From Branchiostoma floridae (taxonomy: Eukaryota > Chordata > Leptocardii > Amphioxiformes > Branchiostomatidae), in the NCBI RefSeq assembly GCF_000003815.2, contig NC_049982.1, positions 9,056,717 to 9,120,716 of the forward strand: a stretch of DNA of 64,000 nucleotides, read 5' to 3'. Positions 1-64,000 of the stretch are shown piece after piece. The translations under genes and the position numbers were made by a program. Every line of letters begins with the position of its first letter. Within the stretch, counting starts at the first letter, position 1. Under the pieces are notes generated by a model. That model worked only from the letters and a program-made list of their open reading frames with translations, did no database searches and was not told the DNA's origin.

Positions 1-394
1 TTCTTTGAGTTTGGCGATTAGTGGTCGAGATTACCAGGGATGCTGTAAGTTCAATCTAAGTATCTTATATATGTATGCTCCTCCACAATTCTCTTTCCCA
101 CCTGACGGTTTTCTAGTCTGTAGGGAGCTACAAAATCATGTACAGGAAAGGCACAAACTGCTTACTTTTGGCAGAGACTGTAGTTTAAATACTTTAAAAT
201 ATCCTGTGAGGTAGAGGTGAACAGCTAAGACTGACTGTTGTGGTAATAAAGGTGGAAGAATTTTTGTCCCACCTAGTTATAACAAGCTTTGTCAGTATCA
301 GTATCAACACTCTTGGATTGCAGCCAAAGAAATTTTGATCCTTTTTCAATGCCAAATGTTGCACTGTGCTCACATTTGTTTTTATCTGTTACAG

Positions 395-1778
395 TATTGG
401 AATGGTGATCATCATCATGTCAACAACCTTCCCACTGTGTAAGTAAACCTCAACTTTCCAGCTACTAGACACTAGGCACAAAATCTAACATATTATTTTT
501 ATACATTATGAAGCCTCTGTCAGCAATATAAATGTATTTTTCCTTGCAGTGAAGGAATCAGGGCTCATCCTCCTGCAGACTGTTCCCCCTCACCTCAAAA
601 TGGATGCTCTCAAGAAGAAGCTGATAGAGCAGGTAACAGTTTTCTTTTTGTTCCTGCCTTGATTGTGTGACAAAGAATCCAAGTTGAAATATTAATTTCT
701 GCCACTTGTAATACATTTGCATTGACCATTTTTTCCCGAGGAGTTCTGTAAAACATCTCAGATGTTTGTATCAGTATCAGTATAGCCAGTCTAAATGTCA
801 TTCAGCATAACACACCAGCTAAGTGATCCACTATACAGAAGACTCTGACCCATCATCTATTTCATTGTTCCGTACCAGGTGGACGGAGTCTTGGCGGTTC
901 ATGAGTTCCACATCTGGCAGCTGGCAGGGAACCGCATCATCGCCTCCGCACACATCAAGGTGCGCAACCTGGCCGACTACATGCTCATCGCTGAGAAGAT
1001 CAAGGAGTTCTTCCACAACGAGGGCATCCATTCCACCACCATACAGCCTGAGTTTGTGGAGGTATGGAGCATCTGTATTACAGAATCTTTCACTGCATCT
1101 TATGACTAAAGACGTATATGAAACATATACTGAATATATTCTGATACAATTATTCATTGAATAGACTGTCAGAATATGCTGCAACAAAATGAAGCACTGC
1201 TGATTCCATGTCACGCTATAATCATTAAAAGGATTCAGCAGTTCCAGTTTAGTACTGTAAATCTAAAAATTTGTGCGGATTTAATTTTGTGGTGATGTCT
1301 CTCCACAAAGTCATGTCTCCACAAATATGTCACTACTCCTTTTTCCTCCAAATGCAAAGTTAAATCCCTGTGAAAATAGATGAATTTACTACTAGTATGT
1401 ATAATGTAGCTGTACTGTCAAATAGGCATAGAATTTGTTGACCTTACCCTAAAATGTCTTTACCTCTGTCTCTAGCCATATGACGAGATGTTCCTGAATG
1501 CCAACTTGTCTCAGTCCGACGCCTGTTTCCTTACCTGTGCACCTGAGAAAAACTGCCTGACTAAGACCTGCTGTGGGAAACCTGGCTTGGAAGCCAACAA
1601 AGACGTCAGACAGAGGAATGGTAGAGGGGTGGAGAACGATGTCGTGAACGACCCTGTGATGGTTCGTGTGGTCACGTCCAACAGCCAGACGGTCAGGCCA
1701 GGCGATGTTAGACTAGCAGAAGGGGTAGATGGGAGCGACAGTCATCACAGTATCGTATCTGTGGAGAGCTCTCTATAG
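395..1778 (+). CDS. SLC30A1-like: ZnT1-like zinc exporter (SLC30A family), C-terminal four exons
   Basis: This is the 3' part of a cation-diffusion-facilitator zinc/proton antiporter, which moves cytosolic Zn out of the cell. The exons read by splice signals are 395-438, 550-632, 879-1061 and 1476-1778 (stop TAG), and the frame is continuous across all joins. The first exon gives the last membrane helix (IGMVIIIMSTTFPL). The next two give the cytosolic metallochaperone-like domain with family hallmarks: KESGLILLQTVP, VHEFHIWQLAG, RIIASAHIK and GIHSTTIQPEF. The last exon has a Cys-rich tail (TCAPEKNC, KTCCGK) and ends in ESSL, as vertebrate ZnT1 does. Helices I-V lie upstream, outside the window; positions 1-394 are intron with no exon I can support. 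ZnT10 is the main alternative, but the ESSL end and the Cys tail favour ZnT1. Confidence 0.93.
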
Positions 1779-3770
1779 AAGCAGTGGGGGGGAAATCTGG
1801 TATGTGTCCATCAACCAGAATTAGCAAGTCCACAAAATTCTACAAAATGTTTTCTGGGTCAGTTGGTTGAAGTGGTGACGCAAAATAAATTACAGTTTTG
1901 TGTAATACTGACTCACCAAGTTTGCCACAAAAGCCCTGTTTTCAAGGGAGCTTTCCATATCGTTTCAGGGAATCAGGGAAAGTTCTTATGTCTCTCATCT
2001 GACTTGAGACTGTGAATGTGAGAATCTTGTGGAAACTGATATTGTAATGCGTATATTTTCAGGCAGTCTAATTTCTTGAGTCTTCCCAGATGCCAATTGA
2101 CCAACTTTGCCCATGAACTGACATGTTTTTGAAGGGAATTTAGGTGATGTTTGTATAGCTATTGAATTGTAACGTGTATGCATATTGATGCATATTGCAA
2201 TAATCATAATGGTTTTGCTATGTTCAAGCAATACGATTCTGAGTCTGACTACATATACTTGTACTTAAGTTGTAGGGGGCCAAGTTGAAACAGAGGACAT
2301 ATGAACCAAAAGTAACAATTAATTCTAATGTCATCTGTACCTAAAGGCAGCATCTTTCTGGGCCAGGCTATTTGAGAGGCAGGGGTTGCACAATGTAAGA
2401 TCAGACAAAACACTTCTTAATCTGCCTCTTCCATACTGTTTGAAATGGAATTATAGCCTTTAACTAATGCAAACAGACCTGTCAACTTAGACATTTTCAT
2501 CCAAGATCATTTTATGGTGCCAAGAATATTGGACAGACCAAGGAGGTTAACCTCCTTGGACAGACACAGATATATTTTCCTGTAAGGTAACAAAATCAAC
2601 ACAGTATTCAAATTACATGATATTTCACAATGCTATGATCTACTCTTACACATGTAATATTTTGGGCAGAAGTCAAATACTCTGTAAAACCTACAAATTG
2701 TATATATTACTTGTAGTCTAATTGTCTTGTAAAATAATACAAGGGCTATTGTATGTAAGGAGAATCTGTCAATTTGAAAGCAGATAAAGTAGATACCTTT
2801 GTATTTGTCATACATTGTAGAATATTATCCTACATATTTAGAAGACTTCATATTATTCAACATTTTCTGTGAATGACAATTAGCATTGTAAGAATTTTGA
2901 TGAAGGAAATCACTTTGGTTCTGGTGTTGATTCATGCCCTTTGTTAGTACAGCCCCATTTTTGAATTCAGATGGACAAGTGCATTACATGTAAAACTCAC
3001 TGCTCAGAGCACCAGTCAACTATTGAGAAATGTTTAAAAATATTAACAACCCCAAAATGGACTCAGCTTAATACTGAAAATTGGTACTTAAAATAGTCCA
3101 TCTAGTCAGGTATACATCACCACATGTAGGCTATTCAAGAAGACTATGAAGTTACTGTAGAAAATGTGCATACATGTAGCATTATCTTCAGTTGGTATTC
3201 TGTTCCTAACACTCAGTCAATCTCAGGTATACATTAATTGATGAAAAGATGATGTTAAAAACAGAGTTCCAAAAGTCTCTGACTATTGATTTGTAACAAT
3301 GACAAAAGATGACAAATAACAAGAGATCTGTATTTCTGTGCCAATATTATGTACATGTATTCGTTGCTGGTAGGTCAAATTAACTTTCAAGATGTTAGCA
3401 AAATACTGTCTTAGATTTTCAATGAAAAGAGAATAATGATTGATGTTATTTTAAAAGACTTCTATTTGGAATCAACTTAGGACAAATACTGCTTTAATTT
3501 GCAGTTGTAATTGTAGTCATAGTAGTTATTTGGTTGACTTTCAGTGTGTACTATTGTCCACTGTGTGGAAGAAGATCCCAAACAGATTTGATGTAAAAAT
3601 TTGATTGTGTTTATAAACTGTTAATTCTGTCATGTTATAGTTCTGAGTGAATACCACTAGTACTGCAAGTGAATTATTTGTTATGTGCAAAAAAGTTAAA
3701 TTTATTTCCCAATTAAAATATTGCTGTTTACAGTGTCTATATTGAAGAAATGAAATTTAAAATTAAAGAT
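1779..3770 (+). other. Probable long 3' UTR of the ZnT1-like gene
   Basis: AT-rich sequence without open frames follows the stop codon. Candidate poly(A) signals ATTAAA lie at 3712-3717 and 3762-3767; the true end is not visible. It contains the perfect palindrome at 2538-2559. Confidence 0.45.
2538..2559. repeat. Perfect 22-bp palindrome with flanking direct repeats
   Basis: The core CAAGGAGGTT/AACCTCCTTG sits head to head without a spacer and is bordered on both sides by GGACAGAC (2531-2538 and 2558-2565, overlapping the palindrome ends). It resembles two terminal repeats of a small transposon joined together. Confidence 0.7.
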
Positions 3771-4441
3771 TTAAAAAGTTTTCCTGCTTCTTCTGCATAC
3801 TATGTACATGTTTCTAATTAACATTACGGAGTTGATACTTACTCCTTATAAACATGAGACTGTCATTTAGGAGGGATCCTGGAAATGCTTACAGTAAATT
3901 CAGGAGGACCAGCAATGCTTAATGGTAAAATAACTTGTTCTTCCAAAAGGTTTTGGGAACAAGTTCATTGGATTGTTCCATTGTATTCATAGGGTGTCTG
4001 GCTTTGAACATCAACACAGCCAGACTTGCTACGTGACAATCTGACATTCAAACTTTCTGACAGAAATAATTTGTCTCTAACACTCATTGATGAATTGATT
4101 GAACAGAATTAAAGCAATTATGCTTCAGGATAACAGAATTAAAGTAATTATGCTTCACAAATGATTGACCACAGCACTGAATAAGGGTGGGTCAGCTACA
4201 ACAAATCATGACATAAATAGATTGGTATGCCTTATTTCAAAAGGCATGCTGACCCTCCTTTGGGTAATCCCTCTGCATCACTTGCCAATATGGCTTCAGA
4301 ACTCTCAAGCTCTAAACTTCTGATCCAAAAGTGACTGCTGATCACTCAACAGCTGCATGCCAATATGTCAGTCCGAGGGAAAATTCCACACACTGATAGC
4401 ATTTCCTGCTTCAGAAAATCATCATCATCAGTCCCATAGCT
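3771..4441. other. Intergenic space between convergent ZnT1-like and TFIIS-like genes
   Basis: No open frame or splice-bounded exon is visible. A short direct duplication around GAATTAAAG(C/T)AATTATGCTTCA lies near 4106-4154. It probably holds the 3' UTR of the minus-strand TFIIS-like gene. Confidence 0.4.
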
Positions 4442-6605
4442 TCAGAAAAACTGCAAGATAAAGACAAGAATTGAAGAAAAGGTCATTATATGTTCTTGTA
4501 CAGTGAAGGTATATGTAACCAAAATGTACATGAAAAAGAAATAAATCATCAAGACTTTACAAATGTTGCAATCATGAGCATGTTTTACCTTCCATCTGTT
4601 GCCACAGTCCATACAGAAGACAAATGGTGATGCAATGGGGCCATCTGCCGAGAAGCCTCGATACTGCAAGCAAAGCACAAAACAAGGCCATTTTAGTTAC
4701 TTTTACCATACAGTCTCCTTTCTGTTTAAACGAATTTGTGTCACAGTTGTTAACCCATTTTGATAAGTGGGAAGTCTTTACCTTTAATTCTTGTTTATAT
4801 ATTCATTTATATTAATCATTCTGAGTTTAACTTTTGCGAACAATGTAGCTGTCAGACATTCTAAATAATACTTCTGGAACAGATGTCAACATGGATTGCT
4901 TGATTACAAGTCTACCTGGTTGTAGCAGCAGTTCTCCCGCCCACAGTTCTCACACTTGAACATGTCTGTCATGGTCCCATCAGCGTGGGGAACCTGTCGT
5001 CTCTGGATGGACTCCTCTGACACCTGTCTGCGAAACTTCTTCACTTCATCTGAGGCCATCTCCTGGAAAAGATATCTATCAAATGATTTTCTAACCAAAT
5101 GCAGTAGTAGATTCTGAATTGTCACTCTCTCCGGCTTCACGACAGCCAGCAGCAGTGATCTGCACCCATCTTCTTCTGTCCTCGGCTTCCCTGGTAAAAT
5201 TGTATTTTCCTTCTTTTGATAATCCAATAAAGAAAACAATTTGGATTTTGTCAAAATATATACTTTGGCTCATACTAAGGTTATAGTTTATGTTTTCATC
5301 ATTATCACAAGGTCTCTGTAAATATTTTGGGAGCATTTTATACTAGCTTATTCAGTTGGTCAGCTTCTGTTGATACCAACAAATATTATTAGCCCTTCAG
5401 TCCTCACCTGTGCTGACATGGTGGCCATCTGCTGAGGTGTGATCTCTCCCTGTATCAGTCTCCTCCTCAGCTCAGGGTTCCGCGGGTCCTTCAGGTTAGC
5501 AGCACGGCTCCGTACCCTGTTCTTGTACTTTGTGCCTGTGTTCTTGAACTCACAGAAGATATGTGAGGCTATTGTTAAGGTCAGATGGGTTCAGCAATGT
5601 TGAGTCTCAATTAAGACATTAAGACACAGAACTTATTATTTTGTTTTCAGCCATTACCATGGTAATCATTCTGTTTTCAATGATCAATTTTTTATTGTGC
5701 ATATTATTGTGCCAGAAAAATTGTATGAGGCATGCCTAGTCAATGCTATGGTGATGTTGCTGTAATTACCTAATTACATGATATCTAATTACACATACTT
5801 ATCAGCGAGAAATTTGTAACGAATCAACAACACACAGAAATTATCTTCAACTGACTCAACCTTTTCAAAGGATATGATCCTCAATGCTTGTCACCAGATC
5901 TGTCACCAGCTGCACATTATGTGTTCCTGTCTCCAAGGCCTGTACCAGCAGTTGTCTGCATCTTTCCCTGACTCCGTCCAACCTTGGTGGCTCGTTTCCT
6001 GAACCTTCTGTACACTTGTCCTCAGTCCTTGGTTCTTCCTGAGTCAATGTTTCAGGGCAACTTGGCCTGACATTCCTACATTCTGTACACTTGTCCTCAG
6101 TCCTTGGTTCTTCCTGAGTCAATGTTTCAGGGCAACTTGGCCTGACTTTCCTACATTCTGTGGACAAGGATGCTTGCATCAAGGTTGGTTTTTCATCAAG
6201 CACCAAGGAACTTTCACATACCGGTATTCCTGGATCATGATCACACCTGTGCTGCAGATCTCCACTCTTGGATTGAGATAGGAAGTTCTGACTATCCACT
6301 GCTGTAGTAATGTTGCCTGAGCATATTTGCTGTGAGTCATGTTGAAGACTAGAAGTCGAACAACATTCTATGTTGGGTTCATCAACTTTTCCCTGCAGTG
6401 CACAGTCTGTAAATACTGTCTGTTGTTTGGACACCACAATTGTGTCACCTTTCTCACGAGTATCATTGACATTGTCCTTCTCCTCTACATCAATCTGCAC
6501 CTCCCAAGAGGCACTGCTTCTCTTTAACTTGACCTTGACATGAGGATGACTAACAGAAGATTGTTTTTTAACTAGAGGTGGGGAATCTTCAGGACTTTCA
6601 GCCAT
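4442..6605 (-). CDS. TCEA-like: TFIIS-like transcription elongation factor (central domain + zinc ribbon)
   Basis: The coding exons are 6605-5876, 5562-5408, 5062-4916, 4663-4589 and 4450-4442, giving 371 residues. TFIIS binds stalled RNA polymerase II and stimulates transcript cleavage. Residues ~208-330 form the central domain (RERCRQLL, NTGTKYKNRVRSR, NLKDPRNPELR, EMASDEVK). Residues 332-371 form the zinc ribbon, with CENC (332-335) and CMDC (361-364), ending GNRWKFF where TCEA proteins end RWKFC. Residues 1-207 are low-complexity and lack a recognisable N-terminal LW domain. They include a 25-residue tandem repeat. An in-frame TGA two codons before the ATG supports the start. The catalytic-loop SADE of TFIIS reads SADG here (351-352). 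Intron 1 has AT-AC ends; the others are GT-AG. It could be a divergent TCEA paralogue or a TCEANC-type gene. Confidence 0.88.
5563..5875 (-). other. U12-type AT-AC intron (intron 1 of the TFIIS-like gene)
   Basis: On the minus strand the 5' splice site reads /ATATCCTTTG, identical to the U12 AT-AC consensus. The 3' end reads CCTTAACAATAGCCTCAC/, with a U12-like branch site (CCTTAAC) whose branch A at about 5575 lies 12 nt before the terminal C. Joining GATC to ATATCTTC restores the TFIIS frame (...IEDHIFCEFKNTG...). No GT donor in the exon end gives a sensible join, because the frame otherwise runs into TGA at 5865-5867. Confidence 0.85.
6006..6155 (-). repeat. Two-copy 75-bp tandem repeat inside TFIIS-like exon 1
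   Basis: Units 6006-6080 and 6081-6155 are almost identical and in frame. They duplicate a 25-residue segment (core PSCPETLTQEEPRTEDKC) in the disordered N-terminal part of the protein. Confidence 0.95.
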
Positions 6606-7546
6606 AACTCAGTTGCAGATATTTGCATATACCGTTCCATGACAAGATCTACACATAACGAAGTGACCAAAAATCATTCACTCTGGTTTGTAGAATACCT
6701 TGGAATTATTTTTGACGATATTGATGCTGATTTTCTGATCAGATATATCAGTAGGCCCAATTGTTATAAGGGCCAATTATATTATTATTGGTGCCTCGAC
6801 CACGTTAAACAGCCTCATTACTCATACTGGGTACCTACTGGCTGGCAAAATACACCAGATGATTATATTATTAGGTCACAAAAATGTATGTTTTTTGTAC
6901 AAAAGACATCATTCCATCTTTGCTTTATGCTTTCCATCACTTCTTAGGCATAGTTGTAAGAATCGTCTCCGACAGCTGCCAAAGAAAAATGACTTTCACC
7001 AAGCTCCTTGCTTTCACAAACAGCAGAAGTAACGGTGTAAACAACCGTGTATTTTAAGTGTTGTTATTTTGGAGTGGGCTGGGTCCGGCAACACAGTCGG
7101 AAAACTGAAATTCAAGTCAAATCCAAGTAGTAATGTTACGAACCTACACTCTTCATGGCATGTTTTTGTAGTATTCATCAACACACATGCTTACATCACC
7201 TGTGTAGAGGCCACTATCAAAGTAAACACTTTCCAACCCCAGCCTTCTCACATTTCTGTGGGTCCGTCCACAGTATTATCCCGTTCGCGCCAGGGTCACG
7301 GAGGTTAACAGTCGAGAACATTAACAACAAGTAAAATGGGGGTATTTGTTAAGAAATAGGTACTATCTAAATTACGTAACACCTTACAATACACATAATA
7401 AACATACGAAGTGTATAAAATATTAGTTATATGCTAATATCAACTACAGAAATGTCTATAATAGTGTACTTTATGGTTATTTTCCGACGGGCAGATTTCA
7501 GAAAACCCCTACAAAGTTGGAATAGTCCGCCTTCTGCAGAACAATC
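6606..7546. other. Upstream region of the TFIIS-like gene, no gene seen
   Basis: AT-rich sequence holding the presumptive 5' end of the minus-strand TFIIS-like gene. No convincing exon, TATA box or repeat family was recognised. Confidence 0.35.
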
Positions 7547-7582
7547 ATGGCGGCGGGAAGGTGCAGGACGGAGGTCTCGCAG
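7547..7582 (+). CDS. Candidate 12-codon first exon starting ATGGCGGCG
   Basis: ATG GCG GCG GGA is in a YY1-like promoter-proximal context (ATCATGGCGGC) and is followed after 12 codons by CAG|GTTAGT, a usable donor. It faces the BTB gene. However, the BTB ATG at 9004 has an in-frame stop just upstream (8992-8994), so this could be a uORF in the BTB 5' leader or part of an unrelated transcript. Only sequence signals support it. Confidence 0.25.
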
Positions 7583-7640
7583 GTTAGTTCACCTGAAACA
7601 ACCAGAGGGGCGAGTAAGAACAGAAAGAAACAACACCCCG

Positions 7641-7719
7641 ACTCCCGGGATTCGAACCCGCGCCGAACCCGGGCAGCCGGATCACAAATCGAACGTGCAA
7701 ACCGTTCGGCCATAAAGGC
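7641..7719 (-). repeat. tRNA-like (Leu/Ser-type) module, copy 1
   Basis: On the minus strand an A box TGGCCGAACGG (7702-7712) is followed by a T-arm/B box GGGTTCGAATCCC (7647-7659). The extra spacing fits a type II (Leu/Ser) tRNA with a long variable arm. The acceptor stem does not pair, so this is a tRNA-derived element rather than a working tRNA gene. Confidence 0.75.
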
Positions 7720-7921
7720 TTAAGCCGTTAGGCGTCTTCGGTTTAGCAGTCCTTGAACACCACTGTTACACTACTCCCCCTTTTCTTTTCAAGATTCGTC
7801 CTCGAATTTCCGAGTTCGACATCCCTGTGTGGCACATACTAGCCTGTTACTCACAGGGTCGGCATGGGAACCAGTGAAACAACCAGAGGGGCGAGTAAGA
7901 ACAGAAAGAAACAACACCCCG

Positions 7922-8000
7922 ACTCCCGGGATTCGAACCCGCGCCGAACCCGGGCAGCCGGATCACAAATCGAACGTGCAAACCGTTCGGCCATAAAGGC
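7922..8000 (-). repeat. tRNA-like module, copy 2
   Basis: It lies exactly 281 bp from copy 1 and has the same A and B boxes. Confidence 0.75.
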
Positions 8001-8202
8001 TTAAGCCGTTAGGCGTCTTCGGTTTAGCAGTCCTGAACACCACTGTTACACTACTCCCCCTTTTCTTTTTCAAGATTCGTCCTCGAATCTCCGAGATCGA
8101 CATCCCTGTGTGGCACATACTAGCCTGTTACTCACAGGGCCGGCGTGGGAACCATTGTAGAAATACGAGGGGCGAGTAAGAACAGAAAGAAACAACACCC
8201 CG

Positions 8203-8279
8203 ACTCCCGGGATTCGAACCCGCGCCGAACCCGGGCAGCCGGATCACAAATCGAACGTGCAAACCGTTCGGCCAAAAGG
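8203..8279 (-). repeat. tRNA-like module, copy 3
   Basis: It is 281 bp beyond copy 2 and keeps the A and B boxes, but has lost one base in the 5' flank of the module (GGCCAAAAGGC against GGCCATAAAGGC). The unit is truncated soon after. Confidence 0.7.
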
Positions 8280-8672
8280 CTTAAGCCGTTAGGCGTCTTC
8301 GGTTTAGCAGTCCTTGAACACCACTGTTACACACCTTTTCCGTGTCATTTAGGAGACTTTGTGCAAGAATTAACCACAGAAAAGATTAGGTTGGACATAA
8401 AGACTAATATGCACGACGTCTTTGTGGTTGTTGTTAACTGAATCTCGCGGAAACAGCATTTTTGTGGGAGGGGAACTTTCGACCGACACGTCAAACTTTG
8501 ACCCTGTTGACAGCTAGGCCAAGTTCATTTATATGCATCGATAGAGTCAGTACATGAAAGTTATTAGACCTACAGATGATAGTTTAGAAGCTTGAGCATC
8601 CTGTTATAAACCTTATAAACAGTGATATCGTTCCGAATGTTGGCTGCAAGTCTTTAAAACTAAAAGGGCAGT

Positions 8673-8681
8673 GGGCGGGGC
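8673..8681 (+). promoter_or_regulatory. GC box (Sp1-like) upstream of the BTB gene
   Basis: GGGCGGGGC lies about 320 bp before the BTB start codon. Possible 5' UTR acceptors follow at about 8759 (TTTCTCAG) and 8906 (TTTGGACAG). Weak evidence based on the motif alone. Confidence 0.35.
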
Positions 8682-9003
8682 AACTGAATACTTTGCAACT
8701 GATATGCTTCGTCATGATATGAGTCAACAAAGGTCATATTTTGTTTTTCTTTTCTCAGGACCATTTTGTGGCTGCGTCATTGCTGTGTCCGTGTTGACAT
8801 TTATGATTTTGTCATTTTCGGAACAAACTTTGTAGCTTGGTTGCCATTGCCTACAACACATATCAGGTTTGTTTGTGACCTATTTTATTTGTTTTTCTTT
8901 GGACAGGTGATAGTGTCAGCTGAAAAGACTCCTGACTGATGCCATCCAAAAATGAGCCATTGACACAGATACATCTTTAGACAGACTTTGGTAAAGGAGA
9001 AAG

Positions 9004-10158
9004 ATGACCGCACTAAGGAGAAGACGGGAACTCCTCCCCCTGCTGGGGAGGCCAGTAACAGCCCCGGAAACCTTCACAGAAACAACTTTTCTTCTTGAGG
9101 GAAACTTTCTCTTATCTATTCCCTCCCTTCTGCATGCCCCAAAAGTGCAGGAAGTGACAGTGCCACCATCTAGTCTTCCAGAAATCATTCCTATAGAAGC
9201 CTTAGATCAGAACGCGGCAGGGGAAGGGGAAAACTCGCCCAGGAAAACCTTTCCACAGCCGTCTGAAACCTTCCGCCGTGTCCAGGCATTGTTGCCCACG
9301 ATCTATCCTACAACAGTGAACATTTCACAGGGTGTACAAAACAACAACACAGACTGTAACATTGAAAACGACAGAAATGATGATTGTGAACAACCATCAA
9401 GCTCAACGGACCAAGAAACCTCCGACTTTGAAGACGAAGCCCAGAAACAAGACAGCCACACACCACAACTTCCCTGGCTGTACAGTGAGAGTGAGGATAC
9501 TTTTGAACCAGATGTGGGGAGAAAAGTAGTTTCTGCCAGTAGCTTGGTTCGTAGAAGTACAGACTCTGACATCCAATCCACCCTGCCCCTTCTCTTGAGG
9601 AGACGCAAAAGCTACGACCAGTTACGACCAAAGTCCTGCCTACACAAAAGATGGCGGATGCTCGGCGATGGACAGAAGAGAACTCATGGAAAGATTAAAG
9701 TCAACTCACTGCTAACCAAACTACCGGATGTTGAAATCCATGTCGATGAGTACATCTTTCTGTCGTGTAGAGACGTCCTGTCAGTGCACAGTGACTTTTT
9801 CAAGGCCATGTTTTCGTCAGGAATGCGTGAGAGCCTTGAAGGCAGAGTTACCCTCCATGGCCCCCTGGCTTCCATGTTCAAGGTGTTGTACGATTACATG
9901 CATGGTGAGGGACTGCAGTTGACAGGAGACAATGCCCAGAAAGTGTTTGAAACAGCTGATTTTCTGCAGATGACCGAAGCAGTGGAGTTGTGCATAGACT
10001 ACATTCAGGACAACCTGGACACTAAGAACTGTCTGGATGCCCTGCAGCTGGGGGAGATCTACTCTGCCACTAGGATCAGGAGTGTGGTCTACTCTTTCAT
10101 AGATGACGAGTTCGTAGAAAAGTTCATGAAGATAACACCATTTGAGTTTGATGGGTGA
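9004..10158 (+). CDS. BTB/POZ (BTB-BACK) protein, single coding exon
   Basis: An uninterrupted 384-residue frame. Residues 1-230 are low-complexity and probably disordered, with an acidic/Asn/Ser stretch (about 115-160) and no known domain. Residues ~231-340 form a BTB fold: PDVEIHVDEYIFLSCRDVLS, then HSDFFKAMFSSGMRES, then LYDYMHGEGL and VFETADFLQM. Residues ~343-378 look like the start of a BACK domain (NCLDALQLGEIYSATRI). The protein stops there, without Kelch repeats. BTB proteins of this type usually dimerise and act as cullin-3 substrate adaptors; without Kelch repeats the substrate-binding part is unclear. The ATG is fixed by an in-frame TAA at 8992-8994. The gene is divergent from the TFIIS-like gene and convergent with the ZIP gene. 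I do not recognise a specific orthologue. Confidence 0.88.
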   Translation: MTALRRRRELLPLLGRPVTAPETFTETTFLLEGNFLLSIPSLLHAPKVQEVTVPPSSLPEIIPIEALDQNAAGEGENSPRKTFPQPSETFRRVQALLPTIYPTTVNISQGVQNNNTDCNIENDRNDDCEQPSSSTDQETSDFEDEAQKQDSHTPQLPWLYSESEDTFEPDVGRKVVSASSLVRRSTDSDIQSTLPLLLRRRKSYDQLRPKSCLHKRWRMLGDGQKRTHGKIKVNSLLTKLPDVEIHVDEYIFLSCRDVLSVHSDFFKAMFSSGMRESLEGRVTLHGPLASMFKVLYDYMHGEGLQLTGDNAQKVFETADFLQMTEAVELCIDYIQDNLDTKNCLDALQLGEIYSATRIRSVVYSFIDDEFVEKFMKITPFEFDG

Positions 10159-11130
10159 TTGGAGTGGGCTATTGAGTGAGACGTTTTCCAAAAAGTAGCT
10201 TTTGCAACTTGAATCTGTATTAAAGCTGTATGTTAGTCACTTCATTCTCAGGAAATACTATGCATTCTTCAAACTGTGTTCTTACATGTGGCTACATCAA
10301 AGATTCTTTGTGGTCTTGTTGCCTTTAAGTTTTAGAAATCTCCATTCCAGACTGTAGAAGCAGAGTTTTCCTTCTTTCATACTGGACACTGGTACATCCA
10401 TGTTACAGTTCCATGACTGACAATGCTTTTAAAATCTTGACAAGAATCAGGACTTATCTTAAAGTTATTTTTTCACTGTCAGTGTTCTGGCTAAGGTGAC
10501 CAACCATCACAGTACACTACAAATGGTCTATGCTATCCATACATATCAATGTGCTGTTGTGAAGGTGTTATTGTTGCTTTACTAGCAGATGTGATGTGGA
10601 AAAATTGTTGCTGTGAATATTTGCCAAATGTTTATTTTTTAGTGTCTGCTGTTGAATGGAATATAGACAAATGTATTTTTATACAATATTTTATATTTTA
10701 CACTGACAATGTTAGTCAGTGTAACACGATAGCAGAAGTCATGACAGCACTATGTTGAAAGAAGACAGATATATTTACATATATGCCTGATTGAAAAGGA
10801 CATAAATATGTATTGTTAAAGGAATATGTAATGGTCAATCAATCATTTCTACTGGTTTGCCATGACTGTGCACTAGTAGTGCCAACTGATACAGAGATTA
10901 CTGAAAAATTGTTAAGCTGTATTATTTCTGAAACTGAAACAATGAGTTTTTGTTCCTGGTGTTTGTTGCCCAAATTCCTGTCTAAATCAGGATATACATT
11001 TGTACCAAGGAGGTACAGAGCCTAAGGCCTTTGGAATGGCAACATGGTACACAGCTGTATACATTGCTATATCCCAAACATATGCTGTACATGTGTTGTG
11101 AGATTGATTCAGAGCCATAATAAATGTGCC
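10159..11130 (+). other. Probable 3' UTR of the BTB gene
   Basis: AT-rich non-coding sequence follows the stop and ends near a canonical AATAAA at 11119-11124. Confidence 0.5.
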
Positions 11131-12948
11131 ATTTTGGCTTTGCCCATATTAGCATCAGTCTATACTCACTTGAGATAAGAAATGACAAAATCATACATCA
11201 CTTCCCTGAATGTGGTGTTTATTCTAGAAATACCAACATCTTGTGCAAAAATGCTATTTTGATACAAGGACTCTCTAAAACCAGACAATTTCCCCAATCA
11301 TGTGCACATTCCTTACTAAGGCCACAGCAAGTAAATTCTATGGATGACATCCTCTGCACACTCATGTAACCATACTCATAGCTTCCATATTGGTGTCACT
11401 TTTACAACTCTCCAATAAGTTTCATTTCTACAACTACAGTCCTGGGTACCTTGCAAGTGCCACTTCTACAAGTACAATTATTAGGCTACAACACAATATA
11501 TTTGCTCATTTTGGTACTTTAACGTCATGTTGACCATCCCTGCAGAAGAAAACAAAAAGAATTTTTTTTCTTCTGAAATCAGGCAAAAATTAATGCGCGC
11601 GCTGATGTCATCCATAAAATTTACTTGCTGTGGCCTAATTAGGGATAGGCGTGTTTCAGAACTATACACTTAAGGAACAGCACCTTTCCCATATTAAACA
11701 TATTTATCATGATCACATTGAGGTATGTAAAATCATGACCACATTTTTTAGAACACACTGAGAATTGTGTTTAAACAATAATAAATACACATAAGTATGC
11801 TGAACACAAATCTGAAAAAAGTGGAAGAATAAAGACTTTTAGGCACACTATACAAAACACTACTACATGTAACTGTAACAATGCTTGGGGCATTGTGAAA
11901 AAGCACTAATTCTACTGTTACCCACAAGCTTACACAGTTGCAGGTTAGTCCCATACATACGTCATACAATTAAAAACTATATAATCATAAAGGTATGATT
12001 ATCTCAAACAAATTTCTTAAGTGCACTCACACATCTGTGCCTAGCCTGATGCTCCTAGCTCTAGCCAGCGAGAGATGGTATAAACATAGGCTAATCTGTA
12101 CACTCTCCTTTGGGTTCATACTGGCATGTGCACATAACATTTATGCACGTACATGTAATGGTCCTTTTCCCATGTCAAGCAAACATCAATAATTATTGAC
12201 AGTCTGTACCATCAAGTACTGCATTGTTGTAACTTGTAAGCAATTTAGGATGGACCAGAAAGGGCAAGGGTAGAAATTGGAATCAGTAAAAATTGCACCA
12301 AAAGGTGTCATAACTTGCACAAGAGTTTGAATTAAAAACTTCAGACTGACAAAAAGCAACAGTATGGCATCAATCATCATCCTCCAACCTTCCTGATCTG
12401 TACCTTGTGTGTTAAAATTCTTTGGCCCAGAATTCTTCTATTATTGCCACATAGAAGTATCGTCATTGAATTTCTATTCAAGATATGTGCACTATTCACT
12501 TTTTTGCAGAGACATCCTTTCATTTATCCCTGATTTTAACTAACTACATTTGGCCACTCAGAATAGCAAAATATATAATCTAATAGAATCATTTGCACAA
12601 TCCCTATAACTTGTATGCATTCTTAACATTTGAAGACATTGCAAATCTCAGCTTTTCTTTTCACATTAAAATCAAACAAGATATACAGAAAAATATCACA
12701 TATTTTTAACAGCTTCTCATCTTATAAGTTATAGATCATCATCATATTTCAGTCCTTGCTCCAAAAATTTTTTTTTACTTTTTTGAATACTAAAATCAGT
12801 CTCATTCTGATTAATAGTGGGTGGAACAAGACAATAATAAAATAATGCATCTACATAAACTTTTCAACACAGAGTGCTCACAAGTATCAAACATGTGAAC
12901 CAAAAACAGCAAATCACAATGTTCAACTGTTCAACTCAGAGGCTATTG
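11131..12948. other. Region between the convergent BTB and ZIP genes
   Basis: No splice-bounded exon was recognised. The half nearest 12948 is likely 3' UTR of the minus-strand ZIP gene. The words CACAGCAAGTAAATT(C/T)TATGGATGACATC at 11326 and its reverse complement near 11606-11634 form an inverted pair about 280 bp apart. Confidence 0.35.
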
Positions 12949-15900
12949 TTAAATCTTTATTTGGTCCTCAAACACTGCAATAAGTAACATGATCCCAATG
13001 CCCACCAGAAGTCCAAAGGACTGCACCAAGACGGGAGAAGCCGGCTCGTGGGTCTCTGTCTTCTTCTTCTTCTTGGTGTTGTTGTCGTGGCTGTGGCCGT
13101 GACCATGACCATGCTCACCATGGTCATGATCAGCACTGTCAGGCTCAGCAATGACCTGGGGCTGATTGGGATGTACCATGTCTGGCAACTGGAGGGGGGA
13201 AGATGACATAAGATCTAAGCCATTTTAAAAGGATGGGGAAGATGATGATCATTTTCATTAGAACAAGCCAATTCCCACAGTCTAATCAATTCAAAACCAC
13301 GTATCCAGTCATAACAAAAGTAATTGAAGAAAAAAAGGGCTAGATGCATGAGTTACAGAATACAGTCAAACCTTTACAAGTGACCACCTACATAAGGACC
13401 ACCTAGCCTGGTTGAGTGTGAACACCTTTTGGTGATCTCTTAGAGAAGTTTTTGCACAAGCATAAAGAATCCTATCTATAGAGATGACTTGTTCACATGG
13501 ACCAGACTGTTATTACATATACAGTCCCTGAGTGGTCTACTTGGGCAGTTTAAACTGTACATTCCATTAGAAGCACTGTGACTTACCATGTCCACCAGAC
13601 CAACGTACAGGAACATCCCGGCGGTGACTGCGAACACATACTGGATAACGTTACTGGACAGGTTGCCGATGCCCAGGCCGATGAGCAGGCCGATGTAGCA
13701 GATACAGGCAGACATCAGGTTGTACAGGATGGCCTGCTTCACCGACATGCCTGCCCTGATCAGCAGGGCAAAGTCACCTGGGAGGAAAAGTAATGGTTAG
13801 GGGATAATCATCGTCAAGGTCATTGTCATTGCATGGTGGCTAAGTAGTCAACCACACGAGGATAATGACAACACGATAGCAATAATACAGGCTTCTATCT
13901 AAAATTGTTGTTATAAGAGAGTGTATGCTCTAAATTTAATTGGCTGTATTCCAGAATTAGAACGATTTTTTTTTACATCTGTAAGGACTAGTAGCAGGTA
14001 CTTTAAAATTGATAACTGTCCAACAGCCCCTTTCAATAAACAAAAATTCTCCTTTTGATGATATATAATCCTTGATCATGTATCTTGATCATTTCCCCCC
14101 CAACACAAGCACACAAATACAGCGCTATCACAATCAGAATACTGATAAAGCCCCTCACCAAGTTCATGTGGCAGCTCATGGCAGAAGACTGCAATAGATG
14201 TGCTGACGCCTCCTGGGATCCCGCTGGCAAAAGCAGCGCCTGTGCAGACAAATCATCTCATAAGATTTTTCAATATTGGTACAATCTTACTGCAAACTTT
14301 GCAAGAACGAAGCATCATAAAACACTTTCTCATTATTTTTTTCATTGCTAAATCAAAGTGAATGACAGCTTGTATGCACTTATTATCATATAGCCAGGCG
14401 CCGCGGACCAATCAGAAGGCCCCGTTCCACGTTGGTTATGACGCCGTAACACGTAGATTCAGGCCAGGCAGGTGGGTATCGCTCCCCTGATTGGTCGGAA
14501 TCCATGTAAAACGTAATCCAAACATTATTACTGTTCACATTCCTTCAGATTTGTTGAATATGTACAACTATAACTCACGATTGAATAGCAACACACTTGT
14601 CCCAGCAGAAGGTAATTTGTCATCATGTCAAGCCTTGGAAGTCATGAATAAAGGATGTATGTATTATAAAGTAATTTGTTGCTTAAATGGCTCAGTTTGT
14701 GTAGGCTATATTATAATAACGTTAATGCCCCCNNNNNNNNNNNNNNNNNNNNNNNNNNNNNNNNNNNNNNNNNNNNNNNNNNNNNNNNNNNNNNNNNNNN
14801 NNNNNNNNNNNNNNNNNNNNNNNNNNNNNNNNGGCCGGGGCATTAACCCTTTATTAACATATGAATACATACCCCAAAATGGAAGGTTATTCTATCCTCT
14901 CTTTACTTGAACGATCCATTAAAACGATGTGTAATTGAAAGGGTAACAGACGACTACTCACCAATAGCCATGCCATCACTGAAGTTGTGCAGTCCATCCC
15001 CCATGATCACCATCCATGCCATGGTGGCTATCCCAGCATCCTTCAGCTTTTCGTTGTCATGGTGATGATGATGATGATGGTGGTGACAGTGGTCGTCCTC
15101 TGTGGGAGAGTCTGTTGCTGCCTTCAACTCGTAGGACTCCCCAGGATGGGCAAGTTCCCTCTGTTTACGGAGTTTCTTTGCTTTCTGTAATAAAAACAAG
15201 TGAAGAAACTGTAATTTCATGTTTGCTGTGTAAGGGAGATGATGAAAATTATACCAGCATTAAGGAAAGCTAATATATAGATCTGAAAGGGCAAGAGGGT
15301 GAAAATTGTCCATCTACATCCCTTCCTGAGATTTCCCAATAGAATATCCTTGGGATGAAAGAAGCAAGACCCAAGCATAGTCCTATTATGCAGAGATTTC
15401 CCATAGTGGTTACACAAAGCCTACTGGGGAATACTCTGCTAAACATGTTTCAGACCAATACATTACATAGAATCCCTTGGTTAGAAATATTAATGAGATT
15501 GCCATACTAGGCAGAAGCCTATCAGCTTTACTTGAAAGAAACAAAAAATCAGGCAACTCTCTGATTGACTGACAACTGGTTTTTGGCTAGCCCCTAACAA
15601 CATGTCTGTGAAGGAGGTTTTGCAGAGTACATGCCGGTGGGTCTTGTATAGCTGCTGTGGAAAATCTCTTTGTAGAAAACCCTGAATGGACTCACCCTTT
15701 TGGCCCTCCTCTTGGTCATGACTCCCATGAGTTTCTCCATGATGAACAGGAAGTAGATGCCAAACAGCACAGTCAGACCCTTCAGCACTGGGTCAAGATG
15801 GCTGCCCTCGTCATGACCTTTACCATGATCATCATGACCTTCGTGTCCCTCATGACCGTCCTCCTCAGCATGAGCATGGAGTCCAAGTGACTGAAAATGG

Positions 15901-18207
15901 ATACATCCCATTTGATTAACATCTGTTCTGCTGGTGATACTGGTTCTGTAAGATTAGAGCTAGGATCCCTTGAGGTGCTCTGCAAAACTTACCACAGGAG
16001 CAAGCAAAAAGTAGCCCCAGCCAGAATACTTAGTAACAACGGAGGATTTGGTACCCAGACCAGATCCCCTGTATACACTGTACTACAACACAAGGGTTGT
16101 TCCAGGTACTTACATGAGGCAGAAGATGAAGAACTGCATCTCCCGTCAGTGTTCCCACTGCCAGGGCGACCAGGAAACACAGCAGGAACTGGTACACTTT
16201 CTGCTCCATGAAGGGGAGCAGCACGATTCCCAGAACAGCCAAGATGCTGATGACTGTCACAGCCAGAATTCCGTACCCCCACACTGTAACGATAGATGAA
16301 TATAGAAAATGTATCCAAAAAATATTTCCTCACCATCAAAATGTTTGAAAGAATTGGCAGCATATATAGGGCTGTATACGCATACAACTTTAACTTATTG
16401 TATATGTATGTACATGGAGAAAATTGGGCACATGATTCAGCTATTCCATACATTACGGCAAAAATCTTTACTAGCTTGAAGAATATACAGTCACAAAGAT
16501 GATATCCCTCATGTACATGTAGGCTGATTCTGACTGTACATGTCAGTCTTCACAAAGTTTTACCAGTCTTTACAAAGAGACACTCCTGTTACCTGCTGCT
16601 GGTAGGCCTTGTTTCCCCTTGTGCTCATCATGATCACCATGATCATGAACATCCCCTTCATGTACAATACAAGCCTGTTCATCTATCTGTGTGATGAGCA
16701 GTGGGCAGATGTTCACAAAGTCTGGCATTGTCATGACAGACATGCCTGGTGGGATGTTGTATTCTACCAGGATGTCCCTTGCAGAGAGGCACTGTAGCAA
16801 TGTGAAAAGGTGAAAAAAACTGTTACGTCATATGTGTTGTGGTGCCAAATACCCATAAAAATGACAGTTCATCATTTCTAGAATACACCAATAATAATAA
16901 GATTCATTCTACCATTCAGCAAAACAACAGCACAGTGTGAAAGAGGATTGGCTTACATGGGCGCCTGGAGCATGTCCATGATGATCATGGCCTTCATGGT
17001 CGTGATCATCGTGTCCATGGTCGTGATCTTCGTGTCCATGGTCGTGATCTTCGTGTCCATGGTCGTGATCTTCGTGTCCATGGTCGTGATCTTCGTGTCC
17101 ATGGTCGTTATCACCGTGTCCATGGTCGTGATCATCATGTTCATGGTCGTTATCACCGTGTCCATGGTCGTGATCATCATGTTCATGGTCATGATCATCG
17201 TGTCCATGGTCGTTATCACCGTGTCCATGGTCGTGATCATCATGTTCATGGTCATGATCTTCATGTCCATGGCCATGATCATCGTGTCCATGGTCATGAT
17301 CTTCGTGTCCATGGTCGTGATCATGGTCCTCATGGGCGTGGTCTTCGTGTCCATGGTCTTCATGGTCCCCATGTCCATGCTCCTCCTCATCTTCATGGTC
17401 ATCATGATCATGACCATCATGGTGTTTCTCATCTTCCTTGCCTGTGCTACTGGCTGCATCCCTGCGCACCCTTCTGAGCGGCTCTGTTGTAACCTCAAGC
17501 TCCATGAGGTCTAAACTACTGGTTGCTGGCACTGCCGTGGACTTACGCCCTCTCCGTCTCTGCCGCCTCTTCCCTTTTCTTCTCTGTCTCCTACTGCTGC
17601 CGTGCCTTCCCGGCCTGGGAGTTGGGGCTACCTGTACAGCAGCAGGTGCTGGCGCTACAGTTGTGGTTGGACTCTGTGGAACCTTTATTGTCTCTGTTGG
17701 CTCCTCATGGTGATCATGTGCTTCCCCTGGCATTGCACTTTCATGGGAGTCCTGATGTGAATGATCAGAATCCTGTTGACTGGTAGTGGTACCACTTTCC
17801 TCATTCTGATGATCAGGATGATGGCCATTATCAGACAAACCATTGTTGTGTGGATAATGCACATGATCAGTGTCACCAACTGTGTCCACAACCAATGCAG
17901 TGCTATTCCTGTCCCCTTCATCATAACTAACGACCATTGCCTCGTGCTGCGCAATCCTCACCTCACCAAGTCCCAGTCTCTCCAGGAGCTCCTGGAAACC
18001 TTCAAAGGTCATCTTTCCATCCTTGCCATACTTCTTAAATATCTTCTGTAAGAATTCGTTTTCTTTGAGGGACTCTTGATATGGGTTCTTGGCTGTAACA
18101 GAGACTGGGTCGAAGCCTCCATGATGAGCTGCCGCCTCCGCCTGATGAAACACTCCAAACGTCAGCAAGCAGAGGAAACACACACAGTGCAGGGGAGCCC
18201 TGTTCAT
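12949..18207 (-). CDS. SLC39A6/10-like: LIV-1 subfamily ZIP zinc importer (ZIP6/ZIP10-like)
   Basis: The coding exons are 18220-16957 (ATG at 18207), 16791-16593, 16283-16114, 15890-15696, 15184-14962, 14239-14159, 13777-13587 and 13188-12949, and all phases join cleanly (849 residues). ZIP proteins bring zinc into the cytosol. There is a signal peptide (~1-25). A ZIP6/10-like segment ([10 protein letters not shown]...[12 protein letters not shown]) is followed by a furin-like RRVRRD near residue 245. A His/Asp repeat spans ~258-415, followed by the CPLL motif (446-449). The transmembrane bundle has HNFSDG at 671-676 and HELPHELGD at 700-708, the LIV-1 HEXPHEXGD motif. TM3-TM4 has a run of nine His. 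There is an extra His-rich loop (791-804) between TM7 and TM8. The ATG at 18207 has a good context (GTAGCCATGA); the in-frame Met at 18243 is upstream of the acceptor and is intronic. Confidence 0.93.
14721..14847. repeat. Inverted repeat bracketing the first assembly gap
   Basis: GTTAATGCCCC at 14721-14731 and GGGGCATTAAC at 14837-14847 flank 100 N (14733-14832) inside a ZIP intron. This suggests that a terminal-inverted-repeat element sits across the gap. Confidence 0.5.
14733..14832. other. Assembly gap (100 N)
   Basis: A run of N in the intron between ZIP exons 14962-15184 and 14159-14239. Confidence 1.
16975..17425 (-). repeat. His/Asp-coding minisatellite in the ZIP ectodomain
   Basis: 21-bp and related units encode reiterated [14 protein letters not shown] heptads over about 125-150 residues. 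The DNA repeat CCATGGTCGTGATCTTCGTGT is visible several times in a row on the plus strand around 16990-17110. Confidence 0.93.
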
Positions 18208-21200
18208 GGCTACAATCACGCTGAAAACAAAAGAGAAGTTCATTGAAATCAGGCGACAATGTATCTAAAGACTAGAAGTCTGGTTTAGATCCCCAAAGAT
18301 GGAAATCGTACATCACTTGCAAGAACACTGCACATATGACAATGATATGACAATGAATATGGACTTCTTACCGACTCATTTCTTCACTGTATCTTAGACT
18401 TGGTGGTAAAAAAATATCACTTGTCTAACACACTTGTATAGAATCTTAAGACAAAGTCAAGAGTGTCACATCTCTCTGACCAACTCATTATTCTATCCTC
18501 AATGAGGTTGCATGGTGAGCACCTGTATATACTGCAGCTTGGCATCACAGTCAACATTACCTTCATCCCAAGGACTTAAGTTCTCCTAGGGATGTGGATG
18601 ACAGCAAACAGTAAAGAGACAGCAGCTAAGTAGACAGAGATATCATAGAACATGTGTACATGCATGTGTTAACTTGTTAGAGGTAACCAGCACTAATGGT
18701 ACACTACATTTCCGGTATTTGACCTGTAACAAAACAGTGTCACTTGTAAGCACAGGTACATGTACACCATGCAATGGAACAAAGCCCACGTGGCATCACT
18801 GAATGCAATTTGTGGTAACTATCTATATAGTGACAGCCCACTGCCCATCAATCTTTTGAAAATATCTGACCTGAAACTGGAAAGGTGGCAGTGTGACTAG
18901 ATTAGGGACACTGGGAGGTAAAGATGGGCTACAAGGTATTGTCCAAAACAGATATACCAATAAATGGTTTAAACCCTTTCAGACTCAGATCAGATTAGAC
19001 AGAAAAAAACCTGTTGCCTTTTTGTTGTAACTTCCACCATGGTGGTTATGTCTTTGGGTGTGCCCTTGTGAACAGGATTACTTGTAGATGGATCTTTATA
19101 TGATATTTGGTTATATGCTTGTAAGAGTCAAATTAAGAAATGATCACATTATGGCCCTGGTGGCTTTCAATGTTACTGCAGCATTCGAACTTCTGGTTTT
19201 GATGCTTTGCACATGCTTTATAAAGTTAATGATACTCTGGGCTTGTGAAGAAGAGACATATACCCCCCGGTATATGTTTGGGCCCAGCTTTCATGAAACT
19301 GCAGGGTTCAGGTTTGTTTGAGATGCTGAAGAAGGAAATTAGTTGCATAATCAATGAAAAGCCTGTAGAATACACCAGTATGTTGTATGTTGTGTATATT
19401 GTAATGACTTTTATGTAGGTTTAATGATGTAAATATGTTTCTATGTTTGTTCGTATTTTTGTGGGTTAGCAGCTACCAGCATGAGCTGCCTAGTCTGGCA
19501 TATTATAAGTTTCATATATCATTATCTATCAATGTATCATTATCAATATATAAATACAAATACAACTGCATAAGTACATTGTGTACAAAATAGGCCACTC
19601 TTATATTGAATTTCATACAGGTTTTATGTGTCATGGTCTCCTAACGCAGTAATTATCCGCGACCCCCCTCCCCAAAAGTAGTTCGTTAGAAAATAGTGCC
19701 CCGCAGTACTTGCAAAGGTCGTAGTTATTCTTGCGCGTACAACAGCGAGGTGGAATCTGTGGTGAATGGTAGAGGAATACATCGGTATTGATACTGTATA
19801 AGTTGGATTACGTTGCTTCTTCGGCCGGCGTGGATTTGCGCCTTGATACTGTTACCGGCACTTCCTGTTCGTCTCCTGCAGTTCCATGACCTCCACTGGG
19901 GGTCATATCAAAGTGTCTTTTATAGAAAAACGAGCCAGCAAATCTATGCTCATTTTCAGATATTTTGTAGGTTGTACCCTCAACTTCAACATACTAAATT
20001 CTTGTAAATTGTATCTGCACCTTACTATAGGTTTTGAGTCGTCGAACCACCTCACTTTGGGGTCCTTAACCATGTAAATCCCCATAGGCGAAAAACTGTG
20101 TTCTGAGACCTTCATACTCTGTTAAGACCATGCCCTTAGATAGCCCGGATGCCAGGCTTGTTTAGCTTTGGTCTGTAGTACTCTGTACCGGGTACAGTGA
20201 TAACTACGCAGCCAACAACTAACATGGCTGACATCCAGGGTAGCCTTACAAGAGGGTGTAAGTGGTCCTTACACTCACAAGTCACCTAGTGTCACAGGGA
20301 TTGGCCCAATAAAGCCGATAATAGCAAGTGTTTGTTGACTCTATTTGTAGTTCCACAGACCTTATTTATATATATAACATGTAGACCTTACGAAAGCCGC
20401 TGTGCTTTTGTCGTGTCAATAAAGATTTGTGTATAACCTGGTCTCCTTTTGTAATTAACCGGGACCTTTTGCTAATCTCATATCCCTCTAACTCAAATAT
20501 TTTGGAAGTCGTTCTTTCGTTCTTTCAAACAAAGTAAAAGAACGTGTAAGGGATGTTTTTTTTTCCTAGCAGACAAGTCTGCTTTCAAATTCTTTCCTTT
20601 AAATTGTACTGTTGACAAAAGGTGTTCGCATGACGTGGTGAAATTTGCTTTGGGAGACCACAGCACACTCCTTTTCTCAGAACCCATTTCATCTGGTTTT
20701 CTCACTCTCAGCTGCCGTTGTTCCTACCTGTATGGCCCTTTCCATCCCCTCCCCTTTCGATCATAAATAGAACGCCTACTGCAGGACGAGAGTTCGCCAG
20801 TGATACCGCCATGTCTTTCTAGTGAATTTGTTTGACTACCCAGACATCCGGTAAGCAAATTGTACAGGAAAATACAGCACCATAGGCTATCATCGTCTTA
20901 CTTCTACATCCTTACACAATAAGTGTCATCATGTACAGTAATTTCCACTTCATTTGGTCCATAACACAGCGACTTATTAAAAACGCCTACACTAACTCAT
21001 GTGGGAATACCACCCTGCTCTGCAGTTTGGGACAAAGCGCGGCAACTCTACGCAAATAGCCGTCAGGGGCCGCGCCAAATTCCCGTCGTTTTTGCCTTTA
21101 AACGAAACACTGTCCTCTATTTGGGTACCAAAAGATGCCATAATGTCACTCACCACTTGTAGGATACTGTTGTTGTTACCCTGTGCGTATTTAAGGCTGT

Positions 21201-22294
21201 CCCCGGCTTTAAACCTCCCTCCCGGGTTGGAGACGTGTGCAATTTTCCACACGGCACATTCTCTTTCTCTCTTCCAACATGGCGGAAATGACTCACACTG
21301 AGCACACTGCGACATTCGTTATAAGATTCACATCCAACAAATATTGCCCCCAAATGTAGAAAAAAATACCATAAGTAATAAATTTAAAGCTATAACAAAA
21401 GTACTATCTATAGTATTGTTATATGTTTGATTATTTACCTTCGTGTGGTAGAGATGCCAATGGATTGAGGGAAGCGAACAAAGTGCTATGCTTACAAGCT
21501 ACGCAGTGGATATGCAAATAAACAGCCTTGTTTGGCAATCGTCAAAATGACGTCAAACTTAGTCATGTGACTGGTAAGATCGAGGACGTTCGCGGGAGTG
21601 TTCGCGGGGACTTGTTTATGCAGGATGTTTGTGACGTCTCTTATGCGGATATCTGCAGAATCTAGAAATAAAACTATGAATTCATCTTTTCTTTAGGAAA
21701 GTTTATATAGGTAATGTTTACACTTCCTCTGGCCTTGTGATGATATCTATGATTCTGATGATCAATCCTCTTGTTTATATTCAAATATGAAACTCCACTC
21801 AGACCTGAGCTTAGAGATAGCTCACGTCAATCTTTACGTTTAGGGTTGGGTAGCTCCAAACTGATACGGATTGATAAACAAAGGTGTGCGCAAATTGTAA
21901 TCGTTGCGTCAAACGTACTGGCATGTAATGTGTGGAAGATTTTTACCATATTTGGTTCAGTATAAAGGAGGTACAGTAGGGCATTAACCGACATACCGTT
22001 ATCCATGTTTGTTTTGTTTCATGACTTGCTATCATAATGGGTAAACATTTAAAAAAAACTACAATTATGCTAGCTACCTGAGACTCCGGTCAGTGCACAA
22101 ATCGCACGCACTACTAAGTCTGAGAACCTGTCTCCAGACAGAGTAGGAAATCATATGGCCATTTAAAAAGCTTTCACCAGTAGAGAGAAATTTCCCATTC
22201 TAAAGATTTAATACACTATGAAAGACCACCGTATGCCTGAATAGACTGTTGGTGTTCGTTGCTTCGCTGTGTAAATGGTAACGCTATATTATAT

Positions 22295-22400
22295 CAAGGA
22301 GGTTGATTATATGTACTCTAATGTTTTGCCACGGTTACCACACAAGAATTGCTCCAAATAATCTCGTGATATATCGTTATATCGTGATATAACCTCCTTG
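22295..22400. mobile_element. Small inverted-repeat element (CAAGGAGGTT termini)
   Basis: CAAGGAGGTT at 22295-22304 faces AACCTCCTTG at 22391-22400, making a 106-bp MITE-like unit without coding capacity. No clear target-site duplication. The same 10-mer forms the palindrome at 2539-2558. Confidence 0.5.
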
Positions 22401-24319
22401 AAATACTTAGTAATATAAAGAACTAGGTCGCCCAAGGCTCCCATGGGTACAATGTTCATCTACCAGGATATGTGCAATTAGAATTTCAATAGAGTGGTGT
22501 AGGTTGTGGCTACGGTGCAATAGTATCTCGTATCAGTGTACTATACTTGAATATAGTTGTCGGGAAATTTACTGGCCCGCTCGTCTCAGAGGAGCGGACC
22601 CCCTGCTTGGAGTATGAAGAGTACGGAAATTCAGATTCTGAGAGTTGAGAGAGAGAATCTCAGTAAAACATCTCTTGGAATGTAGCACGGCTCCTTTGTT
22701 TTTAAAAGATTTGTAAGTAAGTAAGACTTGTAAGTAGGTATTAAAGCTCAGCGGCTACCCTGCTTGGAGAGCTTCGAGCAGAGGTCCATGGGGTAGAATC
22801 GTGACCTTAAGGTTTCCCTTACTTGCATGACCGTTCGCTTCTGCCAGTCAGCGGTCTCCATCGACCTCTGGTGATTTTTCTCGTTCAAAACTTACAGGGG
22901 TGTTAGCTCGTTACTTCACTAGTACGAGGTTACATATACCTACCGATTATTCCAATTGTTATCACAGGTAAGTGTGCTGTATAACATCTGTTTGGGCTGA
23001 AACTCCTGTCTGAACTAAAAAAGATTAGATAAATAGTTACGTCTCTATTTTGGGTTCCTCTTACAAAACAGGCAGAATGGAGTGGCAAGGCCGATTGGGG
23101 TGAAAGTTGGGAACAATGTGATGTTTTTCAAGAAGTCACGGAACGGCTCTTGAAAGGCAAAGTTGGTGCTGTAAGGGGCGTGGAGTGAGGTTTAAATATT
23201 TAGCAAACTCAACAGACCGCGACGGTGATATTGACCAACGTTTCCAGCTTTTGAAATCTGTTATGTATGGGCAATCATCGAATCAATTCTCCTATAGATT
23301 GAGTATACAGCAAATGTTTTGATGTAACACAGAGAAAGTGCAAAATTAATTGCGCGTCATTCCTAATGTGAGGCTCGCTTTATGGCTGAGTTCACATTTG
23401 GACATGTTTGAGCCTATATATGTATTAGCTCACGTCAGGTTCTGAGTTTACTTCGTTTTCAGCATGGAGATTTTACGATTCGGAAGGCGCCACAAAACAA
23501 AGTTTTGTATAAAGCAGAAACCGACGGTAAACATTTTTTGTGTCCTTGAGATGTTATTGTTATTCTTTTGTTTAGTTTTCTTATGTTCTTTGCATGATTT
23601 ACTAATCCTGAAGGATGCTTGTTACTTTATGGTAGTGATGATTTTTTTAGCTAGCTTGTATCTTGACTTGTTGTGATTTTGTAAGGGCCTCCTTTGGAAA
23701 TCATTAAAGTTAACTGAAGGCACCACCCTGGAGATTCTTAAGTAAAAAATGAATTCACACACAATCACATCATAATCGCTATCTACGTAATGACGTCATA
23801 GAATCTCGCATTCCTCAATGCGCTAATTCATAAACGTCATGAATTCCCCAATTAAATGTTCGTCGACCTCCGGCCCGGAGACGGAAGAAAAAGTGTGATT
23901 CATGACATAATCTCATTTTTTTAAGTCAAGAAAATGAAAGTCAGCCGATCACAAAGCACTTTCTTCCATTAAAGGTGAAGGCAGCCGAGACTAGTGTAAC
24001 ATGATGCCGTGGAGCTGAGGCCCTAGGCCCCTCCCCCATCCGAGGGGGCTCTGTGAGTAATGCCCATCAGCAAAGATGAAGCTAGCTTGTTCTATATACT
24101 TTTATATAAAGTTTGGTCTTTTTGTCGAGACGCGCAGAGTGTAACCATTGGAAAGACTCAATATAAAAAAAAGCATGCTTAGGTAAATAAACGGAAGTTC
24201 TGCTGCAGTACCAAACTAACACTCTAGACGGCCCAAACAAAACCGACGTACCGACATACAAACCAAATGTCATTACAATTTATCCAGATGTTCGTTAAAA
24301 AATGACCGCAAATATCCGG

Positions 24320-24342
24320 ACACACACACACACACACACACA
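24320..24342. repeat. (CA)n microsatellite
   Basis: Pure CA dinucleotide run followed by imperfect CACACA. Confidence 0.95.
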
Positions 24343-25546
24343 TGTGCACACACAGGAACGCACACAGAAACACACAGACACACCAAAAATAATACCTCAA
24401 TGTTTCATGGAGGTGAGGACTGCAAAACAAGCGGGACCGAGTCTACTTCGTGAGAGACAGTGTGTCGAAGTTGCCAAAGGCGGGGTATGATGTTCAGTAC
24501 AGGAAGATAAATGACACTTCACCGCTTGTAAACAATATATTTGTCCCGCCTAAACATCACAATTGTGGATGTCTCCCAGGTCTGATGTCTTGACCTGCCA
24601 CCTGTACAATCTGCGGCGCCGCCTTTATCCTTACGGCACACATCGCAGTGACGTGGACGTGCTCAGGCGGACAGGCTGGCCCTGCACTTGTCCGGTGTCT
24701 CCCGGGGCAAGAATACAAGTCGACACCTCGGCTTCAACAAGTTCAATATTAACCGTACATTACCGGGACCACAGTGAAGGAAATGGTCTGCTATCACGTC
24801 AGTAGATGACATTGATATTTGTCATACTATATTCAAGAGTTGCAAGTAAAGTTCAGGGCTTTGTTCACGTCCGCAGCTTTTCTCACGTTCCAACGGCGCT
24901 TCAGTAACTAGTCTACTCGAAACGTATGGCTTTGATACACATGTCATGTACAAGTATAACCTTACGGTCGATCAACGGGCAAAGGACCTCCAAATCTTCG
25001 ATCGACATAGCTGTACCACCGTGATGGAGCTATCCATGGGTATATAGTCGAGTTTGTTTTTAACTTTAATTCAAATATGGATGTTTTGATATATTGGAGG
25101 AAGCGTCACTGACCTGATGTGGGCGTAAATGGGATGTAAAGACCTCACTTTGAGAATTGTTGTCTTTCTTTTCGCCTTGACTTTTAACTTTTAAGTTTCT
25201 GACGGCTATTAGTAATAAGAATCTCTACACAGGCACAGTTGGCAGTACACAATCAACACAACATAAAACTAGAAAGCGATTCGTTACTTTTTCCAACCAC
25301 AAAATCCTGCAACGTTATTCGCAGTACACTGTTGAGCTGACGTGTACTGTGTCTATAACATGTGTCATCTCCAACGTGCCATCCAAACCTGGCGAATTGG
25401 ACTAGCAATAGGCCAACAAGGCTTTTTTACGTGTATTAGCAATTTAGCATATATAGCGCGGCCCGTCACATTCTCTGGTCCAAGCCGCATGATGTTTCTT
25501 CGCTTAGTTAATGGGGCATTAAGGTATCTCGGTTGGCTAAATTGGC

Positions 25547-26070
25547 ATTTTGACCTTCCACTGTTTTCTTATTAATGAATTAAGAACGAATGGAGCTGTA
25601 AGGAATGTTGATAGATGGGCATGAAAGTATTCTAAATCTGATTTTTTGGGGCCAAATTGATGACGTCTCCATTTTAATTGCCTCTGATATTATTTTTTTC
25701 TATGACAAAATACACCACTTTGGTACATACCACTGTAATAAAACTTCGTTTTTCGTTGCATAATGATGAAAGCTACAAACTCACGGTTGCGCAAACTGAT
25801 ATCCACTAACGATCTGTAGTTATTAAGAATTAATTTTTTTTTAATGAGATGAAAACAAACATTTTCTAATTACTACAGATCATTAGTAGATATCAGTTTG
25901 CGCAACCGTGAGTTTATAGAAATATATCAATATCAGAGGCAATAAAAATGATGACGTCATCAATTTGGAAAAAAAATCAGATTTAGAATTATTTCGTGCC
26001 CATCTATCAACATTCGTTACGGCTCCATTCTTTCTTAATTCATTAATAAGAAAACAGTGGAAGGTCAAAA
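25547..26070. mobile_element. Foldback (long inverted repeat) element, about 525 bp
   Basis: The left arm 25547-25830 and right arm 25865-26070 are reverse complements over some 200 bp at roughly 90% identity by eye. For example, TTTTGACCTTCCACTG at the left end faces CAGTGGAAGGTCAAAA at the right end, and CTCACGGTTGCGCAAACTG near the centre is matched. The left arm carries about 75 bp extra (about 25700-25775). There is no transposase. Confidence 0.88.
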
Positions 26071-27568
26071 GGCTTTTTGACTCCCGGACTCGAATCCAAG
26101 CTAGCTGATGCACTTTTTGCGATATCTTTTTACCATTCATCACTATACTGTTGTGCATCCGTAACTGAACTGTTTCTTTACATACGTTTTTGCTTCTTGT
26201 AAGCCCTCCAAAAAGTTATGAAACGCTCGTATATGGTATCAGGGGGCAGCGATACGGTATGAAAATGCGACGACCATTTACAAAACGGACAACCGCGTTG
26301 GCGAGGTGGTCTACTGGTCTCTACTGGTCATTTGCGCCTGCAACGGATTGCAGATTAATATTTTGAAAGATCAAAGTCGCTGGGAAAGTCTTACTTTACT
26401 TGGATGCGATCAGAGTAGAACTGGATCTAGAACAGCCGGGATGGATTCCAGACTCAGTGAGATACTCCCACCGACCCCAGGGGCTGGGAAGTGGTCGGGA
26501 CAAAGTCGCAGGACGCAGGAAGGTTCTGTGAGTGTGTCATGCGTGCAGCCTACTCGATGCAGATCTGAGAGGAACGGTCTTTTTACGCCTTCACGTCTGA
26601 TTTTGCACACAGCGTCATACCATGATGGGCCTTACTACTGATCGAACTCACTGTGAAACAATATTTCCATTGTAATTGTATGACGATGTGCGCAAAGTTG
26701 GGAAGCGATTGTTACGGTGCCAAGGACTGGTCCGTACGCGATGGTTTTCTCACAACCACTTCGAATCATTCCAGGAGAAAGGAGGAAGGTCATGTATAAA
26801 AATTGACATTGAAAGCGTTACGCAAGAATTTGACTCTCTCCGCGCTCCACGCCCCTAATGCAAACTGTTAAGTTCACTTCACCCTGTAACATGTTGTCAG
26901 AACAGATGCGGATATGAGGAAGGTATTGACTGTTACATACAGTGAAACTGAAAGTATGTACACGTACGAAATTTTTCCGCTGGACTTAATGCGATACATC
27001 AAGCCCTGTATAACATTCGGATACTCCTGTCGATTTTTTTCGACAGATGAAGCAGGCAAACAGGCCCTTGCCGGTGGGTTCGTTAACCTGTTTGCCAGTG
27101 GCATGCACATGGCTTTTTATGGTGAAGAAGGGGTGTGCACTTCCTTCTCCACCCTCTTGTCTACTGGTGCACTATATATAATCAGGGACAAGAAATTCAT
27201 GCCATGTGTAAGACGGCCAAAGCAACCCTATATAACAGCATAAACCCATCACTAATGTTGGTGTAACCGTACTAATGTACATTCTTTCTCAGCAAAGTGT
27301 ATCGTTAATCAACGTTAACATAGTTGTCATACATCTTTAGTCAATCTATGGCATAGCCAAGTTGCAATATGCACTTAGAATTAAAAAGATAAAGCTTGTA
27401 TTCTGCATAAGCATACTTACACTTTACGCTCATCGCGGAGATTCAAAGAAGCATGCTGCATCTTCTGGCGCTAAGTAGAAGTCAACCGCTATATATCTGT
27501 AAGTGTTCCTTCATATTCTTTCCACTGGATTTGACACACTGAAATTCAAACACATGAACTTGACTTAC

Positions 27569-27588
27569 CTGAACTTAAGTCTGATCAT
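27569..27588 (-). CDS. Candidate upstream first coding exon of the ZIP gene
   Basis: On the minus strand, ATG ATC AGA CTT AAG TTC AG is followed by a strong donor GTAAGT. Spliced to the acceptor at 18221/18220 it continues in frame into the ZIP coding exon ([16 protein letters not shown]...). A GC-rich leader lies upstream, with a TATATATTGG near 27750. This is inference; the intron would be 9.3 kb. A rival donor at 18374/18375 (ATGAGTCG) is also in frame. Confidence 0.35.
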
Positions 27589-28261
27589 CTTGCTTCCTTC
27601 CCTGGCTCCTTAGGTACACCAAACGGCAAACTGTAACTCGTACTACTGCAGACTGCAACCCTGCGCTGCTCCCTCAGAAGCTTTCCGCTTGCTGCCGACT
27701 CCGTGCGGACCACTGTACTGACAGCGTGGGCAAACGACAGGAAAGTTGGCCAATATATACAACTCTCGAGGGAAGAGATCAATCTATAGGGCTCACTAAA
27801 GGATATCTAAATGAAATCTTTCAGATGATTAAATCCTTATCAAGTCCGCTGGGGCAACTTGTCAGTATGACGAAAAGTTACAAGTTGCGACTCGCCGGAA
27901 GCGACGGCAGCTCTTATAATGTGCCACAAAATTAAACGGCCAATGATAGCGTTTCTCCGGAACTTTCCACAACTGGGATGATACTTTTTGTGCCGGGAAA
28001 GGTGCACGTAATGAAATATGAAAGTTTTGGGGTGGGTATAGGCATATAACAGAAATAAGAGACGGGCTCCTATTTGATCCCAATGCAGTGCATGGAAGGG
28101 TATAAACTAGTAATATAAATTATTAGACTCAAATAGAAGGAAGGATAAAATAGAATAGGGTATACGTACAAAGTAAGAGGAACAAGTCTTGGTTCTTGAG
28201 TTTTATCTCCTTTTCGACCCCTCAACCTGTTGAGTGAAACAGCCCTGACTTAAAAACAAAG

Positions 28262-28348
28262 TGTCGTGTGCATTTGTTGCACACGACATTCTTCCAATTC
28301 AAATAGCTACACGCATGGTGGTTTTGCGTCACTGTAAATAGTGACGCA
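28262..28348. repeat. Pair of adjacent perfect hairpins
   Basis: TGTCGTGTGCA (28262-28272) pairs with TGCACACGACA (28278-28288), and TGCGTCACT (28325-28333) pairs with AGTGACGCA (28340-28348). A nested ACGTACGT palindrome follows at about 28383-28400. Confidence 0.8.
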
Positions 28349-29544
28349 GTAACGGCGTTGGTGAATCCTAACCCACTTGACTACGTACGTATAACGTACG
28401 TTTCATATTACACCAACAGGCCTCACCTATCCTATAACAAAATCTGTTACTAGATCTCCATTTATGTACAATGACACAAAGCAGGGATCAGAATTTACAA
28501 AACCAACAATGTAACATTACTTAAGGTTACGCCTTGCATACTCATAACAACGCACCTGACAGGGTGGCACACAAACCGAATGGCTCAGCAAGACTCGCCC
28601 CAATTCCAGACCTTTCCTTTGGCTTAGCTTAGGTCTTTAACTTGCCTACGTCGACATCAAGAGGGCTTTGTCGTCAGACTTAAAGACGTCAAACTTGAGA
28701 TGCGCAAGTTTACAGTTGCTCGAGTTGCTGGATACCTGTCACCCGCGTATCTTATTACCTGGATGTCTTACCTTCATCGACGTAACAACAAAAGAGTTAT
28801 CTGAATTAACAAAGGAACGCTAAAATTGGCGACGTCTTATTCAGCGTCTAAGCAACCCCTGTGCTGGAATGACACGCCTTTTCCATGAAACGCCACATAC
28901 AGACAGCGTGAACAACCGGCGGCCTGAAATCTATGCCGGGGAAGTCAACCACGGGAAGTCTGACAAAAGCCGTGCGATTCTGGGAGAAATGACGCCTCCA
29001 TGAGACCCAGAATGAAGTAAAAAGAACCCTTACAGAAGAATAGCATATAGCTGTGACCAGGTGGGATACCCGTGGCTAAATGTAGCAGAGTTGTCTCAAC
29101 ATTTGGGGGAGTTCTGAAAAGACCAGTTACCTGAGATAACACTAAGTGTCAGACTGGACATGCTTTGGTACCGAACAAGGCCACAGATGGAGGGAAAAGT
29201 CAGCAAGGTAACTATTCAATGGAATGGTTCTGTACACCGTTACAGTTCGGAGTAAATATTTCACGTGTTTTCCATGGCCTGTTGAAGCAAACACATAACA
29301 AAAGTATCTGTTGGCTCAAGTTTGCCCTGCGATTTCTCTCGCTTCACAAGATTAATCTTACATGGACACAATCTGTTTGAGCTTAGCCAACAATGATTAA
29401 GGACGGAGAGCTTTTGTGACATAACATTTGTGACATCGAAACGTCTATGCATTTAGTTTCAATACTCCTCTTTCTTCAATTCAATGCATTTCGTCCCACT
29501 TTCCTGTCTTTGTTTCTCTCTTGTTCATTATTCTATTTGACTAG

Positions 29545-29820
29545 ATTTCCCCACTTCAGATACTTGAATAGTTAAGAGAAATTTATATTCCTTACAGCTG
29601 CAGCTTTCGATAAACCAACTCTAACCAACCATACAGCTAGCTACATTTATGCAATTTTCAAGAAGCGAGGGGAAGTTGATTGTGCTAGAGTAGATAAGAC
29701 GTATATGCACATGGAAATGTATATGATTGTTTCCATTGTCACATGTATATGATTGTTACCATGTGACTTGTACTTAACACAGTGAGCAATAATGTGCAAC
29801 AAAGGTCTTCATTAATCAAT
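29545..29820 (+). mobile_element. 5'-truncated LINE 3' end, same family as 58464-59975
   Basis: This segment matches the 3' end of the minus-strand LINE in opposite orientation. Shared stretches include GATACTTGAATAGT, AGAAATTTATATTCCT, AACCAACTCTAACCAACCAT and GGTCTTCATT at the 3' end. It keeps only the last residues of the encoded protein plus the 3' UTR. Confidence 0.85.
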
Positions 29821-29984
29821 TGATTAATTAATTCATTGATTTATCCATTCACAGATTGATCATTTATTCATTTCCGAGTTCATACTCCATTCATTAATTC
29901 ACTTGCTGCCTTTCTTCCCCTATCGACTCTGATCTCCTGAATGGCATGAAACTACGTAAAACGCATCACACACTCGCACACTCG

Positions 29985-30098
29985 CACATCACGTCACATC
30001 ACATCACATCACATCACATCACATCACATCACATCACATCACTCCACATCACATCACATCACATCACATCACATCGCTCCACATCACTCCACATCACT
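29985..30098. repeat. (ACATC)n pentanucleotide microsatellite
   Basis: Long run of ACATC units with a few CTCC interruptions. Confidence 0.95.
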
Positions 30099-30766
30099 GC
30101 GATCCCTGGGCGCTTGACCCCAACTTAAGAGGTGTTGCCCAGTATTTAATACCATCAAAGTCAACGAGTGATCAAGTTTGTCATTCAGCGCCAGTCTTTG
30201 CCATTCAGTTAAGTTTTAGGCCAGCTATAAGCGACGCTTAGCAGTTCATGAATACAGTGCAGATTGTCAGTCCACATATCTGCAATGAGCCATTTGTCCG
30301 CTAGATGTCGCTTGCGAAGGCGAATACCTAAACCATACTTGATCGCTATCAGAGATGCTGTGTCAGTGAGACGAGGTGTTGCTACATTTTTTGTGCCATT
30401 TTGGACGCTTTCCCACACGAATTTCCACCAGGTAAGCCTTTTAACTGATTGCTATTGAACCGTTGATACATTTGGTACCCCATGGTGACAATTCGGGAGG
30501 TAAAAAGCCGTAATTTAGCTAATTTGTCGGCGTTGACAGCGCCAAGCTTGTGCTCGCTGATTTTCCCATCCGCCGTTGACCGCAGAAATTATACAGCAAA
30601 GGGCGGAGAAAGTCTGCTCTACTCCGCTGTGGGCTGTGAGAAGGCTGCGAAAGAAACCTGAGCTCGGCTTTCTCTGTCTCGTTCATAGGAAAGGCTGAAA
30701 ATGTCTGCAACTTGTACTTGTTTAGGGTTTGGCTCATCCAGTCTTTTGTCATTTCCTGTTTATTTA

Positions 30767-30782
30767 GGGGGGGGGGGGGGGG
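30767..30782. repeat. Homopolymer G run (16)
   Basis: Sixteen consecutive G. Confidence 0.95.
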
Positions 30783-31055
30783 CATGTTTTCTATCATTCT
30801 GTCACGTGAATATTGATATAATATTTATTCTAGGAGACTATCACAGTTTTCAACACTAAAGCTTTCAGGTAGAATTTATGTCGTCTACACCCTGATCGGG
30901 AGTTAGTCGTATCCATTCCAAACTGTAAAAAAATTATTGATACATTTTCTTTTGTTTTCAATTAGGGTATGAATGTAAAGTTAGGGTACACTATTACAAC
31001 TATAACTTGAATAAGTGCCACCCGTCTAAAGGATGCACTGTTAAGGTGGTATCTC

Positions 31056-31263
31056 ACTGCACTTGGGGCACTGGTACGTCACTGCGAGATTCGAAAGATT
31101 ACGAATTTCAGAGATAAAGAACAAATTTTCTTACGTTTTGTGTATTTTGTTGTCTTCCATTTAAGTCATACATTTCTGCATTATAGAAAAAAATGGCAAC
31201 AACAACACAACAGTGCCACAGTGAACGAACCCCACAGTGCAGCACTGGTGCCCCAAGTGTAGT
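31056..31263. mobile_element. MITE-like element with 20-bp terminal inverted repeats
   Basis: ACTGCACTTGGGGCACTGGT (31056-31075) faces ACTGGTGCCCCAAGTGTAGT (31244-31263), with three mismatches in 20. The interior is AT-rich and non-coding. Confidence 0.65.
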
Positions 31264-34200
31264 TAGATCAAAGGCAACAAAACCTCAGGGTCAGTGTGTC
31301 AGTGCCTGACCATTTAGCTTGAATCATGACCAGGGTCATATAGACATGTAACATTATGATTATCATGTAGATTTCAGTGTATGTCATATTTTTTTTAAAC
31401 TCTAATTATAAAGAGATTGGTTGAATGGTATATTTTGTCTTGGATTTTGTTAATAGAGAATGATACATTTGAAACTGCTGTCTTATCATCCACAATCAGG
31501 TTAGCTTTTCACACACAGGGAACTTTAAGGACGCCTGTTGAGGTCATAGATATTGAATTATTAGATGTCATTGTGCATTTTTGCGATATCAGGAGAAAGC
31601 TTTAGTATTAACCATAGAATTTTTTTCTATGGCGCCAAAAGCTGCCACTGTCTCGATATCATCATGATATAACTAGTCCTGATATAAAAAAAAAATTTCT
31701 ACTATGTAAAATTATGGATGTAATTTAAGTTTGCACTCAGACATTTACAAAAGGGTCAACCCAGAAGGTTCAGGGTTCAGCTTGTACTACATAGTACCTT
31801 CATGTGGTACTATGATCATCTCTCATGTCAACAACATTCCAGAAACAGTATTATGTCAGAACTACTTCACAGTGTGGAATTAAATAGCCATAACATATTC
31901 CTTCCTTTATATAGTTTATAAGTACATTTGATGTTTTTGTAAAATATAATGCCGAAGTATGCTGTCTGTCTGCACCAGAAATAATCTGTTCGTTAAGCGA
32001 CATTCTTACTCACAAATGTCGAAATATTTGTCTTGTAATCTGATCAGTACCATCTGTGGTTATCAATATCTGTGAGATATGGTAGATATGTACACAAGGA
32101 ATTCTTTGGGGTTTTAAGTCTCCTTAATATTGATACAAGTTGCAATCGTGTACGTTACTTAATGATTAGTTAATGGGAGAATTTGTGGATTGTAAGATTG
32201 AATATTCTGATGGAATTAATTAATTAACGAGCCATTTGTTCATGTAACGATATACGTGCCATGGCTACGCGTAATTCCACTTTCAAAAGAACGGACATGC
32301 TACATCACATCCAAGATATCAGTGTCACTGACGAAAACACTTGGATGCTAGTTGAAATGTCTGACCGTTTCCAAAATCATATCCAGTTGCTTGAGTAACT
32401 GCTTTTTTGGTATATCTTATTACCTGGATGTCTAACCTTCATCGACACATCCAAGATATCAGAGAGTTCGAACAAATTCACCATTTAGAAAATGTGTAGA
32501 ATGAAACATCAAACCTCAAGGGATGTAAACATCTGATTGTACATTCTCTAATCGTGTAGGGTTTGCGGTAATGTTTCCTGCCTAATACTGCAATGTGCAC
32601 ACTGATGCCAGACATGTCAGTGTACGCTGGCGCGTGCACGTTAATTTCAGCCGACACACGCTGTGCCGACCATGTAATGATGGCGTAATAACAGATGCCA
32701 AAGTGCGGATTGATGGGGGGAAGAAGACGCGGCCGTGAAACCCCCCACCCATACCGCTCGTTACCTACGCTCGCCAGCTGCATACATGTATCAAAATGTC
32801 GTTGGCAGTTACGACTTTGTCCCTGAAAACCGGCCAGTTGCGTCCAGTTGCGGCCAGTTGCCAAGTCTAGGGACGTGACGTAGCAGATGATGTCCAAATA
32901 CTTAAGACAGAAGTAAAGTGTTTCTGACACCAATGACGTCAAAGTGCAATATTTGTCTGGAGGTACGAACTTGGATGGTTTCATGTTGAAAATTCAATAA
33001 CTTCAGAAGAGGGTATATTTACTTTTAGTGCAAATGTCTGTGTTCATTGAATGATACTATTATGATTGATGTTATTGTATTTTGGTGTCGTAAACACTTT
33101 AACTTTAAGTATTCTCAGGTACACATGCTCGTACCAAGGACATCCCAAGCCCGTACGTGGGTGCAAGGAATAGGCGATTGTGTAAATTGTTATCAAACAG
33201 GTGTAGAAATTCACATGTAAATCTGAAAATTAGATGGGATATTCCATCAAGGGCATGGCTGTTAGTGTTACCATGGCAACATCATAATTAATTATCATTT
33301 TAGACTTAGAGGCCCCCATGTTATTTGGCTCATGAGGTAGATACACTTCCATGCTATATCAGTATATGGTATACTAACTAGTATTTTCAATTTGATGACT
33401 ATTTAATGAATGTAGCCTAAGATTTATATCAGAATATTTGCTTATATTATATACTATATATGGTGCAAGTGTCACCCAGCTGCCCTGAAATTGAGTTTGT
33501 TTCTAGTTCCTAACGTTGTCCATTTTCAATTCTGCGCTGGCTGATGGGATTACTCGTACATGTACCTGTGAGTGAGCCGTATGGTCAAAACTCAATCAGG
33601 GCCTGAACTTGGCTTTGTGCCTTCTGCCAGAAAGTTCAGGCAAAGTCAGGTCATGCATAATGCAAAGGGAGACACATGTACATGGTTTTATGATACACGT
33701 GTATTGTGACAGATAACTGCAGGAGTAATGTAGTATGTTATCTGCATAGGACTTTGGCATTGAATCATTAGTCTTATTTTGAAAAGTATATGGTGCCATT
33801 CTGCATTATCTATCGTAGGCGATTTTGATATATTTTGGATGGTCATTTGCAATCTTTACATTGATGGATTTGAAAATGTTGCAGTATTTATTGATAAGTG
33901 TATTATATGAAAATGCCACCTCCAACTAGCCGCAATATGTCAGCATGCATGTTTTTTCATCCCCCCACTCCATTCTCAGGTTTAGAAGAACCAATCTGAT
34001 ACATATCCCACAGTAGAAGCACACACACCAGACTAATTGGAATATAGATCTTTTTTCAGCCTCATCTATATTAATATGGTGGTACACCAGAGAGGAGACA
34101 GCTGTCTTAGGCGCACCACATCAGCTTCTGTTCCAGATGCCGTGGGTATTCCGCAGCCAGCGTAACTTTACGTGGATAGAATTTTTGCTTGATATGGCCA

Positions 34201-37142
34201 TTTATATCATAACTACCATGTGATAATGGTCTAGACTCGTATAGATTATGATATATCCTTGTGTAGTCTGATATATTATTTCACGTATGTTGATGATGTG
34301 CGTTTTATGAATTAGATTTCGTGCCATTGACAGTACACTCCTGTTGAGCCTGAATCATGGCGTTCACCAGATGATCATGTTACATGTATAAAGGCAAGGG
34401 TCCACAGAACTGTTTAATCACATTATGTGCACATTAACAGGCATACCCTTACACCAGCAATGCAATTGTAATCATTAGCTGTGCCTCCCAGAGTCCCATG
34501 TAAAATTTACTACCTCACAGCGTCGCAGCGCTACATTTCCAGTGGGTCGTTATAGTCATAAATATGTATATCATATGTGTCTCCCCTGCGTGTGATTCAT
34601 ATATGTCAGTCATGGGTGCTGGCTTCGTGGTATTGTCTTTCAGTTATGTTTATTGATTATAGTTTGCATAGGGAATTATTAAACAATTTAGGAAGACAGG
34701 GTACTGTGCTCATCAGTTGAAATAATACTTTATATAGTACTAAGACTTCAGAGGATTCATCCAGTATATACTAGTGTATGATTATTAATACAAGTACACA
34801 CAAATCCTAGAAATGCATATTGTCTACTGTACATCTTATTACTGTGCCAACAGAGCCATATCATATGCATACAATTTTGGAATGACTTTAGTTGTCTTGA
34901 TAAAGTGAGAAGATACATGTACTTGATTAGAAATTTACAGAAAGATGGCACAAATATTTAAGGTTACATATTTCAACATTTTCAGAAGTAATTGAAGGTC
35001 TATTTCAAGATTTTGCAAAATTAAGTACTTTCCAGCTCATGCTACACCATCCCTAGCTGGATGCCAGGGGCTGATTTGGCCCCTCCCTCTTGGGGGACGG
35101 TCAGTTAGGCTGGCTGCTAAGGAGCATGACTTCCATAAAGTGGTCCGACTCCAAGGGCACTTCTGCTGAAGGAAGGTGCTCAGTGTCCCAAAACAGTGGA
35201 ACCCTGACGTCAGACTGTCTGGAATGGGAATCGATGGTGGATGTGTTTTTGATGGTCCTACTGGTACCAGTGCTGACTCACCTCGGCCTGACAGCACTCA
35301 CACTGCACCTAGGGGACTTCTGGAACCTGGTTCTGGGAATGGCACGAGTCACATTGTTTCCTACTAGACTGATTTCTCAGTTTAGGTGGTTAACCCCGAC
35401 CAACTTAGTCCAGATTATGCATTTTTTTGTGTGGAGAAAGTAGCCCCATAGATTCTATTAGATGTTAAAGGCCTGTATTAATGTAAAAGATGATTTGAAA
35501 AGTGCCAATAAATATTGTGAAAATTACTCAGACAGTCAAGAAACCAAGTAAGTTTCGTAAAGCTCAAGAAGCAATTCTGATAAAAGCAATATGTTACACT
35601 TCACTGTAGGCTATAGCAGACAGGAAATACTATATTACAGCAAATTTGTGCCACATGTATATACGGTAAATGAAATAACGTCCTCACCACATATCAGGTT
35701 ATGAATATGATGTATATGATTTACCCTGATCATGAGGAAACATCGTGAATTTCGTCAATAGGAATTTTCCTCCACCCCTGTGCTACGTGATAAGTGTGTG
35801 AGATGGATGGGTACTAATCACGGCAGGTTGAATCATGTGCAGGGGGCAATTTAGGGCTCTTACGCCGCTGGAACTGACGCAGGTGGGAATGGGCTGGGAT
35901 CGATACCGGGTCAGCAAGGTCGCCGGACTGGGGGATCCAATTCTTGGTGTTTCATTTGGAAGTTGTGATTTTAAATGGAAGATGGGATATTAATGTGTAC
36001 TTGAGGATTCCTGTGTTTGAGATAAAGTACAGGTTGTCCATGCTTGTTATATGGTACTTCTAGTCTATATTACTAAAGTAGTAGATGCAATTCAAGCTGA
36101 CACCCACAATTGCAATGCTTGCAGGTACTTGCACTGCAGTGCTAGCAGGTACTTTCACTAGTTTCAGGTTCTCAAAAGCCAGTGTTTTGACATCGTGCAT
36201 TCCTGCGCAACTTGGTTCAGTAAAATGTACATTATTTTACACTGGTCACTTGAAACCCGTCCAAAGAAAGGTATGCCTGGTCTAGCTCCAAGTAAATTAG
36301 TTCTGTTTGACATGTCTGATCCACTTTAATTAGAGTAAGAATTTTCAAAGAACTCCATTTCTCCAGAAGACCTTTATCTAAATACTTGGTGTACGTTGGT
36401 TATGGGTGAAGACTTACTGTAGTCAATTATGGCCCTGCCTGTAATCAGTGTATGTTTGAACGTCAAGGGTAACTACATGTACAATGTTCACCCCAGTCCA
36501 GGGCTGTCTCCAGGATCCGCTTTTCCGTCTCAGGATGGAAACTTGCTTGTTGGAACCGACAAAAATTTCAACCTGTTCATCCAAGAAATCTGAAATTTAT
36601 GATAGATTGATAAAATTGTAAGCTTTGCGTGTCAGCTTTGCTAATGAAAATTAACAATGTAGGTTCCCAAATAATAAGTGGGAAGGAGGAAAAAGCTGGA
36701 AAAAGCCCTGCCGTAGTGTCGCCCATCTGTGCTTGCTCTATGACTAGCACAGCACATGCCATGATGTATCACTTATGTTCCAGCCATTTCACCATTCCAC
36801 AATTAGGCTTGTATCTTACAGTGATGTGCATGTTCAACGTTGGCTAAAATTAGAGCACGCAAGGCCCCGTATGACCCCATCAGGATACATGTGATGTATA
36901 ATCACCAGGCCTTCATCAGAATTCAGACAGGGTGCTATGGTGCCATGGGACCCGTGTGCTCACACAGGTGGAAAGCTAATCACAGGAAAGGATAGCTCTG
37001 GAGTACATCCAAACAAATTGTTTTGAATTTCAAGGTGTTGTTGGGAGCTTATATAGCATACTTTAAAAGTAAAATATGTGCAAATGATGTTATTTGTTTG
37101 AATAGCTACAGCACATTTCTAATGCAAAAATTGTCGAGAAGT

Positions 37143-37145
<3 letters not shown>

Positions 37146-37210
<65 letters not shown>
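37146..37210. repeat. (AT)n microsatellite
   Basis: About 32 AT units. Confidence 0.97.
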
Positions 37211-37217
<7 letters not shown>

Positions 37218-39139
37218 GATATTATATAGTGAAGCCATTTGATATTATAATAGTATGATTGTCAGTCATTATTTTCCTGCTTTCAAATTTTGGGAATATG
37301 TATTTCAAAGTCAGGCATTTCGTGCAAGCATTCTCCCCAAAATATTAGTGACTCAGCCTAGTAAAATTCCTTCAGACTGTTCTGTCCCTGACTCACCTGT
37401 AAGCTCGGTCAGGTGATGTCACATGTCAACAATGTCAACAACCTGACGGACTGAACCATTGAAGACTCTAAGTCTGATAGTTTTTTTTATGGTGAGATTT
37501 TATCCTGTCAGATATGTACCAAATATATATGCCTGGAGGACTTGTGCAATTTTCAATGCCTTTCATTTACATGGTATATACATAAGAAATCTATCATTAC
37601 CATCACCAATAGGGGTTTAGATTCTGTTCATGTGGTTTTCTGAACCCACCTAATTATGAGTGGAACATTCCATTGTATTGTTCAAAAACAGCATCAAAGA
37701 GGAAGTAACTTCATATACCTGTCAGAGCTTGCATACCTGTACAACCTGTCAGTGAGTAGCATTTGTAACAAGGTAAGATGGTCTTGAGGTATTTTATAAC
37801 TATTTAAGAAAGAAGAATTTGCTTTGAATATTGATTGTTTTGAATTCGGTCATTTAGATTCTTCAATTATAATACTAAACATTTGTCCATGGAAAATTTG
37901 AATGAAATTCTTTATCATATGAATGCATTATAAGGACGTGAATTGCAGAAGGCAAATCATAAATGCTTGGTTTTTAAATCTGCACTGTATATGTTGATTG
38001 TGTATATCATAATTTTTAGACAAGGCAGGAAAGATTGTGATTGTGATTATAATATCTTCATTGTTATTTTGTAGCCGTGACCCAACCCCTAAAGCTAACA
38101 CCAACCCTATAGCCAACACCAACAGGATGTAACTGTGCCTCCTGTTCCCCCCAGATAAATTGGTTGCGCAGCTTTAATTCCTGAACAAGCTTGTTGCGCA
38201 GTTTCCCATTCCCTGAGGATATTGCCTCATGTAGACCCAACACACCCACTGCATACTATGTACTGTACCAGACGTATCGCCAATAACCCTCGGCAGCGAC
38301 CTTGTAGCTTGAATTGTGTAGTCATCTATTATACATGAGGCAGATATGGTGGTTCTTCTGGCATTCGTAAAGCATGGTTTATTGCTTCTCACTTCGTTCA
38401 ATGTCAAAGCTGTACTAACATTATTGCACAGGAAGATAAGTCCCTCAGAAATACAAATACTCTTATTCATATAGCAAACTAGTGTGGTTTTCAGTGTTCA
38501 ATCGAATCCCCAGTCCTTTTGCATGGCCAAATAAAATTATGTTGTTCATAGTAAATTGCTGTTACAGAACATTACTCTGATTATCTATGTACATGATAGA
38601 TCCTCTAGCACATTGGTGAGAAATATACAATGTACTGTAACCCAGATAGGAGTATCTCATAGCAAAATCATGTGTAACATGTACATGAATACTCAGAGTA
38701 GCCTAATCATGGTAACTGCCAGTGTCTGATAAATACTACACTGATTATACTGATATATCATGAGGTTAACAAGACTTCTAACTACATGTACTAACAATTT
38801 TGTTACCATTTATACTCAATGGCGAAAAATTATTCCAAAGATTCAAGGAACTTGAAAGCATAGGTCTACACTGGAAAGGGAATGACGTCTGAAATTCAGG
38901 TGTAGAAGTCAAAATACCCATGATGATATATACCAGCATCCACCATCCAATATGTTAAAGTTGGAGACCCATTAATTATAACTTGGTCTCAAAAAATGGA
39001 GTCTGATTCTGAGACTCCAACATACATGTACACCTTACAGCAACATGGCATTTACTGTGTCTATAAAACAGATGACATCACTGCTGAGTGCTGGCAAGCG
39101 AAGTTGGATTTTTGCCACCACCCCTATCATGTCCATGAT

Positions 39140-39241
39140 NNNNNNNNNNNNNNNNNNNNNNNNNNNNNNNNNNNNNNNNNNNNNNNNNNNNNNNNNNNNN
39201 NNNNNNNNNNNNNNNNNNNNNNNNNNNNNNNNNNNNNNNNN
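39140..39241. other. Assembly gap
   Basis: Run of about 100 N upstream of the tetraspanin start codon. Confidence 1.
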
Positions 39242-39790
39242 CACAGGCTTTAAATATGTATAAAACAACAGCTTAGTCTATTTCAATAGCTACACAAATG
39301 TGCTGCATCATTTGTTCTCAATCTATTCCAAAACTATGTACAGGTAGTAAGAGTCAATTCATTGTCTTAACTTTGCTGTCATGTCCATTTTGTAGAAGGT
39401 GGAAATCAAAAGGAGTTTTTGGGTCTTGTTAAATAAACGTACACATGTATACCTCTGGTTCTGATCAGTTATTCCTTTTTGCTCATTGACCGCCCTTCCA
39501 AAGCTCAGTTTAGATTTAATAGTTGTATGACTGAGCTTTGAAGAAGCGCATAAGAAATATGCTTGCGTACTGCTAGTAACATTCAATACAGAATTTGATT
39601 GAATCCAGTTTGTCACCTGGCAGAAGAGTTCATTTAGGATTGATATAGACATTGTTGAAAAGTACATGCAGGCAATGAGCTTTTTGAGGCATGTTTTAAT
39701 GCTGGATTGAACAGCATCATTTGATGCCCAACAGGAAGTAATTATGAACCTTTTTCCCTTCACCAGGCCTAGAAACTACCAGACTCCAAG

Positions 39791-42700
39791 ATGGTGGAAG
39801 GAGGCTGTGGAAAATGTATTCAGTACCTGATGTTCACATTCAACCTGCTGTTTTGGGTAGGTACACCATAATTGTCTTCATTGTTGTCAACGGGATGTAT
39901 TTTGGACTAGACTTAACCTCCATGCAAGCAGATCCTATGGTAGCATAAAATAGTATCAAAAGCTGGCAGAGGAGTGAAGTCGGCTTAGGAGTGTGTTTCG
40001 CTACCGCTACAAGGCAAATGGACACCTCTTGGCTGACTACACGTGCACTCCTTGGCCAGTTTGGTACTATCTTATGCCATTGTAGGATCTGCTTGGAGAT
40101 TAGTCCAGGCTTTCATAGTAGAGGAATGTTAAGATTTTTGAGGAAAGATTGAACAAAATTATTTTGGATTTCACTAGATCTTTCATCATAGTTTTAAATG
40201 ACATAATCTAAAAGTGCTGTGATTTACCTTATTCCCAGTTGGCTGGCTGTGGCATCCTGGGAGTGGGGATCTGGCTGAGGGTGACCCAGGGTGATTTCGC
40301 CACCTTGGTTCCCAGCATCCCGTTTGTGACGGCGCCGAACCTGTGCATCATCGCGGGCGTGATCGTCATGGTGGTCGGCTTCATCGGGTGCTGCGGGGCT
40401 CTCAAGGAAAACAAGTGTTTGTTGTTGACAGTAAGTAGACAAAAAACAGGGATAAAAATACTTGATACTTGATAAGGTTTCCTCAGCTTGCTGATTGGCC
40501 TGCACCAAGGCGTTGATGGATAAAAATACTTTATCAATATGCGCATCTGTAACATCCATTATCATTATACTGCCACTAATCATAATGCCTCCAAATAAAT
40601 CAGCGATGAGTTTGAGGGGATCTACTAGTGCATCTGCAGTTAATCCGAGGTATACACACTTCAGACATCCATGTGGTCAATACATTTTTAAAAGGGCGTT
40701 GATCATTTGTCAAATTAGTATCGCTAGAGAAATCGTCATAAATGTGGCCGTATTATGGTAATGATGTCATATTCATCTTTGTTCTACAGCATACATATAC
40801 TTGAAAACATATACTTTTTGTGTTGATGGTGTGTGTGCAAATTGTCAACTGTGTCCATTGTCTTCTCCCTCTCTTTTCTTCACTTTTGAGTTTTGTTACT
40901 TCTTCCTGTTACAACAAGTTACTCACATTACACAATTTCACATTCACCATGATTCTCTCAAGTTTTGTTTTGTTTTTCTTTTTTCTCTGTCTCGCCCCAC
41001 CTGTGTGCCTGCAGCTCGGCACTCCCGTCACCCTTGTTGTGTTTGTCCCCATCTTTATCCAAATCTTCATCCTCATCCCCAAGGAGTATTGTCTACTGGT
41101 TGGCTGNNNNNNNNNNNNNNNNNNNNNNNNNNNNNNNNNNNNNNNNNNNNNNNNNNNNNNNNNNNNNNNNNNNNNNNNNNNNNNNNNNNNNNNNNNNNNN
41201 NNNNNNNNNNNNNNNNNNNNNNNNNNNNNNNNNNNNNNNNNNNNNNNNNNNNNNNNNNNNNNNNNNNNNNNNNNNNNNNNNNNNNNNNNNNNNNNNNNNN
41301 NNNNNNNNNNNNNNNNNNNNNNNNNNNNNNNNNNNNNNNNNNNNNNNNNNNNNNNNNNNNNNNNNNNNNNNNNNNNNNNNNNNNNNNNNNNNNNNNNNNN
41401 NNNNNNNNNNNNNNNNNNNNNNNNNNNNNNNNNNNNNNNNNNNNNNNNNNNNNNNNNNNNNNNNNNNNNNNNNNNNNNNNNNNNNNNNNNNNNNNNNNNN
41501 NNNNNNNNNNNNNNNNNNNNNNNNNNNNNNNNNNNNNNNNNNNNNNNNNNNNNNNNNNNNNNNNNNNNNNNNNNNNNNNNNNNNNNNNNNNNNNNNNNNN
41601 NNNNNNNNNNNNNNNNNNNNNNNNNNNNNNNNNNNNNNNNNNNNNNNNNNNNNNNNNNNNNNNNNNNNNNNNNNNNNNNNNNNNNNNNNNNNNNNNNNNN
41701 NNNNNNNNNNNNNNNNNNNNNNNNNNNNNNNNNNNNNNNNNNNNNNNNNNNNNNNNNNNNNNNNNNNNNNNNNNNNNNNNNNNNNNNNNNNNNNNNNNNN
41801 NNNNNNNNNNNNNNNNNNNNNNNNNNNNNNNNNNNNNNNNNNNNNNNNNNNNNNNNNNNNNNNNNNNNNNNNNNNNNNNAAAATCATGTACATATTTCAG
41901 CCTAGTCCAATTCTAGCTCCGGTTTGTTCCTTTAGTCTCTTTTCTGCAGAATATTTTGGTACCAATTCACTGAGAAACAGTTTGTCTTATATGGTATGAA
42001 CAGGCATCTTTTTTATACTGCTTCTGCAAAAGGTTTGAATCTCTAAATAATGCAGGATGTAAAAACCTGATATTTCAATGTGAGAGGAGGCCAAACCATT
42101 CCACATATAAGGAGCAAAGCAGAAATACAATCATTATGGTATGGTTATCAGGCTATGTGATAGTTTCATGTTGCAACATGTTGTGTTGTTGTGTCCCCAG
42201 TTGGAGAAGTTTGCCCGTGAAGACCTGACGCGAGGGATGAACCAGTACGGCATGACGGGTCAGTCCGGCCTGACCCGTGCCTGGGACCTGTTCCAGACGG
42301 AGAAGCACTGCTGTGGTGTCAACAACAGCACCGACTGGTGGGTCCACTGACCAGGATATTTTTTGTGATGACATCAGTGTTCTAGCCAGCCTGATTTTTT
42401 TTTGCACCCTGGATTTGGAAATCCTGTCCAGTCGGAGGGGTCTCGGGGCATGCTCCCCCAGGAAAATAGTGAAATGTAGACCCTCTGAAATCCTATTTCC
42501 TGCATTTTGAGGGGTAAAATTTGCTGGTAGACTTGAAGCTTGGTTCAATGGCATCTGTTTGGGTGAAAAAATCGACAGGGATTTCAGTTCACAGAGGATG
42601 AAATGGGCAAATTTTTTGTCCCCAGCAGCAAAATTCCGTCAAAAGATGGAAAAACGGATGCTAGCTAGAACCTGGATGACATGATGTTGATTTGCTATCT

Positions 42701-43720
42701 CTATGACTTTGCGAACTTTCACAATGCAAGCTTTCACAGTGCAGCTTGCACTCCTTTTGTTGCTTAGTTGTTTGATCATCAGTCATCACGTTACATATAA
42801 GACATGTTTCCTACTACGGTCAAACCTGCAACTGATCACATTTATACTTGTATAAGGTCCACCTGGCCATTTGGCAGTCCCTTCGATAATCTTCTCTATA
42901 AGCATTAAGAATCTCATCTCATTGGTCTCCTTAGGGGTCTTCTTGGACAGCTTTGACTGAATGTATTTCTCAATGAATTCTACTGTTTGTTGTGCTCTTT
43001 GTGATATACAGTTGTACACAGACTTGCCTTTAAGCATACCAATGTGTATGTTATAAACAGAGATGACCAACAGCATGTTTGTATTGTGCAGGTTTAACCG
43101 CCCAGTGTGGCCCAACCAGAGCTGGGTGCCAGACTCCTGCTGCAAGCCTGTCTACCGCGCTGATGACTGTGGCCAGTCTGGAGACGTTCTCAACTTCTTT
43201 GAAGATGTACGTAGATTGACTGTTTCTTGGCTAATACAAGCAAGGAAATCTGACTCCTTTTTGGCAGTTGCTTAGATTATTTCTCAACTGGCCTAAGCAT
43301 AAAGAATCCTACTTAGATTCAACTGTGGTGAAAATTTTCTTCAAGCCCCTTCAGTGTACGTGGTCACTGTAGAAAGTTATCAGAGTGTACTTGACTACTT
43401 GTACAGCTGACCTACTTTATGTACTGCAATTACCACACATGTACCATAACTTTAGCTCTCATTACCAAACTAAAAATGCATGCATGTAATACAAGTCTTC
43501 TTGTATTTCCATTATAATGGTGTTAAGTTATGCACAGTAATGGTAACTTGTGTGTGGTGGTATGTTCCAGGGCTGTGTCTCTGCCCTGAAGACTGACTTC
43601 ATGTTCAACCTGGGCCTGATCGGCGGCATCGGGATCGGAATCGGCTTGATCCAGATCCTGGGCATGGTGTTCTCCCTCTGTCTGTTCTACAGGATCAGAA
43701 ACGAGGGGACGTATGCGTAG
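39791..43720 (+). CDS. TSPAN4/TSPAN9-like tetraspanin (one exon lost in a gap)
   Basis: The coding exons are 39791-39856, 40239-40430, 42201-42337, 43092-43206 and 43571-43720. Tetraspanins are four-pass membrane organisers that gather integrins and other partners. TM1 spans the first join (FTFNLLFW/LAGCGILGVGIWL) and TM2 is LCIIAGVIVMVVGFIGCCGAL, followed by KENKCLLLT as in TSPAN4/9. The large extracellular loop has CCG (HCCGVNNSTDW), SCC, DDC and GC, six cysteines in all. TM4 is NLGLIGGIGIGIGLIQILGMVFSLCLFY. The exon for TM3 is absent; the frame is in phase 0 on both sides and the 773-N gap lies exactly there. The close CD151/TSPAN4/9 relatives are the likely family; the exact orthologue is not certain. 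Confidence 0.92.
41107..41879. other. Assembly gap (773 N) hiding a tetraspanin exon
   Basis: It lies between tetraspanin exons 40239-40430 and 42201-42337; the exon encoding TM3 is expected here. The pyrimidine-rich sequence at 41011-41106 after CTGCAG is open but does not resemble a tetraspanin TM3. Confidence 0.9.
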
Positions 43721-43758
43721 AGACAAGAGGAGACCTGGCTAAGGAAGATACCTTGAGT

Positions 43759-43764
43759 AATAAA
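43759..43764 (+). terminator. Poly(A) signal of the TSPAN4/9-like gene
   Basis: AATAAA lies 39 bp after the stop codon. Confidence 0.55.
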
Positions 43765-46700
43765 AGACTACATTGTACATGTAGTTCTCATGTTGTGGAT
43801 ACAATATTGTGGTAAATATGTGGAGAGCCTGACATGAAATCTATATTCATATTACTTGTAAAAGTTAATGTTTGTCTGAGTGGTAGATTCACACCCCTAG
43901 CCCTCACGTTATTTGAACATGATATGTTTTTCAAACAAAAACACTTTGTAAGCTTTATTAGCATTATTATGTAATCTTTTGTTCCAGCTTAAACCTAAGT
44001 AGAGACTTCCAACTGAAGTTAAAATAGTAATTGCAGTCAATGTTATTACATGTATTATACATACTGTGTTTTTCCATTTTTCAAAAGTTGGATATGTTTT
44101 TGAAAAAGCCCTTTTCACTGAACTACTATTAGGACAACATTACTTTGACCTGTTTTCTCATTTCTTGCCTGACTAGTCAAGTTTTGTCAGATGTATATAT
44201 AGAAAGAGTTTGCTATTCAGATTTGTCAGAAAATAGTGTTTGGTCTGTAGGACATTGACATGATCATGGCACCAGGTACAATGTTTGGATACATGTATTT
44301 TGATATGTAGAGATGAGTAAGCATTTACAGAAAAGCCATCCATCCAAACCTTGACCAAGCTTTTAGCTGAGACAACAATACTACTGTAAGTATTTGCAAT
44401 GAATAATGTCAGAGATGTATTTGTCCCCATAACAAATGACTGGAGGAAACAAAAATAGTTTTGTCTGGAAGAAGCTTTTCTTGTAATAATTGTGCCACCC
44501 TGACTGTTATTGATGTCAATATGAAATAGTGATGTCTTAATTAGCTCTTCCTCCATTTACATGTATCCACTAAGGCCCCCTTTCCACTCAACTGTTGACC
44601 AGTCAAAATTGAATTTGTGCCACCATTATTTATGGCTTAAACATGATCCATGAGGACTTAAAAGACAACAAAACTTTAAACTTTCCTTCATCTATGAATT
44701 TCTTTGAGCTGCTTGTCAGTCAGCAGCCACTGAGCAGGTACAGCTCCAGTTGAAAGGGGTTTAAGCAGATTCTGTCAGTTCTGCTGTATTTCTCTACAGC
44801 ATTTTCCCATATTGTAAGTTCATGAAATAACGAAAGTTGTCATATATGATATATATGTTAAGTCAGTGTCTACAAAATGTCTGTAAGAGTATTGATAGTC
44901 TTGTAACATATTTGTAAATTTAGAAGTAGTAGAGTGAGAGCTGTCAGTATGACATTTGCTGTACAAACATGCAAGTAGAAGCCATAATGGTCAGAGATAC
45001 AAAATTGATCTTATGTTGAAGGGCCTTTTACTTTACTTTACTTCACGAGGATTGTTGAAGGGCCTTTTACTTTACTTTACTTTCACGAGGATTTGTTGTC
45101 ATGTTACTATTACTATAAAGCTGGAAGTGTTTGATACAAGGTACAATCATGTAATATGGTAAATCCCCGTAATTCAGTGTTCAAGATAAAAGGCTAGGAA
45201 TACCTGGCTTGTTTGAACTTCCCATGAACTATGCTGCATTATGGGTATTGTATACAAGTTGAAGGTCACTGAGACATAAACAAAACACACCTGGACATGT
45301 GTCAAGCATAGTATAGACAAGAACTGTAAAGGAATTATGGGTCTTGACCTTGCTTGCGCATGTGCAGTTCCATCGGTGAACTGGCTTATCAAACACACCC
45401 GTCTAGAAACATGCAGATCATCATAAGATTGGGACAATGCCCCAAATATTTCATTGTTTTTCTTTTAGCTGTACTAGTAACTTTTTCAAGATTAGGTATC
45501 TTCATTGTAGGAACCATTTAAACATTTTCATTTGTATGTACTTTTCTGTCATTTCATCCCAACATATCACAACATTTGTACTTTTGATATCCAAAAGTAA
45601 ACTTTGTACAAGACAAGGAACATTGGTAGATCTCTGATGAACAAGAGACAGAAAAAAACTTCAGGAAGGCAAATAAAAGAGGTCTTGGTACTTTAAAAGT
45701 TCGATTTCACTCTAAAATTGATAGCTTCTTCATCCAGCAACATACACTTTGTGATGAAGGTTTTTAATCAATATTGTTAGTATAGATGTCAGATGTTAAA
45801 CGCTATACCACTAAAAAGACTTAAACTACATTGTGACATGAACAAATTGTTTTTCTACTTTTGCCCAGTTCACATCTTTCTGGGTTTTTTTCATGTATCA
45901 TGCATATGTACAGTAGTCACACTATATGCTTTTAGTATGCTTTTGTTCTCTACATTCACCACTGTGTATTTCTTTTGTTCTTCCCTTCGACTATGCACCA
46001 ATACATTTTTTTGTATTGTAGTCAGGAACTATTTATGATTTGTTCTGATTTAAAGAATACAAATATCTATTAGATGTTACCCATTTGTGTTTCTTTTTGT
46101 TGTGCTTATGTTTTTACTGTCTTGGGTTAATAAGAACACGCAACGTCACTCCTGATTGGTTTAACAATTTAGCTAACGAATGTCCTTGAATGTTCCAATG
46201 GGGAGAGGGATTTTTACATTTTGAGGAAGGAAGACTGACCCTATTTGAAAACGTATTGGTTTGTGCAAGGACGTATAACGTTGTGTCAAAGCATGTGATG
46301 TTTACATGGTTTTCGTCTAAGCATTTGATGCAGACCAATGGATTTCTATGGACAGTATGCAGATTGCTGTTGTTGGCATGATGTGCGTTCGTAGAACTAG
46401 AGAGAGAGAAGTGTCAAAAAGAGACGATGAAAAGCAGGCGAAGATTCTACGATCGTAAAAAGTATTTTGAACGCTGTACATACACGCATACCATACGTAT
46501 ATCCAATGATGTAAAAACTACAAGAATGAGTCGATCCTGGTGGTTTCTGTGCATGAACTTTTGTAAGTTTTTGACATCGCATTTGAGAGCTAGATGTAAT
46601 GTAAATAGTCACTATTGGCCATGTCTTATGCAAGTATTGTGGAGTCTGTGGGACAGTCGTTCACTGTAACTTACATGTAAGATGGCACGTAGCACTTGCA

Positions 46701-47393
46701 GATTATGTAGTCAATGGTTAGGTGTTTTATTGTCGCTAGGAGGCGCATGTAACCGGGCAGCGCCGCTGGAAAGAAGATGCTTAGCAACATTTCTGGTCGC
46801 CATTTCTTACTGTTACTGTATTTTAAAAGACACAGCCATTTTTAAGACTCTAGTCAATCCTTACTGCTGTACATAGAAGACGTGGTCTGTCTATTGTTGC
46901 TTTGTACTAAGGTCAATAAGTAGTTCGACAAAGAAAAGTGCAAATGCTTCTGATGTCAAAACCGTTGTTATGTACCGTTAGTTATTTGCATTTCGTACTA
47001 CTTAAGTATGTGGCTTGTACGCTCATGCCTAAAACTGTTGTGCTGTGCCTTTATGTAAGTAAAAAAATACAAAATTCCACAAAATGTCTGCACATGTGTT
47101 TAATTAACACCATAAAGTCATTATTCTGAATAGTTAATCTCTCCCTTCAAGTCACCCGCTTCGAAAGAAAACCCCACCAAGGACATACCCGTGTCTACGA
47201 ATCGTTTCCCATGCCTAGATAATGTTAGATACGAATATACAAATACATTACAATGCATTCATTGACATGACAAAGTTCACAGTGATAGCAATTATCTCTA
47301 ACTGTATATTGTATTCAATTCTTATACTACAAGATATATGTTCCTGAAAAGGCCTTATTTGTCAGAATTCGAAAGTTGAACAGCCATTACAAG
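43765..47393. other. Non-coding stretch between convergent tetraspanin genes
   Basis: AT-rich, without supported exons. It may include alternative longer 3' UTR of the gene on the left. A 39/40-bp tandem duplication sits at 45015-45093 (core GGGCCTTTTACTTTACTTTA). Confidence 0.4.
45015..45093. repeat. Two-copy 39/40-bp tandem duplication
   Basis: Copies at 45015-45053 and 45054-45093 start GTTGAAGGGCC and end CACGAGGATT, differing by one T. Confidence 0.9.
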
Positions 47394-50300
47394 TCAGCAC
47401 CGGCGCTTCTGCCCGTACGGCTCGGTGATTGACAGGTCCCTCTGACGATCGTTTCGGACTCCCTTCACCATGACAGCAGGGATGCTCCCGACGTTCTTTG
47501 CGGTGGGCCTTTCGTAGGAGTTGTTGCCATAGTTTCGCTGCGGAGGCTGCACGGATTTGGGGCTGACGGTCATGGAGATGTCCGGGTGGCTGCGGTTGTG
47601 GTACAGAACCGTGCCGTTTGCGTTTCTCTGCGGTGGTTTGGTACGCAGACGGAGAACCATGATGGCGGCGATGGTGAGGTTCACTACCTGCGAGCAAAAC
47701 GGTGTAACTGTGAATTCCCATAGATGCAGGATAGAGACGTCACAGACTATGTAGCAGCGCAGATTTCACACAGTCTGCAGATAATTTGTACCTGCTAGCT
47801 GTGAAAACGCGCCACCTAGCGTCATCTGAAATGATTTCAGCACCAAGGACAGATACGATTACAACAGTCTGCACTACAACAATGCTGACTGCCGTCAAAG
47901 TAATCATACAAATAAACAAGCGTAATCTATAAAATGTAAAGTTAGCATCCTAATGACTTATTTGTAGATTTGATTATGGCCTATAAATGAAAGTTTAAAC
48001 AAATTTGTACCTGAAGGATGGCGATCCCCATACACAGCCCGGCCAGGGTGTACGTGTGACGCGCCAGGGCAAGCTTCAGCGGCAACAGGCAACCCTGGAA
48101 GGTAGGTACAGACAACAATAGATTTTCTATTAGAAATGAATATCACCAAAAGTTTTCTGTAAGTTGTTTCGGTTGTTTGCGTTTTCTACATTTTGATGTA
48201 CTCATAGGGTGTTTATCGCTAATATTTAGCTTTAAATCGGTTTTACAACTTGTATACTTTCGTCAGATCATGTAATTATGTTTAGCAGGGATGTGGGAAA
48301 TAATACAATTCCATTATACTCAAAATAAGTTTTCTCTGTCCTATTTATCTTTAATTCTATGATTGTTTCAGAGTTTTCACTGCCTCTTCTAAACCGCGCC
48401 CCCTACCCGTTGGTACACCTCCTCTCCTGCTATCATGGCGCATGCGTCGTCCTTCTCAAAGTCAGGTACATCACAGTAACAACTGGAGGGAAAATGTCCA
48501 TATCGGGAGTTGTACCAGTCTTGTGGGGTGTTCACGCCGCAACAGGTCAGCTGGGAAGGTATGACAACACAAGCTTAAGATTGGATAAATAATATTTTAA
48601 GGAGCGTATTCTATACTATCACATATCCTGATATTTTCTATTCTTTAACAGGCAGCGAAAGAAATTTCTTATTTGGGCAAGAGCATACCTTGCGCTGTAT
48701 CAGATCAATAGTGTCGCTGATTGGCCACCGGTATCCATTGGTTACGATGTCTAGTAGATTGTCATCAGTCTCATTGAGAATCTGAAGAAAAGGGATTGGC
48801 CACTCGGGTAAACAGCTAGTATACTCAATCATCAACAGAAATTATACTATGCATAAACCAAAGCCCAAAATCAGGTGTATTTTAGCTGACCTCTTTCCTG
48901 TTGACATACAGCAGAGCTGCACAGGCCACCTCACCCGCGAACAGAAGAGTCAGGAAACCCACGAACTGGGCAGTGGCAAAAGTGAAAAAAAAACTTTCAA
49001 GATTTTATTAAGTGTGTCAAACAGGGGTTGATGAAAAACGTGTACATACAAAGCTATTTGAAAACCTGTAACAACTCAAACATTTTATTATTTGCAAGAG
49101 TTATAGTTCAAAGTAAAGGTTTTATAGGTAGGAGTAAGGGTAACTCACAGTTCCTAGCATGCCAGAGTTTTCCCATGCTGCACCACACATCCCAAGGGTA
49201 CAGACCAGTGCTACAATGACACCTGTTCGATCATTGGTCGAGAGGAGAGAATTAACGGTCACAGAGGCCAAGATAATAACTGTTTTAAAATCGTGAAATA
49301 TGTATCTATGTATAGTAAAAACATGAAGATCGTATAAGAAATTTGGAACTGTGTGAATTACGTACCAAAAGCAATCATCGTGTAGAGTAGGTAAGTAAAC
49401 TTGACCCCGGTCAGGTCATCCACGTGGTACATGAACTTCAGCACCATCCCCAGGACGAAAAGCGACACGCCCATGGCCTGACACCGGAGATAGGGGAGGG
49501 AAGGAAAGGAGAAATCAACAATGAAGGAAGACAAAAATTAACAAGTATATATTTGTAGATATCACATTATCTTTACCATGAAGCATATAGAACTTAACCA
49601 ATTGGGCTCTGATTTGTCTTTATACTCGTTCCACGCGTTGACCTGCTACTGAGTATCAATTTTGACAGCAACGCAACTTGTCGTTGCTTTTGTAGGACAT
49701 ATGACACTCGTTCTCATTGAAATGTCGAAAATTTTTTTGGTCGAAAAATAAATCGGCTTTATTTTCAGTGAAAACTACCTGGTTGTTTAGGAAAATTCCT
49801 TTTTTAACCATAGCCAAAAAATAGCAACTTATTATTTTCGGTCCCATTGGTAATACATTACAGGGCGGGTAACAAACGTTACCGGTAACGTTTGTTACAA
49901 CAGTAAACTTTACCCTGTTTTCTTGTAAAGGACTTACCTTATTGACTACATCATTTAGGTATAAGTGGATGTCCCAAGGAACATTTGAAAAGTGGGCAGC
50001 TTTTTTACACCAGGTCAAATAGAAAGCTTAGACAGCATCGAACAATGGTAACGTTTGTTATAGTCATTTCTGTACAACATTTTGTTAAGCAAGGTGGGAT
50101 ACAAATAACAGTCAACAACCCTTTCTTGTTTCTTTAGGAAGCCAGAAAAACTGTACAGCGTCACAAAAATGGTCATTTCTAGTCTTATACGTGGATAATA
50201 AAACCGTGGCAACCATCGTACTCGTGGTGGTAACGTTTGTTACAGAATCTGGAGACAGGCATAAACCACCTCACACAGCCTCCAAGATCAGTGACAGGAG

Positions 50301-51884
50301 CGATCTGACGTGATCGGTCAGAGGGCCTTGGTAGCTGGTTTCACCTGCCGAACAATTATTCTGGGAACTGAATTGTTACATTTTTGGCTACTATTTGAAT
50401 TCTTCGTTTCTTCTCTGGCGACAGCCATTTTTTTGGGTGTGAAATCCGACCCGTGGCTATAATAACCGTCTAAGCCATCAACCAATACGAATGTTGTTGT
50501 GCATCTTTTGTAAAACATTACAGGGGTTATGGAAAAATGAAGGAACCAGTGATGTTGTCTATAATTTTCTCCATATCAAGCCGTAAAGTCAGGCGACAGC
50601 ATTTCGACATTTAAATGAGAACGAGCCATGAACCATGTTCGGAGTAACCTTGTCTATTAGTAATGCTAGTATATGTACGTCGTCATGTGTAAGGGTTAAC
50701 AAAACCGCAACATTAGTAGATACCAGAAATTCCTTACCCAGCCGAAAAAGTTTAGCACAATCAGAACCATCTTGGCAAGACGAACATTCCCGCTACGGCT
50801 TTTAACCATCTTGTCTTGGTAGTAACTTCTGGGATCGCGGCCAAACGCAACTGACATCACCCACTCCCAGCTATCCTCCAGCCACCACTTCAGTCTCTCC
50901 CAGCGGGTCGGCGGGCGACTGTGGGTGTTGGTGCGGAAAGTGTTAGATTGATAAACCGCAAGTGCAACAGCCTTCCCATGTCTATACGGGGGCAGCCCCG
51001 TGTACCGACACCCCGACGTTCCGACATCCCATGTTAAGAGTTAGAATAAGCCCTCTTACAGCGATCAGAATGCATGTGCGGCGACAGGAATTGTAGGTAA
51101 TGTGTCCAATGTAAACTTAAGAAAGGCACCGTAAAAGGAAACAATCCTTGCCTCGACCATTGTACGTTCCGATTTGCATAACAATGTCAAGACTCGTACG
51201 GATTTTGTTTTCTTTTACGGGGACTTTACCTTTATATAATTATTTTGACATATTACCTAGCATTCCTGTCACCGCACATACGTTCTGATTTCTGTGAAAT
51301 AGCTTATTAGGGTTAGGGTTACTTTACTTAGAGTTGGAGGCTATCGGAAGGGACGGGCTTCGAAAGTTACAAAGTAGGAGTGTACCCGGCCATACTTATC
51401 CCCGTTTGACTGAGCGTCAGACCATAGGTATGACGTGAACAACATACAGCTGAATTTGAAGCACGCGCACACATCCGCACACGCACATAAACATACGCAT
51501 ACACTATACCAAGGAGATATACAAGCACAGGCACACACACGTGCACGCAAGTTGCCATAGTCAATATCTTAAATTGTACAAGCCACATGCATAGCACTTG
51601 CAAGAAGCCAAACGACTTGTGCATTAGTGTATAAAGCTTCATGTTGTGCAAAAACGACAAGACACCCCCCCCCCCCCCCAGGCTCATACTTTGCTGTACC
51701 TCGTGAGCTGAATGATGTAGAACAGAGCGAGCAGTGTGCCGAGACCGGACGACTCATACACGTAGCAGTCGTAGTCGTCGAAGTCGTCGTCGTCATACAT
51801 ATACGGGTCCCAGTCCCAGTCCTTCCCGCGGTGTCCCTTCCCACGCCTGTTCTTCCTGGTCTTCCCGGCACGGCGACGAGCCAT
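47394..51884 (-). CDS. Large tetraspanin with charged N-terminal extension (413 aa)
   Basis: The exons are 51884-51700, 50918-50738, 49477-49366, 49222-49149, 48965-48891, 48781-48689, 48550-48407, 48094-48011 and 47687-47394; all phases join. The ATG has an ideal context (ACCATGG). Residues 1-21 are Arg/Lys-rich and 22-44 are Asp/Tyr-rich. Residues 47-60 are a short hydrophobic stretch (GLGTLLALFYIIQL) and ~66-80 are Trp-rich (RWERLKWWLEDSWEW). The tetraspanin core follows: TM1 KMVLIVLNFFGWAMGVSLFVLG, TM2 MIAFGVIVALVCTLGMCGAAW, TM3 FVGFLTLLFAGEVACAALLYV. The large loop has TCCGV (243-245) plus SCYC, DAC and GC. TM4 is TLAGLCMGIAILQVVNLTIAAIMV. The cytosolic tail is ~90 residues, ending KRRC. 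Typical tetraspanins are 220-280 residues with short N-termini, so both tails are unusual. I recognise no specific orthologue. Confidence 0.9.
51665..51679. repeat. Homopolymer C run
   Basis: Fifteen C just inside intron 1 of the large tetraspanin gene. Confidence 0.95.
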
Positions 51885-52508
51885 GGTGTGGTGTAGGGGA
51901 GAGTCGTTTCATGGTACGGTGGTGCAGACCAAGCAATGCGTCACTGTGACACTTAGTATTGTTATGTGATATATCATCTAAATGAAACAGAAAGTCAAGA
52001 TACTAGGATATGTCATGTTTTAGGTAGTTAGTTTGTTTGTTTGTTACAATTATACACTGTTGCTCAAAGCATGAGTATTTTATGAATAGACAATCCGTGT
52101 CTACGATTTATAATAGAATGAAATGCAACTTTTACAACCAGTGATGATCATACTTTTTTATGGCTAAGCAATTTTAGATCGGCTCGCTTAAACTTGCTTT
52201 CATTTGGGGGAACGGTTCCGTGCAGCTACAATAATCTATTGTTATTTTCCCCAGTGAAGCTGGGGCATTGCTTGTTTACGGAGAAAAATACCGGCTGATA
52301 AAAGAAGACTGCACAAAAGGTGACAAAAAATATCATTAACATAATATCATGCGCACCACTTTCATTGTATTCTTTTTTCGGCGCTTCCGGCGTGGTCATA
52401 TACAACAAACTAATGGTTCTCCCCTAAAACTGTCACCAGCTGCTGGAATATCAATAGTTTAATCGTACAACATGCTGGTTGGTGGAGAACGAAATCTAAT
52501 TAGTTAAG

Positions 52509-52548
<40 letters not shown>

Positions 52549-52785
52549 CCATAATAGACATGGAAATAAAATGCTTGATGCATGTACTAAGTAACGTTTC
52601 TTCCAACTAATGATTATATATGTTCTGATGTTTTGGAGAAGAGTGATCGGTAGTGCTTATGATGAACGATGAAGTGGTTGCCAGCATCTAGAAAATCAGT
52701 GAAATCACATGCATAGAAAAGATTCTGGTTGGTTGACAACCAGGAAATGTGAAAAGGTACGGAAGGATGAAGGAAAGAAGAACAT
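51885..52785. other. Spacer between the large tetraspanin and the first KCTD-like gene
   Basis: No exon was seen. It contains a (TA)n run at 52512-52545 and probably the tetraspanin 5' UTR/promoter and the KCTD 3' UTR. Confidence 0.4.
52512..52545. repeat. (TA)n microsatellite
   Basis: Seventeen or so TA units. Confidence 0.95.
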
Positions 52786-54301
52786 TCACAGGTAAAACAA
52801 GAAATGCAATGGCGGGTCGATATCCACATTAGACCACCTGAATGTAAAGCATAACTTTTGTCTTCCACATGCAATTTGTGGAAGCCAATAACGCTGACAA
52901 TTTGAACAAGTCCGTCCTTTGTAGATCAGGCCACAATTTACACAGTGAAAACTTTTGAGGGGCATCATACATGACTGATCTCTCTCGATATCTACTTTAT
53001 ATCCACACTCTTGAAAGTGATTGCCGCTATATCTAATGTATTTAGTTATAATGTCGTCAGGAACGTACTCAGTAGTAAGACATCCAACGCTACAGTCATG
53101 CTCGGAGCCTCTTACAACTTCTATGGGGAACCTTTGGTCGGGGATCCAGACTGCAACGGAGGACGTTGGAGTCGGATTTCCCTGAAATTTTCTATGCGCC
53201 TCATCGAGAACTTCAAGAGTGAGCGAAGTTAAGTTTGGATAGGCTTCCCGAAAATCAGTCCTTCGTTTCATAAGAACTGATTCGAGGAAGAGAGTAGCAG
53301 ATGATTTCTTCAGCGTCTCACACAGGAGATGTAGACCGTAGAACTCCGCGTCTTCATGGACGTTCTTGGCCACATCAGGAGGAGGCAGCTTGTCCTGGCG
53401 GAGGAACTCCAGGATGTGGCCGAAGTGACTGCCGTCCCGGTCTATGAAGTAGCGGCCGTCCTGAAATGGAGTTAAGCAAAAGGCCTAGAATGAAAGAACA
53501 CATGTATTCACATGATATGGCAAATTAAGGGTTGAAGTTGATTGGTACAGTGTACAATGCTATCCTGACTGCCTGAGGTATACACTCGTGCCGCTGTGCA
53601 GAGGAACAGTTGATATTTCTTCAAACCTTAACTTCTTACAGTGATGTCACCATAATATAGACATAGATATAACTTTTACCTTATCCTGGACGACACGATG
53701 ACGTCCACTAAACATGGCCGCCAACATGGAGTCTTCGTACTTCAGCAAGGTCGACAGGGTCGTGTCAAAATGGCGGCCTCCCACGTTCAACGAAATAACT
53801 TCCGGAAAGCTCTGCACAGAAGATGTACAAATTTATAAAACTTAGGATGGAGGAAAGAATTCAAAATCACGCACCAAGAACTCTCTATACAACTTTCTAT
53901 TATACCAGTGTCTCATTTGAGATTTTGCCACTGCTGTGCTTAACATTGACTAACTAGCTTGAGTTCAAGTTTCAAATTCCTTAGTGACGGTTTTAAAAGT
54001 AAAGCTTTATGACTTATCTAAGGTATGTTTTTGCAAAAACCTTGAATACATCTTAGGTCAACTTGAAAGTGACCGACACAAAGAACTCTTGCGAAAACAA
54101 ATCACGAATTCATGTAAATGCAGACTGCTATAGATAAATTGTACATTTTATCACTCCAGGTTGTTCCACAGAGCCATGACACTGATCAAGTGGAGTTTAA
54201 TGGCATTGAAAATTCTTAGGCGCCAGCGCAATTAATTCAGGAAAGGTGTAAGTCAACATATTCGTGCAGAATGCAAACACGAACTTCACACTCACTGCCA
54301 T
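52786..54301 (-). CDS. KCTD7-like BTB protein with C-terminal zinc-knuckle motif, copy A
   Basis: The exons are 54301-54296 (only Met-Ala before the donor), 53811-53680 and 53460-52786, giving 270 residues. Residues ~3-95 are a KCTD-type BTB/T1 domain (FPEVISLNVGGRHFDTTLSTL, SMLAAMFSGRH, DGRYFIDRDGSHFGHILEFLR), closest to KCTD7/KCTD14. Such proteins oligomerise and many are cullin-3 adaptors. The C-terminal half holds CVNC (219-222) and CSNC (231-234), a CxxC-X8-CxxC arrangement typical of a small zinc knuckle, then ACGRQKLCFTFRW, which corresponds to the final strand of the KCTD7 fold. Copy B next door has the same gene structure, so this is a tandem duplicate. Zinc binding is inference from the cysteine spacing. 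Confidence 0.88.
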
Positions 54302-55949
54302 GGTGTTGTAGTTATGCCTCAAGCACAGGAATCGGAAGGGCTGGCAGTAGAAAAGCCCTCACTCGACAATAATCACTTTTCTCCAATCCCACATATAATC
54401 ATATCCCTAATACAATGAAGGTACAAAGGCCAAACATGTAAGGGGCAATGTACAGTAAAGGGCGTAATTAGTCGCGTGCGTCGTTTCACTAGGATATCAA
54501 CTTTGACCCGATAACCCGGGTAAACGAGGCGAATTTCGTAACGGTCAGCTCAGATAGGACATATTGTAAGAGACTGCATCCGTCTTTCGGAAGCGACGTA
54601 AGATTGGGGTCCCGTGTTCAAGGAGGTTCGTCGAGCACGCGTTCTCACAGCTTCAGATTGGATACCTGTTGGTTGCAAAAATACTCCAATGTGAATGATA
54701 CCAAAGCCCCCATAACTGGAGGGTTGGTAAAACTGTAACTTACAGAAAATACGCTCTTAATGCAGTCTATGATTTTAAGATCCAGCCCGTATCGGTCAGT
54801 TATATTCTTGACTGCCCTTCTCCCAGTGGTTGAAATGCCGCATTCTAGTAAAATTTTGTATATCTACTACTCGCATTAAGATGGTCATTGAAATTTTTCT
54901 GCATGATTCATGTACAAAACTTCTGAATTAAAGATGGAACACAGTCTGTAGGCAGTCAGTTTGCGTATCCTTCTTTGTTACTAACAACAAAGGATCAAGT
55001 ACTGCTCCAACGGTCAGACATCCATTCCGATCGTACAGCATGTAATCGCCGTAGCAAAGGTCCCCCTTCCGTAAAAGATAAGGAACCCATGATTTTCCTT
55101 ACTACAAAGGTAGCTCTCTTACTTGTACAAAATACGGACATATTTTGCGAACAATTGATACACAAATAATGTTAACTAATGCTTCTCCCTTGAATCTCTA
55201 TAATCAGAAGCTAGGATATCAGTCGCATCACATATATCGAAGAACATTTTGGGTAGTGGAGAAACAGAATAGATTTAGTTTAGAACCTAATATAATCAAT
55301 GATATCCATAAATCAACAAATACACAAACATAGTTATTTCCAATGATTTGAAATTTGGAGGATATGGATAAAAGGCTCCATACTATGAATTTGTGCCTCA
55401 AAATTTGAGTTGTGGTTATCATTTCTAGGTGGGGACGAGAACTTATTGATCACCCCTCGTATCAGATAGATGACAGTAACTGTGTAACATTTCTCACAAC
55501 CTTTGTCTTGGTTCAACTTCAACTATGTTTTAAAATTTAACTGCTTATGATCAACGCTGTCTGTCACAATATTATCAATGGAACGTCAAGGCTACAAAGT
55601 TGACTATTGACACCGTCGTCTTAGATTTCTTATCAACCATAAGGATATTGTCAAGAAAGGTTTAGATTATGCTATGAATTTACAAAATAGGAATGTTTGT
55701 ATCTTTCTTGTTTCGTGTTGAATTCAATCGTAAATTGGACAGAACGCTTCAAGGGCTGTTTATCTTTTATGACTTGCAAACAATCAAAGACAGACAGGAA
55801 TAAATGAATAAATAATGAATAAGTGTAAAGGAAATAATGAATGAGGACACAAGAGCGAAAACCAAATGAAATACAAATGTGAATAGACGAATGATTAACA
55901 ACATTGGTGGCTAAATAGAAAAGAAAGAATGAGGGAAAAATAAGATCAG
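54302..55949. other. Spacer between the two KCTD-like genes
   Basis: No exon is supported. The 54440-54660 part is CpG-richer and is a reasonable promoter region for copy A. The rest is AT-rich. Confidence 0.4.
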
Positions 55950-57816
55950 CTAGCTAAACAACGGAATCAATGCTGGATCAATGCCCACCTGGGACCATCT
56001 GAATACAAAACATAGCTTCTGACTTCCACACGCAGTATAATTATAATTCAAGAACCGTGAACACCTCGGACACGTGTCTAGTTCAGGCGCCAGGATTATC
56101 ATACAATCCGGACAGCAATACACCTTGTTCACACAGTGCTTATTTTTCAGTTCGACGTCAACTTCATATCCACACTCCTGCAAGTGACTTTTGCTAAATT
56201 TCATGTACTCATTTATAACGTCCTGAGGAATGTGCTCAACAATAAGACATCCAGTCGTACAGTCGTGCGCGGAGCCTTTGATAACTTCTTTGGGAAAAAG
56301 AGGCCTTTCTGAAGGGATCCAAATTGTAACGGACGACGTCTGAGTCGGACTCTCCTGAAATTTTCTCCGCGCCTCGTCAATAACATCAAGAGTGAGCGAA
56401 GCTAACTTTGGGTGAGCTTCGAGAAAATCATCCTTTCGTTTCTTAAGAAATGTTTCAAGGAAGACAATTGCATATATCGTCTCCATCTTCTCACTAAGTT
56501 GACGTAGACCGTAGAACTCCGCGTCTTCCAGAACGCCCCTGGCTACGTCAGGAGGAGGCAGCTTGTCTTGGCGTAGGAACTCCAGGATGTGGCCGAAGTG
56601 ACTGCCGTCCCGGTCTATGAAGTAACGGCCGTCCTGAAATAAACGTTCAGACTCAGAGTTGAAACGGATAGGAACATTCCCAAAAGTACATATGACAAAC
56701 GAAAGCATAAACTATATCTGCAAACTGTCAAGCAAACGTCGAATGTGAGCTGAATGTATGCTACGATGATTTTATCTAAAAGAATTACGGAGACAAGGAT
56801 CAGTTCGTATCAGTTCATTCCTTGTAAGGTGACAGCATGTTCTCCATAAGTTAAGCGGTAGTAGAACAGGATCATTGTAGACCGTACCCACAGCAGTAAT
56901 ACCAGGCACTAAGCTGGCTTTAAGCTGCCATTATAATGATAAAATTTTGATGGATTTGTTTCCTGGGAAGTACATTTTGATGGATTTGAGTTCTTTTGTT
57001 GGATGACCCATTTGATACGAATCCATATTTCATAATACCATAATTTATTCATGTATGCCCGCAGGACCCTTTGAAAACCGGTGGTGATAGGGGTTCCTGG
57101 GTAAAGGAAAGGAACTGGAGTAAAGCGAGACTTCTCCTCTAGTACATAAACCATCTCTTTCATGTACCAGATATGTGTATTGAAATAATCTAATATGAGA
57201 TAGGATTTAATAAAAGCAAACCCACCTTGTCCGTGACGACACGATGACGTCCACTAAACATGGCCGCCAACATGGAGTCCTCGTACTTCAGCAAGGTCGA
57301 CAGGGTTGTGTCAAAATGGCGGCCTCCGACGTTCAAGGAAATGACTTCCGGAAAATTCTGTAGATAGAGTTATGCAAGATTTTATGATGAATAGAAATGA
57401 GTAGAAACTAACATGAATATATGCAACGGTCAGAGAAAATTGAGTAATCCGAACTAGTAGATAATCCACTCAAAAACCCATTACAGTTCGAAAACATCCT
57501 CCAGTGAATTCTTCAATTGAAATGGCTAAGAAAAGTCGACGTATACAATGTGTAAACGTATTTTATGTGAATGTACGTTCAAGACGTCCACACTATTATG
57601 TAGGTTTTCAGCGAGCCAAAATGGCAGCTATATTGTATGTAAGCTGTAAAGCCTTTATGACAACAGTGGTTGGAGCCACACACGGGCCTTGGGTTAACAG
57701 ACCAAGTCAAGTTATTACTGGACATTCGTCTTTCATATCCTTCAAAGTGTGCTTAAAGTGGCTTAAAAGATAAGAAAAATGTCATCATAGAATTGGAGAT
57801 TATCACTTACTGCCAT
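55950..57816 (-). CDS. KCTD7-like BTB protein with C-terminal zinc-knuckle motif, copy B
   Basis: The exons are 57816-57811 (Met-Ala), 57357-57226 and 56633-55950, giving 273 residues and the same layout as copy A. The BTB domain is nearly identical (NFPEVISLNVGGRHFDTTLS..., DGRYFIDRDGSHFGHILEFLR). The C-terminal half diverges but keeps CPDC (220-223) and CPRC (234-237), with a longer spacer (X10) than copy A, and then ACGSQKLCFVFRW. The conserved cysteine pairs against a diverged background suggest a real metal site. A Met upstream of exon 3 in an open intron frame (56708) is rejected as a start because the BTB half would be lost. Confidence 0.88.
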
Positions 57817-58463
57817 TGTGTATGTACCAGGGACGAGGCAAGAAACTATTTAGCACCAGACAGCGGACGTATCTGCTACTCCCGATCAGGCCAGGTGTCC
57901 CGCTCTCCGCTTCCAGTGCAAACCCATAATATCCTGGGTATCATCCTATCATGTTTACCGATGTTCTTAGCCCGTCTACCCCCGCCTCTATCTCACCGTC
58001 AGCACTGATAGCACCACCTCCATACCAACGCGGATGAGACACAAGTGAGAGAGAAGCATGTAAAGCGGAACTCCCGTAAACTGCCTTGTAATTTGGCTAC
58101 CCCTACTCGAGACTGTGTATAACATTTGACTCTGACACAAATTCAGGACAAGGTTGTCGCCAGCGGCAGCGGTGAGTTGGGAGCAGTCTGACCAGTTTTG
58201 GGGCACGCCTATCTTCACCTCAGGGGATTAGGGTCCGGTTTTGCAGTTAACGTTGGTCCTGTCCTTATGTTCGCAGCGATCCCCTTTGCCGCCATTCGCA
58301 TAGCCTCCACCAGGCCTTCTATGGGGGCACGGATCGTAGTGTTACCCTAATGTTAACATCCCCCTCCGCGGGAAAATGAAACTCCCCTTGTATCCGTTCT
58401 CCCGATAACCAGTGTAACAGCTGCACCCGTAGTTGTTTAATAATAGCACAAATACTATAATTG
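57817..58463. other. Upstream region of KCTD copy B
   Basis: No coding exon is supported. Presumed promoter and 5' flank of copy B; the interval ends at the LINE 3' end. Confidence 0.35.
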
Positions 58464-59975
58464 AATGAAGACCTTTATTGCACATTTTTGCCCCACTGGG
58501 CTAAGTACAGGTCACACGGTAAGAATCACATATATGTAACAATGGAAACAATCATACACATCTATATATGTAGATGTGCGTCTAATCTATTCTAAGACAT
58601 TCGACTTCCTCTCGCTTCTTGGTAATTGTATAAATGTAGCTAGCTGTATGGTTGGTTAGAGTTGGTTTGTCAAAAGCTGTCAGGAATATAAATTTCTCTT
58701 TACTATTCAAGTATCTAAAGTGGGGATATTTACTTAACACATAGTCAAATAAAATGCTCCTATCGCTATCATACAAAGGACAATCCATGTACTTCATCTT
58801 CTACTTTCCCTAAACTACAAAATTGGCATATTCTTTGATCTAGAGGAGTGTGGTTATGTCTTCCTGATTCGATTCGTAATTTGTGGCAACTGATTCTTAG
58901 TTTGGTGATGGTAGATCTGTGTCGTACATTGGCAATCTTAAGATATTCTTCTTCTTTATAAGATTGTTTTAATAGTCTGTATGTTCGTAGTTTGTTTTTC
59001 GCAGTCGCAACTCTTTTATCGTTGTGGATTTCAGATAGAAAGGTCTGGAAATAAATATCTTTTAAACGTTGATAGATTGATGAAAGAATTTGAGGTGTAC
59101 TTGAGACTGTTGACTGGGCGTTTTGCCAGACGAAAGCATAGCCACATTTCTCTAGAGTGTTGCGTACTTCAGAGGCCCAACATTTAGAACCTGATGCTTC
59201 TAAATCCATTTGGCACAAGAGAGCATCTGCTTGAAGGCTGTCAGCTGGCACGTTCTTGCTAAGTCGAATGAAATACTTGATGGTATTTAGGGAGGCCTCC
59301 AGATGAATGGGGTACCTCCCTAGTTCTGCCTGTGCTGCGAGATTACTAGCTGTTTTGGGGACATTGAGTGAATATTTACAATATTTTAGGTGTACAGATT
59401 CAATGGGACAATTTTTGGGACTTTTCAGAGATCCCCATATTTCGGACCCATAAAGTAATATAGGTTTAATACAAGAGTCGAAAATCTTATTTTTAACAGC
59501 TAGTGGGCAATCGGCTTTGTCAAGTGATTGCCTAATGCTAAACAAAGATTTTAGACCCTTGTTTCTTAGATGTTTGTTGTTGGCCTTGAAAGTGCCAGCT
59601 GCACTTACCACTATACCTAGATAACAATATGACATAACAATTTCAATTACATTGCCATTAAACAAAAAGAAACAATTCTTTGGTAATCTACCTCCCTTGG
59701 TGAAGACAATAATCTTGGTCTTTTTTAAATTCACCTTCAGGTTCCAATATTTACAATATCTTTCTAATCTAACTAAACATGATTGCAAGCCTTGTTCAGA
59801 CTCGGAAAACAATACAAGATCATCTGCATACAAAAGACACGGTACTTTCCTATTGTGTAAACTAGGAGAGTTGCAACAAATATCATCAAACTCAAAAGTT
59901 ATATCGCTAATAAATAAATTATACAAAGTTGGACTTAAATTACAGCCTTGTCGGACCCCACAGTGAGTTCAAAAA
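58464..59975 (-). mobile_element. 5'-truncated non-LTR retrotransposon (LINE) with reverse-transcriptase remnant
   Basis: The minus strand encodes the C-terminal part of a reverse transcriptase. GVRQGCNLSPTLYNLFI lies at the truncated 5' end (~59970), then the catalytic YADD motif (LLYADDLVLFS, ~59820), NLKKTKIIVF, SYCYLGIVVS and ILLYGSEIWG. A C-terminal CQFC...H...C motif follows. A frameshift near 58790 splits off the last ~70 codons (MDCPLYDSDRSILFDYVL...). The 5' half of the element, with the endonuclease and most of the RT, is missing, so it is inactive. The clade is not certain (CR1/L2/jockey-like architecture). Confidence 0.9.
58769..59926 (-). pseudogene. Truncated LINE reverse-transcriptase frame
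   Basis: The longest intact part of the RT remnant is about 385 codons. It contains YADD and the thumb/C-terminal region, is open at the 5' end into the GVRQG motif, and is closed early by a frameshift near 58790. Confidence 0.85.
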
Positions 59976-60379
59976 GGCTCTGTAATAATAGGCACGCCGT
60001 CTGCTAATGTATGCATGCACGGGATGATGCGTGTTGTGTTTTCCCAACACAATGATATAGGTAAAGTAACGTTTCAAATACACCACTTTCTTCCACGGAA
60101 TTATAGAACATGTCATTAATGCCGTTGCTTTGTAAGCCTGCTTTTAATTGTGGTTTCTACACACCCAACCACTCACTCACTCACGGTTTGTTGTGGAGGC
60201 TAACATAAATCGGTCATTGGATTAGCCTTAAGCTTTGCTCGAGCGGTCAATGAACTCTTAGACTTGATTATTTAACACATTTATTTAGCCCTGAATAGTA
60301 TTTTAGGACAAAAAACGTGATAGTTGGAAAAGTTGTGATAACTTGGTTTTTAGCGGTTATTTCAATAATTGTCTATATA
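59976..60379. other. Non-coding spacer
   Basis: No gene or clear repeat was seen, apart from a CACT/CTCA-rich patch near 60170-60185. Confidence 0.4.
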
Positions 60380-61095
60380 CTGGTGAAATAATGTGATAGA
60401 GGGTTGCTATCCCATTTTTTCTCTAGTAGACACAAATTTAGACCAATCTTTTATCCTTTTACTAGTAAAATAATGGGATAAAATGTTGTTAAGAAGGTCT
60501 CTATTAGTGAAATAATGTGATAGCACCTCACTATCACATTATTTTACTAGTAAGAGATTGTTAAATGATTGTTAAATGGTCTCTATTAGTGAAATAATGT
60601 GATAGCACCTCACTATCACATTATTTTACTACTAAGAGATTGTTAAGAAGGCCAATATTAGTGAAATAATGTGATAGAAACCCACTTTCACATTATTTTA
60701 CTAGTAAAATATTGTTAAATGGTCTCTATAAGTGAAATAATGTGATAACGCCCCACTATCACATTATTTTACTAGTAAGAGATTGTTAAATGGTCTCTAT
60801 TAGTGAAATAATGCGCACCCCACTATCACATTATTTTACTAGTAAGAGATATATAGTTGTTCTCTATTAGTGAAATAATGTGATAGCACCCCCTCTATCA
60901 CATTATTTTACTAGTAAGAGATATATAGTTGTTCTCTATTAGTGAAATAATGTGATAGCACCCCACTATCACATTATTTTACTAGTAAGAATGGTAAGAG
61001 ACCAAATTGATATACTGGTTAAATAATGTGATATAACTGTGCATTATCTCATGTGAAAGTAGTTAACACTTTTTAAAACTAAAATAATGTGATGA
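60380..61095. repeat. Satellite of tandem ~70-bp units, each a long hairpin
   Basis: Seven clear units start at about 60505, 60587, 60659, 60731, 60801, 60869 and 60939 (steps of 68-82 bp). Each contains TAGTGAAATAATGTGATAG, a 7-base loop (CACCTCA or CACCCCA) and CTATCACATTATTTTACTA. That is a 19-bp stem with about one mismatch. Diverged half-units flank the block at 60381, 60463, 61017 and 61079. One unit (60801) has lost part of its left arm. Confidence 0.92.
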
Positions 61096-61173
61096 ATATA
61101 CCGAGCTGAACTCTTCATTTGTATCCGTTTTTTAGTCTTTTATCTGGAACAAACTCAATATGGATTTCACTTA

Positions 61174-61360
61174 GTCACATTTCCAAACCGGAGCCCGGCC
61201 GGACAGCTTTTGGGAGGGAAAATAATGATATAAGAGACACCAAAACACACAAAATGTCAACATAATATTCATGGGCATAATTTGTGTATATTTCTAGGTA
61301 TATATTTTAATTTTTCGTTTCTTTTAACATCCCGGTCAGGCCCCGGTTTGGAAATGTGAC
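61174..61360. mobile_element. 187-bp MITE with perfect 18-bp terminal inverted repeats
   Basis: GTCACATTTCCAAACCGG (61174-61191) is the exact reverse complement of the sequence at 61343-61360, and the match extends imperfectly to about 31 bp. The AT-rich interior has no coding potential. No clean target-site duplication is visible. Confidence 0.8.
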
Positions 61361-61382
61361 CTTTATAGCCTTAGGGGCTCCA

Positions 61383-61625
61383 TGAAAGTACCTACACCTC
61401 ATGAAATGAATACCCCTTATTAGGAGGTCAGTATGCATATCATTCTCCGTTACTAACAACAAACAACCCGCATGTATGTAATAAAGACTTATCCTGACGG
61501 CCAGTGACCCCTAGGTCCCGGTATGGCTCTTCTGTCTGACAGAGCTCTTGTACGGACAGAATGGCTCACGGTGGCAGACAAAAGCTATTTTATAACAGTA
61601 CAGCACCTGTAAACACATATTCAAT
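61383..61625. repeat. Direct repeat, copy 1 (upstream of the third tetraspanin)
   Basis: It matches 62098-62352 in the same orientation: GAAAGTACCTACACCTCAT, then CTCCGTTACTAACAACAAAC, GGCCAGTGACCCCT and ACAGTACAGCACCTGTA occur in the same order in both. Confidence 0.85.
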
Positions 61626-62097
61626 ATGGATTCGTTGTCATAGCAAAACCTATCCTGCCCCTAACATCGTTTAGTGACGGATTATCTGATATTTCATTTC
61701 ATTCTATTTTACTAAAATTACAGACGATGCAATACATGGCAAACCCAGGCAGTGTAGCTGATATTGGGTGCCAGCACATACGTACATTTACAATTTGGGG
61801 CTGGACGATTGGTTAGTTTGATCTTATTGAAAATTAAGTAATATGACCACTTCATCCTTAGCTATTTTATCTAGTGCGTGGAATTATTAAGATAAATGTT
61901 TACCCGTCCAGACAACTGATTGTTATTTAACATGGCATAACTACATGTACCATCATTATATGGTTTTTATTGGTTTGACTTCGTTGAGAAAATATTAAAA
62001 ACGACAATTGGCAAATTATGTATTGAAAATTGGATCGTAGCTATAGAGTATATCTATTTATTGCTAATGACCTAAAGGTCATCAACCCGTTGGAGAC

Positions 62098-62352
62098 ACT
62101 TCGAAAGTACCTACACCTCATCAAATGAATACCCCTTCGGAGGTGACTATTCATATCATACTCCGTTACTAACAACAAACAGGATTTTGCCGGGGCCGCA
62201 TGTATGTACTAAGTTTTACCCTAACGGCCAGTGACCCCTTCGTCCCCTTGAAGCTCTTCAGTCCGGCAGAGCTATTGCACGGACGAAATGACTCGTGGTG
62301 AACAACAAAGGCTAGTTAACCATAATGGAACAGTACAGCACCTGTACATAGA
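62098..62352. repeat. Direct repeat, copy 2
   Basis: Partner of 61383-61625, about 715 bp downstream. It carries a ~15-bp insertion (GGATTTTGCCGGGG) relative to copy 1 and ends about 270 bp before the TATA box of the tetraspanin gene. Confidence 0.85.
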
Positions 62353-62619
62353 CATAAACGCTCATATTTCTTACGCCACTGTAAAAATGAAATAGATACA
62401 TCGTAGCGAACGTCAGGCCATACGGCGCCGATAACAACCCATCCAAACGAATCCTAATATTAACTTTTCCGTCGTGAGTAAACTGTATCTTAGTGTCGTG
62501 AGGTACTATGGACGCTGTTGCCACTCAACAGACACGCCTCGTATAGTCTGGATGTCACTCGAGGACAAAGGCTATATTTGTACAAGACTGCGCCTTTATT
62601 CTCACACGTCATCCTCCCC

Positions 62620-62627
62620 TATATAAG
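62620..62627 (+). promoter_or_regulatory. TATA box of the third tetraspanin gene
   Basis: TATATAAG lies about 28 bp before an initiator-like CATCAGCAC (start near 62649) and about 125 bp before the ATG. Confidence 0.65.
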
Positions 62628-62749
62628 TCCCAGCCAACCGTACACCATCAGCACAATTAGGAGGAACGTTGTAGAAGCGCGTGATTGAGGATTACAGCAA
62701 AGTTTGGATTTAAAGCTCTGTATAGTCTAGTCTACAGGTTTACTTCACA

Positions 62750-63747
62750 ATGGCGGATGGAGGCTGTGCCAACTGCAGCAAGGTTTTGCTGTTCATTTTC
62801 AACTTCTTGTTTTTCGTAAGTACCTTTTTTGTATCGTATCATCACTGCTTAAATCGCCTTTGCTATGGTAGGAAAATGAGAAAAAATCAGACGATAGTAT
62901 TATTACATTAATAAAACAGACCAAATTAACGAAAACAGGTACTTATTTTTCATATGATGATCATATACATGTTAATATGTTTGCTGTGGTTTCGATCGCC
63001 TACGTCCTGTTCAGTCCGTATTTCAGGCATCAACTTTAACACTAGTTACTGCTTCATATATCAGCAGTACAAAATGAGTAAGTTAAAATCCATTTTCACT
63101 AAAATCTCTCAAAATATGGCCATAAACCCGATAATGTGCGTGATAAGAATAGATACTTACCGTAGACATTGTTTTTGCGCTAAGCCGTACGTATCCATAG
63201 CATCCCACAAAACGCTTCGTCATTCATTATGTCGACGAAAATACAATAAAGCAATGGAAACCGCTGCTTTATCAAAGGCACCAGGGACATGTAGAACATA
63301 TAATTTTTGAACACCGACCAATCAAATAGCTTAAGTAGAAATAGATTTAGATAAGACATTATTCCCCCTTTGATTTATCTATTCCTTCTCTGTTAAGTAC
63401 ACAATTATGTATAGCACTACTTTACTTTGTTTGCAATTAGCCCTCGGTTATGAACTTGCAATAAAGATTATTACTGTTATCATTATAAGCTGCTTCAATA
63501 CCCGTTATGTTATGCTTCTGAGAAGTACAATTCACCAGATCCTTCCTCGCAGTTCTCAGGTCTGGGCCTGCTGGGTGTGGGTGTGTGGGGCCTGGTGGAC
63601 CCCTCCATACGGTACCTGCTCCTGCTGGACCTCAGCTTCTTCAACACCGTGGCCATCATGAGTATCGTCGGCGGCAGCCTGGCTCTGATCGTCTCCTTCC
63701 TGGGCTGCGTCGGCGCCATGAAGGAGAGCAAGTGCATGCTCATCACG
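62750..63747 (+). CDS. Tetraspanin, first two coding exons (gene runs off the window)
   Basis: Exons 62750-62815 and 63553-63747 join in phase 0. The protein starts MADGGCANCSKVLLFIFNFLFF, then FSGLGLLGVGVWGLV completes TM1. A short loop is followed by TM2 (FFNTVAIMSIVGGSLALIVSFLGCVGAM), then KESKCMLIT, the usual tetraspanin pattern before TM3. The splice positions match exons 1 and 2 of the TSPAN4/9-like gene at 39791, which points to a common ancestor. The acceptor at 63552 (CGCAG) is chosen over the AG at 63559 because only it keeps frame. TM3, the large loop and TM4 lie beyond 64000. Confidence 0.92.
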
Positions 63748-64000
63748 GTAAGGGCTCAGTCACATATAGGTCGTACGATCGTCGTACGATCGCTAACTTC
63801 GGGCATTTTGGAGGACAAAAAACTGTACCTCTCCTGCAATGTTCAACTTTCTTGGTACACAAAATGCTGTTTTGGATCCATGTCGGTAGTTGGTTCTGTC
63901 ACAGCCTGCCTGAAAATCCTATGGCATCAACATCGTACGACGATCACATGACCTATGTGACCGCACCCTAAGGAACAAGAATCAGTTTTAACCAGATTCC

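Follow-up and report, generated by a model that had tools for sequence, protein, structure and literature searches.

A gene on the minus strand of a 64-kb stretch of the Branchiostoma floridae genome (64,000 nucleotides, here called the window) is interrupted, inside the central domain of a TFIIS-like protein, by a sequence that begins with AT and ends with AC. The locus raises the question of whether this sequence is a genuine U12-type intron and, if so, how the gene came to carry it. An earlier note, which gave no strand, had proposed a textbook U12 AT-AC intron at 5563..5875. This proposal was borne out: the splice signals stand at the right spacing, the genome holds minor-spliceosome snRNA genes, and a paralog has an intron of the same kind at the same codon and phase. 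By its sequence, the intron is confirmed as a genuine U12-type AT-AC intron, ordinary in kind.

Table 1. Features of the TFIIS-like gene and of its AT-AC intron (positions in the window)
Feature	Position	Strand	Basis or remark
U12-type AT-AC intron, first of the coding model	5563..5875	minus	313 nt, phase 1; signals, frame, paralog
5' splice site ATATCCTTT	5867..5875	minus	same nine bases open the paralog intron
Branch site CCTTAAC	5574..5580	minus	11 nt separate it from the 3' splice site
3' splice site AC	5563..5564	minus	junction placement
Exon 1 (coding): linker, then the beginning of the TFIIS central domain	5876..6605	minus	start codon picked by eye; N-terminal TFIIS domain not found
Exon 2: central-domain core (IFCEFKNTGTKYKNRVRSR...)	5408..5562	minus	coding model, homology
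Exon 3: central-domain end and zinc ribbon start	4916..5062	minus	GT-AG introns on either side
Exon 4: zinc ribbon, loop SADGP instead of SADEP	4589..4663	minus	alignment
Exon 5: final two codons and stop (RWK|FF*)	4442..4450	minus	coding model

Splice signals, reading frame and chance expectation

Read from 5875 to 5563, the intron runs ATATCCTTTG...TGACCTTAACAATAGCCTCAC, with CCTCAC as its last bases and CCTTAACAATAGCCTCAC as its 3'-terminal stretch. It matches the U12-type donor consensus, ATATCCTTT, at 9 of 9 positions. The base 5' of CCTTAAC is A, where the consensus has T, so that the word textbook was slightly generous. A passage of PMC2846911 gives RTATCCTT as a U12-type donor, and part of PMC6717393 places the optimal distance from the U12-type branch site to the 3' end at 11-13 nt. 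The second A of CCTTAAC lies 12 nt from the intron end; the earlier statement that the motif stands 12 nt before the end holds for this A, but the motif itself stops 11 nt short of the 3' splice site.

The coding frame meets a stop two codons inside the intron, and the join across it reads ...SIEDH|IFCEFKNTGTKYKNRVRSR. When the full protein was aligned with the PDB chain of TCEA1 (transcription elongation factor A protein 1; 157 bits, 4e-45), the join was colinear and ungapped; the claim that it restores the family sequence exactly was too strong, since residues differ. The identical mRNA is obtained from seven placements of the junction, only one of which has a known dinucleotide pair, AT-AC; none of the seven is GT-AG or GC-AG.

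Counting both strands, ATATCCTTTG occurs once and ATATCCTTT twice in the window. For introns of 60-1000 nt, the combined pattern of donor, branch site and acceptor was observed once, while 200 order-1 Markov sequences of the window's size and composition gave an expectation of 0.63; up to 5000 nt, 4 pairs were observed against 3.1 expected, and two of these are a single donor with two acceptors. Since 0.63 occurrences are expected by chance in 64 kb, the splice-signal motifs alone prove nothing. The evidence is that the motif pair falls exactly on a coding junction, and that this junction is forced by a frame fixed by homology. That a given junction with seven placements would show the U12-type signals at one of them has a chance of about 8e-9, a rough, post hoc estimate that treats bases as independent. 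A second AT-AC-like pair, at 27806-25507 on the minus strand, was rejected after three frames had been read on each side without a convincing coding frame being seen. Two further AT-AC-like motif pairs are found on the plus strand, from 15344.

Minor-spliceosome snRNAs and the canonical paralog

The earlier note had suggested checking the genome for U11 and U12 snRNA genes. A covariance-model search of 513,431,437 bases in 431 contigs detected both, together with U6atac and U4atac, that is, 4 of 4 minor-spliceosome families searched, all above the Rfam cut-off (U12, 132.1 bits; U11, 94.1; U6atac, 133.6; U4atac, 81.1); with one match per family among the candidates scored, these counts are lower bounds. 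The 14 control genomes gave no match to any of the four. The U11 of the genome starts AAAAAGGG, and its U12 contains GAGUAAGGA.

In the established order of minor-spliceosome steps, U11 would pair, through the AAAGGG close to its 5' end, with TCCTTT of the donor, while U12 would pair with the branch site. U6atac (AAAGGA) would next take over the donor, and the minor spliceosome would excise the 313 nt, joining GAGGATC to ATATCTTC in phase 1. Duplexes predicted with the snRNA ends of the genome itself gave, as raw values without a shuffled control, -5.3 kcal/mol for U11 AAAGGG with the donor UCCUUU and -6.5 kcal/mol for U6atac AAAGGA with the donor. The duplex of U12 with the branch site was calculated at -5.7 kcal/mol; it places UAAGG on CCUUA, and the remainder departs from the bulged-A model of U12/branch-site pairing. 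The branch site of the paralog intron, TCCTTGAC, yielded -7.4 kcal/mol with U12, in a shape that matches that model.

This paralog was found in a protein search of the genome, which returned six exon matches, four in the window gene and two in a second gene (L010, on contig C2). The 162-aa core of the latter aligns with TCEA1 at 228 bits, and the N-terminal TFIIS domain (PF08711) matches its first exons with 45.8 bits; with a zinc ribbon of 67.2 bits in addition, it is, judged on these sequence matches, the canonical TFIIS (TCEA) gene of the genome. Its AT-AC intron (L010 5509-6028) is 520 nt long, runs ATATCCTTTCC...TTGTCCTTGACTGCAAGCTCCAC, is in phase 1 and has one possible placement. Comparison of RIEEC|IFQEFKN in the paralog with SIEDH|IFCEFKN in the window gene places both introns at the same codon, phase and alignment column. 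Over 157 aligned residues the two proteins share 75 identities, and 4 of 4 introns of the window gene, the AT-AC intron among them, have a partner in the paralog at the same column. In contrast, PF08711, the loop SADEP and a strong ribbon mark the paralog, as does an intron at LKTD; this intron, lacking in the window gene, is the only one without a partner among the five examined. This comparison covers the stop-free stretch downstream of L010 4395, and the coding model of the paralog is provisional at one junction upstream.

Because the AT-AC intron occupies the same position in both paralogs, it most likely arose before the TFIIS gene was duplicated in this genome, and to this extent the earlier suggestion that it is useful for dating is sustained. 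Taken together, the sequence evidence makes it very probable that the U12-type AT-AC intron of the window gene, in the TFIIS-like central domain, is functional, and that it would have been passed down by a TFIIS gene in which it was already present; the paralog has one of the same type at the same codon.

Three other explanations were weighed. One is that the major spliceosome removes the sequence as a U2-type AT-AC intron, like those of sodium-channel genes. Such introns are a real class, as a passage of PMC2831892 documents; according to the same source, however, these introns have G at +5, whereas the window intron has C, and here the first nine bases are ATATCCTTT and a U12-type branch site stands at the proper distance. 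U1 also pairs poorly with this donor: its 5' end gave +1.1 kcal/mol with the donor region, against -14.0 kcal/mol with the U1 consensus. We therefore regard this explanation as very improbable. We give just as little weight to a GT-AG or GC-AG intron with other ends, or a micro-exon, the AT-AC motifs being there by chance. The earlier note had named a GT-AG donor with an extra micro-exon as counter-evidence. For a single intron between 5990 and 5430, the pairs that keep the frame open number 10 GT-AG, 6 GC-AG and 12 AT-AC (the intron itself included), so that candidates do exist. Inspected one by one, however, all 10 GT-AG pairs turned out to delete more than 10 conserved residues of the central domain each (the GC-AG and AT-AC pairs were counted only), and in the paralog these signals recur at the corresponding column.

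The shared position could also reflect U12-type introns gained independently at one site in both paralogs. The two intron bodies cannot be aligned, and blastn recovered exact matches of 7-9 nt only, one of which is the donor itself; divergence explains this too. Independent gain is opposed by the shared AT-AC subtype, codon and phase, and by the remaining three introns of the window gene, which likewise match the paralog in position; such a double gain is highly unlikely. The simplest account of the two AT-AC introns would be a shared origin followed by selection to keep the splice signals.

The TFIIS-like gene and its surroundings

The spliced five-exon model comprises 371 codons with no stop inside, and 3 of its 4 introns are GT-AG, the first being AT-AC. 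The spliced protein matches the TFIIS central domain (TFIIS_M, PF07500) at 114.8 bits (E 3.5e-33, cut-off 29.2), in agreement with the earlier assignment of a TFIIS-like gene. The zinc ribbon (PF01096) scores 22.6 bits (E 9.3e-5), barely above the cut-off of 21. PF08711 was not found in the 371-aa model, and a tblastn search of the 64-kb window with the 64-aa N-terminal part of the paralog gave a best E of 8.1, although a diverged domain could escape either search; as a control, the same query recovered its own three exons in the paralog. Within exon 1, a 75-nt tandem duplication (6003-6152, 97% identical) doubles a 25-residue part of the linker.

The acidic loop of the zinc ribbon reads SADGP instead of the SADEP seen in the paralog and in the TCEA1 chains: Gly replaces the second of its two acidic residues, and the Asp-Glu pair is absent. 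The same loop alignment shows SADHP in the yeast PDB chain 3gtm, which we take to be an engineered inactive form. In yeast, changing both D290 and E291 of the loop to alanine abolishes cleavage and is dominant-negative, as described in a passage of PMC6863433; the window protein differs from that double mutant in being altered at just one of the two acidic residues. The loop region (4663-4589, minus strand) also contains one additional residue besides the Gly.

On these sequence features, the window gene is a divergent TFIIS paralog, and it may be specialised or decaying. The latter is suggested because no N-terminal domain was found, the loop is changed, and the ribbon scores 22.6 bits against 67.2 in the canonical gene; the reading frame, however, is open across all 371 codons. 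It is conceivable, but improbable, that the gene encodes a natural cleavage-poor TFIIS paralog that would hold back, by competition, the rescue of backtracked Pol II, and whose output would be kept in check by slow removal of the retained AT-AC intron by the minor spliceosome.

A genome search with PF07500 gave five matches among 7 candidates scored, which we read as four genes: the window gene, the canonical paralog, two exons on contig C17 and one on C15, the last below the cut-off (27.5 against 29.2 bits). In the two more distant genes, the exons on C17 (SIETELHKLYNDTGTRYKSKYRS) and C15 (ETIERETFHMCRRLLDRGYKRTM) are uninterrupted at the intron position, and the AT-AC intron is thus present in 2 of the 4 TFIIS_M genes, that is, in both of the TFIIS type. 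TFIIS-like relatives were not detected by tblastn in the bacterial and archaeal genomes (41 pattern matches) or in the viral contigs (153).

Elsewhere in the 64-kb window, neither Rfam families at their cut-offs nor, with ARAGORN, tRNAs were detected. Three copies of a unit of ~281 nt lie at ~7495-8350 and contain GGGATTCGAACCC, which resembles a tRNA B box; the units are possibly tRNA-derived repeats. A BTB-domain ORF (8995-10155, plus strand) is divergently oriented to the TFIIS-like gene. An exon of a ZIP zinc transporter (PF02535) is located at 13479-13796 (minus strand), adjoined by ORFs with histidine-rich stretches (~12.9-16 kb, minus strand), and the 451-aa ORF at 16912-18264 (minus strand) has no Pfam match. 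Two similar BTB_2 ORFs (52789-53484 and 55953-56711, minus strand) are likely tandem duplicates, and a reverse-transcriptase ORF at 58772-59968 (minus strand; RVT_1, 68 bits) forms part of a retroelement.

Relation to known AT-AC introns

Compared with U12-type AT-AC introns in general, the window intron has the same donor ATATCCTTT, a CCTTRAC motif near the 3' end and an AC acceptor, and it is likewise the lone minor intron among the GT-AG introns of its gene; apart from the A before CCTTAAC, there is no difference of substance. A Xenopus TFIIS gene, TFIIS.oA, reportedly figured in the AT-AC intron lists of the 1990s; if so, the gene family and intron subtype are the same. The rarity of AT-AC introns, asserted in the earlier note, applies per genome, but they make up ~24% of the minor introns of mouse and ~22% of those of human, according to part of PMC6717393.

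Among the papers listed by our literature search, none on an AT-AC or U12-type intron in a TFIIS/TCEA gene was found. TCEA was not found in main-text passages of PMC2831892, PMC2846911, PMC6865273, PMC9501576, PMC10639083 and PMC6717393, nor Branchiostoma in those of PMC7367187, PMC2831892, PMC2846911, PMC6865273 and PMC10639083. As minor-intron lists usually sit in supplements, this silence gives no hint that the intron is missing from them. The window intron is a further example of a well-known class, backed, beyond its motifs, by conservation in a paralog and by the snRNA genes.

Its value lies in the good control that two paralogs of a single genome provide: AT-AC subtype, position and phase appear to have been kept in both while the rest of the intron drifted. 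This retention fits the published observation, in a passage of PMC2831892, that a switch to the major type is less frequent among AT-AC minor introns than among GT-AG ones. The intron would serve as a marker for dating the history of TFIIS genes in animals, and the divergent paralog that carries it may be more interesting than the intron itself.
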